Virus record (IMG/VR): IMGVR_UViG_3300049024_000096
Coordinates: 1 to 46,712 of that record
Length of the DNA stretch: 46,712 bases
Origin: a virus
Direction: 5' to 3' (one strand)
Part shown: piece after piece, positions 1-46,712 of the stretch
Layout: the number at the start of each line of letters is the position of its first letter
Position numbering within the stretch: position 1 is the stretch's first letter
Notes under the pieces: generated by a model
The model's input: only the letters and a program-made list of their open reading frames with translations
Databases searched by the model: none
Told to the model about the DNA's origin: nothing
Position numbers and translations under genes: made by a program

Positions 1-1
1 C

Positions 2-136
2 GCGTTCCTCGTGGCGATTGCTGAGGGGCTTGAGCGAGCCGCAGCGTACCAGGCTGCACCTCTACGGCTCGCGACCAAGCGTCGACGCGTCGAGGTCAAA
101 TCGATGCGTCGCAAGGCGAAAAAGGGGGCCGCGTGA
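2..136 (+). CDS. C-terminal end of a protein cut by the window edge
   Basis: An open frame enters from the left edge and stops at 134-136, giving the last 44 residues of a protein. The visible part is Ala-rich and then strongly basic (KRRRVEVKSMRRKAKK), as in DNA-binding or ribosome-associated tails. Its stop overlaps the GTG of the next gene (GTGA at 133-136), the usual linkage in this operon, which supports it being real. No function can be assigned from the fragment. Confidence 0.55.
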   Translation, partial: AFLVAIAEGLERAAAYQAAPLRLATKRRRVEVKSMRRKAKKGAA

Positions 137-345
137 CTGGCACGGTTGTGCCGTTCCGGCGCCCAGGCCGGCCGCTGCAGAACGAGTCCGGCGCCGGCGC
201 CGTAGCCGTCACGCTGTTCGTCAGCGACGGAGACGTCGTGTTGGCCCTGGACGGGTACGAAGTCGAACTCTCGGCCGAGCAGGCGCGGGAACTCTCGCGG
301 GAACTCGCCGAGGTGGCGTCCGACGCGGAGGCCGATCGTGGCTAA
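133..345 (+). CDS. Small hypothetical protein, paralogue of the next gene
   Basis: This gene encodes 70 aa. The GTG start overlaps the upstream stop and follows a purine run (AAAGGGGG) about five bases away. The second half has a beta pair followed by a helix with the pattern ELSAEQARELSRELAEVA. The next gene has the same layout (VLLLFTTGAELDLSPAHARVWAERLAAMA), so the two look like products of a tandem duplication. Function is unknown. The 'strand, strand, amphipathic helix' layout could be a small dimerising or accessory phage protein. Confidence 0.65.
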   Translation: MTGTVVPFRRPGRPLQNESGAGAVAVTLFVSDGDVVLALDGYEVELSAEQARELSRELAEVASDAEADRG

Positions 346-610
346 CACCCCCATCGACCTCGAGGCCTACCGATCCCGCCGCCTCGCCGCCCTCTCGCGA
401 ACCGCCGACCCCCGCCCCTGCCACCTCTCGGCCGCGCCTGACCGCGTCCTGCTCCTGTTTACGACCGGAGCGGAGCTCGACCTCTCGCCGGCCCACGCGC
501 GGGTCTGGGCGGAGCGGCTGGCGGCGATGGCTGACGTTGCCGAGGCGCTCGGGCGGGATGAGCGGGCGCTGCTGAGTCGGGGTGAGGAGGGAGGGCCGGA
601 TGCCTCGTAG
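338..610 (+). CDS. Small hypothetical protein, paralogue of the previous gene
   Basis: This gene encodes 90 aa. The GTG start lies in the end of the preceding gene (8-base overlap) with GGAG about eight bases upstream. The N-terminus contains a basic segment (IDLEAYRSRRLAAL). The centre and C-terminus match the neighbour in pattern: hydrophobic strands, then D/E-L-S-x-A/P, then a helix ending AxVAEA. It is probably a duplicated early phage gene. No catalytic motif is visible. Confidence 0.65.
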   Translation: MANTPIDLEAYRSRRLAALSRTADPRPCHLSAAPDRVLLLFTTGAELDLSPAHARVWAERLAAMADVAEALGRDERALLSRGEEGGPDAS

Positions 611-905
611 GCTACTCACCTGCCGCCAGCTCGCTCAGCGAGCCGAGGTTGCCCTCAAGGCGCTCGAGCTCGGCGTAACCACCCGGGTTGGCACCGAGCG
701 TATCGCGCTCGTCTGGAGCGGCCTGCGTGCGCTCGACGACGAGCAGTGCGCGATCAAGGACCGGATCACCGAGCTGCTCGACTCGCTCGACACCGGCTAC
801 ACCGTGCCCGAGGTCATCGAAGACCTGCGTGAGCTGGTCAAGGCCTGGGAAGCCGCGGCGAAGAGCACGAAGCGGGCGGAGAAATGGAGGCAGTCCCGTG
901 GGTAG
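600..905 (+). CDS. Helical hypothetical early protein
   Basis: This gene encodes 101 aa from the ATG at 600. That start was chosen over an in-frame GTG at 582 because GGAGGGAGGG lies just ahead of the ATG. It overlaps the previous gene by 11 bases. The sequence is almost all charged alpha-helix (ALKALELG, DEQCAIKDRITELLDSLD, EVIEDLRELVKAWEAAAK), with neither transmembrane segments nor known motifs. It is followed with overlap by the MazG-like gene, so it belongs to the same early operon. Confidence 0.65.
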   Translation: MPRRLLTCRQLAQRAEVALKALELGVTTRVGTERIALVWSGLRALDDEQCAIKDRITELLDSLDTGYTVPEVIEDLRELVKAWEAAAKSTKRAEKWRQSRG

Positions 906-1200
906 CCTCGCAGAGCGCATCACCCGCGCTGCCATTCGCGCGCTTGCTCTCTGGGGGCGCGCTTCCCAGTTGCGCATGGTCCAGGAGGAGTGCGGCGAGC
1001 TCATCGCCGCGATCAACCGATTCGATCGCGGACGTCCGGGCGCGCGAGACAACCTCATTGAGGAGATCGCTGACGCACACATCATGCTCGCTCAGGCGCG
1101 CGTGGCGTTTGGCGAGGATGAAATCGACGCCGCCATCCGCCGTAAGTTGGCGCGGTTCGAAGAGCGCCTGACGGGCGCGGAAGAGAGGGCGCGTGGCTAG
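898..1200 (+). CDS. MazG-like nucleotide pyrophosphohydrolase
   Basis: This 100-aa protein starts at a GTG preceded by GGAGG. It has the all-alpha NTP pyrophosphohydrolase (MazG/dUTPase-2) signature. The first metal-binding motif is E31-x-x-E34 (QEECGEL) and the second is E56-x-x-D59 (EEIADAHIML), about 22 residues apart on two helices, as the family requires to bind Mg2+. Such enzymes cleave NTPs to NMP and PPi. Phage versions are thought to shape the nucleotide pool or lower host alarmone responses. It sits in the early operon ahead of the replication genes. The fold call is fairly secure; the substrate is unknown. Confidence 0.8.
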   Translation: MGSLAERITRAAIRALALWGRASQLRMVQEECGELIAAINRFDRGRPGARDNLIEEIADAHIMLAQARVAFGEDEIDAAIRRKLARFEERLTGAEERARG

Positions 1201-1348
1201 CCGCAACCCCACCCCCAACGTCACCTACGCCTGCCAGCTCTGCTCGACGAAATGCTCGGAGCATCCCGATCGGCCGCGGGCGCTTCTGCTGCTTTGTGGT
1301 GAGTGCTTTGACAAGCGGTTTGCGAAGGGGATGGCGGGCAATGGCTAA
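1193..1348 (+). CDS. 51-aa putative zinc-ribbon protein
   Basis: A very short GTG-initiated frame overlaps the MazG-like gene by eight bases and the next gene by eight bases. Its Cys spacing is CQLCSTKC near residue 15 and CGEC near residue 40, a typical four-Cys zinc-ribbon layout, with basic residues between. Tight coupling on both sides and the knuckle spacing argue for a real gene. The role may be nucleic-acid binding, but this is inference. Confidence 0.6.
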   Translation: MASRNPTPNVTYACQLCSTKCSEHPDRPRALLLLCGECFDKRFAKGMAGNG

Positions 1349-1565
1349 AACCCTCCTCCTGCTCGAGATCAACCGAGGCGACGTCACCGACGATTTGTGC
1401 GGAGGGTGTCGGTTCGCCAAACCCGTCGCGAGCCGTAATAGCGCTGGCCGCAAATCTTGCGTCCGCATGTGGTGCGGCGCGTTCATGGAGGCCTGTGCTG
1501 GCACGTTCGACCAACCGCGGCGCCTTGAGGTTTGTGAACAGGCGGAAGCGGAGGCGTTCAAGTGA
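1341..1565 (+). CDS. Small Cys-rich hypothetical protein
   Basis: This gene encodes 74 aa from an ATG with AAGGGG upstream. The start overlaps the previous stop (ATGGCTAA). It contains six Cys: CGGC at about 27-30, then single Cys residues in CVRMWCGAFMEAC and near the end. CxxC followed by CxxxxC suggests a small metal-binding domain. It overlaps the next gene by four bases (GTGA). No family was recognised. Confidence 0.65.
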   Translation: MAKTLLLLEINRGDVTDDLCGGCRFAKPVASRNSAGRKSCVRMWCGAFMEACAGTFDQPRRLEVCEQAEAEAFK

Positions 1566-2035
1566 CCACCAAGCGCACCGCAGTTCTCGTCACGGGTTCG
1601 CGCGATTGGGCCGACTACGCTCCGATCCGCGAGCGCCTGCGCCTCTACCCAGAGGGAACGATCCTGCTACATGGGGACTGTGGGCGGCTCGGTGAGCGGC
1701 AGGAAGGCCGAGCGCTGCGACCCATCGTCGGCGCCGACTGGATCGCTCGCGACCTCGCCGGCCCATGCGGATTCGTTTGCTGGCCGCTCCCCTACTTTTC
1801 CGACCTTGGTAAACGCGGCGGTCCGGCTCGTAACGCAGCCATGTTTGATGTCCTGCTCGCACTGAAGGAAGCGGGCTTCGCTTGCTTCGTCGAAGCATTC
1901 CCGATCGGCAAGTCGCCCGGCACGCGCGGCATGCTGCGCATCGTCCAGAGCTTCAACGACGCCGCCTTCTACGACGCGCACAAGCGCGAGAAGCACCACG
2001 ACCCGATCCCGGTTTGCGTGACGGAGGGCACATGA
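1562..2035 (+). CDS. SLOG-fold (DUF2493/YspA-like) protein
   Basis: This gene encodes 157 aa. The N-terminus (AVLVTGSRDWADY) is the hallmark Rossmann-like first strand and loop of DUF2493/YspA proteins in the SLOG (LOG/DprA-like) superfamily. Later hallmarks are a second glycine-rich strand (ILLHGDCGRLG), GADWIARDLA, and ARNAAMFD, the family's RN-x-x-M element. SLOG domains bind nucleotides or nucleotide-derived ligands, and some act in nucleotide signalling or defence. The phage role is unknown. It is linked by GTGA upstream and ATGA downstream to the methyltransferase gene, which is compatible with base-modification metabolism. The fold is well supported, the function is not. Confidence 0.8.
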   Translation: MTTKRTAVLVTGSRDWADYAPIRERLRLYPEGTILLHGDCGRLGERQEGRALRPIVGADWIARDLAGPCGFVCWPLPYFSDLGKRGGPARNAAMFDVLLALKEAGFACFVEAFPIGKSPGTRGMLRIVQSFNDAAFYDAHKREKHHDPIPVCVTEGT

Positions 2036-3468
2036 TCCGCCCCACCCTCGCCCGCTACCGCATCGAGCACGGCGACTGCCTCGACCTGCTCAAGCGCGAA
2101 CCGGCGAACAGCTGGGACGCCATGGTCACCGATCCTCCTGGGGGAATTTCCTTCATGTCGAGGGCTTGGGATGGCGACAAGGGCGGCCGGAAGCAATGGG
2201 TCCGTTTCATGTCGAAGCGCTTCAAAGCCGCGCTTCGAGTACTCAAGCCGGGCGCGCACGCGCTCGTGTGGGCGCTGCCCCGCACGTCGCACTGGACGGG
2301 CTGCGCACTGGAAGACGCCGGTTTCGAGGTGCGTGACGGACTTTCGCACGCGTTCGGGTCGGGCTTTCCCAAGAGCCACAACCTCCCGGGCGGGCTCGGT
2401 ACCGCGCTGAAGCCCTCTCACGAGCTCTGGTTCTTGGTGCGCAAGCCGCTCGAGAAGGGGCTGACCGTCGAGCAGAACCACGCCAAGTGGGGAACGGGCG
2501 TACTGAACATCGACGCCTGCCGGGTGGGCATCGCAAGCGTCGACCTCGCGGACATGGTTGGGCGCTCAGGCGCTTCGACCGCGAACAACGTCTACGGCGC
2601 CGGAGTCGGTCACGACGTCACGTGGTCGCCCGACTCGAGCGGCCGGTGGCCCCCCAACCTGCTCCTGACCCACGACGCCCGCTGCCATTGCATCGGTACC
2701 CGCGCGGTCAAAGCCAACCCGACTTGGGACACGCCAAACCGCGATACGGCGCCAAGCGCGTTCACGGGTGGGGAAGTCTCACCGGTGAAGCACGGCGACG
2801 GCGCTGAGGACGTTCCGGCTTGGGAGTGCGTCGAGGGCTGCCCGGTGCTCCTGCTCGACCGGCAGAGCGGGGAGCGGACAAGCGGCTCTGGGGCGAAGGC
2901 TGTGAGCGGTGCGACTAACTGGGGTCGTGAGTCGGAGCGCAGAGACGTGGGTGCGCTTTGGAGCGGCGACTCCGGTACCGCCTCCCGCTTCTTCCCCCAA
3001 TTCCAGTGGGACCCCGAACTCGACGACCTGGAGCCCTTCATCTACGCCGCCAAGGCTTCCCGGGGCGAGCGCGACAAGGGGCTCGAGCACTTCAAGGGAG
3101 CCGCCGCGCAGCGCGACACGCCGAACCCTGGAGGCATCGACGCTGGCTCTCGGAACGTTCACCCGACCGTCAAGAGCGTCGAGCTGATCCGCTACTTCGT
3201 TCGCCTCGTCACGCCGCGCGGAGGCGAGGTTCGTCCCAAGGTCGGCGACATCTTCATGGGCTCCGGTACCGGTGGCGTCGCTGCGCTCTTGGAGGGCTGC
3301 GACTTCGTCGGCTTCGAGCGGGAGGACACCGACGAGGAGCCTTTCGTCAGCATCGCGCGAGCGCGATGCGAGCACGTGGTGGGTGGGCACTTCGTGCCGC
3401 GAGCGTCGCTTCGGACCGATTCGCCGCCGCCACAGCGCGGCCTCTTCGACACCCGGGAGACCGCATGA
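2032..3468 (+). CDS. Site-specific DNA methyltransferase (beta-class order)
   Basis: This 478-aa enzyme starts at an ATG in an ATGA overlap. Motif IV (TDPPGGISFM, residues 33-42) precedes motif I (FMGSGTGG, about 408-415, followed by VGFERE). This is the permuted order of beta-class amino-methyltransferases making N6-methyladenine or N4-methylcytosine. About 230 central residues between HELWFLVRKP and the C-terminal domain include several Cys/His and probably carry target recognition. The motif IV form DPPG in place of DPPY or DPPW is unusual. It likely protects phage DNA from host restriction. A PD-(D/E)XK nuclease gene lies 220 bases downstream. Confidence 0.9.
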   Translation: MIRPTLARYRIEHGDCLDLLKREPANSWDAMVTDPPGGISFMSRAWDGDKGGRKQWVRFMSKRFKAALRVLKPGAHALVWALPRTSHWTGCALEDAGFEVRDGLSHAFGSGFPKSHNLPGGLGTALKPSHELWFLVRKPLEKGLTVEQNHAKWGTGVLNIDACRVGIASVDLADMVGRSGASTANNVYGAGVGHDVTWSPDSSGRWPPNLLLTHDARCHCIGTRAVKANPTWDTPNRDTAPSAFTGGEVSPVKHGDGAEDVPAWECVEGCPVLLLDRQSGERTSGSGAKAVSGATNWGRESERRDVGALWSGDSGTASRFFPQFQWDPELDDLEPFIYAAKASRGERDKGLEHFKGAAAQRDTPNPGGIDAGSRNVHPTVKSVELIRYFVRLVTPRGGEVRPKVGDIFMGSGTGGVAALLEGCDFVGFEREDTDEEPFVSIARARCEHVVGGHFVPRASLRTDSPPPQRGLFDTRETA

Positions 3469-3695
3469 CCCGCACCGAGCTCGTCCCCCAAATCACCCAC
3501 TACGTGCCCGTCGCCGATCCTGAGCGCCACCCGTCAACACGCCGCGCCGTCTGCGGCGTCGTCACCGTCACGGGCGGGAGTCAGCGCGTGCCGCCGGAGG
3601 CGGCGGGATCGAGTCGGGTGGAGTTTGTTTCGTGTTGTGAGTGCTTGGATGTGATCGAGGCGCTCAGGCGCATTGAGGAGGTTGGCTGTGTCTGA
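3465..3695 (+). CDS. Small hypothetical protein
   Basis: This gene encodes 76 aa from an ATG in an ATGA overlap with the methyltransferase, so translation is probably coupled. It contains TRRAVCGVVTVTGG and a CCECLDVIEALRRIEEVGC tail with five Cys in total. The mid-protein Cys and the CCEC element suggest a small metal-binding domain. It overlaps the nuclease gene downstream by eight bases. No family was recognised. Confidence 0.6.
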   Translation: MTRTELVPQITHYVPVADPERHPSTRRAVCGVVTVTGGSQRVPPEAAGSSRVEFVSCCECLDVIEALRRIEEVGCV

Positions 3696-4194
3696 CGAAC
3701 GAACCGTGATTCTGGTGCCGCCAGCGCTCGTCGCGGCCATCAAGAACGTAACCACCGACTACGCCAACGCAACGGGACAGACGGAAGAAGAATGCCAGCG
3801 GCTGGTCGAACTGGGCGTGCTGACGCGCGGGATCGAAGCGATGCGCAGGCAGGTGGAGATCGAGCGTGCGACAGCGAGGAAGGCGGGGTGGGCCAGCTGC
3901 GGCGCCTGGCGAATTGGCGCGGTGCCGGTGGGCATCGATCAGCAACAGCAAATCTGCGGGCGCCGCGTGGACTTTACATTCTTCACTGAGGACCATCGGG
4001 CCATGGTTGCCATCGAACTCGATGGGCATGAGTTTCACGAGCGCAGCAAAGCTCAGGCGTCCAAGGACAAGTCGAACGACCGCAAGATTCAAGAGGCCGG
4101 CTGGCTTGTGCTTCGATTTACCGGTTCCGAGATCTGGCGCGACCCATTTGCGTGTGTCGACGAGGTTGCCCGCATCGTCAGGAGCAAGCTTTGA
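3688..4194 (+). CDS. PD-(D/E)XK nuclease, DUF559/Vsr-like
   Basis: This 168-aa protein starts at GTG 3688, with GAGGAGG 8-14 bases upstream; an upstream TTG is less likely. The C-terminal half carries the DUF559/very-short-patch-repair-like core: VDF (D95) on one strand, AIELDGHEF (E110, D112) on the next, Lys residues in the following helix (KDKSNDRKIQEAGW), then a strand LRFTGSEIW. These residues form the metal-binding acidic cluster of the PD-(D/E)XK fold. The N-terminal 65 residues are helical. It may degrade host DNA, trim recombination intermediates or act with the methyltransferase. The fold is likely, the specificity unknown. Confidence 0.75.
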   Translation: MSDERTVILVPPALVAAIKNVTTDYANATGQTEEECQRLVELGVLTRGIEAMRRQVEIERATARKAGWASCGAWRIGAVPVGIDQQQQICGRRVDFTFFTEDHRAMVAIELDGHEFHERSKAQASKDKSNDRKIQEAGWLVLRFTGSEIWRDPFACVDEVARIVRSKL

Positions 4195-5063
4195 GCCGAA
4201 TCCGATCCATCAAGTCCGAGTGGCTCGACGACGAGATGATGGCCATGGCCTCACCGGAGGCGCGCGTGCTGTCGATCGCGCTGATCCTCCTTGCAGATGA
4301 TTACGGCAACGGGCGCGCCGGGGCCCCGTTGCTGGCAGGACGTGTGTTCCCCGGCAAGGCGATCGAGACGCTGACCCGTGCCCTGGATGAGCTCGTGAGT
4401 TTCCGCTACGTGCGCCTCTACGACCTCGACGGACAGCGCTACTTCTCGATCAGGAAATGGTCCGAGCACCAGCGAGTGGACAAGCCCGGGGCGCCCAAAG
4501 TGCCCGGGCCACCCCCACTGCTAATTGTGCAGGATGATTATGGAAACACAATCCCAGAAAAACCTCGCGAGGATTCCGGAGGGTCCCAAGAAATCCCTCG
4601 GGAGATCTCTGCCTCGCGCGCGTCCTCTCCCACTCTCTTCTCTCTATCTGCTCTTCCGGATCAACCTGAGAAGTCTGGATCTGCGCGGGCGGGCGCGGGC
4701 GCGCGAAGCAAACCCCAGGCCAGCGACATGGTGCCGAAGCCACTCGCCGCGGACTGGCAGCCGAGTGCGGCTCAGGTCGAAGCGCTGGCGGCAAAGTTCT
4801 CCGTGCCAGAGGACCGCATCCGAGCGACGGTGCCCGAGTTTCGGGTTTACTGGCGCGAGCAACGCTCAGGGGATCGGAAGACGCTGCGAGGCTGGTCCCA
4901 GGCGTTCGGACACAACATCGACCGCTTAGCCGTGAACAAGACGCTGTTCGTCGGTGTGCCGCCGCAGCAGTCCGGCGGTAGCAACGACGCCGACGCTCGC
5001 CGCAAGCGCGCCGCCGAAGTCGAAGCTCGCGCCAAGGCCACCAACGGAGGGGCCCGCCCATGA
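4191..5063 (+). CDS. Replication protein with winged-helix N-terminus and DnaT-like C-terminus
   Basis: This gene encodes 290 aa from a TTG start in a TTGA overlap, with GGAGCAAG just upstream. Residues 1-95 (SIKSEWLDDEMM ... YVRLYDLDGQRYFSIRKWSEHQ) resemble the winged-helix region of phage replisome organiser proteins. Residues 110-180 are Pro/Ser-rich linker. Residues 188-245 (DWQPSAAQVEALAAKF ... FRVYWREQ ... TLRGWSQAFGHNID) match the DnaT C-terminal-like fold that binds single-stranded DNA and helps load helicase. It directly precedes, with an ATGA overlap, the DnaB gene it would serve. Confidence 0.8.
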   Translation: MSRIRSIKSEWLDDEMMAMASPEARVLSIALILLADDYGNGRAGAPLLAGRVFPGKAIETLTRALDELVSFRYVRLYDLDGQRYFSIRKWSEHQRVDKPGAPKVPGPPPLLIVQDDYGNTIPEKPREDSGGSQEIPREISASRASSPTLFSLSALPDQPEKSGSARAGAGARSKPQASDMVPKPLAADWQPSAAQVEALAAKFSVPEDRIRATVPEFRVYWREQRSGDRKTLRGWSQAFGHNIDRLAVNKTLFVGVPPQQSGGSNDADARRKRAAEVEARAKATNGGARP

Positions 5064-6517
5064 CCGAGGGTCGCATCCCGCCTAGCGATCTGGACGCCGA
5101 GTCGGCTGTGCTCAGCGCCATCATGTTCAAAGCGACCGCGCTCGACGACTGCGAAACCGTGCTCCGTCCGGAGCACTTTTACGCTGACGCCAACCGGCGG
5201 ATCTTCGAAGCCGCACGTGCCTGCGCGGCCACGGGGCGCCCCACGGACATCACGGCCATCACGGGCGCGCTGCGGGACGCGGGCAAGCTGCAAGCGGTTG
5301 GCGGGACCCCGTACCTGGCGGAGATCATCGGGACGCCGTCGGTGGCCAAGGTGGAGCCCTACGCGCGACGTATCGTCGAAAAGTGGCGCCTGCGGGAGCT
5401 CATTCGACACTGTCAGGAGATCGAAGCTGAGGCTTACGCGGACACCGGCGACGTGAACGCTTTCGTGCAAGCTGCCGAGGCACGCATCTACGCGGTGGCC
5501 GAGCAAAGCGACCGGCCGACGACGCTACATGGTGCGCGAGCGATCATGCAGCAGTGTTTCAACGAGACGAAGGACGCTCGGTACATCGGCAAGAACACGG
5601 GTGCCTCGACAGGATTTCTCTCGCTCGACAACCGCATCGGTGGCCTCAAGCCAGGGCGCGTGTACGTCGGCGCAGGACGCCCAGGCATGGGCAAGACGTC
5701 CTTCTTGGCGGCGGCCGCAAAGGCGGTGGCGACATCGAAGAGCGAGGCACGTGGCGTCTACCTAGCGTCGATCGAGATGCCGGCCAAACAGATCGGCGAT
5801 CGCTTTATTGCCGTCGAGACTGGCATCGACACGCGGGCGATTGAAAACGGCAAACTCAGCGCGCGACAGTGGGAGCAATACTCGGCTGCCGTGCAGACCA
5901 TCGGTGGATGGCCGATGCTCATTGAGGAACAGGGTGGCATCAGTGTGCCGCGTCTGCGGAGCTCGATCCGGCGCGCAGCAAGGGCGCTCGAGCGGGATCA
6001 CGGCACCAAGCTCGGTCTCATAGGGGTCGACTATCTGCAGCTCATGAGCGAGGACTCGAGTGGGCGCAACAGCTTCAACGAGAACGACCGTCTCACCAAG
6101 ATCAGCGCGGGGCTCGTGGGTATCGCGAAAGAGTTCAACGTGCCGCTGATTCTGCTCAGCCAGCTAAATCGCGACTGCGAGAAGCGCCCCGACAAGCGTC
6201 CCCAGCTCGGTGACCTGCGCGGCTCAGGCGCCATCGAGCAGGATGCGCACACCATCATCTTCTTTTTCCGCGAGGACATGTACCGGCCCGCCAAGGAGCA
6301 GAAGGATCGCACGGCGGAGTTCATCATCGCTAAGTGCCGCGGCGGCCGCATGGGGACGGTGCGACTTGGTTACCTCGACTACTGCACCAAGTTCGTCGAC
6401 GAGCGCGACGATGATCCTGACGATGAGTACGCGGACCACGCCAACGTGCATGCGGCGCAGGGCTCGCAGCCGCTTCGCGACACCAGTTACGACTACCTAG
6501 ACCAGCAAACGCTCTGA
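5060..6517 (+). CDS. dnaB: Replicative DNA helicase, DnaB-like
   Basis: This gene encodes 485 aa, close to usual DnaB length. The N-terminal domain (residues 1-110, SDLDAESAVLSAIM) is the helical collar that contacts primase and loader. Walker A is GRPGMGKT (206-213), SIEM (E239) holds the likely catalytic Glu, and Walker B is LIGVDYLQLM (D324). A further hallmark is LLSQLNRDCEKRPDKRPQLGDLRGSGAIEQDA. It forms the hexameric 5'-3' helicase that opens the phage fork. The upstream DnaT-like protein is the natural loader. No primase is visible, so host DnaG is probably used. The ATGA start overlap is clear. Confidence 0.95.
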   Translation: MTEGRIPPSDLDAESAVLSAIMFKATALDDCETVLRPEHFYADANRRIFEAARACAATGRPTDITAITGALRDAGKLQAVGGTPYLAEIIGTPSVAKVEPYARRIVEKWRLRELIRHCQEIEAEAYADTGDVNAFVQAAEARIYAVAEQSDRPTTLHGARAIMQQCFNETKDARYIGKNTGASTGFLSLDNRIGGLKPGRVYVGAGRPGMGKTSFLAAAAKAVATSKSEARGVYLASIEMPAKQIGDRFIAVETGIDTRAIENGKLSARQWEQYSAAVQTIGGWPMLIEEQGGISVPRLRSSIRRAARALERDHGTKLGLIGVDYLQLMSEDSSGRNSFNENDRLTKISAGLVGIAKEFNVPLILLSQLNRDCEKRPDKRPQLGDLRGSGAIEQDAHTIIFFFREDMYRPAKEQKDRTAEFIIAKCRGGRMGTVRLGYLDYCTKFVDERDDDPDDEYADHANVHAAQGSQPLRDTSYDYLDQQTL

Positions 6518-6532
6518 CCACTGGGAGAGAAA

Positions 6533-7180
6533 ATGGAAAACACCACCACCGACACCGCCGCATTCCCCGACGCCATCCAAGACGAAACGATCGAGCAGCC
6601 CGCCGCCACCGAGCCCCGCGACACCTACGAAGAGCTCGTCGAGCACGAGCTCAGCGAGGAAGACAAGGCCGCCCGCCGCATCGAGCTCGAGTCGATCGAC
6701 CGCGAGATCATCCGGCTCGAGGAGCAGAAGAAGTCCGACAACAAGGTCGTCAACGGTGAGATCAAAGTCCAGAAGGCGCGCAAGGATTCGATCCTCCAGG
6801 CGCTCGACTCCGGCACCGAGAAGCGCCTGACGCAAGTCTATGAGAAGGTCGTCGAGGACAACGCGGGCAACATCGTGCGAATCGAGGTGCGCAGCGTCGA
6901 CGATGACCGCCTGGTCGACGACCGTGCCGCCACCGAGAGCGAGTTGCGAGAGCATGCGGCGTCGAAGCAGGGCGACCTCTTCGGCTCGCGCGACAGCGAG
7001 CCCGCACCGGAGTACGTCTCGGACCCCGCGGACGAGGACGGCAGCGACGAGGATCTCGAGCCTGACCCCGCGTTCATCGCGCAGGGCGCCGAGGACGAAG
7101 GGCGCGTCGTCCGCACCACGTCGAAAGAAGTTCGCCGCAAGACTCGCCGGTCGCAGACCGAGGAGAACAGCGAGGCGTGA
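6533..7180 (+). CDS. Acidic coiled-coil hypothetical protein
   Basis: This gene encodes 215 aa from an ATG preceded by GGGAGAG. It is very acidic overall. Residues 45-105 form a charged coiled coil (RIELESIDREIIRLEEQKKSDN), followed by a beta-rich stretch (VEDNAGNIVRIEVRSVDDDRLVDD) and an acidic, disordered tail. It lies between DnaB and the resolvase and overlaps the latter by four bases (GTGA), so it probably serves replication or recombination. An acidic, DNA-mimic-like or scaffold role is possible but unsupported. Confidence 0.7.
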   Translation: MENTTTDTAAFPDAIQDETIEQPAATEPRDTYEELVEHELSEEDKAARRIELESIDREIIRLEEQKKSDNKVVNGEIKVQKARKDSILQALDSGTEKRLTQVYEKVVEDNAGNIVRIEVRSVDDDRLVDDRAATESELREHAASKQGDLFGSRDSEPAPEYVSDPADEDGSDEDLEPDPAFIAQGAEDEGRVVRTTSKEVRRKTRRSQTEENSEA

Positions 7181-7758
7181 GCGAGCCGGACCTGATCGCT
7201 TCGGTCGATCCTGGCCTGGCCCATGTGGGCTGGGCCATCGGCGGACGCTACGGAGCGCGCCCGGAGATCGTCGAGAGCGGCTACATCCCTACCGACCCGA
7301 AGGCGGAGCTCGACGATCGCCTGCGTGAGATCTGGCTCGGGTTGGTCAGGCCGTTCAAGGTCTACCGCCCGAAAGTCGTGGCGATTGAAAACCAGGGACC
7401 AGCGTCGATCGGCAAGCGCAAGAAGCAACTCGAGGCCGCCGCGAAGGGCGAGAAAGCGGGCGGCTGGAACGCGAGCAACGATCACGTGTTCGAGGTTGTT
7501 GGGATCGCCAAAGCGGTCGCGTGGTCTTACGGCGCGCGCGTCGTCATGTACGCGGTGCAGACGGCAAAGAAGGTCGCGGCCGACAATGGCAACGCGACCA
7601 AGCAAGAGGTCATCAACGCGATCCGGCGCATCTGGTTTCCTGGGATCGAGAACGATGGCCAACCGCTGAGCGAGCATGAGGCGGACGCGATCGCGGGATT
7701 CATTTGCGTGGAGCGTACGCTGCACATGCAGAGCAAAGTGCGGAGGAGGTCAGCATGA
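7177..7758 (+). CDS. RuvC-like Holliday junction resolvase
   Basis: This gene encodes 193 aa. The RNase H-fold active site is spread as in RuvC: D11 in ASVDPGLAHVGWA, E71 in VVAIENQGP, and H167/D170 in SEHEADAIAGF, with NATKQEVINAIRR as the family's DNA-backbone helix. It cuts branched DNA. Phages use such enzymes to resolve recombination intermediates and debranch concatemers before packaging. The GTG start overlaps the upstream stop and the stop overlaps the next ATG (ATGA). The assignment is solid at the fold level. Confidence 0.88.
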   Translation: MSEPDLIASVDPGLAHVGWAIGGRYGARPEIVESGYIPTDPKAELDDRLREIWLGLVRPFKVYRPKVVAIENQGPASIGKRKKQLEAAAKGEKAGGWNASNDHVFEVVGIAKAVAWSYGARVVMYAVQTAKKVAADNGNATKQEVINAIRRIWFPGIENDGQPLSEHEADAIAGFICVERTLHMQSKVRRRSA

Positions 7759-8015
7759 CGACATTCAACGGCAGCCTTTGGCGCTCCCTAGCCCAGTTCA
7801 CCTTGCTCAAGCGCTTCGCCCAGCGCGACGCAGAGGAGTTCATCCTGCGTTTCCTGGCACCACGACGACTCTGGGAGCGTATGCGCAACCGCGTCGCCGA
7901 AAACTGCGAGGTGTGCGGTCGCGTCATCGAGCCTGGTGCGGAGCGGTATCAGGATTGGGTGAGCGGGCATTTGCGCCGGCACGTGGAGTGTCACGAGCGA
8001 GAGGAGGCGAGCTAA
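7755..8015 (+). CDS. Small zinc-finger-like protein
   Basis: This gene encodes 86 aa from an ATG in an ATGA overlap. The N-terminal 45 residues are helical (SLAQFTLLKRFAQRDAEEFILRFL). The C-terminus has CEVCGRVI, then HLRRHVECH, a C-x2-C ... H-x4-C pattern fitting one zinc site. This layout is frequent in small phage DNA-binding proteins of unknown role. It is joined to the next gene by a TAATG overlap. Confidence 0.65.
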   Translation: MTTFNGSLWRSLAQFTLLKRFAQRDAEEFILRFLAPRRLWERMRNRVAENCEVCGRVIEPGAERYQDWVSGHLRRHVECHEREEAS

Positions 8016-8308
8016 TGACGGACGTTTACCGAGACACCGACGAGCGCTACCAACGAGACCCCGCCTTCCACGCGGCGGTCCGCACCATGGAGGCGATTGC
8101 GCGCGAGCACGGATTCACGCCGGGCGAGCTGAAGCAGATCGCGTTCAAGGCGGCGTTGAATCTCGAGGAGCGGCAACGTTTCGTGTCTGGAGAGCGCACC
8201 GTGTTCGTTCTGCGGCGGGCCCGTGTCGCCGCTCTTGTCGTACACGGGTGTCAACGGGCGTGTGCGGGTGGCAAGTACGAGCCGAGCGAGGAGGTGGAGG
8301 AGACATGA
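8015..8308 (+). CDS. Hypothetical early protein
   Basis: This gene encodes 97 aa. The ATG overlaps the upstream stop by one base (TAATG), with GAGGAGG upstream. The sequence is helical (FHAAVRTMEAIAREHGFTPGELKQIAFKAALNLEERQ). Its last residues (KYEPSEEVEE) recur almost exactly at the end of the gene at 8642-9037, part of a duplicated DNA block that continues into the following gene. Function unknown. Confidence 0.65.
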   Translation: MTDVYRDTDERYQRDPAFHAAVRTMEAIAREHGFTPGELKQIAFKAALNLEERQRFVSGERTVFVLRRARVAALVVHGCQRACAGGKYEPSEEVEET

Positions 8309-8379
8309 GCAAACCCCAACTCTACATCCCTGCCCACCGCGAAGAGCTCACAGTCGTGGACTGGTTCGTCATCGTCGGC
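8276..8379 (+). repeat. Direct repeat, copy 1 (about 104 bp)
   Basis: The DNA from the last codons of the 97-aa gene through the first 25 codons of the 71-aa membrane protein recurs at 9011-9111. The copies differ by scattered substitutions and one lost codon (the His of PAHREEL). The encoded text reads YEPSEE, then KPQLY[I/V]PA-REELTVVDW[F/L]VIVG in both places. Confidence 0.8.
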
Positions 8380-8520
8380 CAGACGTTGCTCGCGTTCTGG
8401 CTGGCGTGGCGAGGGTACGCCACCGAGAGCGGCGTTCACAGTGTCGCCGCGGCGGGCTGGCTGTTTTCCGCATCGAACTACTACACGGCGCGGAAGCGTT
8501 ACAACCCGAGGTTGCATTGA
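8305..8520 (+). CDS. Small two-helix membrane protein
   Basis: This gene encodes 71 aa from an ATG in an ATGA overlap, behind GGTGGAGG. There are two hydrophobic stretches: VVDWFVIVGQTLLAFWLAW (about residues 17-35) and VHSVAAAGWLFSASNYY (about 44-60), ending in a basic tail. It is probably an inner-membrane protein. A truncated copy of its first 24 codons lies at 9040-9114. The role is unknown; superinfection exclusion or a holin-like activity would be guesses. Confidence 0.65.
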   Translation: MSKPQLYIPAHREELTVVDWFVIVGQTLLAFWLAWRGYATESGVHSVAAAGWLFSASNYYTARKRYNPRLH

Positions 8521-8645
8521 TGCGAGATGCCGAAACGGACCGCTACGAGGCTATCGGTCGACTGGTGAGCGTAAAAATTGAGCGACACCCAGAGACTCAC
8601 AAGGTGCTGAAGCTTGTGGCTCATGTCGAGGAGGCGAAGCTATGA
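8520..8645 (+). CDS. 41-aa hypothetical protein
   Basis: This short frame starts with the ATG of a TGATG overlap and ends in an ATGA overlap with the next gene, so it is translationally stitched into the operon. The sequence is charged, with one strand-like stretch (AIGRLVSVKIERHPE) and VLKLVAHVEE. No motif is recognised. Reality rests mainly on the perfect start and stop coupling. Confidence 0.5.
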   Translation: MRDAETDRYEAIGRLVSVKIERHPETHKVLKLVAHVEEAKL

Positions 8646-9037
8646 AGCCGAGCGAGGTTCTACTGCAGCGTGTGATGGCGATTCACGAGGAGCAACTCAA
8701 CGGCCACGCCTTGAGCACGACGGGTGGTGGGAGCCCCAGCGAGGCGCATCGTTCAATCCTCGTTGCTCACGCCGTTCGGCGCGCCGCTGGTGAGCTGTTC
8801 GACGAATTGTTCGAGCGGTTGGCGAAGCTCGAGGCAGCCCACCCGAAAGCGCGAGACATCGTGGGTTCGACGGCAAGCGGGGAGATGGTGCATGGGCTTG
8901 CCATCACCGGCCCCGATACCGTCGGCCCCGCCGATGCGAGCACGCCGGAGCGGATGCGGGTGACGGTCGCTGGTGTGGCTCCAAGCGAGGACGTGGTGAG
9001 CATGGGTCGGTACGAGCCAAGTGAGGAGGCGGAGTAG
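8642..9037 (+). CDS. Hypothetical protein with duplicated C-terminus
   Basis: This gene encodes 131 aa from an ATG in an ATGA overlap. Residues 1-75 are helical (EVLLQRVMAIHEEQ, AVRRAAGELFDELFERLAKLEA). The rest is looser, ending RYEPSEEAE. The last eight or so residues match the end of the 97-aa gene upstream, inside the repeated block. The frame ends three bases before the truncated membrane-protein copy. Confidence 0.65.
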   Translation: MKPSEVLLQRVMAIHEEQLNGHALSTTGGGSPSEAHRSILVAHAVRRAAGELFDELFERLAKLEAAHPKARDIVGSTASGEMVHGLAITGPDTVGPADASTPERMRVTVAGVAPSEDVVSMGRYEPSEEAE

Positions 9038-9111
9038 TCGTGAACAAACCTCAACTGTACGTCCCAGCCCGCGAGGAACTCACAGTCGTGGACTGGCTCG
9101 TCATCGTCGGC
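9011..9111 (+). repeat. Direct repeat, copy 2 (about 101 bp)
   Basis: This is the second copy of the block at 8276-8379. It is three bases shorter through an in-frame codon loss. Similarity ends at the GTCGGC just before position 9112, where this copy has TAG in place of CAG. Confidence 0.8.
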
Positions 9112-9114
9112 TAG
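9040..9114 (+). pseudogene. Truncated copy of the 71-aa membrane protein gene
   Basis: From GTG 9040 the frame reads 24 residues, KPQLYVPAREELTVVDWLVIVG after the first two, and then a TAG. The intact gene at 8305-8520 has CAG (Gln) at this codon and continues into its membrane helix. After this point the two DNAs no longer match. It looks like the left part of a duplicated gene, lost by a nonsense change and/or a deletion. A 24-residue peptide could still be made. Confidence 0.7.
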
Positions 9115-9143
9115 GCATCGTGGATGCCGGGAGAGCCGACGTG

Positions 9144-9392
9144 ATGAACAGCGAAGAAACCGCGGCGTGGCGCGCGGCACAAATGGCCACGACAACCGGC
9201 GAGCGCTGCGAAGACTGCGGTTGCTTGATCACAACGAGCGCCGAAGCGTTTCGGAACCAATGGCGCTACGGGCCCCCGGATATTGAGAGGCTCGAAACCG
9301 ACAACCTGTGTTTTCCCGCCGAGCGTTACAACTGCGACGAGGGAGACTGTGAATGCGTGCGGCGAGCGAAGGCGAGGCGGCGAAGCCGATGA
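9144..9392 (+). CDS. Small Cys-rich protein
   Basis: This gene encodes 82 aa from ATG 9144; a GTG directly before it is an alternative. GGGAGAG lies eight bases ahead. CEDCGCLI (about 21-28) and a C-terminal CDEGDCEC cluster, plus another Cys in DNLCFP, suggest one or two metal sites. It is similar in style to the other Cys-rich early proteins at 1193-1565 and 7755-8015. Linked downstream by ATGA. Confidence 0.6.
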   Translation: MNSEETAAWRAAQMATTTGERCEDCGCLITTSAEAFRNQWRYGPPDIERLETDNLCFPAERYNCDEGDCECVRRAKARRRSR

Positions 9393-9751
9393 AACCCTCA
9401 AAGGAAACGAAGCGCTACCGCCGTGAGCTCGCAACTAGGATCCTTCGCAGCAAGCAAGCGCTCGGTCGCCACGACCGCTGCTGGTGCGTCGCTTTGGGTT
9501 TGGAAGCCCACCGTCTGGCCGCCTCTGGACTCACGAAGATCAAACTCAACGCGTGCGGCGAAGCGTTCCTGTTACGTGTCTTATATCTCCCGGCGCACGT
9601 GGAAGAGTTCGACGGTGGCGGCGTGACTTTTGTCTGGGCCGCACGGGAGCGCGCGGGTGGCCACTATCCAAGCTGGGACCCGAAGTCGCGAGCGCGTAAG
9701 AACGAGACCGCGGACATGGTTCGCCGGAAAGTCGAAGCGCGGAAGCCCTAG
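9389..9751 (+). CDS. Hypothetical protein, last gene of the early block
   Basis: This gene encodes 120 aa from the ATG in the ATGA overlap; an in-frame ATG at 9353 would add 12 residues. The N-terminus is basic (KPSKETKRYRRELATRILRSKQ), with CWCVALGLEAHRL and a beta-rich middle (FLLRVLYLPAHVEEFDGGGVTFVWAARE). No family was recognised. An 89-base gap without recognised signals separates it from the next gene, the first clear break in the overlapping early operon. Confidence 0.6.
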   Translation: MKPSKETKRYRRELATRILRSKQALGRHDRCWCVALGLEAHRLAASGLTKIKLNACGEAFLLRVLYLPAHVEEFDGGGVTFVWAARERAGGHYPSWDPKSRARKNETADMVRRKVEARKP

Positions 9752-9840
9752 CCATCGCTGACCAGGGCTCCGGAGTCGATTGCCGCCGACAGCCGGAACC
9801 TAGCACGAGCGAGCGGGCCTCGCTCAAGGAGAGCGCAGCG

Positions 9841-10836
9841 ATGTCGACCGAAGCAATCACGAAGGGTGACACCAGCACACACGGCCGCGCGCGCGGCGCC
9901 CTCGACCGAGAGCTCTACTGCCCGCGGCTCGAGCGCCTGCTGATGGGCGCGGCGTCCGAGCTCGGCCAGCGCGGCAACCTCGCCCAGGTGGTGGCGAGCA
10001 TCGAACGAGGCGGCGTTGGCGGAGCCGGCGAGGATCCCAACCTCGGGATGCTGCGCAGGTTGGGCGCCACCGACAACCGCGGCATCGACGGCCGGGTCGG
10101 TCAGATCCGGGAGCTAGAGCTGCGCTGGCGAGCGCTGGATCGCAAACACCAGGCGACCGCGCTGGCCGAATACCTGGGCACGTCGCGGGCGGACCCGACG
10201 ATCCGGGCCCACTTTGGCGAGGGGCAAGGCGGGCTCGCTGGGGTCGTGCTCCACAAGTGGCAGCAGAAGCAGGCGAAGGGCCGGGCTCGAGATGCCAGCG
10301 CCGGCAACGGAAGACTTTCGGTTGAGCTTGAACGCGTGCGGCGCGACCTGCTGCCGCTCGAGCAGGCGATCGCCAGGCTCGCGAACGACCGACCATCGGT
10401 GGCTACGGCGCGTGAACCCGAGCCCGAGCGGCCCTACGTCCCGCTGGTGCTGAGCCGCCGCGCCCGCCGCGAGGTCCTTGCCCCGTACCGAGCCGCGCGG
10501 GCTGCCTACCGTGCAGCCGAGGCCGCTCGCCGCGCTGACTTGGTGGCATGGCTGGTAGAGCGAGATGCGCGCCTGCCTGAGCTCCAGGCTACCGCGGCCT
10601 CGCTCCGAGCCGAACAGGCGCGTCTCTGCGCCCAGCAGGCCAGCCTGGCCGCCGCCGGCGACACCGTGGACGATGAGCTCGCTCTCGTGAAGCTCTGCCG
10701 TGGTGGCCTCACCAGGGAGGCCAGGGACGCCATGGTGGCCGCCGCCACGGCCGATGTGAGGGCGCTCCACCGGGCGTGGTACGCGACCGCCAAGCGGGCC
10801 GCCAAGGCCTGGGCCGACGAGGAGACGGCGGCCTGA
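9841..10836 (+). CDS. Helical protein of unknown function upstream of packaging genes
   Basis: This gene encodes 331 aa from an ATG with AAGGAGAG upstream. It is Ala/Arg-rich with long helices in the second half (YRAARAAYRAAEAARRADLVAWLVERDARLPELQATAASLRAEQARLCAQQASLAAAG), probably coiled coil. The first half has a more mixed fold (LLMGAASELGQRGNLAQVVASIERGG ... GIDGRVGQIRELELRWRALDRKHQATALAEYLG). It begins a new gene block before the HTH protein and terminase. Position suggests a late-gene regulator or packaging accessory, but no motif supports this. Confidence 0.7.
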   Translation: MSTEAITKGDTSTHGRARGALDRELYCPRLERLLMGAASELGQRGNLAQVVASIERGGVGGAGEDPNLGMLRRLGATDNRGIDGRVGQIRELELRWRALDRKHQATALAEYLGTSRADPTIRAHFGEGQGGLAGVVLHKWQQKQAKGRARDASAGNGRLSVELERVRRDLLPLEQAIARLANDRPSVATAREPEPERPYVPLVLSRRARREVLAPYRAARAAYRAAEAARRADLVAWLVERDARLPELQATAASLRAEQARLCAQQASLAAAGDTVDDELALVKLCRGGLTREARDAMVAAATADVRALHRAWYATAKRAAKAWADEETAA

Positions 10837-11189
10837 GCCGCCAACGTCGCACCAAGCTCACGGACGAATGGGTGCCGCTCGCCGAGCACGCCAGGGAGAT
10901 AGGCATGCCCGAGCGCACCCTTCGCCGGCAGCTCTACGCGCTCCACCAGCGCATGGGTGGCGGTGTGCTCCGCTCCTACAACGTGCCCGGCACCCGAGTC
11001 GGAAAGTGGTTCTTCAATCGCGCCGTGACCCGCGCCGTACTCGCCCGCGAGCCCGACGACACCGAGGTCGCGCTCGGTGAGCATCTGACGCGTATCGAGA
11101 AAACGGAAAATCGACTCGCGGCACTGCGCCAATCCCTCAAGTCCTTGAGAGCGCTCGTGAATACGCTGCAAAACCAGGCAAAGGTCTGA
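10833..11189 (+). CDS. Helix-turn-helix protein with C-terminal coiled coil
   Basis: About 118 aa. The start is uncertain: a CTG at 10833 would overlap the upstream stop (CTGA) with GGAG upstream, and a GTG at 10872 is the next choice. WVPLAEHAREIGMPERTLRRQLYALHQRM is a convincing MerR/excisionase-type HTH, followed by a wing-like VPGTRVGKWFFNRAVT. Residues 85-118 (LTRIEKTENRLAALRQSLKSLRALVNTL) form a coiled coil for oligomerisation. It is probably a DNA-binding regulator. Three 10-bp repeats lie seven bases past its stop, a possible binding site. Confidence 0.65.
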   Translation: MSRQRRTKLTDEWVPLAEHAREIGMPERTLRRQLYALHQRMGGGVLRSYNVPGTRVGKWFFNRAVTRAVLAREPDDTEVALGEHLTRIEKTENRLAALRQSLKSLRALVNTLQNQAKV

Positions 11190-11195
11190 TCGGTT

Positions 11196-11225
11196 TGCGG
11201 CCATCTGCGGCCATTCCCGGCCACG
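11196..11225 (+). repeat. Three 10-bp direct repeats
   Basis: TGCGGCCATC, TGCGGCCATT and CCCGGCCACG lie end to end with an exact 10-base period, sharing CGGCCA. A 10-base period puts the copies on one face of the helix, as expected for cooperative protein binding. They follow the HTH gene immediately. Whether this is an operator, a TerS site or chance cannot be told from sequence. Confidence 0.55.
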
Positions 11226-11297
11226 GGGCGCCTAACCTCTATGTACGCGCCGGCAGACACAAGCCGGCCAAGCCCGAGGCCAACCCCCGACGAGCCC

Positions 11298-11489
11298 TCA
11301 CACGGCGGCCGGTGGGAGCAACGAGCCCGGGCGAGCCTGGACGGTCGCCACCGGACGAACCGGCGCCTCGTCGTCGGACCTGGTCACCGGGACCAAGCGC
11401 AACGGCGCGGCAGGACGCACCGGGGCCCAGCGGCTGAAGTCCTCCCAATCGGGAGGCGCGATGCGCGGGGTTTCGGGGGCGAAGGCCAT
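11298..11489 (-). CDS. Possible small reverse-strand gene
   Basis: A 63-aa frame starts MAFAPETPRIAPPDWEDFSRW and is Pro-rich. In its favour, about 55 of 63 third codon positions are G or C, as in the real genes here, and a TATACT -10-like box ends 12 bases before its ATG. Against it, no ribosome-binding site is visible, so it would be near-leaderless. It also has no recognisable fold and high GC makes chance frames common. Confidence 0.3.
   Translation of the reverse strand: MAFAPETPRIAPPDWEDFSRWAPVRPAAPLRLVPVTRSDDEAPVRPVATVQARPGSLLPPAAV
11441..11456. other. 6-bp hairpin (CCTCCC-AATC-GGGAGG)
   Basis: A perfect six-base stem with a four-base loop lies between the HTH gene and the terminase gene. 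No U-run follows on either strand, so it does not look like an ordinary intrinsic terminator. It could be a factor-dependent stop or a structural element of a packaging site. Confidence 0.4.
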
Positions 11490-11501
11490 GGCACGGTGGC
11501 G

Positions 11502-11507
11502 AGTATA
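11502..11507 (-). promoter_or_regulatory. Possible reverse-strand -10 element
   Basis: TATACT reads leftwards, five of six bases of the sigma-70 -10 consensus, in otherwise GC-rich DNA. No good -35 is found at 16-18 bases. A start about seven bases downstream would leave only a few bases before the ATG at 11489. Confidence 0.3.
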
Positions 11508-11524
11508 GCAAACGGTAGGCCAGC

Positions 11525-12007
11525 GTGGCCGGCAAGACGCGGCTCGATAACAAGCTCATCGCCAGGATCTGCAAGCACGTCGAAGGCGGCAGCTATCCGG
11601 ACGACGCCGCGGTCGCCGAAGGTGTGCCGCTCCGCACGTACCAGCATTGGGTGAGCCTCGGAACAGCCGAGGATGCCCCCGAAGACTCTCCGTACGCGGC
11701 CTTCGTCTTTGCGCTAGATCGCGCGCGCGCGCGAGGGAGGGTAGCCCTTGTCAAGGACGTCCGGTCCGGCGACACCCAAACCCGCAGAAAAGCCAAGGCT
11801 GCGGCCTGGTTGCTTGAGCGCACCCACTCCAAGCGCTTCGGCGCAATTATCCGCCACAAGGTCGAGGACGAGCTGAAGCGCCTGCTCGAGGTGGCGAAGA
11901 AGACGCTCGACCCTGGTCAGTACCGCAAGCTCTGCGAGGCGCTCAGTGGCCTTGATGAAATGGACGAACGGGTAGCGGGCGGCACGGACCCCGCGTCGCT
12001 GCAGTGA
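11525..12007 (+). CDS. terS: Terminase small subunit
   Basis: This gene encodes 160 aa from a GTG with only a weak binding site (GGTAGG). The N-terminus has an HTH (LDNKLIARICKHVEGGSYPDDAAVAEGVPLRTYQHWVSLG), the DNA-recognition region of TerS and transposase-like proteins. Then come RARARGRVALVKDVRSG and KAAAWLLERTHSKRFG, the usual TerS 'AAxWxLERxxPxxF' element. The C-terminus (VEDELKRLLEVAKKTLDPGQYRKLCEALSGLDE) is helical for oligomerisation. It recognises phage DNA and brings it to TerL, encoded five bases downstream. Confidence 0.85.
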   Translation: MAGKTRLDNKLIARICKHVEGGSYPDDAAVAEGVPLRTYQHWVSLGTAEDAPEDSPYAAFVFALDRARARGRVALVKDVRSGDTQTRRKAKAAAWLLERTHSKRFGAIIRHKVEDELKRLLEVAKKTLDPGQYRKLCEALSGLDEMDERVAGGTDPASLQ

Positions 12008-12011
12008 CGCC

Positions 12012-13646
12012 ATGAGCTACGTCGCCGAGGCGATCCGTAACCAAAACCGTCGCAGGTCGCTCTGGCCCGACCTGGCCCGCGCTGAGCTCGCCGAGCTGAA
12101 CGTCGCTGCTGAGGCCGAGGCTGCCAATCAGCCCAAGCCGGCCGGCTATATCGACCGCAACTCGGTCCTCACCGACTACGCGGACCGCCCCGTCGAATTC
12201 ATCCGCGACGTGCTGGGCGTCGAGCTCACGCCCCAGCAGATTCCGATCGCCCGGTGCCTCGTCGACCACGACAAGGTCGCGGTCAAGTCCGGGCAGAAGA
12301 CCGGCAAGACGCTCCTCGACATTTGCCTGGCCGTCTGGTGGTGCTGCACGCGCCGCCGCGGCAAGGTGATCTTCACATCCAGCTCCTTCGAGCAGGTGAA
12401 GGATCCGATGTGGTCCGAGCTCACGGCGCTGTGGCAGCGGCTACAGGACCGCGGCATCGACCTGTTCCCCGAGCCTGCGCTCGACCCACGCACGGGCGTC
12501 CGCTGGCGCGATGGTCGGAGTATCCGCGGCCTCTCGACCAAGAAGAAAGAGCGAGCGGCCGGCAAGTCCGGCGCCGAGCAGCTCATCATCTTGGACGAAA
12601 CGTCCGGCATCGACGCCGCCATCTGCGAGGCCTTCGAGGGCAACACGCTCGGCGGTGGCAAGCTGCTCTGCACGACGAACCCCACCGAGGTGAGCGGGTT
12701 CCTGTTCGAGTGCTTCCACAGCATGCGTGAGTTCTGGAAGTGCTTCACGCTCAGCGCGCGCGAAACTCCCAACTACGTCAACGACAACGACCTGATCCCG
12801 GGCCTCGCCCGCAGGCTCGACGTTGACCGCCTCATCAAGGCGTACGGCGAAGGTAGCCCCTTCGTGCAGGTGCGCGTCGATGGCGAATTCCCGACGACGT
12901 CCAGCAACGCCGTCATCACGCTGGGCCAGGTAGAAAAAGCTCTCAAGCGCTGGGCTTTGCTGCCCGAAGACTTGGCCGGCGGCACCACGCTCGATCTGGG
13001 CGTCGATGTGGCGCGCTTTGGCGCGGACGACTCCGCGATCACAGGTCGACGAGGGCTCCGGCTTTACAGCCCCGAGTGGTTCAAGGTCGAAAAGGACGTC
13101 GAAGCGGTCGTCCACGGCTACGACTCGCACGAGGTTGCTGGCGTGGTGTTGCGCTGCATGCGCGCGCTGCGAAGACCGGGCAACGAGCACGTTCGCATCA
13201 AGCTCGATGCCGCGGGCGGCTACGGAACCGCGGTGGCCGACGTGCTGCGGCACTTGCAAGCCGAGGGCAAAACCGAAGGTCTCGACCAGTTCGTGCAGAT
13301 CATCGAAGTCAACGTCTCGGAAGCGTCGAGCGAGCCGGAGAAATACCCCAGGCTGCGCAGCGAGGTCTGGTTCAGTGGGCGACTCTTCTTCCAGGCGGGC
13401 GGCGTCATGTACGGCGATCCGCAGCTCGAGAGCGAGCTCATCGCGCCGATCTACAAGGTGACCCCCAAGGGGCAGCTAGAGGTCGAGAAGAAAGAAGACA
13501 CGAAGAAGCGCCTTGGTCGTTCCCCCGACCGCGCCGACTCCGCGCTGCTCGCAATCTACGAGACGGGCCTCGGGCTCGCTGACGTCAAGCTCCCGGTCGT
13601 GGTGCCCTCCCGCTGGGGTGACAGCGCGAGCCGCGGATTCGGATGA
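12012..13646 (+). CDS. terL: Terminase large subunit (packaging ATPase-nuclease)
   Basis: This gene encodes 544 aa. In the ATPase domain, VELTPQQIPIARCL precedes Walker A SGQKTGKT (93-100), and Walker B is LIILDE (191-196) with E196 as catalytic Glu. Then comes coupling motif TTNP (221-224). The nuclease domain has D332 in LGVDVARFGADD, D399 in IKLDAAGGYG and D506/D509 in SPDRADSALLA, the RNase H-like acidic triad. It translocates DNA into the prohead and cuts it. It sits between TerS and portal, the standard order. Confidence 0.95.
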   Translation: MSYVAEAIRNQNRRRSLWPDLARAELAELNVAAEAEAANQPKPAGYIDRNSVLTDYADRPVEFIRDVLGVELTPQQIPIARCLVDHDKVAVKSGQKTGKTLLDICLAVWWCCTRRRGKVIFTSSSFEQVKDPMWSELTALWQRLQDRGIDLFPEPALDPRTGVRWRDGRSIRGLSTKKKERAAGKSGAEQLIILDETSGIDAAICEAFEGNTLGGGKLLCTTNPTEVSGFLFECFHSMREFWKCFTLSARETPNYVNDNDLIPGLARRLDVDRLIKAYGEGSPFVQVRVDGEFPTTSSNAVITLGQVEKALKRWALLPEDLAGGTTLDLGVDVARFGADDSAITGRRGLRLYSPEWFKVEKDVEAVVHGYDSHEVAGVVLRCMRALRRPGNEHVRIKLDAAGGYGTAVADVLRHLQAEGKTEGLDQFVQIIEVNVSEASSEPEKYPRLRSEVWFSGRLFFQAGGVMYGDPQLESELIAPIYKVTPKGQLEVEKKEDTKKRLGRSPDRADSALLAIYETGLGLADVKLPVVVPSRWGDSASRGFG

Positions 13647-13649
13647 TGA

Positions 13650-15011
13650 ATGAGTTTTTTCGGACGCCTCAAAGACTTGGTGTCACCACCCAAGGTGACG
13701 ACCACGCGCGTCAACCTGCGTGAGAAGCCGCTCCACGAGCAGTTTCAACGCATCGGCGGCGGCCTGTCGCCAGCCGACGTTTCGCGCATCTTGCAGCGCG
13801 CTGACATGGGGCAGCCGGCCACGCTGATCGATCTCTTCAACGAGGGTCGACAGAAGGACGGCCACCTCCAGGGCATTTGCTACACCCGCGACATCGCAGT
13901 CTCGCTCTGTGGGCTCGAGTTCGTCGACCCCACGCCAGCGAAGGGCAAGGAAAAGCCGGCCCGGAAAGATCAGAAGGCGATCGACCTGTGCCGCCGCGCG
14001 CGGGACAAGTTTGACGACTTCCCGCGGCTGGTCGAGCACCTCACGGGTGCCTACGTGCCAGGGCACGCAACGGCAACGGTGCGGTGGGAGAAGACGAAAG
14101 ACGGCCTCTTGCTCCCCGCGGAAGCTGAGCTCCTCAGTCCGCGCGACTTCATCTTCGCGCAGAAGACCGGCAAGCTCCGTTACCAGCGCGACCCCTTCGA
14201 TCTCGAAGGCATCGACATCCTGGCCGAGAACCCCGGCCGCGTTGTGCAGGTGCAGCGTCGCATCACCGGCGACGTGCAGGTCCGCGAGGGCCTGATCCGC
14301 TGCCTGGTGTGGGCCGCGCTGTTCCGCAACTGGTCGCTCAAAGACTGGATCGCGCTCGGCGAAATCGGCTGGAAGCCCTGGCGGCTCGCCTCGTACAAGA
14401 AGGGCGCGAGTCAGAAGGACATCGACGAACTCATCGCGATGCTCGAGCGCCTCGGCGCTACCGGTGTCGCGGCGATCCCTGAGACCACCGACATCAAGGT
14501 CGAGTGGCCCAAGGGCATGGCGCCCGGTACCGGCGGCTCGAGCACGCACCGTGAGCTGCTCGACACCATGGGCCGCGAGATGTCCAAGGCCGTACTCGGC
14601 CAGACGACGTCAGCAGAGCCTGGACCGAACGGTAGCCGCGCCTCGGATGAAGTGCGCGATAAGGTGCGTGCCGACATTCGCGAAGAAGACGCGATCGCCA
14701 CCGCCGCAGCGCTCTACAAGCACCTGTTCCGCCTTGTCGTGTCCGTGAACCTTGGCCCTGATGTCGAGTGTCCGGTGCCGTGGTTCCAGACTGACGAGTC
14801 CGTCGATCAGCTCGCGTTCGCGCAAGCCGTGAAGAACCTAGCCGACGCCAAGGTGCGGATCCCCCAGAAGTGGATTCGCGACGAGCTTGGCGCACCGGAG
14901 CCCAAGGAGGGCGAGGAGTGCATCGGTGAGGCTGAGCCTGAGCCGGAGCCCGATGGCGAAGACCCCGAAAAAGACCCTGAAGCGGACGACGCAGAAAAAG
15001 CCGCTGCCTGA
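13650..15011 (+). CDS. Portal protein, Mu gp29-like (DUF935)
   Basis: This gene encodes 453 aa. Family landmarks include QKDGHLQGICYTRDIAVSLCGLEF early on. These are followed by LVWAALFRNWSLKDWIALGEIGWKPWRLASYKKGASQKDIDELIAMLERLGATGVAAIP and MGREMSKAVLGQTTSAE, the diagnostic DUF935 'W ... E.fG.P.r.g.Y ... iskaiLGqT' pattern. It forms the dodecameric DNA channel at the capsid vertex and docks the terminase. The C-terminus is an acidic, repeat-like tail (EPEPEPDGEDPEKDPEADD). The Mu gp30-type minor head gene that often follows is absent here. Confidence 0.92.
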   Translation: MSFFGRLKDLVSPPKVTTTRVNLREKPLHEQFQRIGGGLSPADVSRILQRADMGQPATLIDLFNEGRQKDGHLQGICYTRDIAVSLCGLEFVDPTPAKGKEKPARKDQKAIDLCRRARDKFDDFPRLVEHLTGAYVPGHATATVRWEKTKDGLLLPAEAELLSPRDFIFAQKTGKLRYQRDPFDLEGIDILAENPGRVVQVQRRITGDVQVREGLIRCLVWAALFRNWSLKDWIALGEIGWKPWRLASYKKGASQKDIDELIAMLERLGATGVAAIPETTDIKVEWPKGMAPGTGGSSTHRELLDTMGREMSKAVLGQTTSAEPGPNGSRASDEVRDKVRADIREEDAIATAAALYKHLFRLVVSVNLGPDVECPVPWFQTDESVDQLAFAQAVKNLADAKVRIPQKWIRDELGAPEPKEGEECIGEAEPEPEPDGEDPEKDPEADDAEKAAA

Positions 15012-15026
15012 GGACGCGACCACCGA

Positions 15027-16136
15027 ATGGCTACGCAGCAACAGCAAGAGCCGGCCCAAAAGTGGGACCGTGTCGTACGGCGATCGATCGATTTCGACAT
15101 CAAAGCTTTCGACCCGGAAAAGCGGTCGTTTGACGTAGTCGCATCGACCGACACCATCGACGGGCACGGGGACATCGTCGAGCAGTCTTTCGACCTCAAG
15201 CGCTACAAGAAGAACCCGGTTGTGCTGTGGATGCACAACTCGTTCGGCTTCCTCGATGGCTCGCGAGCGGAGGACTTCCTCCCGATCGGTCGCGCCGAGA
15301 ACGTCAAGGTCACTGACGGCCAACTCGAGGCGCGAATCATCCTCGCGACTGCCGATGCCAATCCGATCGCCGAAAAGGTCTTCCTGCTCTGGCAGCAGAA
15401 GATCTTGCGCGCCGTCTCCATTGGTTTCCGCCCCGGGAAGGTCACGCGCGAAGAGAATAACGACACCGGCAAGGTGACGTACCGGCTCGCCAACAACGAG
15501 CTGTTCGAGATCAGCGTCGTTGCGATTCCCAGCAACCCCGACGCCGTAGCCAAAGCGCTTCACGCGGCGGAGCGTGAAGAGTTCAGCCGCCTGGCGGCCC
15601 CAACCGCCGCTAAGGGCGGCACCCGAGAGAAAAAGCCCATGAACGAGGAACTGCAGAAGGCGCTCGAAGCGAAGGCCGTCGCGGAGCAGAAGGCGAAAGA
15701 CGCCGAGGCTCGTGCCACCAAGGCCGAAGACCGCATCAAGGAGCTCGAGAAGCTGCTGGGCGACGAAAAGCTCGTCAGCAAGAAGCTCGAGGGTGAGCTC
15801 GACGCCGAGCGTGCCGAGACCAAGAAGCTCAAAGGCGAGGTCTCCAAGGGCACGCTTGACGCGCTCCAGGGCGTCAAGTTCGAGCCGGCCGAGCGCAAGG
15901 AGCTCGACGAGCTCGTCGACACCGTCGGCATCGAGCGCGTGAAGAAGCTGCTCGAGAAACGCACGGATATCCCGCTCACGAAGCCGGTCACGGTCGACGG
16001 CAAGGCCGTGGGCGAGAAGCCAAAGACCGCACCGGAGCCCGTTGAGCAGAAGGCCGGCGAGGGCGCAGCAGATGCGCTCCTCGGTGAGGTCGAAACCCGC
16101 GCGTCGAAGGACGAAGGCACCATTTTCGCGGCCTGA
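15027..16136 (+). CDS. Prohead protease (HK97/S78 type) fused to a scaffold-like coiled coil
   Basis: This gene encodes 369 aa. Residues 15-185 form the herpesvirus-like S78 protease domain: STDTIDGHGDIVEQSFDLKRYKKNPVVLWMHN with H70, then LRAVSIGFRPG with S131, and ELFEISVVAIPSNPDA. Residues 205-285 are a long charged coiled coil (NEELQKALEAKAVAEQKAKDAEARATKAEDRIKELEKLL), typical of a scaffold. The protease clears the scaffold during capsid maturation. An in-frame ATG at 15639 (M205), with GAGAGA about 9-14 bases upstream, could start a separate scaffold, as lambda C/Nu3 does. Confidence 0.88.
   Translation: MATQQQQEPAQKWDRVVRRSIDFDIKAFDPEKRSFDVVASTDTIDGHGDIVEQSFDLKRYKKNPVVLWMHNSFGFLDGSRAEDFLPIGRAENVKVTDGQLEARIILATADANPIAEKVFLLWQQKILRAVSIGFRPGKVTREENNDTGKVTYRLANNELFEISVVAIPSNPDAVAKALHAAEREEFSRLAAPTAAKGGTREKKPMNEELQKALEAKAVAEQKAKDAEARATKAEDRIKELEKLLGDEKLVSKKLEGELDAERAETKKLKGEVSKGTLDALQGVKFEPAERKELDELVDTVGIERVKKLLEKRTDIPLTKPVTVDGKAVGEKPKTAPEPVEQKAGEGAADALLGEVETRASKDEGTIFAA
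15639..16136 (+). CDS. Possible nested scaffold protein from an internal start
   Basis: An internal ATG in the same frame as the protease gene falls exactly between the protease domain and the coiled coil. GAGAGA at 15625-15630 could serve as ribosome-binding site. The product would be 165 aa, nearly all coiled coil plus a Pro/Ala-rich tail, ending ASKDEGTIFAA. Nested scaffolds of this kind are established for lambda C/Nu3. Here it is an inference from domain borders. Confidence 0.4.
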   Translation: MNEELQKALEAKAVAEQKAKDAEARATKAEDRIKELEKLLGDEKLVSKKLEGELDAERAETKKLKGEVSKGTLDALQGVKFEPAERKELDELVDTVGIERVKKLLEKRTDIPLTKPVTVDGKAVGEKPKTAPEPVEQKAGEGAADALLGEVETRASKDEGTIFAA

Positions 16137-16171
16137 GCCGCTCACATCCTAAAGCACGGAGCTGAAGAGCA

Positions 16172-16612
16172 ATGGCTACCAGAGCAGATATGGATCTCCA
16201 GCGCGCGATCATCGTCACGCGCAAAGTTGTCGTCGGCGCAGTCGCCCTCGGCATGCCCGTCAAGGACGGCACCAATGACCACGAGGTCCAGCCCTGCGCT
16301 GACGGCGTGGATATGATCGGCGTCGTCGTCGCCCTCGGCAACGGCGCGAAGGTCAGCGGTGGCACGCCCGGCGGCGTCAACGACGAGGTGCAGATCGCGT
16401 ACCTTGCTGGCGCTTGCGTCATCAAGGTCAAGGTCGGTACTGGTGGCGCCGTTCGCGGCAAGTTCGCCAAGGTCGTCTCGGATGGCTTCACCAGCGCGAC
16501 GCCGGACGTCGCAACGCCTGCTGCGATGAATGTCGCCGGCTTCTTTACACAGTCCGGCAGCGCTGGCGACTACGTCGGCCTGGTGCCGAGCAAGAGCTGG
16601 CTCACCGAGTGA
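16172..16612 (+). CDS. Capsid decoration (head-stabilising) protein, probable
   Basis: This gene encodes 146 aa. It is Gly/Val-rich and beta-strand dominated (VVVGAVALGMPVKDGTNDH, DGVDMIGVVVALGNGAKV, VQIAYLAGACVIKVKVGTGG, RGKFAKVVSDGF). This is the pattern of DUF2190-like or lambda gpD-like cement proteins, which bind the outer capsid after expansion. Location between the protease/scaffold and the major capsid gene supports the call. No catalytic motif. Family identity is by pattern and context. Confidence 0.7.
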   Translation: MATRADMDLQRAIIVTRKVVVGAVALGMPVKDGTNDHEVQPCADGVDMIGVVVALGNGAKVSGGTPGGVNDEVQIAYLAGACVIKVKVGTGGAVRGKFAKVVSDGFTSATPDVATPAAMNVAGFFTQSGSAGDYVGLVPSKSWLTE

Positions 16613-16652
16613 GCGGGCGCACACCGACTCCATCTCCTGAGGATCACCACCC

Positions 16653-17795
16653 ATGAATATGATGATTCAGCACCCCGGCGCTCGCACGAGCAAGGGCCTG
16701 TCCTTCGAACGCTACCAGCGCGCCCTGTCGTCGCTGTTCACGAGCACCAAGGCCGAAGACCGCGCCAAGGTGAAGGCGGCCAACGACGCTTTCATCACCG
16801 GGCTGCGAAACCCGCAGTTCACCGACAAGCGCCTCGACGACGCAGTTGGGCAACTGGTCAAGGCGCTCACGCCGGCCAATGTGCACGTCGACAAGGTGCT
16901 GTCGAGCTTCTCGGTGGCCTACGCCAACGACGAGTTCATCGGCGAGCGCATCATGCCGGTGGTACCGGTCGACAACCGGAGCGACAAGTTCGCGGTTTTC
17001 TCGAAGCGCGACCGCTTGGCGGCACCGGACGATCGCATCGGGTTCCGGTCGAGTCCCAACGAGGTCGAGCAGAACTTCAGCTACGACAACTACTCGCTGA
17101 GCGACTACGGCCTCAAGGGCTACCTCGATCTGGAGATGGTTCAGAACGCGGACAACGTGCTCCGCGAGATGCTGAACACGATCGAGTTCATCAACAGCCA
17201 GTTGGCCTTCCGGCGCGAGATGCGCATCGCCGCGATCGCGCAGACCTCCAGCAACTTCACGACCGCGAACGCCACGACGAAGTGGGACACCGCCAACACC
17301 GGCGGTTCCATCATAGCCGATATCCTGGCCGCGAAGGCTGCGCTCTGGAACGGTCCGGCTCCTACGCGCCTCGTCGGGTTCACGACGCTCGAGGTTTGGA
17401 ACGCCTCGATCATCAACAACCCCGCCCTCAAGGCGCTCTACTCGGGCGTCCGGGATGGCTTGGTCACGCAAGACATCGTTGCCGCGTACTTCGGCCTCGA
17501 CGAGATCGTGATCGCAAACGGTCGCCAGGACACCGCGAACGAAGGCCAGACGGCGAGCTACGGCAAGCTGTGGACGTCGGACAACTTCGGCATCGTGCGC
17601 GTGGCCCGCAACCCGAACACGCGAGCCCTGCAGTGGGGTGTCACCTTCCGTGAGAAGGGCGACCCCTTCACCACGGAGTGGACCGACCCGAGCATCGGCA
17701 AGCGCGGCGGCATCTACGGTCGCGTCTCGGTGTCCGAGGACCACAAGGTCGTGTCCAAGGACGCCGGTTACCTGATCACCGACGTGCTCACCTGA
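16653..17795 (+). CDS. Major capsid protein
   Basis: This gene encodes 380 aa from an ATG preceded by CTGAGGATC. Residues 60-110 (VDKVLSSFSVAYANDEFIGERIMPVVPVDNRSDKFAVF) match the start of many phage major capsid proteins. The middle has NYSLSDYGLKGYLDLEMVQNADNVLREMLNTIEFINSQLAFRREMRIAAIAQT (E-loop and spine helix). NALKALYSGV-like and DEIVIANGRQDTANEG segments follow, as in A-domain loops, with WGVTFREKGDPFTTEWTDPSIGKRGG near the end. It builds the HK97-fold icosahedral shell. Confidence 0.88.
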   Translation: MNMMIQHPGARTSKGLSFERYQRALSSLFTSTKAEDRAKVKAANDAFITGLRNPQFTDKRLDDAVGQLVKALTPANVHVDKVLSSFSVAYANDEFIGERIMPVVPVDNRSDKFAVFSKRDRLAAPDDRIGFRSSPNEVEQNFSYDNYSLSDYGLKGYLDLEMVQNADNVLREMLNTIEFINSQLAFRREMRIAAIAQTSSNFTTANATTKWDTANTGGSIIADILAAKAALWNGPAPTRLVGFTTLEVWNASIINNPALKALYSGVRDGLVTQDIVAAYFGLDEIVIANGRQDTANEGQTASYGKLWTSDNFGIVRVARNPNTRALQWGVTFREKGDPFTTEWTDPSIGKRGGIYGRVSVSEDHKVVSKDAGYLITDVLT

Positions 17796-17806
17796 GCGGT
17801 AGCGCC

Positions 17807-18319
17807 ATGAGCAGCAAGAAGAGCCAGGGGCACGGCGGGCAACCGCCTCCTGCCCCGCCCGAAGAGCCGCTCGCGCCGCTCACGCCAGCGCCGGTGGCGC
17901 CCGGGACCGTCACCACGGAGACGCCCATCGGCACACTGGCGGCAGATCCGTTCGAGCCGCCACTGCCTGTGCCGCCTGTGGACCCGTCTGCAGGCACAGA
18001 GGCCGCACGAGAAGCGCTCACGAAGCTCGAAGACGACCGCAAACAGGTCGAAGAAGAGCGAGAAAACCTCGCAAAAGAGCGTGAAGCGCTCGAAAAGGCA
18101 CGCCTACAGCTCGAGGAGGACCGAAAGGCACTTCAGGGGCGCAATGGCGCGCCGCCAGCGCCAGTGCGACCCGAAGACGAGCGACTGGTGGAGGTGCGCG
18201 CGGTCGTCGACATGATCGACCCGCTGCGCGTGCAGCATCGCTTCGCGGGTGACGAGTTTCGTCTGCGGGCTCGTGACGCTGAGGAGTTCGAGGAGCGCGG
18301 CCTCGTCGAGATCTTGTGA
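17807..18319 (+). CDS. Pro-rich coiled-coil protein of the head region
   Basis: This gene encodes 170 aa from ATG 17807. Residues 1-60 are Pro-rich and disordered. Residues 65-112 form a heptad coiled coil (REALTKLEDDRKQVEEERENLAKEREALEKARLQLEEDRK). Residues 125-170 (ERLVEVRAVVDMIDPLRVQHRFAGDEFRLRARDAEEFEERGLVEIL) form a small globular domain. It lies between capsid and connector genes. A head-tail connector accessory role is plausible from position only. Confidence 0.65.
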   Translation: MSSKKSQGHGGQPPPAPPEEPLAPLTPAPVAPGTVTTETPIGTLAADPFEPPLPVPPVDPSAGTEAAREALTKLEDDRKQVEEERENLAKEREALEKARLQLEEDRKALQGRNGAPPAPVRPEDERLVEVRAVVDMIDPLRVQHRFAGDEFRLRARDAEEFEERGLVEIL

Positions 18320-18327
18320 GCTGAGCC

Positions 18328-18789
18328 ATGGCCGAGCCGATCATCACCAAGCAGCAGCTTGTAGCACGTCTCGGCCTAGTGCAGTTCACGCGAGTCTTTG
18401 ACGACAACAACGACGGCGCGGCGGACAAGCTCTCCGAAGAGCAGATCCGAAAGGATGCCTCTGGCAAGGTTCGCGGAGCGCTCGGACTGGTCTACGACGC
18501 CGCGCTGTTGAACGCGGATACCTCCGACGAGCTTGTAAGGGTCACGCTCGACGTGGCCGAAGCCATGGCCACGAAACGCCGTCCTTCGATTTTGAAGGGC
18601 GGCGACTGGGTCGAGATGATGAAACAGGCCGACAAGGATCTGGAGATGCTACGCAAGGGCGTCGCCAATCTCGGCATCACGACCGCCCCGGAGCCTGCTG
18701 CCAATCACGGCGTTCGCATCACGAGCGGCAACCCGGCCAACCCGACGTGTCTGCCGGCGAAGATGTCGGACAACTGGGGCGATTTCTAG
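18328..18789 (+). CDS. Head-tail adaptor, Mu gp36-like (DUF1320)
   Basis: This gene encodes 153 aa. The start ITKQQLVARLG and the helical body (EEQIRKDASGKVRGALGLVYDAALLNADTSDELVRVTLDVAEAMATKRRPSI, ADKDLEMLRKGVANLG) match the DUF1320/gp36 pattern: helices holding residues D-A-S-x-x-x-x and a C-terminal 'tAr..P.i' element. These proteins sit as a ring under the portal and connect to the tail. The order (capsid, gp36, gp37, sheath) is that of Mu. Confidence 0.78.
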   Translation: MAEPIITKQQLVARLGLVQFTRVFDDNNDGAADKLSEEQIRKDASGKVRGALGLVYDAALLNADTSDELVRVTLDVAEAMATKRRPSILKGGDWVEMMKQADKDLEMLRKGVANLGITTAPEPAANHGVRITSGNPANPTCLPAKMSDNWGDF

Positions 18790-18797
18790 GCGGCACC

Positions 18798-19364
18798 GTG
18801 TCCGCCCACCTCACCTACACCTTCGACACCTCCGACTTTCGCACCAAGGCCGTCGGCACGCGCCACGTCATGGCGCTCGGGACGAAGCGCGCCGTCCAGG
18901 TAGCGGGCGAAGCGGCCGCGGTCCGAGCGAGGAGCGAGCACCCGCACAAGCGGCGCACGGGACGGCTTACAAGCCCTGCTGAGCTCAAGTTTGAACTCCG
19001 CCAGGCCGACGACGGCGGCTCCTGGGGCTACCTCGTCAACTACACGCCGTACGGCGCGTACGTCGAGTACGGGACCAAGCCGCACAAGATCTACCCGAAA
19101 GCCGCGCATGGCTTGATCGGTCCAGTCCGCGAGGGCCAAACCCGTCGCGCCACCGGCAAAGGGCCGCACGAGCACATCGTCGGGCGTGGCATCGCGCTTC
19201 GCTTCCGGGTCGGCGGCGTCATCGTCTTCGCCAAGTACGTCGACCACCCCGGCACGCAGCCGCTGCCATTTATGTATCCCGCGGCCCTGTACGCCGAGAC
19301 GGTGCTCGCTCGCGAGACCGAGCTCGTCACGTTCGAGATGGTGCGGAAACTTTGGGAGTCTTAG
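18798..19364 (+). CDS. HK97 gp10-like neck/tail-completion protein
   Basis: This gene encodes 188 aa from GTG 18798. Signature parts are KRAVQVAGEAAAVRARSEHPHKRRTGRLTSP, then WGYLVNYTPYGAYVEYGTKPHKIYPK ('Y..yvEyGt.ph.i.p'), and finally VDHPGTQPLPFMYPAA ('HpGt.p.Pfm.pA'). These are diagnostic for gp10-like minor structural proteins, which complete the neck or tail end. The position between the gp36-like adaptor and the sheath agrees. Confidence 0.85.
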   Translation: MSAHLTYTFDTSDFRTKAVGTRHVMALGTKRAVQVAGEAAAVRARSEHPHKRRTGRLTSPAELKFELRQADDGGSWGYLVNYTPYGAYVEYGTKPHKIYPKAAHGLIGPVREGQTRRATGKGPHEHIVGRGIALRFRVGGVIVFAKYVDHPGTQPLPFMYPAALYAETVLARETELVTFEMVRKLWES

Positions 19365-19552
19365 TGCTGATCTCCTATTCGTACCTGCTCCTCGCGTGCT
19401 TTCTATTCTGGTTCGTTGGTTGCTGGATCTTAGGCGCGCTTCGCGGCAAGCAGTTTGCATTCGTCGCGTTCCTGATGCGTCCGACGCACGTCCCACTGAT
19501 CACCTGGTGGACCCTGGGCGCGTTGCTGGTGCTTCGAACCCTCGGTCGCTGA
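19364..19552 (+). CDS. Small two-helix membrane protein
   Basis: This gene encodes 62 aa from a GTG that overlaps the upstream stop by one base (TAGTG), with GGGAG five bases before. SYSYLLLACFLFWFVGCWILGAL and LITWWTLGALLVLRTLG are two hydrophobic helices separated by a basic loop. A membrane protein amid head-tail genes is out of place; it could be a moron-like insertion. Function unknown. Confidence 0.55.
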   Translation: MLISYSYLLLACFLFWFVGCWILGALRGKQFAFVAFLMRPTHVPLITWWTLGALLVLRTLGR

Positions 19553-19570
19553 CGGGTACTGACCTGATCC

Positions 19571-20365
19571 ATGTCTCACCGCGTCGGCGCACTGCTCTTA
19601 CCGGTGCCTCCGCCGGCGTTCGGTCCGACCAGGCCCAACCAGCCAGCGGTCGCGCCGATCCTCGACCCCGCATTGGACGTGCTGGGTGCCTTCTTCGCAG
19701 CGATGCTGGACCACTACTGTGGGCAAGCGTGGGGCTCGATCGCTCCGGGTGAACCGCTCGTTCGGAAGCTCTCGGTCGGCCACGACCCAGAAGAGCTCGA
19801 CTTCAGCGACAGCGACATTCCACTTCTGGCGCTCTGGCGTGATGGGGATGGGCAACCAACGCGCCTGCAGGACGGCAACGTCCAGACAGCCACGCAGGTG
19901 AACATCCTTTGGGTGGCGGCGCCGGCGGATGAGCAAAAGCTCGCGGCTCGCTCCCCGTTTTTCAACGCCTTCTGCAAGATGATGGCACTCGCGTTCCAAC
20001 AGGAGCGCGACCCCTGCTGGATCAAGCCTGGCGAACAGGACAACGTCGTGGCCCGAACGTACGGCTCGTACGTCTGGGGCCACGCTGGTATCGACGGCTG
20101 GAACTACGGCGGCACGAAGCGCGTGCCGGTCGTGATCGCGGCTGCCGGTGAGCAGTACCAGTACGCCGGCTATCTCGCGACTTGGACCATCCAAGAGAGC
20201 ACGTCCACTGACGGCTCGGCATTCGGTTCGACCATCAACGGTCAGCGCGTGGGCGTGGAGCCAACGTCGCTGCTCCTGAATCTCACGACGTCGACCGACG
20301 TCACCGAAGACGATCCGCCACCGCTCGTCGTCCAGCAGGCGCTCATTGGGCCTGGCGACGACTGA
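19571..20365 (+). CDS. Probable tail terminator (Mu gp37 position)
   Basis: This gene encodes 264 aa. After a Pro-rich N-terminus it shows helix LDPALDVLGAFFAAMLDHYCGQ. It continues with alternating strands and helices (IPLLALWRDGDGQPTRLQDGNVQTATQVNILWVAAPADEQK, FNAFCKMMALAFQQERDP, YAGYLATWTIQEST). That is the general layout of tail terminator proteins: helix, strand with variable loop, helix, then strands. Placement directly before the sheath gene fits Mu gp37. The assignment is from fold pattern and gene order, not sequence identity. Confidence 0.6.
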   Translation: MSHRVGALLLPVPPPAFGPTRPNQPAVAPILDPALDVLGAFFAAMLDHYCGQAWGSIAPGEPLVRKLSVGHDPEELDFSDSDIPLLALWRDGDGQPTRLQDGNVQTATQVNILWVAAPADEQKLAARSPFFNAFCKMMALAFQQERDPCWIKPGEQDNVVARTYGSYVWGHAGIDGWNYGGTKRVPVVIAAAGEQYQYAGYLATWTIQESTSTDGSAFGSTINGQRVGVEPTSLLLNLTTSTDVTEDDPPPLVVQQALIGPGDD

Positions 20366-20376
20366 CCAGGACCTCG

Positions 20377-21063
20377 ATGCAAGTACTCCGAGTTTTCCCG
20401 AATCCGTTCGCCGCAACGGATAAGGACGGCGTTCCGTGTGCCGTCTGCCCCCGTGACCCGGACGCCGATGGCGGCGGGCCCGCGTCGTTTGTCGGCGCGC
20501 GCGTTTCGCGTAGCGGCACACAGGTGCTGCAGGACTTCAGCAAGCAGGGGCGTGTCGGGACGCTGAATATCGGCGACTACGAGCTTCGCAGCCCGATTCA
20601 GCGCACCCGGTACGAATACCTGGGCATCCAGTCCACCGATCCGGAGCTTGCGAGGAAGCTCTCCGAGAAGGCCCCGATCGAGCTGCCGGCGACGAAATAC
20701 TACAAGGACCGGCTGCGCGAAGGCGCGCTGTTGCCCGCCGATGCAGAGACGGCGCACGTGGCGAAGCTGGCGGGCTTCGTCGATCCCAAGGTGGTGTTCG
20801 CGCGCTACGCACCCGCGCCCGAGTTGCCAGCAACGCCGGGCCTCGATCTGCTCCCGCAGTCGCCCGACGCGCAAGGCAACGTGCTCGAGGCGCCCGCGCT
20901 GCCCGACGGCGCGAGCCGCGGAGCCATCGACCTCCCCGCGGACGGCGAGTTTCGGTCGCTCGATCTCGATGCGCCGCTCGGAGGCCGTTCAGAAGCCGCT
21001 CCGGCTGACACGAGCGCCAAGTCGACCAAGCCCAAGAAGCCGAACCAGGAGTCCGCGAAGTGA
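20377..21063 (+). CDS. Hypothetical tail protein at the Mu gp38 position
   Basis: This gene encodes 228 aa. The N-terminal half (LRVFPNPFAATDKDGVPCAVCPRDPD ... FVGARV) and ATKYYKDRLREGALLPADAETA vaguely recall DUF2635/gp38 ('P ... R.rdGdv'). The C-terminal 90 residues are Pro/Ala/Asp-rich and disordered, ending in a Lys-rich tail. It overlaps the sheath gene by four bases (GTGA), so it belongs to the tail operon. The exact function is unknown. Confidence 0.6.
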   Translation: MQVLRVFPNPFAATDKDGVPCAVCPRDPDADGGGPASFVGARVSRSGTQVLQDFSKQGRVGTLNIGDYELRSPIQRTRYEYLGIQSTDPELARKLSEKAPIELPATKYYKDRLREGALLPADAETAHVAKLAGFVDPKVVFARYAPAPELPATPGLDLLPQSPDAQGNVLEAPALPDGASRGAIDLPADGEFRSLDLDAPLGGRSEAAPADTSAKSTKPKKPNQESAK

Positions 21064-22823
21064 CCTTCATCATTCCCGGCTTTACGCCTGACGACCGCGT
21101 CCCCGGTGTCGTTGCTCGCAACGAGTGGGGCGCCGGAAAACAGAGCAGCGGATCCGCTGTGCTGTATTGCGTCCTGTTCGGCAACCCCGGTGCAAGCGCC
21201 CCGATGACACTCGAGCAGCGCTACCCGATCACGACGCCGGAAGAGGTGGACGCGCTCGCTGATGCGCGCTCCGAGCTCGCGCGCATGGCCCACGCTGCGC
21301 TCGACATCCCGGGTGTCACTTTGATGATCGTCGGAGTCGATGAGGTTACGGGCGGCACCGCCGCTACCTGGACGATCGACTTCGGTGGCACGTGGACGAC
21401 GGGCGGCGAGATCGCGCTGCAGCTCGATGAGGAAGTGATCCGCGTGGCGGTCGCGGCCTCCCATACCCCGACCACGTTCGGCGACGCTTTCGAAGACGCC
21501 GTCAACCAGGCCCAAGACGGGCGCTTGTTTTGCACGGCCGTCAATACGGCTGGTCGTGTCGTCCTCACCGTGTACAACGCCGGTGTTCGCGGCAATCAGC
21601 ACATCGGCTTCGTCAACACGTCGCTCAAGCCATCGGGCATGACCGTGACGATCGACCAACTCTCCGACGTCGTGAAAGCCGGCTCCGGCTCCGGCCCAGC
21701 GATGACGGCCACCGGTACGGACACTGCCGACCACACGTACGTCCTCACCATCTCGACGGGCGGAGCAAACAGCGGCACCGCGCAGTACACGCTCACCGTG
21801 GATGGCGGTACGCCCACCGCTCCGGCAACGCTCCCGAGCGGTAACTTCGCCCTGCCGGGACACACGGGCATCACCATGAACGCGCCCGCCGGCACCTACG
21901 TGCTCGCCAACACCTACACGTTCAGCGGCGTAGCGGCGCTCGCGAATGGCGGCGTGCCCTTCATGGGCGGCGCTGGCACCGATGACATCGATGCGGCGCT
22001 CGACGCCACGGAGAGCGTCACGAACGACTACATTGGCCTGGCCCACAACGATGCCACGAACCTCGGCAAGGTCGAGACCAAGTGCAACGAGAAGGCCGCG
22101 TTCGACGTGGGCCGTCTCGAGCAATACATCACCTGCGCTCACCGGGGCCTGACCGCTGCGATCGCGATTGGCCAAACGGCCATGAACGACCAACTCGGGC
22201 AATGCCTCTGGGTGCAAAACGGCGTCGAGCACCCGAGCCGCGTGGCGGCCCGCATGGCCGCGCTCCGCAGCGTGCTGGAGGCCGCGCAGCCCAACACCAA
22301 TTACGATGACATGGTGCTCCCGGGCGCCGCGCCGCAGTTCCGTGACGCCGATGTGCCCAACCGGTCGACGCTCAAGAGCGCGCTCAACAACAGCCTGACA
22401 CCGCTCGTCACCGTGGATGGCGACCTGCAGATCGTTCGCTCGATCTGCTCGCGAAGCCTCAAGGGCGCGACGCCGGACTACCGGACGTACGACACCGGTG
22501 ATGTCTCGGTGCCGATCCGCATCCGCAAGGATTTGGTCGCGCTCGGCCGCGACATGAAGTCGGGCAACCCGTTCGCGGGTCCCGATCCCGAGGAGGGCCT
22601 GCCGCCGGCGGGGACCTTCACGCCGAACCTGTGGAAGGGCCAGGCCGAGGCGTACATGCGCGAGCGCGCAACCGAACGGTACAACTGGGTCACCGACGTC
22701 GACAGCAATCTCCCTCAGGCCGAGTGGGATCCGGACGCGAAGCGCGTCATGTCGCTCGTCCCGCCCGTCGTCAAACCGCAAAACCACCAACTCGGGATCA
22801 TCGTTCGCCAGACGGCGGCGTGA
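21060..22823 (+). CDS. Contractile tail sheath protein (Mu gpL-like)
   Basis: This gene encodes 587 aa. It starts FIIPGFTPDDRVPGVVARNEWGAG, as Mu-type sheaths do, and has IKGATPDYRTYDTGDVSVPIRIRKDLVA-type and C-terminal WDPDAKRVMSLVPPVVKPQNHQLGIIVRQT regions that form the conserved core. Residues 209-290 (GSGSGPAMTATGTD ... YVLANTYTF) form a Gly/Thr-rich beta domain that looks inserted and would face outward. The sheath contracts to drive the tube through the envelope. The GTG start overlaps the previous stop. Confidence 0.9.
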   Translation: MTFIIPGFTPDDRVPGVVARNEWGAGKQSSGSAVLYCVLFGNPGASAPMTLEQRYPITTPEEVDALADARSELARMAHAALDIPGVTLMIVGVDEVTGGTAATWTIDFGGTWTTGGEIALQLDEEVIRVAVAASHTPTTFGDAFEDAVNQAQDGRLFCTAVNTAGRVVLTVYNAGVRGNQHIGFVNTSLKPSGMTVTIDQLSDVVKAGSGSGPAMTATGTDTADHTYVLTISTGGANSGTAQYTLTVDGGTPTAPATLPSGNFALPGHTGITMNAPAGTYVLANTYTFSGVAALANGGVPFMGGAGTDDIDAALDATESVTNDYIGLAHNDATNLGKVETKCNEKAAFDVGRLEQYITCAHRGLTAAIAIGQTAMNDQLGQCLWVQNGVEHPSRVAARMAALRSVLEAAQPNTNYDDMVLPGAAPQFRDADVPNRSTLKSALNNSLTPLVTVDGDLQIVRSICSRSLKGATPDYRTYDTGDVSVPIRIRKDLVALGRDMKSGNPFAGPDPEEGLPPAGTFTPNLWKGQAEAYMRERATERYNWVTDVDSNLPQAEWDPDAKRVMSLVPPVVKPQNHQLGIIVRQTAA

Positions 22824-22835
22824 GGAACAACGCAG

Positions 22836-23219
22836 ATGGCAAACCCTCGCGTCAAGCCGGGCTCGATCTTCTACGGCACGTCCAACAAGCGCATCGGCAC
22901 CCTTCAGGGCTTCAAGTACACGATCACCAACGGGTCGGGTCAGGAGCTCGCGGACGCCGGCGCCTTCAACACCGACGGCCAGATCACGACCAAGCTCCAG
23001 GCCGACAACATCTCCCCGCTGCCGGGCTTCGATGCTCCGATGATCGAGGACTTGATCAACCAGCAGAATGCCTCCATCAGCCTCGGCTACATCGGCGGCA
23101 AGATCCACGTGATCGACGACATGCGCCCGGTCGAGGTCGAGGTCTCCGGCGAGGTCGCATCTGGCAAGCAGACGGCCAGCTTCAATTGGCAGGGCGGCAA
23201 GCCGAAGTTGGTCGGCTGA
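22836..23219 (+). CDS. Tail tube protein
   Basis: This gene encodes 127 aa. Landmarks are KPGSIFYGTSNKRIGTLQGFKYTITNGSGQE, DGQITTKLQADNISPL, and MRPVEVEVSGEVASGKQTASFNWQGGKPKLVG, the strand pattern of Mu gpM/XkdM-like tube proteins. It forms hexameric rings inside the sheath. It lies 12 bases after the sheath gene, the universal order. Confidence 0.88.
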   Translation: MANPRVKPGSIFYGTSNKRIGTLQGFKYTITNGSGQELADAGAFNTDGQITTKLQADNISPLPGFDAPMIEDLINQQNASISLGYIGGKIHVIDDMRPVEVEVSGEVASGKQTASFNWQGGKPKLVG

Positions 23220-23316
23220 GGGTAGCGACAGCATTCCAATAGAAGCGGCGCCGGGAAGGCGTCCATGAAGCTGCGGCGCGCCGCGGTGGGCTTCGTTCTG
23301 ACGAGCGAAACGCACC

Positions 23317-23999
23317 ATGGGCAAACTGCAGAACATCATCAAGGGAACGCGCGCCGTGAAGGCCGTGCCGTTCCGCTTGGCTGATGCCCCGCCCCTCCAG
23401 TTCGGCGAGGAGACCGACGAGCACACCATGATGGTGGGCTTGCGCGTGCTCACGCCGGCTGAGATCGGTGACGTTTACGAAAAGGCGATGGCTGACGCCG
23501 CGAAAGCGGGTGTCACCCAATGGCTCGACACGCATCCGCTGTGTCGACTGCACGAGATGATCCACACGGTGGCGCTCGCGGCGGTCGACGTCGACAGTCC
23601 GGATCGTGCCGAGCCTTTTTTCGTTGGCGGCGCCGAAACTGTTCGCACGCACCCTGGCATGTGCGGCGACAACCTCGCTTACCTGTACGAGCAACACCGG
23701 ATCTGGCAGGACGAATGCAGTCCACGCGGACCCGCTAAGACCATCGGCGAACTCGTCGCCATGGTGGCAGAGGAGGCGGCGCGCCCGGAAAATGCGCCCG
23801 ACGGCCCTTTCTCGCGATTGCGGCCCAGTGCTCTCAAGAGCTCGCTGCACTCTATATGCGTCCTGCTATCGAGCTCACTCGTGGACAAGTTGCAGTCTTC
23901 CTCTGGGGGCGGCACGAGTTCCGACAATGGCGGGAGCGAGAGCGAAAGTCCGGTAAGCCCGGCCTCATCGGAGCCATTGGCGACGACGACGACCGGTAG
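23317..23999 (+). CDS. Tail assembly chaperone, -1 frameshifted form
   Basis: If ribosomes slip one base back on C-CCT-TTC (23805-23811), 165 zero-frame residues are followed by 62 residues read from 23811 and ending at TAG 23997-23999. The shifted text (LAIAAQCSQELAALYMRP, then AIELTRGQVAVFLWGRHEF, then RQWRERERKSG, then DDDD) is helical with aromatic residues and looks like a real domain. The -1 frame is open from 23739 to 23996. Such G/GT-type frameshifts are established for lambda and Mu-like tails. Here it is predicted. Confidence 0.65.
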
Positions 24000-24012
24000 C
24001 GAGGATCCGTGA
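23317..24012 (+). CDS. Tail assembly chaperone, short (zero-frame) form
   Basis: This gene encodes 231 aa. Residues 1-160 form a helical domain (LTPAEIGDVYEKAMADAAK, RLHEMIHTVALAAVDVD, DNLAYLYEQHRIWQDE, TIGELVAMVAEEAA). After residue 165 the frame becomes low-complexity Ser/Gly/Thr (LQSSSGGGTSSDNGGSESES), which looks like out-of-frame text. A slippery heptamer at 23805-23811 would switch to a frame with a better protein. Placement between tube and tape measure is where tail chaperones with programmed frameshifts occur. Confidence 0.75.
   Translation: MGKLQNIIKGTRAVKAVPFRLADAPPLQFGEETDEHTMMVGLRVLTPAEIGDVYEKAMADAAKAGVTQWLDTHPLCRLHEMIHTVALAAVDVDSPDRAEPFFVGGAETVRTHPGMCGDNLAYLYEQHRIWQDECSPRGPAKTIGELVAMVAEEAARPENAPDGPFSRLRPSALKSSLHSICVLLSSSLVDKLQSSSGGGTSSDNGGSESESPVSPASSEPLATTTTGSEDP
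23805..23811 (+). promoter_or_regulatory. Slippery heptamer for -1 frameshifting
   Basis: C CCT TTC, in zero-frame phase, fits X-XXY-YYZ exactly. After slipping, tRNA-Pro pairs with CCC and tRNA-Phe with TTT. GCTC-TCAA-GAGC (23830-23841) can form a small hairpin 18 bases downstream, and an SD-like AGGAGG (23771-23776) lies 28 bases upstream, farther than the classic stimulatory distance. Confidence 0.6.
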
Positions 24013-24608
24013 CGACGTTCGAGAGAGCTGTCGCCAAGGCGCGAGCACCCGGGGCGACGCTTGTCCTTCAGCCCTGGTGCTTTGCCGACGAGTGGTCGAA
24101 AAAGCCAACGACTCCGGTCTGCGTGGGGCTGCGTCTGCTCGCCGACAGCGAAAAGACCAAGGCGAGGCTCACGGCCGAGGAGCTTGCCGACCAGGTGCAT
24201 CCGCAACGCGGGCCGAATTGGATCGACAGCTTCAACGACGCCCTGATTCGTCAGGTGGTGGCGCTCGCGCTCTGTGACCCCAATGACGTCAAGAAACCAT
24301 TCGACCTGATGCCCTTCCCCGAGTCGGACGTCAGCGATGCCTTCACGTCGCGCGGCGCCGCGCTCGTGTTCGAAGCCATCGACAGCTACGAAATCAACTC
24401 GAGCCCCATCGGAATTGCCGCCGATCGTCCGGAACTCGACAAGCTCGCTCACCTCGTCAGGCTCGTCGACCCGAAAAGACTGCCGATGCCATTGCGGCGC
24501 ATGATCGGGCACGTTGTTGGTGAGCTCGATCAGCTCGTGGATGAAGATTCAGTGGACGCCGCCGGCATCAACGACACGGGCAACGAAGTCGCTCCCGTCG
24601 TCAGTTAG
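24009..24608 (+). CDS. Hypothetical tail-region protein
   Basis: This gene encodes 199 aa from a GTG overlapping the end of the short chaperone form (GTGA) and nine bases after the end of the long form. It has VLQPWCFADEWSKKPTTPVCVGLRLLADSEKTKARLTAEELADQV and a C-terminal helical region (LDKLAHLVRLVDPKRLPMPLRRMIGHVVGELDQLVDED). It lies in the -1 frame of the chaperone gene, so it may be a second chaperone part. No family was recognised. Its last 60 bases overlap the reverse-strand gene. Confidence 0.65.
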   Translation: MTTFERAVAKARAPGATLVLQPWCFADEWSKKPTTPVCVGLRLLADSEKTKARLTAEELADQVHPQRGPNWIDSFNDALIRQVVALALCDPNDVKKPFDLMPFPESDVSDAFTSRGAALVFEAIDSYEINSSPIGIAADRPELDKLAHLVRLVDPKRLPMPLRRMIGHVVGELDQLVDEDSVDAAGINDTGNEVAPVVS

Positions 24609-25082
24609 CAGAGTCTCGTCGGCAACCTGCTCGGGTCGAGTCAGGTCGATGTAGAGCAGGCAGGAGCTCACGTCGAAGCCGAGCGCACGGGCTCGCTCGT
24701 GCAGCACAGCGAACTTGGCGCGACCATCGGTGAGCAGCGATCGCAAGTGCAGCTCGTCAGCGTGGAGCAGCACCAACTCGGCCCGCGCCTCCTGCAACTG
24801 ACCCTCCATGCGGCCGCAGATCCTGGCCACGTCCGCAGCGAGCTCCGGATCGCGGAGCGCTGCTGGTGCCGCCGACCGCATCTCCCAGACACGTGAGTCG
24901 CGCTCCAGGCGCTCAATGCGCTGCTCGAGCAGGACGGCGCGCGAGACCACCGTCCGGAAGCGGGCGGCCTTGTCGTTGAGCTGCTCGGCCAGCCGCTGCA
25001 GGTAGCGCGCCACCTCTGGCTCGACCGGTCTGCGGGGCTCGTAGCCCAGGCGCGCCAGTAGTCGTTTCAGCACTCCCCCCAC
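24549..25082 (-). CDS. Reverse-strand helical protein inside the tail operon
   Basis: This gene encodes 177 aa from a GTG with an excellent binding site (GGGGGAGG six bases ahead). It is nearly all helix with coiled-coil character (VARYLQRLAEQLNDKAARFRTVVSRAVLLEQRIERLERD, DVARICGRMEGQLQEARAELVLLHADELHLRSLL), then FDVSSCLLYIDLTRPEQVADE. No forward gene occupies 24609-25102. Its end overlaps the forward gene by 60 bases and its start is 20 bases from the tape-measure start, divergently oriented. Role unknown; possibly an independently expressed moron. Confidence 0.7.
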   Translation of the reverse strand: MGGVLKRLLARLGYEPRRPVEPEVARYLQRLAEQLNDKAARFRTVVSRAVLLEQRIERLERDSRVWEMRSAAPAALRDPELAADVARICGRMEGQLQEARAELVLLHADELHLRSLLTDGRAKFAVLHERARALGFDVSSCLLYIDLTRPEQVADETLLTDDGSDFVARVVDAGGVH

Positions 25083-25096
25083 CGTAAGCCTCCCCC
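25083..25096 (-). promoter_or_regulatory. Strong ribosome-binding site for the reverse-strand gene
   Basis: Read leftwards, GGGGGAGG is followed by six bases and the GTG start at 25082. This decides the start and the strand. The same DNA read forwards is C-rich and gives no binding site for the tape-measure gene. Confidence 0.6.
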
Positions 25097-25102
25097 GGAC
25101 CC

Positions 25103-27331
25103 GTGGCCAGCCCCATCCGCATCAGAATCGGCGCCAGCCTCGAGGCCAGCGTGGATAGGGCCTTCCAGTCCGCCGTCCAGAAGGCTGGGCAGGCCGAAAA
25201 GGCCATGCAGCGCCAGAAGCGAGAAACTGCCAGCGTTGCCGACCAAGAGGCGAAGCGCCAGCTCAAGGCACAGGAGCGGCTCAACAAGGTCGCCGAGACC
25301 CTCGACCGGCAGCGCTCCCGCGGTCTCTTCCAGCAGTACCGGGCCCAAGAGGCGGCGGCCGAGCGCGCTGCCAAGGTCCAAGAGCGCGCCACGGCGCGCG
25401 CTCACGCTGCCGAGCGGCGGGAGATCGACAAGACGTGGCGGGCGCTCGAACGCTCGCTCTCACAGGCACAGCGCAAGCGCGAGGCGGCAGACCGCCAGGC
25501 ACAGCGGGTCTCGGCTCGCCAAGGGGAGAGCTTCGCGCGCCGCACCAGCCACCGCGCCAGCCGCTTTCTGATGCCGGAGGCGCCGCTCGGCCCGATGGCG
25601 CTGCGCGCGCTCGGTGGCGTTGCGCAGGGCGCGGGTATCGACTTCAGCATCGCCGGCGCCGTCGGACGCGTCGTCGACCTCGAGCAGACCGCCCAAGACC
25701 TCAGCAACTCAGGCTACCAGGCAGGAGCCACGGGAGCGAACGGAAAGCGCGTCGATCCCCGCGAACTCGTGGCCCAAGCGCGCTCAGTGGCCGGCACCTA
25801 CGGCATGGACGCCGGGGACGTGATCGGTGGCCTCGTCCAGTACCAGAAGATCGCGGGCGACCTCGAGACGGGCCGTCAGAACCTCGCCCAGATGGCCGCT
25901 CTGGCCAAGGCGACGGGCACCAACCTGACCGACATGGCTGCGGCTACTGCCAACGTCTCGAACGGCCTGGGCGAAATCCCGAACAAGGCCGAGGCAATCG
26001 ACTCGGTCATGCGCACCATCGCCGGGCAAGGCAAGCTCGGCGCCGTCGAGATCTCCGACATGGCGACGCACATGGCGCGCATCGCGGCCGCAGCGTCCAA
26101 CTTCAGTGGCGACCGCGCGTCGAATATCTCGACGTTCGGTGCGCTGGCGCAGATCGCTAGAGCCGAGGGCGGAGCACCGAGCGCCGCGGAGGCGGCCCGC
26201 TCGATGGGCGGCTTCGCCAACACGTTCAAGAAGAGCGCACGCAACAAGGAGTTCCAGGCGATCGTCGGCAAGAGCGCCTTCACGGACAAGAGCAATCAGT
26301 TCCTGCGCGGCCCGCTCGATCTCATCAAGGATGCTCTGCTCGCCACCAAGGGCGACCAGATCAAGATGAACAAGATCTTCATGGACGTCGTCGGCGCCCG
26401 CACGATCACGGGTCTCACCAAGACGTTCACGGGCGCCGGCGGTGGCGCTGGCGGTATTGCAGCCGTCGACAAGCAACTCGAGCGCATGCTCAAGGCGCAG
26501 ATGTCGAAGGACGAGGTCAAGGACTCGGCCGCTCGCGCTGCTGCCACCACCAAATCGCGCGCGGCCCGCTTCCAGAACGCCTGGGACAGCGTGGCCGACC
26601 AGACGATGTCTGAGCTACTGCCCTCCCTCGAGGACGCGAGCGACGGGATTCTCAAGTTCGCTAAGGTCGCGGGCGCTGTGGCGACTTGGATGGTCCAGAA
26701 CCCCAAGTCCGCAATCGCCGGCGCCATCAGTGTTTCCATCGCGCGCGCCGGACTCGAGTCCGCTTTCCGGGCTGGCATTGAGCGCGTCATTCTTGGAGCC
26801 AACAACTCACGCGCTAGCAACGTGGGAAACATCGCCAGCGCTCTCGGCGGGGCCTTTACGATCGCCTCGATCGCAGCGTCCGTCATTACGGTGGCGCAAC
26901 TCTACGCCGAGAAGATGTACGACCAGTCCGGCAAGGACTTCTCGGAGGGCATCGACAAGTCCGCGCGCGCCGACGACCTAACCAAGCAGATCCAGCAAGC
27001 GATGGCCGCTGGCGACATGGCCAAGGCCGAAAAGCTTGCTGAAAAGCAGGTGCAGCTGCGCAAGGAGGGCGCGCAGAAGGTCGCCGACAGTGAGAATTTC
27101 ACCGGCATCGACAAGTACCTCGACCAGATGGCGCGCGGCGCGCTCGTCACCTTCGGGCAAGGCGACGTCGTGCGCAATTCTGACAAGGCCGTGGCCGAGC
27201 AGTTGCGACAGAACATCGTCGAGCTCCAAAACTCCAAGGCACTACTGGCCGAGATCAGGGACGCAATCCGTGAGTCCAAGCCGCCTGTTGGTGACGGAGC
27301 TGCACCTGGTGACGGGCGCGGGTCGCAGTAG
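25103..27331 (+). CDS. Tape measure protein
   Basis: This gene encodes 742 aa. The start (SPIRIRIGASLEASVDRAFQSAVQKAGQAEKAMQRQKRE) is typical, followed by a long coiled coil to about residue 150. A conserved helical domain follows, including GLVQYQKIAGDLETGRQNLAQMAALAKATGTNLTDMAAATANVSNGLGE. Near residue 585 there is a hydrophobic stretch (IASALGGAFTIASIAASVITVAQLY) as in membrane-penetrating tape measures. It sets tail length. The GTG start lacks a visible Shine-Dalgarno site and lies nearly 500 bases from the previous forward gene. At 742 aa it predicts a tail of roughly 110 nm by the usual ~0.15 nm per residue rule. Confidence 0.88.
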   Translation: MASPIRIRIGASLEASVDRAFQSAVQKAGQAEKAMQRQKRETASVADQEAKRQLKAQERLNKVAETLDRQRSRGLFQQYRAQEAAAERAAKVQERATARAHAAERREIDKTWRALERSLSQAQRKREAADRQAQRVSARQGESFARRTSHRASRFLMPEAPLGPMALRALGGVAQGAGIDFSIAGAVGRVVDLEQTAQDLSNSGYQAGATGANGKRVDPRELVAQARSVAGTYGMDAGDVIGGLVQYQKIAGDLETGRQNLAQMAALAKATGTNLTDMAAATANVSNGLGEIPNKAEAIDSVMRTIAGQGKLGAVEISDMATHMARIAAAASNFSGDRASNISTFGALAQIARAEGGAPSAAEAARSMGGFANTFKKSARNKEFQAIVGKSAFTDKSNQFLRGPLDLIKDALLATKGDQIKMNKIFMDVVGARTITGLTKTFTGAGGGAGGIAAVDKQLERMLKAQMSKDEVKDSAARAAATTKSRAARFQNAWDSVADQTMSELLPSLEDASDGILKFAKVAGAVATWMVQNPKSAIAGAISVSIARAGLESAFRAGIERVILGANNSRASNVGNIASALGGAFTIASIAASVITVAQLYAEKMYDQSGKDFSEGIDKSARADDLTKQIQQAMAAGDMAKAEKLAEKQVQLRKEGAQKVADSENFTGIDKYLDQMARGALVTFGQGDVVRNSDKAVAEQLRQNIVELQNSKALLAEIRDAIRESKPPVGDGAAPGDGRGSQ

Positions 27332-27333
27332 TC

Positions 27334-28245
27334 ATGCCCGCCTTCGATAGCGCACAGCGCGCGAGCTTCAATGGGATCGCCTTCCCGGTGAAGACCATCT
27401 CGATCAAGGGCAAATATCGGCACGCCGACCACGAGTATCTGCGCGTGCCCGGCGCCGTCATCGAGAAGCTCGAGCGCTCCGTCTACAGCATCGAGATGCA
27501 GGCGGTGTTCGACACGAACATCCGCGGCTACGGGCAGCTCTGGCCTAACGGCGTCCAGGCGCTGCGCGCGCTGTACGAAGCCGGTACGACCGGGCCGCTC
27601 GTGGTGCCCACCATCGGAACACTGCCGGCCTTTCAGCCCGACTGGGACCAGAACATTGAGATCGCTAAGGTCCGCTCAGGCGAGACCATCAAGCTGAGCT
27701 TCAAAGAGGATCAGACCCAGAAGTTTCTGCAGCTCGCGCTTGTCCAGACACAGCAGCAGTCGCTGGCCACGACGACGGGCAACCTCGCGACGGTGCTGGC
27801 GAGCCTGAATCCTCCACCTGAGGATCAGTCGCTATTCGATGGCATCGTGAGCAGCGCGAACAGCATTTTGGCCATCAAAGATCAGGCGGATCTTTACGGT
27901 GGACTGCTGTCCGTGAAGCTGCAGACGCTAACTTCGTTGTTCGACCAAGCCGATAAGCAGCTCGAATCACTGAAGGACCCCGCGAACTTCGAAGCGCTCG
28001 ATGCGTTCCTCGAGATGTGGAACGCGGCCGTCAGGATGGCCACGAATCTTGCCGATAGCCCACGCGGCCCGCGCTCGTACACGACGCCGCGACAGATGAG
28101 CGTCTCGGACATCGCGACCGCCATCTACGGGAGCAGCGAACGGGCCCCCGAAATCATGATGAACAACCGGTTTTCTGACCCGTTTGCCGTGCCAGCGGGT
28201 GAAAAAGTCATCTATTTCGAGGACGCGGGCCTGCTCGCGGCGTGA
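27334..28245 (+). CDS. Mu gpN-like DNA circulation/tail protein with LysM-like end
   Basis: This gene encodes 303 aa. The N-terminus (FNGIAFPVKTISIKGKYRHADHEYLRVPGAVIEKLERSVYSIEMQAVFD) and LWPNGVQALRALYEAGTTGPLVVPTIG match the DNA circulation/gpN family, whose Mu member forms part of the hub-adjacent baseplate. The C-terminal 45 residues (MSVSDIATAIYGSSERAPEIMMNNRFSDPFAVPAGEKVIYFED) resemble a LysM/gpX-like module, suggesting peptidoglycan or tail binding. Gene order (tape measure, N, P, 45, 46, 47, 48) is exactly Mu-like. Confidence 0.82.
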   Translation: MPAFDSAQRASFNGIAFPVKTISIKGKYRHADHEYLRVPGAVIEKLERSVYSIEMQAVFDTNIRGYGQLWPNGVQALRALYEAGTTGPLVVPTIGTLPAFQPDWDQNIEIAKVRSGETIKLSFKEDQTQKFLQLALVQTQQQSLATTTGNLATVLASLNPPPEDQSLFDGIVSSANSILAIKDQADLYGGLLSVKLQTLTSLFDQADKQLESLKDPANFEALDAFLEMWNAAVRMATNLADSPRGPRSYTTPRQMSVSDIATAIYGSSERAPEIMMNNRFSDPFAVPAGEKVIYFEDAGLLAA

Positions 28246-28248
28246 TCC

Positions 28249-29688
28249 GTGGGGCACGCCGTCAACGAGGACCGATTCCGTCTGGTGGTCGACGGGAAGG
28301 ACTGCCCGATCGCCTCGCGGTACAGCGCAGCCGCGGGCGTCTTCGATGTCCCATCGCAGTTCGACATGCAGGTCGGCCACAACGGCCTGCTGACGGAGCT
28401 GCTGCACAACTATTGCGAGTTCACGCCCTTCGAGCTGTACGTCAACGATGTGCAGGTCATGGTGGGCGACATCGACGAGCTCACGGGAGCCGGCGGCGAT
28501 GGCACGGAGCTCAAGATCGATGGTCGCGACCGGCTCAAGTACATCGTCGACTGCGAAGTCGAAAACGACGAAGAGGTCAAGGACGTCACCTTTGCCGAGC
28601 TGACCGAGCTAGCGATGAAGCGCGTCGGTCTCGGCGACGTCTCGCTCGTCAGCGACAACTTGGCCAACCGGAAGGCCATCACCGGAAAGTTCAAAATCAC
28701 CGAAACGGTGAAGCCAAACACCGAGGAGACCGACAGCGAGATCGCTCAGACCGTCGAGACTCGCACGCGCCTGGTGCACAAATCGCTCGAGCTCGAGGCA
28801 GGCTCGACCTGGTGGGACATCCTTATCCCGCAATACCGGCGCGGCGGGTTGTTCCTGTGGGCCGACGTTTTCGGCGGCTTCGTGCTGGCGCAACCGAACG
28901 GCAAGCAGTCGCCGCTTGGTCGGGTCCTTCGTCGCCGGAGTGGAAACGGTGAGTCCGGTGAGGTCACGATCCTGGGACAGCCGGACTTCATGCGGTCGGC
29001 GAAGCCGCGCTACACCGCCGTACAGGTGCTCGGTCGCAAGGGATCAGGCGCCGACGGTCGCGGTACCGCCAAGAGCAAGCGCCTCGACCAAGAGATGATC
29101 GCGCTGCTGAACCCGCTCGAGGCGGACCGCGCGAACGGTGGCAAGCGGCAGAAGGTCAAAACCTACCGGGACGACAAGGTCAAGACGCCAGAGCAGGCAG
29201 ACTTCTTGGCACTCCGGCAGCTGGCCGACAGCCGCCGCAATGGCTTCCGCCTCGTGTACACCGTCTCGGGACACACGTTTCAGTCGATCACTGGCAGCGG
29301 TCGCCTCGTCTGGCAACCCGACACGGTGATGCATGTCGTTGACGACGAGCTTGGGATCGATGGGCCGATGTACGTCGACGACTGCAAATACTCGAAAGAC
29401 GTCCGTGGCCGCACGCAGACGCGCGTGAGTCTGATGCGTTGCGAAGACCTGATCTTCGGCGAAGAAGACCTCCTCAACCCACCGCGCACGGCGAGCAAAA
29501 GGGGCCTCGTGCGGATCGGACGCACCGAAGTGTTCCGGCCCCAATGGGTCAAGGATCCGAACTGGGGCGGACTCCCGACACTGCGCGGCGTGCACCTCGA
29601 CGACGATCCCAGCTTTTCAAATCGAGGGCAGGTTCCAACCGGAGGCACGGGCTTCGTGGTGGACAAGGGCCTTCGCAGGCGTCAGTGA
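28249..29688 (+). CDS. Baseplate hub protein (Mu gpP/gp44-like)
   Basis: This gene encodes 479 aa from a GTG. The start (FRLVVDGKDCPIASRYSAAAGVFDVPSQFDMQVG), and later LYVNDVQVMVGDIDELTGAGGDGTELKIDGRDRLKYIVDCEVE, show the gp44/gpD hub fold. Near the C-terminus come MYVDDCKYSKDVRGRTQTRVSLMRCEDLI ('G ... T.v.lv'). The trimeric hub joins the tube to the spike. A disordered, unusual C-terminal extension follows. The neighbours and order match Mu. Confidence 0.85.
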   Translation: MGHAVNEDRFRLVVDGKDCPIASRYSAAAGVFDVPSQFDMQVGHNGLLTELLHNYCEFTPFELYVNDVQVMVGDIDELTGAGGDGTELKIDGRDRLKYIVDCEVENDEEVKDVTFAELTELAMKRVGLGDVSLVSDNLANRKAITGKFKITETVKPNTEETDSEIAQTVETRTRLVHKSLELEAGSTWWDILIPQYRRGGLFLWADVFGGFVLAQPNGKQSPLGRVLRRRSGNGESGEVTILGQPDFMRSAKPRYTAVQVLGRKGSGADGRGTAKSKRLDQEMIALLNPLEADRANGGKRQKVKTYRDDKVKTPEQADFLALRQLADSRRNGFRLVYTVSGHTFQSITGSGRLVWQPDTVMHVVDDELGIDGPMYVDDCKYSKDVRGRTQTRVSLMRCEDLIFGEEDLLNPPRTASKRGLVRIGRTEVFRPQWVKDPNWGGLPTLRGVHLDDDPSFSNRGQVPTGGTGFVVDKGLRRRQ

Positions 29689-30554
29689 TGGGCGGCTACG
29701 TCGGCATCACCTTCGAGCTGGGGCAGATCCAGTTCACCGAGTACGACGACCGGGACGTGCTTCGCGCGCAGCCTGACGGCCTGGGCGAGGCGCCGCGCGT
29801 CGGCAGCAAGCAGCTGCACCACACGCTGGGTTTCACCGCGCGAGCTCTCGATCCAGACACTGACAGCGACGGAAAAATCATCGAGGGCTCGGGCGGCCTG
29901 GCCCTCATCGGCAAGGATGGCATCGAGCGCTTCATCGTCCCGCTCGGGGATCCGCGCAATCTCGCGAAGCTCCCGATCCTAAAGAAGGGCGAGGCCATGA
30001 TGTATGGCCCTGCTGGCAACTTTGCCCGCTGCCATGCAGACGGCTCGGTCAGCGTCTTCACGACGACCGATGGTACGCTCGACGGCAAGAGCGTTTTCTT
30101 TCAGGTTCGCCCCGATGGCTTCGTTCTCGTTGCGCCCTGGGGAAAACTCACGTTCGACGACGAAGGCTTTCACATGCTCCACAGTAGTGGGGCACGCATG
30201 GAAGCCGGAGCGATCGGCGGTCTACCCGACCCGCTCACGGACCTGATCGGCAGCTACTTCAAGATCGGCGCGGCATCGGTCGAGATTGACGCCGCGCTGA
30301 CAACCATCGGCGCGGCGGGCGGTGTCCCGGATTCAGCCGCGAAGTCCACGCCGGTCATCGCGGCGCTTGCTGCGATCGGCTCCGCGCTCAGTGCGATTCA
30401 GGCCGCGCTCGTGGCGATTCCGCCCGGTCTCACCGAGCCAGCGAAGACCGCGGCGGCGGGTCTCGTGACAACAGCTGGCGGCTTCGTCGTTCCAGCGGCC
30501 GCCGCGTGCGCCGCTTCTGCGGCAGCGGTCCCTTCGAGCACCACGGTCACCTGA
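29688..30554 (+). CDS. Baseplate spike protein (Mu gp45/gpV-like)
   Basis: This gene encodes 288 aa from the ATG of a TGATG overlap. The middle (GGLALIGKDGIERFIVPLGDPRNLAKLPILKKGEAMMYGPAGNFARCHADGSVSVFTTTDG ... FFQVRPDGFVLVAPWGKLTFDDEGFHMLHSSGARMEAG) consists of short strands with 'DG' turns, a beta-helical needle. The last 90 residues are Ala-rich and helical, unlike classic gp45. It pierces the outer membrane. Order supports the call; the N-terminal OB fold is less clear. Confidence 0.72.
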   Translation: MGGYVGITFELGQIQFTEYDDRDVLRAQPDGLGEAPRVGSKQLHHTLGFTARALDPDTDSDGKIIEGSGGLALIGKDGIERFIVPLGDPRNLAKLPILKKGEAMMYGPAGNFARCHADGSVSVFTTTDGTLDGKSVFFQVRPDGFVLVAPWGKLTFDDEGFHMLHSSGARMEAGAIGGLPDPLTDLIGSYFKIGAASVEIDAALTTIGAAGGVPDSAAKSTPVIAALAAIGSALSAIQAALVAIPPGLTEPAKTAAAGLVTTAGGFVVPAAAACAASAAAVPSSTTVT

Positions 30555-30556
30555 CA

Positions 30557-30811
30557 ATGGCCTGCATTCCAGCACCGACTCTGCCTGAGCCGCCTTCGAT
30601 CTTCCCGCTCACGCTCACGCCGCCAACGACTCCCGACCCGGGCTTTCAGGCTGCGTGGTGCTGCAAGCAACTCGCGTTCGAAATACCGACACCGCCAATC
30701 CCGCTTCCGCCATTCACCGCGAACGCAGCGACGGCGGGGATCATCAAGGCTGCGATGGCGACGATTCAGGCCTACCTCGACGCGAGAAGCTTCGACTGCC
30801 CCCGAGAATGA
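30557..30811 (+). CDS. Small Pro-rich protein of the baseplate region
   Basis: This gene encodes 84 aa, two bases after the spike stop. It is rich in Pro (PAPTLPEPPSIFPLTLTPPTTPDPG, IPTPPIPLPP), with Cys in WCCKQ and a helical end (AATAGIIKAAMATIQAYLD). Pro-rich small proteins next to spikes are seen in other contractile phages and may cap or chaperone the spike. Here this is guesswork. Confidence 0.6.
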   Translation: MACIPAPTLPEPPSIFPLTLTPPTTPDPGFQAAWCCKQLAFEIPTPPIPLPPFTANAATAGIIKAAMATIQAYLDARSFDCPRE

Positions 30812-30812
30812 C

Positions 30813-31256
30813 ATGGGTTTCGGATCCTCAGGTGCTGGCACAACTCCAGCCGGCTTCGATGCGCCTACGACGACCGAGGAGCGCCGACTCACCAAGATCG
30901 CTGCCTACAAGGTCGATGGCGCGACCCTCGATTACGTGCGGGACGACGCTGGTCGACTCGTTGGCGAGCACCCGATCGATGCCAAGGTATTTCATCGGCT
31001 GAGAATCCGTGCGCGCTCGGTGCGCTCGGCGCCGGGCACGGGAAACGAGTCGGGCAACAGATTCTACGTCAACCCGTCTACGCTCGAAGCCGAGGTCCGC
31101 GACGACGTCAACCAGGCGCTCGGTGACATGCTCGCCTCCGGCGAGATCGCTGACCGTGGAATCGAGTTCGATCGCTCCGTGCCGACTCGAACCGCCTACC
31201 GCTACCACTACGTGAACCTGAAGACAGGCAAGCGGCAGTTCGTGCCCTCCACCTGA
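30813..31256 (+). CDS. Baseplate wedge protein, Mu gp46/gp25-like
   Basis: This gene encodes 147 aa. It holds DAKVFHRLRIRARSVRSAPGTGNESGNRF, NPSTLEAEVRDDVNQALGDMLASGEIADRGIEFDRSV, and strands YRYHYVNLKTGKRQF. These match the small GP46 family ('dv...v..al..l...g.i...'), the gp25-like wedge component. It overlaps none but follows by one base. The start is the only ATG that keeps the whole domain. Confidence 0.75.
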   Translation: MGFGSSGAGTTPAGFDAPTTTEERRLTKIAAYKVDGATLDYVRDDAGRLVGEHPIDAKVFHRLRIRARSVRSAPGTGNESGNRFYVNPSTLEAEVRDDVNQALGDMLASGEIADRGIEFDRSVPTRTAYRYHYVNLKTGKRQFVPST

Positions 31257-31257
31257 C

Positions 31258-32760
31258 ATGCCCACCGTCGACCAGCTCCCCGCGCCCATCCCGACCACGA
31301 CGCGGGATCGCGAGATCGAGAAGATCAAGCGCAGCTATCTCGTGCGCGTGCCCGACGCGGACACGGGCGACAACTCCCCGGTCGATACCGACGCGCGCAT
31401 GCTCGCTGACATGCTGATGCCGCTCTACGCTGCGGCGCGCATCAACAACGACCAGACGGTTCTCGAGAACGCCCGCGGCGAAGCGCTCGACGCATGGGCG
31501 GCACGCCATGGAGTCGAGCCGCGCCGGGAGGAGTTTGGGGCTTCTGGGGCCGTCATCTTTGCGGGCGGCGCCGGTGGCGCCACCATCGCAGCCGACGACG
31601 AGATCAAGCACGAGGCATCGGGCGTGCGGTACAGCGTGCTGACGACTGACCACTACGTCCCCGGTGACCCCGTGAGCATAGTCGGCAAAGACACCGGCCC
31701 CGCGACGAATCTGCCAGCGGGCACACAGCTCAAGTGGACGTCTCCGCGGTCCGGTTGCAGCGACTACGCTCTCGTGGCCTCGGGTGGCCTAAGCGGAGGA
31801 CGCGACAAGGAGAACGACGCCGAGTTCTACTCGCGCATCAAGAACGAGATCCAGACACGCGCCGCCTCTGGCAACGACGCCGAGTATCAATTGGAAGCCG
31901 AGAAGACGCCTGGCGTGGCGATGCAGAAGTCGTTCACGTACCCGGGGATCTTGGGCTCGGGCACAACGTGCCTGGTCTTCACGATGCTTCCGGAGCACCC
32001 AGGCGGTTCCCGCGTTCCCAACAGCACACAGGTAGGCCTCGTTGAGGCGCACGTTGTCGGACAGTTCCCCGGCGACGACGGCGCGATGTTTGGCTTGGTC
32101 GCCAGTGAGAACGCCGACGTCGTCTACGAAATGGACTTCGTCAACGGCTGGGCAGATCTCGCACCATGGCCGCGCTACTACGCCGTTGCGCCATCGAGTG
32201 GGCCAGGCGCCGTCAGGGTGACGGCCGCCACGAGCCCAACGTCTTTTACGCTTGGCACGTCCAATGGCATCTACACGGGCGCGCAGCAGCCCGTGGTCGG
32301 GCAAACCATCGGCTTCTACGACTCGCCCAACTTTACCTTTCGACACAAGCGGATCCTGAACGTGGCCGGCACGGGGCCCTGGGTCATCACCTGCGACACC
32401 ACCAACAACGCCAGCGACGCCAGCTACGCGCCTGTTGTCGGGCAACGCGCCTGCCCGTGGTCGGATTCACTCGACGCGCCCGTAGCCGGGGTGCTGGCCT
32501 ACTTCGACACGCTGGGGCCCGGTGAACAGGTCTCGACCTTCTACGACGAGGGCACGCGACAGCGTCGACAGCCGCAGCCACCAGCGTTCTGGCCGCACCG
32601 GATCACGACACGAGGCTTGATTGATGCGATCACCTCGCCTGAGGTCGAGGACGTTGACGTCCTGGAGGGTGACGGCGTGACACCTTCGGTGGGAACTCCG
32701 GGCGTGCTCAGTCGGCTCCTGCAACTCCGCTGGTTGAGCGTTTTTCCGAAAACCATCTGA
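31258..32760 (+). CDS. Baseplate J-like protein (Mu gp47)
   Basis: This gene encodes 500 aa. The N-terminus (ARMLADMLMPLYAAARINNDQTVLENARGEALDAWAARHGVEPRREE) is the characteristic start of baseplate J, and FGASGAVIFAGGAGGATIAADDEIKHEASGVRYSVLTTDHY is the next conserved beta module. GLSGGRDKENDAEFYSRIKNEIQTRAASGNDAEYQLEAEKTPGVA is the diagnostic 'GG.D.E.de.yR.Ri' region. It forms the wedge that holds tail fibres. The later part carries a beta-rich insert before the C-terminal motif. Confidence 0.92.
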   Translation: MPTVDQLPAPIPTTTRDREIEKIKRSYLVRVPDADTGDNSPVDTDARMLADMLMPLYAAARINNDQTVLENARGEALDAWAARHGVEPRREEFGASGAVIFAGGAGGATIAADDEIKHEASGVRYSVLTTDHYVPGDPVSIVGKDTGPATNLPAGTQLKWTSPRSGCSDYALVASGGLSGGRDKENDAEFYSRIKNEIQTRAASGNDAEYQLEAEKTPGVAMQKSFTYPGILGSGTTCLVFTMLPEHPGGSRVPNSTQVGLVEAHVVGQFPGDDGAMFGLVASENADVVYEMDFVNGWADLAPWPRYYAVAPSSGPGAVRVTAATSPTSFTLGTSNGIYTGAQQPVVGQTIGFYDSPNFTFRHKRILNVAGTGPWVITCDTTNNASDASYAPVVGQRACPWSDSLDAPVAGVLAYFDTLGPGEQVSTFYDEGTRQRRQPQPPAFWPHRITTRGLIDAITSPEVEDVDVLEGDGVTPSVGTPGVLSRLLQLRWLSVFPKTI

Positions 32761-32763
32761 GCC

Positions 32764-33273
32764 ATGAGCGCCCCCGACTTCCTCGTATTTGATGGCGGAA
32801 CCGATGAGACCGGCACCGTCGTACCGCGTAGGCCTTCCACGGATGACCTCGGCGGCGACGAGAAGGTCGACGACGCTATCTTTCCGCCGGATGAGACCGA
32901 GCACCCGACGTCAGCAGGCTGGAACCAGCTCGTCAAGGTCGTGGCGGCACTCTCGCGGACCGCGCCAGCGTGCAAGCTCGAGGTTCGCTACAACGCTGGG
33001 GCGCCGTACATCGCGCGCGTGGCCGCGCTGAGCGGCAACGTTGCGCTCTCGACGTTCGGGACCCCGACTGACAACGGGACCGGCGACGTCAGTATCACGT
33101 GGCCAGCGAACACGTTCCCGACACCCACGCTATCGCCGTCGGGCCTGACGCCGTTGTCGAGCTCGAGCGCATCGATTGACGGCCACGTCGAAGAGATCAC
33201 TAACGGCATACGCGTCCGCATGTTCTCGGGCGGCGCCGCCGCGGACATCCCGTTCACGATCGAGCTGAACTAG
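32764..33273 (+). CDS. Small beta-rich structural protein between gp47 and gp48
   Basis: This gene encodes 169 aa. The first 60 residues are acidic and linear (DETGTVVPRRPSTDDLGGDEKVDDAIFPPDETEHP). Residues 75-169 are strand-rich (ACKLEVRYNAGAPYIARVAALSGNVALSTFGTPTDNGTGDVSITWP ... EEITNGIRVRMFSGGAAADIPFTIELN), typical of small fibre or head-domain modules. In Mu gp47 and gp48 are adjacent, so this gene is an insertion in the order. Exact role unknown; probably virion. Confidence 0.6.
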   Translation: MSAPDFLVFDGGTDETGTVVPRRPSTDDLGGDEKVDDAIFPPDETEHPTSAGWNQLVKVVAALSRTAPACKLEVRYNAGAPYIARVAALSGNVALSTFGTPTDNGTGDVSITWPANTFPTPTLSPSGLTPLSSSSASIDGHVEEITNGIRVRMFSGGAAADIPFTIELN

Positions 33274-33279
33274 GCGACC

Positions 33280-34218
33280 ATGCCGGTTTTCTCCGCCTTC
33301 ACGCCATTCGGAGCGCTCCGCTTCTCGTCACGCCCTTCGCACGGTGAGCAGTTCTACCGCGAGATGGTGAAGTCGCTGGGTAGCGGCGCCAACTACTCCG
33401 ACGACTTTGACAGCCTCGTAGCCGCCAGGCTCTATGCCTGGGCGATGGCGCTTGGGCGCTGCAAGTACGAGATCGAGCGACTCGGTCACCAATGGGACCC
33501 GCGCCGCGCGCTGGAGGGTCTGCCGGTGCTCGAGCGCGAACTCGGCATCGTTCCTGACCGGGGCGCAACCATCGCGCAGCGGCGCGCCGAAGTGGTGGTT
33601 GCGAGCCGCATCGCGCGCGGCGGCAACCGATCGAACGTCGAGGCGGTGCTCGGTGAGCTCTTCGGCGCTGACTTCGTTGCGTACGTCACCACACCGCCGG
33701 CCGATGCTGTGGTGTGGCCCGAGAATCCGCCCGACACGGGTGTTTACGACCGCCCCGGCTCGCCGCGCGCAGTCCTGCAGGCGCTCGATTCGGTCATTCA
33801 CAACCACGCGCCCGTCGATGTGCGTTGCGAGCTCGTGGCCGGTGAGATCGGTAGCGTCAGGGCCGGGCGTCGGTTTGTGATCGACTCCGGCAACTACGCT
33901 CGGGTTGAGGCAGTCGAGATCGACAGCGTGAGTTCTGCAGGCGGCAATATCGTCATCACGGCAACCTTTACCCGTCCGCATACCAAGGGTGTGCTGCTCG
34001 CCACGGGGCGACAACCCAATCAGGCGACGAGCCGGCGCCACAACCTTTTCGTCATGTCCGCAACAGCTGCCGCAGATGCCAAGAAACGCCGCCGCCTCCA
34101 CAAGGCGGCGCACCGCTTGGTGCGCAGCATCAGCACATGGTCGGTTACGGACGGGTCCGGGCCATTCCTAGCCGGCGTTAGCCTGCCTGGTATCACCACG
34201 ATCGGGGCACTGCCGTGA
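33280..34218 (+). CDS. Baseplate protein, Mu gp48-like (DUF2313)
   Basis: This gene encodes 312 aa. Conserved features are EALPVLERELGIVPDRGATIAQRRAEVVVASRIARGGNRSNVEAVLGELFGADF-like text at residues 65-125 ('LP.WE..lGl......t...Rra.v......gg.t...i...a'). The C-terminal domain VREVELVAGEIGSVRAGRRFVIDSGNYARVEAVEIDSV with strands VITATFTRPHTKGVLLATG is beta-rich and additional to the Mu length. It anchors fibres at the baseplate edge. Confidence 0.8.
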   Translation: MPVFSAFTPFGALRFSSRPSHGEQFYREMVKSLGSGANYSDDFDSLVAARLYAWAMALGRCKYEIERLGHQWDPRRALEGLPVLERELGIVPDRGATIAQRRAEVVVASRIARGGNRSNVEAVLGELFGADFVAYVTTPPADAVVWPENPPDTGVYDRPGSPRAVLQALDSVIHNHAPVDVRCELVAGEIGSVRAGRRFVIDSGNYARVEAVEIDSVSSAGGNIVITATFTRPHTKGVLLATGRQPNQATSRRHNLFVMSATAAADAKKRRRLHKAAHRLVRSISTWSVTDGSGPFLAGVSLPGITTIGALP

Positions 34219-35096
34219 CGATCGCTCGCAGGCGCAACCCCGGACTCTGGCTCGATATCGTCGCGGTTTCTGGTGCCGACTTCGAGCACTTCGACGCTAA
34301 CCTTGCTGAGGCGGTCGACGGGCGCGGCGGAGCATATATCCTTGTTGAGGATCTGGAGTTCGGCGGCGCTGACCTGATCCTTGGCGACAACCTCGAGGTT
34401 GGTAACGATTTGAGCGTGGGCGGCGACCTACAGGTGTCCGGCAACGCGATCATGGTCGGCGACCTCACGGTCGGCGTAGACGACACCGACGTTTTCACGA
34501 CCGAGGCTACGACATCGTTCTTGGGGCCCAGCACGTTCGCGCGCGAGGTCACGTTTGCCGATCTCGTGATTGCCGAAGCCGACTGGACTTTCGAGCAAGA
34601 CGTTGACGTGGGCGGCAACCTCGACGTTGGAGGCGACATCGCGCTGACGGGTAGCCTTACGGTGGGCGGTGGCCTGTACGTGGCTGGCTCTCTGGACGCT
34701 GACGGCAACTGCTACTTGGGCGGCGCGAGCGGAATCGTCGAAGTGCTAGGGACCACCACGATCCGTAAGCCAGTTAGCTTCGGCAACGAGGGTAAGCTCC
34801 GTTGGCGACAACAGCTCGTCGCGACTGACGCGAATCAAACCTGCCTCGGAGCGCAAGTAGATTCGTTCATCTTACCCAACGGCGTTTTCACTGCTGCCCG
34901 GAGCGTCACAATCGACGACACTGGCGCCACGGATGGGATGCGAATCAACTTTCGCAGCCGTGACACGTCGTTTCTTCTCACCGTGAAGGACCCGGGTGGC
35001 AACAACCTGGACACGCTGGCTGGTGCCACGCTGCCATGGGGCTACGCTGAGCGGATCGGCGGCTCCTGGGTGTGGCAGCGCGGCGGCATCCCCTAG
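34215..35096 (+). CDS. Tail fibre/spike protein with Gly-Asp beta repeats
   Basis: This gene encodes 293 aa from a GTG in a GTGA overlap. Residues 45-185 contain short repeats built on 'v.GdL.vgGn' (DLSVGGDLQVSGNAIMVGDLTVG, DVGGNLDVGGDIALTGSLTVGGGLYVAGSLDADGNCYLGG), the pattern of a stacked beta-helix or trimeric fibre shaft. The C-terminus (FILPNGVFTAARSVTIDDTGATDGMRINFRSRDTSFLLTVKDPGG, WGYAERIGGSWVWQRGGIP) is a folded tip. It is the first receptor-binding candidate after the baseplate. Its stop shares CTAG (35093-35096) with the stop of the opposing gene. Confidence 0.78.
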   Translation: MTIARRRNPGLWLDIVAVSGADFEHFDANLAEAVDGRGGAYILVEDLEFGGADLILGDNLEVGNDLSVGGDLQVSGNAIMVGDLTVGVDDTDVFTTEATTSFLGPSTFAREVTFADLVIAEADWTFEQDVDVGGNLDVGGDIALTGSLTVGGGLYVAGSLDADGNCYLGGASGIVEVLGTTTIRKPVSFGNEGKLRWRQQLVATDANQTCLGAQVDSFILPNGVFTAARSVTIDDTGATDGMRINFRSRDTSFLLTVKDPGGNNLDTLAGATLPWGYAERIGGSWVWQRGGIP

Positions 35097-35458
35097 CCAG
35101 CATCACAGCAGTACATCACGAGCCTGTCGTCTCGGTAGCAGATACCCGATTGCACAATCGGCACATCGCACAAGAGGAACTGTCGCTTGCCCGTCGGACA
35201 GCGATCAGCGGCGCTCTCCAGGTCCACCGGTTTCACTTCCGTGCGACACGAGACATCGGGGCTCGACGCGACCTGATCGACCACCGCACACTGACACGCA
35301 CTCCAGCCGGAGCCGTCCGACTTGCAGGTCTGCGTGGCCTCGCCGCCGGTCGCGCATGGGCAGACTTCAACCTTGCCCGCCTCGCAGACTGGTTCGTCGG
35401 CCACGTCAGCGGCACACCCCGATAGCAACACCAGCCCCGCGAGCAAGACTCTGAGCAT
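35093..35458 (-). CDS. Cys-rich lipoprotein on the reverse strand
   Basis: This gene encodes 121 aa from ATG 35458. The signal peptide MLRVLLAGLVLLSGC has a clear lipobox (LSGC, C15). The mature part is Cys-rich (CPCATGGEATQTCKSDGSGWSACQC) and resembles Cys-rich repeats of cell-surface lipoproteins from Polyangia ('C.Cp.G..G.q.C..dG.gWg.C.C'). It is followed by more Cys (SCRTEV, DRCPTG, LLCDV, GICYR, MYCCDAG). It lies 10 bases downstream of the GSCFA gene in one reverse cassette. Likely surface-exposed; the role may be superinfection exclusion or host-surface alteration. Confidence 0.75.
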   Translation of the reverse strand: MLRVLLAGLVLLSGCAADVADEPVCEAGKVEVCPCATGGEATQTCKSDGSGWSACQCAVVDQVASSPDVSCRTEVKPVDLESAADRCPTGKRQFLLCDVPIVQSGICYRDDRLVMYCCDAG

Positions 35459-35468
35459 GAGGCCCAGG

Positions 35469-36542
35469 CTAAAGACGGTCAGCCGGCTGCACAAGGGGGG
35501 AGTCAACGGCGTGGAGTTCTCGCCCGGATTCCGCGGGCTTGGGCGCGCGCTCGAGAAAGTGGCGCACGAACTGGTCGACGATGTGGCGAACGAACGGCTT
35601 CTCGACGTGGCGCTTGTCACCTCGCCAAACGGTAGCCGGATCGGCCAGCGTCGCCATCTCGTACGACGGAAAATAGACGACGTCACCATGGTCACGGCAA
35701 AACTCACCCGCGGCAGCGCGCAGGGTGGCCTTTGACTCTGCGTTCGCTTCGATGACGTCTCGGTCGGTGTAGGTGAACGTCAGCGGGATCGGCGACACGG
35801 TCACGACAAAGAGCGCGCCCGGTTTGCAGTGTTCGCGGATCAAAGAGTGCATCGCGTTCAGGTGGGAGAGGGTCTCGGCAAACGAAAGCACGTGGAGCTC
35901 GACCGTGTGCTGTCGCCGCATCTCGCGAGCGGTCGGCGACACATTTCGGTACAGCCCAGAGTGCGGGTCGTAGCCAGCCTCCGTGAGCCCCAGAGTCACG
36001 ACGATCACATCTGCGCTTCGCAGGCCCTGCTGATCTCTCCAGAAGCGGTGACGCCTCTCTATCACCGCCGCGGGCGCATCCGGTAAAACCTGGTGGTAGT
36101 GGGCGTCGAACCACTTCCCGTCGCCGGTCTCCACCAGCAGGGCGTCGTCCGGCACGACATGCGAGCCCTCCAATAGCCTTCGAAACTCGAGCAGCATCGA
36201 CGCAGTGTTGTAGCGGTTGAGAAGTCCAGATTCGGGTACGCCCGAATCGTCGATCGAGTGGGCTCCCTCTACGCGGCTCATGATTTCGAGCCCACGCGCG
36301 GCGCAAACCCTCTCGATCTCACGAGCGAAGCAACTGCCCATCGCGAAGAGTGAACCAGAGCGGTTGATGGTGTGCGCCGTGCCGGAAAGCCGCATCGGCA
36401 ACGTGGACTTGTACAGCCGCGCGCTCGCGCAATGGGGATCGCTGCCCGGCTCGCTCGAATCCTTCCCCTTTCCCCACTGATTGTGGGTGTTCCTGCGGAA
36501 GTTCGACCACATCTGCTGCACCGACAACGAAGCGCGACTCAT
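35469..36542 (-). CDS. GSCFA-domain protein on the reverse strand
   Basis: This gene encodes 357 aa from ATG 36542; the second Met at 36512 is possible, and neither has a clear ribosome site. Residues 63-85 (GSLFAMGSCFAREIERV) carry the GSCFA signature at 69-73. The family's SGNH-hydrolase-like fold is consistent with VIVVTLGLTEAGYDP, LFVVTVSPIPLTFTYTDRDV and VVYFPSYEM. GSCFA proteins are found with cell-envelope polysaccharide genes, but their reaction is not well established. It is divergent from the gene at 36606 and precedes the lipoprotein. In phage, possible roles are polysaccharide deacylation or host-envelope conversion. Confidence 0.85.
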   Translation of the reverse strand: MSRASLSVQQMWSNFRRNTHNQWGKGKDSSEPGSDPHCASARLYKSTLPMRLSGTAHTINRSGSLFAMGSCFAREIERVCAARGLEIMSRVEGAHSIDDSGVPESGLLNRYNTASMLLEFRRLLEGSHVVPDDALLVETGDGKWFDAHYHQVLPDAPAAVIERRHRFWRDQQGLRSADVIVVTLGLTEAGYDPHSGLYRNVSPTAREMRRQHTVELHVLSFAETLSHLNAMHSLIREHCKPGALFVVTVSPIPLTFTYTDRDVIEANAESKATLRAAAGEFCRDHGDVVYFPSYEMATLADPATVWRGDKRHVEKPFVRHIVDQFVRHFLERAPKPAESGRELHAVDSPLVQPADRL

Positions 36543-36605
36543 GCGCCGCAACGCTAGCGGCACGCGCCCAAAACCGCCACCGCGGCTTGAAAAAGTACCA
36601 GAACC

Positions 36606-37022
36606 ATGGCCGAAGACGTCATCCAATTCCAGCTTCCCGCACCGATCAGGCTCGGCGCGGCCCCTACGCCAGGCAGACCCGACGAGCGTCACGAGTACTC
36701 CCTTAGCGACATGGTGGCCCACTTCGGGCGCCGCGCGCGCGAGTACAACGAAAACGCCGAGGCGGCCCGCATGTACCGCCGCACGCAGAGCGCGATCGAT
36801 AACCCGGACAAGAAGAACCAGGTGACGCTCGAGCGGGAAGATCTGCGAGTGCTCAAAGCGCTGGCGGAAGCGCCGCGCTGCGGTTGGGCGGAGGCTGTCG
36901 TCGCCTTCGAAGAGGAGGTCGACGACGGAAAGGGAGGAACCCGCATCCGCAAAGGAAAACGGCGCGTCAACCTTGCCGCGCACGTCTTTCTGCCGCTCAT
37001 CGACGCGATCCCAGCTCCCTAG
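36606..37022 (+). CDS. Hypothetical protein upstream of the tailspike
   Basis: This gene encodes 138 aa from an ATG without a convincing ribosome site. The sequence is mostly helical (SLSDMVAHFGRRAREYNENAEAARMYRRTQSAIDN, LEREDLRVLKALAEAPRCGWAEAVVAFEEEVDDGKGGTRIRKGKRR). Its start faces that of the GSCFA gene across only 63 bases, so both promoters must lie there or inside the genes. It may be a fibre chaperone given its neighbour. No family was recognised. Confidence 0.65.
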   Translation: MAEDVIQFQLPAPIRLGAAPTPGRPDERHEYSLSDMVAHFGRRAREYNENAEAARMYRRTQSAIDNPDKKNQVTLEREDLRVLKALAEAPRCGWAEAVVAFEEEVDDGKGGTRIRKGKRRVNLAAHVFLPLIDAIPAP

Positions 37023-37062
37023 TGGTCCTGCAAGGTTTCCGCCACCGCTGTTCGGACTCGCA

Positions 37063-39642
37063 ATGTCTACTCCTGCAAACGTACAACTCCTGATCACGCT
37101 GGACGGTGGTCCGCCGCAGAGCGGCAAAGTCACCGCTGCGCATGACGATGTTGTCGTGCTCAAGCTCGCCAGCACCAGTGGTGTCAAAAAGGCCAAGTAC
37201 CGTATTCGGGACTACCCGGAGGGGTTCGCCTGCCCCGCAGGCTGGACGAACGAAAACGGTAGGTACGTCGCGGTAACGACCAATGGCGCCGACGCGCCTC
37301 CCTTCACGCTGCCAGCGGCGCTCTACGCTGAGCAGGCCGGAAAGTATGCGTTCGACGTCGAGGTCAACGACCGTCGCCGCAATGGCGCGATCGCCAGCGA
37401 CCTTTACTACAAGCATACGAACCTTGAGATTCCGTTCCCTACGGGTGTCGAAGATGTCTTCTTCGAAGAAGAGGACGAATTCGAGGAGGCCAGCACTTCG
37501 ATCCTGAAGCGTTCGTGGACTCGCGCGATCAAGGCGCTGGTGCGGCGCTACAACGAAGGCCTTCCAGGAACGGGCGACATGTCCGGCCCCGCTTCGTCGG
37601 TGTCGGGGCGCATCGCTTTGATGAGCGGCACCAGCGGCAAGCTCATCGCCCAGAGCGCGCGCAGCATCGCTGAGATTCAGCGGACCGACTTCAATGTTGT
37701 CTATTATGGCGCTTCTACCGCGGCGACCGGCGCGACAAACAGAGCCGCCTTTAACGCCGCGATCGTTGCCGCCAACGCGGCCTACGTGGCGACGGGAGCG
37801 CAGCAAGTCGTGCTCGTGCCGCCCGGCCGATACCGGCTCGAGCCGAGCGCATCGTCGTCGTGGAACTTGCCGCTGTATGGCTCAACGGCGCAGATGCACA
37901 TCGCCGTCAATCTGCTTTCTGGAGTCACGATCATCTTTGATGAGGCCGAGATCGTGGCCGTCCCGCCAGCGGGCGCCGACTCGAGCTGGTACTACGCCTT
38001 GTTCGGCACCGCCCTCAACATGACGGTCGGCACCTTGAAGAGCGTCAAGCTCCTGGGGCTCCGAATGGACTTCACGACGGTCTACTGGACGTCGGACCAC
38101 ACCAATCTCGTTGGCATCGTTGCAGTTGGGGTCGACGATCTCGAGGTGCGCGATGTGCTTTGCGTGCGCACCGCCGGAACCGCCGGCGCAACGGGACGCA
38201 TCGCCAAGGTGATGAACTGCAAGCGCGTCAAGCTCACGGGCCTCGATGCGCGCGATATCTCACAGGCTGTCTACCTGAACTACTGCTCCGACGTCGAGAT
38301 CCGCGGGCGCGCAGAAGGTACCCACGAGGGATTCGATATCGATCAGCCGTGCCAGCGCGTTAAGTGCTTTTTCAGCATGATCAACGGCACGGGCAACGAG
38401 CAGCAATGCGCCGACATCGCTGGTGTAACGGACGGCTACTTCGAGCTCTTTTGCGAGAACATTGGTCAAGCCTTCAACGTCTACACAAAGCCGGACTGCC
38501 ACCCGACCTTCGCGGACTGGGTGACAAAGTTCCCGACTGCCACGAACGCTGTGGCCCCCGTCCACCCAAAGCGCGTCAAGATCGTCGCGCGCGGCAAGAA
38601 TATTCACAGTTCGCGCACGCGCGCGGGTCAGGTGAGTAACCGTCGAGACGACACCTTTGGCGCCGGCTACTGGAACGGAACAGGGATCGCAACAGACATC
38701 ACGCTCGACGTGGCGTTTGAAGATTCCGATCCGGTCGTTGTTTTCGAGTGCGAAAATTTGACGACCGACATCGCGCTCGATTACACGAACCTGGACGGGG
38801 AAGCGGCCAGCGCGAACAACAACAACTTCGCTCTCATCCTCCGGTCCGAGCATGTGGGCGGGGCCACGGTGTTGAACGAGAGCAAGCTGAGTGGTCGCGT
38901 CCGCGCAACCATCCGCGGCTCTGAGCGCGGCGGTATCCTGGTGCTGGCACCGACCGATCTTGAACTCGAGGCGAACATCGACGGGTACAACTCCATCGAG
39001 GACGCCACGTCTAACTCGAATTGCGGCTTACGCGCCGAGCGCTTGGCGGCAAAGCCCGGTGTGTTCACGTACAAGAACCTGCGTATCAAAGGCGGCGACC
39101 TGGCTCCCGTAGTGCCAGTCGATGTGAGCATCAGCAATGACTCCGCCACTGGCGCCACCGGCTACACCCGCCTTCGGGACCTCGGCGGCCACCGGCTGAG
39201 CAGCGGCGGGACGCCCATGTCGGTTGCATCCAGCCCTGAGTTTCAGGGTCAGAAGACCTACGAGACCACGATCTCGATCGACACGACGACCGCCACCAAC
39301 GACATCAAGGTGAAGCTCGTCAAGGAGGGCGGCCTTCGTCTGCTCGCGGCCTACGCGACCAGCCTGGGCGCCATCACCGGAACCAGCGGAACGAACTACA
39401 CCTCGCTGTCGATGCGTCGCATTCGCGCTGGGGTTACGAGCTCAGCCATCGGCACCGACACGCCCTACGACAACGCGAACCGTGCCGCCTGGGAGGAAGT
39501 CAGTCTGCAGGTCGACGGCACCGATGCCGACGGTGTTTTCATCGCGGGCGACCACATCGCGGTGCGCGCGAGCAAGCAGGGCGCCGGCTCGTCGCGGGCC
39601 AACATTCAGATTCGCCTCGTGTTCGCCGAATACTCCCTCTAA
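37063..39642 (+). CDS. Large tailspike with beta-helix (pectate-lyase-like) fold
   Basis: This gene encodes 859 aa, the largest in the window. Residues 1-130 form a beta head domain (VQLLITLDGGPPQSGKVTAAHDDVVVLKL). Residues 172-198 (DMSGPASSVSGRIALMSGTSGKLIAQS) match the linker common to phage fibres. Residues 209-260 (FNVVYYGASTAATGATNRAAFNAAIVAAN ... QVVLVPPGRYRLE) begin a right-handed parallel beta-helix of pectate-lyase-3 type. The C-terminal 100 residues (YTSLSMRRIRAGVTSS ... RANIQIRLVFAEYSL) form a beta tip. Tailspikes of this kind bind and often cleave host polysaccharide. Catalytic residues cannot be named from sequence alone. Confidence 0.85.
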   Translation: MSTPANVQLLITLDGGPPQSGKVTAAHDDVVVLKLASTSGVKKAKYRIRDYPEGFACPAGWTNENGRYVAVTTNGADAPPFTLPAALYAEQAGKYAFDVEVNDRRRNGAIASDLYYKHTNLEIPFPTGVEDVFFEEEDEFEEASTSILKRSWTRAIKALVRRYNEGLPGTGDMSGPASSVSGRIALMSGTSGKLIAQSARSIAEIQRTDFNVVYYGASTAATGATNRAAFNAAIVAANAAYVATGAQQVVLVPPGRYRLEPSASSSWNLPLYGSTAQMHIAVNLLSGVTIIFDEAEIVAVPPAGADSSWYYALFGTALNMTVGTLKSVKLLGLRMDFTTVYWTSDHTNLVGIVAVGVDDLEVRDVLCVRTAGTAGATGRIAKVMNCKRVKLTGLDARDISQAVYLNYCSDVEIRGRAEGTHEGFDIDQPCQRVKCFFSMINGTGNEQQCADIAGVTDGYFELFCENIGQAFNVYTKPDCHPTFADWVTKFPTATNAVAPVHPKRVKIVARGKNIHSSRTRAGQVSNRRDDTFGAGYWNGTGIATDITLDVAFEDSDPVVVFECENLTTDIALDYTNLDGEAASANNNNFALILRSEHVGGATVLNESKLSGRVRATIRGSERGGILVLAPTDLELEANIDGYNSIEDATSNSNCGLRAERLAAKPGVFTYKNLRIKGGDLAPVVPVDVSISNDSATGATGYTRLRDLGGHRLSSGGTPMSVASSPEFQGQKTYETTISIDTTTATNDIKVKLVKEGGLRLLAAYATSLGAITGTSGTNYTSLSMRRIRAGVTSSAIGTDTPYDNANRAAWEEVSLQVDGTDADGVFIAGDHIAVRASKQGAGSSRANIQIRLVFAEYSL

Positions 39643-39746
39643 CGCAACTGACAACCTGACTCGGGCCTAACCGGCCGCGCAAACCCAACGACCCGGAATT
39701 CACCGGGCGACCGAACCGTCGGCGCGTGCGTGGGAAAGAAATCGCC

Positions 39747-40004
39747 ATGACCAAAGAACAAATGGAAACGAAGCTATCGCTGTTGCCGCTGCTCATCCCG
39801 TGCACGGCATCGTATTCCGAAGCAGATGGCATGCCTCAGATTCAGATCAGCTTCGCGTCGATCCCGGGCCCCGGCACAGCTGTGGCCAGTGTCGACCTGG
39901 ATCCATCTGAAGCGCAGTTGCAGGAGCTAGCGAGTTTCCTCCCACTGCTCGCAGCGGACCGATTGGCTGCGCTCGCGATCCTGTTGGCTGCCCCGCTCCC
40001 GTGA
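39747..40004 (+). CDS. Small hypothetical protein after the tailspike
   Basis: This gene encodes 85 aa from ATG 39747 with GGGAAAG upstream. It follows a 104-base gap that holds only a weak CCCGG/CCGGG hairpin. Text: TKEQMETKLSLLPLLIPCTASYSEADGMPQIQISFASIPGPGTAVASVDLDPSEAQLQELASFLPLL. It may be a small tail accessory or chaperone. No family was recognised. Confidence 0.6.
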   Translation: MTKEQMETKLSLLPLLIPCTASYSEADGMPQIQISFASIPGPGTAVASVDLDPSEAQLQELASFLPLLAADRLAALAILLAAPLP

Positions 40005-40012
40005 GTTGACGC

Positions 40013-40792
40013 ATGGGAAATTTCTCCGACTACGCGGCCCACAAGCTGCTTGACCTGACTCTTGGCGCCGCCGCTTTCACGTCACCAGCGACCGGCTACA
40101 ACTCCTTGCACACCGCAACGCTGAACGGCTCTGGCGGCGGCACGGAGGTCAGCGGAAACAACTACAGTCGCAAGTCGACCACCCTGAACACAACGAACTT
40201 TCCCGCAGCATCAGCAGGAGCGATCGCGCTCGCGGTGCGCCAAACGTTCGCCACGGCGTCAGGATCGTGGGGCACGGTAACGGACGGTGGCCTCTGGGAC
40301 GCATCGAGCGCCGGCAACCTGCTCGTTTACGACGTTCTCGCTACAGCCCAAGCGATCGTCAGCGGTGACGCACCTTACCTCGAAGCCGCCACCGGGCTAC
40401 TCGTCAGCCTCACGGGCGACTTGTCGACGTACCTGGCGAACAAGTGGCTCGATCACCTGCTCAACGGGACGGCGTTTTCGCCGCCCGGCACGCTCTACCT
40501 CGGGCTATTCGTGAGCAATGTGGAGGTGAGCGGCAACAGCTACAGCCGCAAGTCTGTGACCAACAACGCGACCAATTTCCCGGCCGCGTCGGGTCGCGCG
40601 AAGTCGCTGGCCACCGAGCAGCTGTTCGCCGATCCATCCGGCTCATGGGGCACAGTCGACGAGGTGCGGATCTTCGACGCCTTGAGCGGCGGCAACGCGC
40701 TCTTCAGCAAGTCGCTGACCACGCCGCGAGCGATCGGCGTCTCGAACCCGGGCCGCTTCGCCGCTGGTAGTCTGACGTTCACCGTGAACTGA
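40013..40792 (+). CDS. Fibre protein with two tandem copies of a domain
   Basis: This gene encodes 259 aa. The protein is an internal duplication: residues ~5-135 and ~138-259. Each half runs DYAAHKLLDLTLGAAAFTSP / YLANKWLDHLLNGTAFSPPG, then VSGNNYSRKSTTLNTTNFPAAS / VSGNSYSRKSVTNNATNFPAAS, and then SGSWGTVTDGGLWDASSAGNLLVYDVLATAQAI / SGSWGTVDEVRIFDALSGGNALFSKSLTTPRAI. Such single domains are common in phage tail fibre proteins. The duplicated version may let one fibre display two sites. Confidence 0.78.
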   Translation: MGNFSDYAAHKLLDLTLGAAAFTSPATGYNSLHTATLNGSGGGTEVSGNNYSRKSTTLNTTNFPAASAGAIALAVRQTFATASGSWGTVTDGGLWDASSAGNLLVYDVLATAQAIVSGDAPYLEAATGLLVSLTGDLSTYLANKWLDHLLNGTAFSPPGTLYLGLFVSNVEVSGNSYSRKSVTNNATNFPAASGRAKSLATEQLFADPSGSWGTVDEVRIFDALSGGNALFSKSLTTPRAIGVSNPGRFAAGSLTFTVN

Positions 40793-40798
40793 GGGCCC

Positions 40799-41968
40799 GT
40801 GGCCGGCATTACATCCCGAATCACCGACGTACCAGGCATCACGTCGGTCATCTCAGATGCGCCATTGCAATTCAGTCGGTTGCTGGCGGCAGCGATTGGG
40901 ATCTCCCCGTCTGTCGCCGCGCAACTAACTGTAGCGGTGCCACTGGCCGGCGGAGTAGGGATCTCCCCGTCTGTCGCCGCGCAGCTCACGGTAGCGCGCC
41001 AACTAGCTGCTGGCCTGGGTCTTTCGCCAGACGTAGTCGCGACGCTGATCAACCCACGGCTGCTGGCAGCGGCGCCGTCCATTGTGTCAACGGTGGCGGC
41101 GACGCTGACCAACCCGAAAGCGCTGGCGGCAGCCGTTGGGGTCACGCCGAGCGTCTCAATGGCGCTCACGAATGCGCGCGCGTTGGCCGCCGCTCTTGGT
41201 GTTTCGCCAGCCGTCGCGGCGACGCTGTCCAATCCGCTATCAAGCCCGCTCAACATTGCAGGATGCGTTGCGTGGTTCGACATGCAGGACGCAGCCAGCT
41301 ACACGCAAGCTGGCACCGTCACATCGATCACTAATAAGGCGAGTTCAGTTGCGTGGAACACAGCTCAGACCGCCTTCCCGAACTATTCCGCCGCGGGCCT
41401 CAACGGTCATCCGTGCATGGACCTAAACGGCGTCACGATGGGCATTTCCTCAACGGAAGCCGCCGTGGTGTCAGCCTTCACCAATACGCCGGCCTACACA
41501 GTTCTGGGCGTAGTGCAGCAGGATCTAGTCGATAGCGTCAATGCCTGGTTCGGCTTCGGATCTTCAGCCGTATCGGGTGTTCCAAACTCTGGCTACTTCG
41601 GCACGAACACGACGGCCGCCGGCGTTTGGATTGCAGCGGTCCGTACCTCTGCCGGGACTGCGATCAATGCCGAGTCGTCGGCCACGGCTAACTCAAACGC
41701 TAACGTCCAGGAAGTTTGGCACACAGGCACCATGGTCTCCTGGTCGAGCAATGGCGCAGCGGCTGACCCGAGCGCCATTGCTCAGGACTCTGCGTCGGTG
41801 GCTCCAAATAGGTGCGCCATAGGCTGCAATCCTCGACAGACCCCCGTCGCTTTCCTGGACGGGAAGATCGGCGAGATTGTGATTTACAACACCGAACTCA
41901 GCGCCGCTCTCAGGTCTCGAGTTCGTCAGTACCTCGGGACCAAGTGGGGGATCTCGGTCGCAGCATGA
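40799..41968 (+). CDS. Adhesin with 20-residue tandem repeats and lectin-like domain
   Basis: This gene encodes 389 aa from a GTG. Residues 28-147 are six perfect-length 20-residue repeats of the type xLAAAxGxSPxVAAxLTxxx. Residues 150-385 form a beta-rich domain (VAWFDMQDAASYTQAGTVTSITNKASSVAWNTAQTAFPNYSAAGLNGHPCMDLNGVTMG ... FLDGKIGEIVIYNTELSAALRSRVRQYLGTKWGI). That ending is typical of LamG/concanavalin-like lectin domains in phage tail adhesins. It probably binds a host surface sugar. The repeats may form a helical stalk. Confidence 0.8.
   Translation: MAGITSRITDVPGITSVISDAPLQFSRLLAAAIGISPSVAAQLTVAVPLAGGVGISPSVAAQLTVARQLAAGLGLSPDVVATLINPRLLAAAPSIVSTVAATLTNPKALAAAVGVTPSVSMALTNARALAAALGVSPAVAATLSNPLSSPLNIAGCVAWFDMQDAASYTQAGTVTSITNKASSVAWNTAQTAFPNYSAAGLNGHPCMDLNGVTMGISSTEAAVVSAFTNTPAYTVLGVVQQDLVDSVNAWFGFGSSAVSGVPNSGYFGTNTTAAGVWIAAVRTSAGTAINAESSATANSNANVQEVWHTGTMVSWSSNGAAADPSAIAQDSASVAPNRCAIGCNPRQTPVAFLDGKIGEIVIYNTELSAALRSRVRQYLGTKWGISVAA
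40880..41239 (+). repeat. Six 60-bp tandem repeats in the adhesin gene
   Basis: The repeats encode six 20-residue units with no length change. Units 1 and 2 are nearly identical at DNA level (a 26-base run beginning GGGATCTCC recurs exactly 60 bases later). The others have diverged. Recent duplication of one unit is implied, so copy number could vary between relatives. Confidence 0.85.
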
Positions 41969-42234
41969 CCAGAGGCGAAGCGATCGCAAGGTTGGCTAGG
42001 GTGGACCCGCGCGCAAGTGTCGCGGTGGACGAGTTCGTCGAGAATGGCGCCGCCAGGCACCGCTACCGCTACGTCAACCCTGACGGAGCTGGAGTTTGCA
42101 CCATTGAGATCGACGCCGAGCCGGGCGATCTACAAGTCGCGGAACTGGTCAAGAATCTCCCTATCCCTGCGGACCGACGCTCTGAGGCGGCGGCCATCAT
42201 GAGCGGCAGGGCGCCAGTCGCCGCGCCCCGTTGA
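41965..42234 (+). CDS. Small hypothetical protein
   Basis: This gene encodes 89 aa from the ATG in an ATGA overlap with the adhesin gene. The sequence (GEAIARLARVDPRASVAVDEFVENGAARHRYRYVNPDGAGVCTIEIDAEPGDLQVAELVKNLPIPADRR) has strand-rich character in the middle and a C-terminal helix. Translational coupling to the adhesin suggests a fibre chaperone. No family was recognised. Confidence 0.6.
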   Translation: MTRGEAIARLARVDPRASVAVDEFVENGAARHRYRYVNPDGAGVCTIEIDAEPGDLQVAELVKNLPIPADRRSEAAAIMSGRAPVAAPR

Positions 42235-42248
42235 AACGAAGCACCTAG

Positions 42249-42611
42249 ATGGCCAAACCGATCAACGAAGACATCTCGGTCGTGCGCGGCGATGATGACG
42301 ATAAGTTCGTCGACTTCAGCGTCGACGTCTCCGAGCTCGATGAGGTTTGGTTCACGGTCCGCGAGGAGTGGCGCACTGAGAGCGACGCCAGCGATGGCGC
42401 CGTGGTGTTCCAGGCCAAGATGAGCACTGGCGGGATGCAGGCTGGTAGCACCAGCAAGCAGCTGCGGTTGCCCCTGCCGAGTGCGCAGACCACCACCTGG
42501 TGGTTTTCCCAGTACGTCTACGACGTGCAGGTCTCCGCGGGCGGGAAGATCACGACGACACAGCGGGGGATCCTCCGTGTTGAGCCGGACGTTACGGCGT
42601 CGCTTGCGTAG
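42249..42611 (+). CDS. Small beta-sandwich-like fibre or baseplate protein
   Basis: This gene encodes 120 aa. NEDISVVRGDDDDKFVDFSVDVSELDEVWFTVREEWRTESDASDGAVVFQAKMSTGG, then SKQLRLPLPSAQTTTWWFSQYVYDVQVSAGGKITTTQRGILRVEPDVT, is an all-beta layout like the N-terminal domain of BppU-type upper baseplate proteins. It lies at the end of the adhesin block before the lysis module. The call is by pattern only. Confidence 0.6.
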   Translation: MAKPINEDISVVRGDDDDKFVDFSVDVSELDEVWFTVREEWRTESDASDGAVVFQAKMSTGGMQAGSTSKQLRLPLPSAQTTTWWFSQYVYDVQVSAGGKITTTQRGILRVEPDVTASLA

Positions 42612-42698
42612 CGCGCCAATCACCTCACCGCCGCGCTCGGCTCGCCCGTCGCCTCCCACGCCAGGCGGTGAGCGCGTGCGGTTCTTTTGGAGACAGAA

Positions 42699-43340
42699 AT
42701 GGAAACCGAAGCCATCGGCGCCATCGCGCGCGAAGTGTCACCCGCTGCCATAGCCGGAGCGATCGTCGCCGTCCTGCTGGCATTCAGCCGCAAGGCTCCG
42801 CTCATGACTCGACTGTGGGCGATGCTCCCGCACCCGTGGCCTGTCGTGATACCGGCGCTCGTCGCGCTGATCCCGCAGATCGTCGATGTCATGAAGGACG
42901 TTTCGACCTGGGGAGGCTTCGCGCTCTCGCTGTTTACGGCGTTCTCGATCGCGGCGCCCGGCTTCGAGGCTGCGCGACCCAAGGACAAGGATGACAAGGG
43001 ACCGCCGAGCGGAAAGCCCGTTGGCCCCTGGGTGGATGTCGACGCCGAGAAGACGCCGCCGAGTTTGCCGGGCGTAACCCGCTTCATCGCGATCGGCTGG
43101 ATGCTGCTCGCTTGCGCGCTGCTCGGCGGCTGCGGCCTCTTCACGGCACAGGGCGCCAAGAGCGCGCAAGATCTCGCTCACGACCTCTGCGTACTGCACT
43201 ACGGCAAGGCTAAGCCCGCGTTGTCGCTCGATGACGTCGCGCGCACGTATTGCAAAGACGTCGACCCCTGGCTCGAGGCCATCGTTGGCGCTGAAAAGCT
43301 GGGCGCCGCCAAGGCTGCGGCGAAGGCGCCGAAACGATGA
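42699..43340 (+). CDS. Membrane protein with N-terminal holin-like helices and internal lipobox
   Basis: This gene encodes 213 aa from ATG 42699, with TGGAGAC upstream. Hydrophobic segments lie at about 16-29, 48-65, 72-88 and 128-146. The last contains LLACALLGGC with a Cys at 145 like a lipobox, after a Pro/Lys linker. Then follows a charged domain with two Cys (HDLCVLHYGKAKPALSLDDVARTYCKDVDPWLEAIVGAEK). It may be a holin fused to a lipoprotein, or two products through an internal start at M135. A spanin-type role is possible. It overlaps the protease gene by four bases (ATGA). Confidence 0.65.
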   Translation: METEAIGAIAREVSPAAIAGAIVAVLLAFSRKAPLMTRLWAMLPHPWPVVIPALVALIPQIVDVMKDVSTWGGFALSLFTAFSIAAPGFEAARPKDKDDKGPPSGKPVGPWVDVDAEKTPPSLPGVTRFIAIGWMLLACALLGGCGLFTAQGAKSAQDLAHDLCVLHYGKAKPALSLDDVARTYCKDVDPWLEAIVGAEKLGAAKAAAKAPKR

Positions 43341-44065
43341 TCCGCCGCGGTCTCGGCTACCTGCCCGACGCGCCCAGCATCCACGATCGGCTGTTCCGCG
43401 CGCACCCGAAGTCAGCAATCTCCCTGCCCGCGTCCGTTTCGCTCTGGGATGACCGCTGCGAGATCAAAGATCAGGGGCAGACAAACAGCTGCGTCGGGCA
43501 GGCCTTCAGTCAAGGCATCCGTCTGGCGTATCTGTTCGCCGGCATCGACTGCCCGGAGCTGAGCGCGGAGTTCGTGTACTACCTCGCGCGTCTCCAGCAC
43601 GGTGGCGAGAATGAGGACGTCGGCACATACCTGCGGTCAGGCGCTCAGGCCGTGAAGAAGTTCGGCGCGGCCACCGAGGAATCGTGGTCATTCGAAGAAT
43701 GGCGCATCAACGAGAAGCCTAGCTTGGGCGCGCTCCAAAGCGCTTACGACCGCATGCGGGGCTACTACCGCATTGAGGAAGGCGACATCGACGGCGTGCG
43801 CAGGGCGCTTGCCGCTGGCTGTCCCGTCGTTGGCGGCTGGCAAGTATCGGAGTCCTTCCTTTATTGGGAAGGAGGAACGATCCCCGAGCAGACGAGCGAT
43901 ACCGTCGGTGGGCACGCGCTCTGTCTCGATGGGTACGACTCCGACGGCACCTTCACGGGAGTCAACTCGTGGGCCAGAGACTGGGCTGACGAAGGCCGCT
44001 TTCGGGCGAGTGAGCGTTTCGTAAAACAAGCAAATGACCTTTGGGCCCTGGACGTGACGCCATGA
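43337..44065 (+). CDS. Papain-like (C1A) cysteine protease in the lysis region
   Basis: This gene encodes 242 aa. The oxyanion/catalytic element is KDQGQTNSCVGQAFSQGI (Q46, C52, with the Q+6=C spacing of papain). GGHALCLDGYDSDG carries the His (H193), and TFTGVNSWARDWADEGRF the Asn (N210), all in the right order and spacing. No signal peptide or long propeptide is visible; the first 40 residues are short and basic. It could digest peptidoglycan cross-bridges, act inside the virion, or process phage proteins. The neighbours are lysis-like genes, so a peptidase endolysin is a fair inference. Confidence 0.85.
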   Translation: MIRRGLGYLPDAPSIHDRLFRAHPKSAISLPASVSLWDDRCEIKDQGQTNSCVGQAFSQGIRLAYLFAGIDCPELSAEFVYYLARLQHGGENEDVGTYLRSGAQAVKKFGAATEESWSFEEWRINEKPSLGALQSAYDRMRGYYRIEEGDIDGVRRALAAGCPVVGGWQVSESFLYWEGGTIPEQTSDTVGGHALCLDGYDSDGTFTGVNSWARDWADEGRFRASERFVKQANDLWALDVTP

Positions 44066-44325
44066 AAAGCCCGCTCATTGCTTTCCTCGCGCTGGCTTGC
44101 AGTACCGCTCCGCTGCCGCCCGTGCCGCCGGTGCCCGCGGGCGAAGCGTCGTGCGCTACCGCCTGCCGTCGCATGCAGGATTTGCGGTGCCCAGAGGGCG
44201 ACAACACTCCAGCCGGCGCTTCATGCCTCAACGTCTGCTGGAACGCGGAGGAGAACGGCCTCACGTTGCCCGTGCGCTGCCTGACCGAGGCCAGGAGCTG
44301 CGACGCAGCGGAGCGCTGCCAATGA
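44062..44325 (+). CDS. Small Cys-rich lipoprotein in the lysis region
   Basis: This gene encodes 87 aa from the ATG of an ATGA overlap. The start MKSPLIAFLALACSTAP has an atypical lipobox-like ALAC (C13). The mature part has eight or so Cys (CATACRRMQDLRCPEGDN, SCLNVCWN, RCLTEARSCDAAERC), a spacing seen in small Polyangia-type surface proteins. It may be an outer spanin-like lipoprotein, or a cell-surface moron. Overlaps the next gene (ATGA). Confidence 0.65.
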   Translation: MKSPLIAFLALACSTAPLPPVPPVPAGEASCATACRRMQDLRCPEGDNTPAGASCLNVCWNAEENGLTLPVRCLTEARSCDAAERCQ

Positions 44326-44489
44326 CCATCGCCGCCCTCCTGATCGCGCTCGTGATCATCGGCGTGGCAATGGCGCTCCTGCCAATGGAACAGACGGTCC
44401 GTCGCCTGATCCTGGTGATCGTCGTGGTCGTGGCGCTGGTCTGGCTGCTCTCGGCGCTGGGTATCTTGCCGGCTGTGAGGTTTCGGTGA
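44322..44489 (+). CDS. 55-aa two-helix membrane protein, holin candidate
   Basis: The ATG overlaps the upstream stop. IAALLIALVIIGVAMALLP and LILVIVVVVALVWLLSALG are two strong hydrophobic helices with a short charged loop (MEQTVRR). The short length, tandem helices and position before the endolysin fit a class II holin. Similar small membrane proteins exist in bacteria without a lysis role, so the call is tentative. Confidence 0.65.
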   Translation: MTIAALLIALVIIGVAMALLPMEQTVRRLILVIVVVVALVWLLSALGILPAVRFR

Positions 44490-44581
44490 GACGCGCGTTT
44501 GACAAAGTGCGCACGGGCATCGCGCTCGCACAGGTCGTTGGAAGCCTGCTGGCCTGGGTGATCCTGGAGACTAGACGGTGA
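44486..44581 (+). CDS. 31-aa possible single-helix membrane peptide
   Basis: GTG in a GTGA overlap, and its stop overlaps the GTG of the endolysin (GTGA). It reads RRAFDKVRTGIALAQVV, then GSLLAWVILETRR, one hydrophobic helix flanked by Arg. It is too short to judge alone, but the perfect coupling on both sides is in its favour. A holin partner is possible. Confidence 0.45.
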   Translation: MRRAFDKVRTGIALAQVVGSLLAWVILETRR

Positions 44582-45336
44582 TCGCCAGGTACCTCCCCGA
44601 CAAGCTCACGCCGCTCACGCCAGCGCAAGCAATCGTGGCGCTTCGCAGGGCGTACGAGGCTGTTGAGGGAGAGCGCCCGTCGCCGGATTGTCTCGCGATC
44701 CACACGGCACAGAGTGCACTTGAGGCGGCCCGGTGGAAGTCGCTGCACAACTTCTGCTTCACGAATGCCAAGGCGAGCGCGAGCTATCCAGGGCTCTTCT
44801 CTTGCTACAAGTGCAACGAGAAGCTGAAGGATGGGTGGCACTGGTACGTGCCGGAGGGTGAGCTCGTCGGTGGCTTCGGTACAGCGCTGAAAGGAGCGCC
44901 GCTTCCAGTGCCCGACGGTCACCCACAGACGCGCTTCCGTGCCTTCACCAACATCAACGCGGGCGCTCTTGACCACATGCAGCTCGTGAGGCGTAAGTGG
45001 CCCGAAGCGTGGACGGCCGCGCGTGGCGGTGACGTTGCGGGATTCGTCCACGGTCTCAAGATGCGCAACTTCTTCACCGCCGATGAGGCTCCTTATCTCA
45101 AGGGTGTGGCCAGCTTGATGCGCGAGTTCCTGCCACTGGTGAACCAGTCGAGCGCGACGCCGCCTGAGCCGCCCCCAGACGACGAGCAGACGCGCTGCGA
45201 GGCGCTTGCGTGCGTCGCACCGGATCCGGATCGGTATCTCCACACCGAGGCAGTAATCGCCAGCATGAACAGCATGGGTGGCGTGTGGGATGCTATCCGC
45301 AACGAACGAAACGCCGCGATGCGTGAGCCTGACTGA
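44578..45336 (+). CDS. Endolysin, glucosaminidase-like
   Basis: This gene encodes 252 aa from a GTG. Residues 40-190 match the glucosaminidase/FlgJ-like fold: TAQSALEAARWKSLHNFCFTNAKAS ('Q.aLE.g.gkS..hN.fgikA'), with E49 the likely catalytic acid. Then come HPQTRFRAFTNINAGALDHMQLVRRKWPEAWTAARGGDVAGFVHGLKMRNFFTADEAPYLKGVASLMREF ('fRay ... Y ... f ... l...gyaTd..Y'). It cuts the glycan strand between N-acetylglucosamine and N-acetylmuramic acid or related bonds. No signal sequence is visible, so export would need the holin. Confidence 0.85.
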   Translation: MIARYLPDKLTPLTPAQAIVALRRAYEAVEGERPSPDCLAIHTAQSALEAARWKSLHNFCFTNAKASASYPGLFSCYKCNEKLKDGWHWYVPEGELVGGFGTALKGAPLPVPDGHPQTRFRAFTNINAGALDHMQLVRRKWPEAWTAARGGDVAGFVHGLKMRNFFTADEAPYLKGVASLMREFLPLVNQSSATPPEPPPDDEQTRCEALACVAPDPDRYLHTEAVIASMNSMGGVWDAIRNERNAAMREPD

Positions 45337-46339
45337 GCAGCTTCGAAAACTCCTGATTCTTGCATCGGCGGGGGCCAATCCAATGACCCCCATGAGCGCA
45401 CTGGCTCTCGCCACCTACACCCGCCCACGCTTGCGACTGATCATGCCCGAAGACACCGACCGCGTGACTCCCACTGATATCGCTCCGCCGCCCAGCGTGG
45501 ACGAAGTTCCAATCACGCAGCCGCCGGGCAAGCTGGAGACGATGCTGCCAGCGCGCACGCCGAGCGACTTCAAGGAGGTCGCGGTCAACGATGTCCTTGC
45601 TGCGCAGCGCCAACTCCAGCGGGGGCTCGACGACTTGCTTGGACCCGGCGGGAGACTCGAGGCCCAGACCGCAGCCATCGCCGCCGTTGTCGACAACGCG
45701 GCCGCCAAGTGGGACGGAACCTACCGGCTACTTGCCGGCGAGATGCAAACGTTTCGCCAGCAGGTTGAGGCCAAAGACCGCGAGCAAGACACCAAGCTCG
45801 AGCGCGTCATGAGCGAGCTGGTGGCGTTGCGAGCGCGCGTCGAGGTGCTTGAGCGCGAACGCGGAGGCGGACGCGAGCTCAGCGAGGTTAAGTCGCTGCT
45901 CACGGCGCTGTTCCTACGCATGGAGATGCAGGAGGCCAACGGGGCGCCCGCCAAGGCGACGCTTTCGGGTCGCGTGATCCTCGTCGTCGAAAACGAGGAC
46001 TTACTCGTCCGTACGCTCAAGCGCGTCCTGGTCAGCCGTGGCGCTCAGGTACTCACCGCGCGCAACTTCGACGAGGTCCGCACCGAGCTCAGCTCCTCGG
46101 CAACCGACTGCGTGCTACTCGACATCCGACTCGAGGCCGACGACGGGATGGAGATCGCCAAGTGGTTGATCGCTCAGCGCGCACTGCCCAAGGAGAGGAT
46201 ATTGCTCCTGACCGGGCACGCCAACCCCGAGCACCAGGCGGCGGCCAAGCGACTCGGGCTCGTGGTCCTCGAGAAGCCGATCGCTGCCGCGGATTTGGTT
46301 GCCGCGATCCTGTCGAGCATCGAGACTCCCTCCAACTAA
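45323..46339 (+). CDS. Coiled-coil protein with C-terminal CheY-like receiver domain
   Basis: This gene encodes 338 aa from GTG 45323; ATG 45443 would give a shorter product, and neither has a good ribosome site. Residues 90-205 are helical/coiled coil. Residues 217-332 form a response-regulator receiver domain: VILVVENEDLLVRTLKRVLVSRG (acidic pocket E223, with Asn in place of the second Asp), VLLDIRLEADDGME (phospho-acceptor D267), ILLLTGHA (T297), VVLEKPI (K318). No DNA-binding or enzymatic output is present. It may be phosphorylated by host kinases and act through the coiled coil. Phage receivers of this kind are unusual. Confidence 0.85.
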   Translation: MSLTEQLRKLLILASAGANPMTPMSALALATYTRPRLRLIMPEDTDRVTPTDIAPPPSVDEVPITQPPGKLETMLPARTPSDFKEVAVNDVLAAQRQLQRGLDDLLGPGGRLEAQTAAIAAVVDNAAAKWDGTYRLLAGEMQTFRQQVEAKDREQDTKLERVMSELVALRARVEVLERERGGGRELSEVKSLLTALFLRMEMQEANGAPAKATLSGRVILVVENEDLLVRTLKRVLVSRGAQVLTARNFDEVRTELSSSATDCVLLDIRLEADDGMEIAKWLIAQRALPKERILLLTGHANPEHQAAAKRLGLVVLEKPIAAADLVAAILSSIETPSN

Positions 46340-46348
46340 CGATCACCG

Positions 46349-46712
46349 ATGACCCCGCCCGCACCGGGAGACAAGCCGCCCGGGCCGCGACGCGTTCCCA
46401 CCGACCCGCAAATCATCGACCTAGAGCCGGAGCCCGAGGTGCTGGCTCGCCGGCGGTTCGACCGCCCGCAACCTCGCAGGGCGACGATGCCGGGGCTGGC
46501 GCCGGTTAGACTGCCGGGGGCGCCGGAGCTGCCGGCCGAGTTGGCCCCGACCAAACCGGCCCCGTCAGCCGCAAAGGCTGGCCCTACGCTGCGCGTGACG
46601 CCCGCGTCGGGGCAAGACGTCGCCCGCGTTGAGCCACCAGCCAGCGGGCGCGCAGAGGCCCGCGAGGCCCTGCTCGAAAGCGAGCTGACGAAGGCGCGTG
46701 CGCAGGTCGCGG
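46349..46712 (+). CDS. Pro-rich protein, cut by the right window edge
   Basis: ATG 46349 starts a frame open to the end of the window (121 residues seen). It is Pro/Ala-rich and disordered (TPPAPGDKPPGPRRVPTDP, LPGAPELPAELAPTKPAPSAA), then turns into a charged helix (AREALLESELTKARAQVA), perhaps the start of a coiled coil. It could be a partner of the adjoining receiver protein. Nothing more can be said. Confidence 0.6.
   Translation, partial: MTPPAPGDKPPGPRRVPTDPQIIDLEPEPEVLARRRFDRPQPRRATMPGLAPVRLPGAPELPAELAPTKPAPSAAKAGPTLRVTPASGQDVARVEPPASGRAEAREALLESELTKARAQVA

Follow-up and report, generated by a model that had tools for sequence, protein, structure and literature searches.

A receiver domain on a predicted helical protein beside putative lysis genes in a temperate tailed phage

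Introduction

What might a phage do with a receiver domain of the CheY class, and does it matter that the gene lies among late genes, near the end of the late gene run and beside putative lysis genes? The question is raised by the end of the window, i.e. the whole 46,712-nt stretch of DNA analysed here, for which an earlier note had described a phage-borne receiver on a coiled-coil protein that may tap host phosphorelays. Receiver domains in phage proteins are already known, both from PHROGs families and as the divergent cREC domain of jumbo phages (PMC7824862), and phage proteins acting on host two-component systems are known as well, e.g. PIT4 of phage LSL4. The novelty of the present case lies in a receiver that is carried by a helical protein and encoded, with no accompanying kinase, beside the lysis slot of two divergent phages. 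A full-text search, with most subscription journals outside its coverage, gave no paper by the phrases tested for response regulators or histidine kinases encoded by phages.

The receiver gene lies within a phage genome

The window is one complete IMG/VR record, and a second record (IMGVR_UViG_3300049050_000059, hereafter G001; 62,603 bp) is 100% identical to it over window positions 40976-46712 and 1-33651, although the two may come from related samples and are therefore not independent evidence of conservation. G001 adds 23,215 new bases leading from the window end to the window start. That is, the two records are two cuts of one circular genome of 69,927 bp. The new part encodes an integrase (Phage_integrase, E 6e-18), RecT, Dam and convergent small genes, and the window encodes terminase, portal, sheath, tape measure and baseplate genes. 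Because the circle carries integrase and RecT genes and the window carries structural genes, the source is a tailed phage that is temperate and has tail-sheath genes; the receiver gene is part of this genome, with phage genes on both sides. A run of host genes at the contig end, which the earlier note had named as a finding that would speak against a phage-borne receiver, is ruled out, as the overlapping G001 record continues into phage genes and closes the circle.

The tyrosine integrase gene (L005:7652-9088, corresponding to G001 27652-29088) ends at window position 136, and the C-terminal part of its frame contains DSGIRTPDL, a stretch of the sort commonly produced by reading through a tRNA 3′ end; because of this stretch, attP probably overlaps the integrase gene. 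A portal profile search of genome contigs gave only one match, in an alphaproteobacterial MAG (37%). Plasmid matches of the receiver came mostly from Alphaproteobacteria, in a collection that is itself biased, and since the nearest are only 30-39% identical, the receiver is no recent copy of anything in that collection. Inside the tail-fibre region, a minus-strand open frame (window 35469-37196) contains a 'GSCFA'-like stretch, FAMGSCFAREIERVC, and possibly encodes a GSCFA-type esterase domain.

The receiver protein and its domain

The gene and the features of its product are as follows.

45323..46339, + strand: receiver-domain protein (P0001), 338 aa from GTG 45323; alternative starts ATG 45383 and ATG 45443
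45656..45937, + strand: long predicted helix, aa 112-205, possible (weak) coiled coil (AlphaFold2 model; heptad test)
45971..46321, + strand: receiver (REC) domain, aa 217-333 (Pfam Response_reg; strand/helix order of the model; Foldseek matches to CheY-type receivers)
45989..45994, + strand: E223-N224, at the positions of the metal-binding acidic pair D12-D13 of CheY (residue comparison)
46121..46123, + strand: D267, phospho-acceptor position (residue comparison)
46211..46213, + strand: T297, conserved Thr/Ser position (residue comparison)
46274..46276, + strand: K318, conserved Lys position (residue comparison)

The open frame reaches back to 45278, and a gene starting at GTG 45323 would share 14 bases with the upstream gene (44578..45336). 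Over 45323-45442 the codon-position G+C bias is weaker than from 45443 on, so that either of the two ATG codons is an equally likely start; ATG 45383 is preceded by a G-rich stretch. The choice of start codon does not affect the receiver domain itself, across which the frame is intact and the codon-position bias present. The product is a non-membrane protein with a Pro-rich N-terminus, followed by the helix and the C-terminal receiver.

Response_reg was the sole Pfam family above cut-off in the protein, and its match (59.1 bits versus a cut-off of 30.2, E 5.7e-16) spans aa 219-329 and positions 1-110 of the 111-position profile, which supports the earlier description of a complete receiver domain. 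No second domain (DNA-binding, enzymatic or known effector) was found in Pfam, PHROGs or NCBIfam, in agreement with the proposed lack of an HTH or enzyme output, and D267, T297 and K318 all occur where they had been reported. The AlphaFold2 model, built from two sequences and with a confidence that is low to moderate (mean pLDDT 53, receiver ~66), gives the receiver order of five alternating strands and helices (E218 H226 E243 H249 E263 H275 E292 H302 E314 H322), as expected from the earlier note. Foldseek matches of the receiver model include CheY, HemR, ArcA and EutV, plus some designed P-loop proteins, the latter being no surprise with a coarse model.

The previously noted substitution of Asn for one Asp in the acidic pocket corresponds to N224, the neighbouring position being Glu223. 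Among the 29 cellular receivers of one alphaproteobacterial MAG, Asp or Glu occupies the first pocket position throughout and Asp alone the second; that is, Glu at the first position is not unusual, whereas Asn at the second occurs in none. The acidic pair of a canonical phosphorylatable receiver is thus not found in this protein, and N224 may weaken Mg2+ binding and phosphorylation. A literature search found nothing on a D13N change in CheY. DgcR binds Mg2+ through an E-D-D pocket (PMC8041772).

The coiled coil that had been placed in front of the receiver stands in part: the model contains a helix of 94 residues, but its heptad pattern was equalled by 72-233 of 1000 shuffles (7-23%) and is thus only weakly better than chance order. 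Searches of INPHARED and IMG/VR and the receiver-profile scan found no relatives of the N-terminal part.

Gene neighbourhood

The gene lies among late genes of the phage. The neighbouring genes are listed below, G024 and G025 being relatives found by portal searches.

42687..43340, + strand: membrane/lipoprotein-like protein, before the peptidase gene (sequence features)
43337..44065, + strand: papain-family (Peptidase_C1) protein (Pfam/PHROG; homologues in G024 and G025)
44062..44325, + strand: Cys-rich lipoprotein-like protein with lipobox LALAC (G024 and G025 have similar ORFs behind the papain-like gene)
44322..44489, + strand: holin candidate, a membrane protein of 55 aa with two hydrophobic stretches (match to the Thivi_2564 family below threshold)
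44578..45336, + strand: 252-aa protein, glucosaminidase-like by eye only (same slot as enzyme-like ORFs in G024 and G025)
46349..46712, + strand: next gene, starting 9 bases past the receiver gene and cut by the window end; complete as G001 5374-6237 (287 aa)

Two parts of the earlier picture call for correction. The upstream gene 44578..45336 had been labelled as an endolysin, but profile libraries, structure searches and relatives yielded no family for its product, and its structure model (pLDDT 38) is unusable for recognising an endolysin fold. Moreover, the receiver gene had been thought to close the lysis module, whereas the 287-aa gene begins 9 bases on and continues beyond the window, so that the receiver gene is not the last of the run. 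The 287-aa product has a Pro-rich part, a short coil, one hydrophobic segment and a coil-like tail, and is predicted to be membrane-anchored; BLASTP between the N-terminal part of the receiver protein and this protein gave no meaningful similarity. A terminator-like hairpin with an 11-pair stem (G001 6485-6510) follows the 287-aa gene and precedes the convergent genes, but since similar matches are equally frequent in shuffles it is only suggestive.

The pairing of the papain-family peptidase gene with the adjoining Cys-rich lipoprotein-like gene also occurs in G024 and G025, where the two are followed by VanY-like and CHAP-like ORFs (by eye). The peptidase is a candidate for lysis or host-surface attack.

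Receivers in related and other phages

Relatives were collected by portal searches. The search for Response_reg covered one bacterial MAG and, in addition, 32 virus records, among which a single further phage, G019, had it. Among the eight genomes of at least 60 kb in the portal family (this phage, G011, G019, G024, G025, G028, G031 and G033), a receiver is present in two, this phage and G019, and it is therefore not essential for lysis. The records of G011, G024, G028, G031 and G019 have identical ends (59-127 bases) and are therefore probably complete circular genomes.

G019 (IMGVR_UViG_3300045391_004365; 90,174 bp) has a portal 41% identical to that of this phage. The two genomes are collinear through the head and tail genes, whose identity is roughly 30-50%. 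Its receiver protein (240 aa) has a helical N-terminus and a C-terminal receiver (Response_reg, 46 bits) with a canonical E-D pocket followed by D, S and K, and aligns with the protein studied here only over the receiver (31%). The gene overlaps the stop of an Amidase_2 endolysin gene (67 bits) by 4 bases, and a gene for a TM protein ends this amidase-receiver operon. The window neighbour, by comparison, has no family match, and the surrounding genes offer holin and lipoprotein candidates only. A receiver plus coiled-coil protein next to an endolysin, which the earlier note had proposed to look for in other phages, is matched by G019 as regards the receiver on a helical N-terminus behind an amidase, but not as regards the heptads, of which the G019 helix showed no enrichment in the shuffle test used for aa 112-205. 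With roughly a hundred genes per genome, finding a receiver gene at this slot in both phages suggests that its position is of importance. The two receivers may have a common ancestor or may have been gained independently.

Whole-protein homologues were found neither in INPHARED nor, beyond the same phage, in IMG/VR, and the receiver-profile scan gave only G019 and two stand-alone receivers. A different group of phages encodes nearly identical stand-alone receivers of 131 aa (L131:5980-6375, L132:5980-6375, L136 and L137) amid its late structural genes. They resemble the present case as phage-borne receivers among late genes, but are CheY-sized, have no helix in front and possess the canonical E-D pocket.

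No HATPase_c, HisKA or Hpt match exceeded the cut-off in this phage or in G019; any kinase must therefore be the host's.

Comparison with known systems

The protein agrees with CheY-class receivers (PF00072) in fold order, in D267/T297/K318 and in matching the profile over its full length, and differs from them in its Glu-Asn pocket and in the placement of the receiver at the C-terminus of a helical protein, without output or kinase. In NCBIfam, both phage proteins matched best to NF041832, the C-terminal receiver of NahK/ErcS hybrid kinases, which likewise follows a helix. The DHp and ATPase domains of a hybrid histidine kinase are absent, however, HisKA and HATPase_c being below cut-off, and the score is 45 bits versus a family cut-off of 400; the match thus hints at origin and not at membership. 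C-terminal receivers of hybrid kinases exchange phosphate with partners instead of carrying an output.

FrzS and AglZ of Myxococcus xanthus share the joining of a receiver to a coiled coil without DNA-binding or enzyme output. They are host motility proteins with an N-terminal receiver, and FrzS lacks the conserved acceptor, whereas the phage receiver is C-terminal and has the Asp, so that the protein is not of the FrzS/AglZ type. The FrzS receiver joined to its coiled coil works without phosphorylation, and M. xanthus has many atypical receivers of this kind (PMC1974792). In DgcR, phosphorylation of the receiver can switch the attached coiled coil between registers (PMC8041772), the coil following the receiver there, whereas in the phage protein the helix precedes it.

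Among phage families, phrog_5982, phrog_731 and phrog_20458 contain receivers and have no function assigned in PHROGs; the match to them is confined to the receiver (profile lengths 1030, 227 and 829). The cREC domain of jumbo phages (PF20274) is likewise a divergent receiver fold, and is linked to NAD/ADP-ribose enzymes (PMC7824862). It was rejected for P0001, which scores 20.9 bits against a cut-off of 27 while lying well above the Response_reg cut-off, and no NAD/ADP-ribose neighbour was seen by eye. A PADLOC match to PD-T4-6 (E 2.5e-5) was judged to be generic receiver similarity.

Possible functions of the receiver protein

The reading that we tentatively favour, at somewhat less than even confidence, is that of a late cytosolic protein on which a host kinase or Hpt docks and which acts through its helix on a membrane step of lysis. 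The protein would be made late, remain in the cytosol and self-associate or pair via the helix; a plausible partner is the membrane-anchored, coil-like product of the gene just downstream. A host histidine kinase or Hpt would dock on, and perhaps phosphorylate, the receiver, and the docked or phosphorylated state would alter the assembly of the helix and so tune the membrane step of lysis, release thereby responding to host state. We count in its favour the intact D/T/K residues, the phage sequence on both sides, the terminator-like hairpin after the next gene, the lack of a phage kinase or Hpt together with the hybrid-kinase receiver as best NCBIfam match, the DgcR precedent and the recurrence in G019 beside an amidase and an operon-end TM protein despite only 41% portal and 31% receiver identity. 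Against it count Asn224, seen in none of the 29 sampled receivers, the presence of a receiver in only two of the eight large genomes, the heptads, weak here and absent in G019, the putative status of the neighbouring endolysin, and the tie to the downstream membrane protein, which consists of gene order only.

The same lack of an output domain and of a phage kinase, as well as the hybrid-kinase match, would also fit a decoy, that is, a free receiver that takes phosphate away from a host hybrid kinase or Hpt, or competes for such a partner, and thereby blocks a host response (stress, defence or development) at a late stage of infection. In that case the helix would serve only to multimerise the receiver, and the lysis region would be a convenient site for accessory genes, in line with the sporadic occurrence. 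We consider this rather unlikely: host takeover genes of phages are usually early, whereas this gene is in a late run, a decoy does not predict recurrence at the lysis slot in two divergent phages, and Asn224 may lower phosphate acceptance. The unusual E-N pocket turns into an argument in favour if the receiver is instead an atypical protein-binding module in a phosphorylation-independent scaffold, as in FrzS (PMC1974792) or AglZ, with the helix serving assembly or cell placement. Such a role appears unlikely, as the phage protein retains Thr, Lys and the acceptor Asp, the last of which FrzS lacks, the G019 pocket is canonical (E-D with D/S/K), the domain order is opposite to that of FrzS, and a Myxococcota host is only conjectural. 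Finally, rarity in the family (two of the eight large genomes) and an N-terminal part with no relative found would be expected if the C-terminal receiver of a host hybrid kinase had been captured and joined to a helical protein of the phage, the product now having hardly any function or none; the intact frame, codon-position bias and acceptor residues, the similar arrangement in the divergent G019, and the identity of only 30-39% to the nearest plasmid receivers make this quite improbable.

Returning to lysis tuned through a host kinase, it seems doubtful that a whole class of tailed phages puts the membrane step of lysis under the control of a receiver-plus-helix switch that reads host histidine-kinase phosphorelays, a host two-component system thereby setting the time of lysis without a phage kinase. 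A kinase-less receiver among late genes of two divergent phages, near the lysis slot, would permit a direct test of whether lysis can be wired to host phosphorelays; should the protein act as a decoy, it would count as a counter-signalling protein of a new kind. The arrangement in the two phages suggests that certain phages may sense or disturb the signalling of their hosts around lysis.
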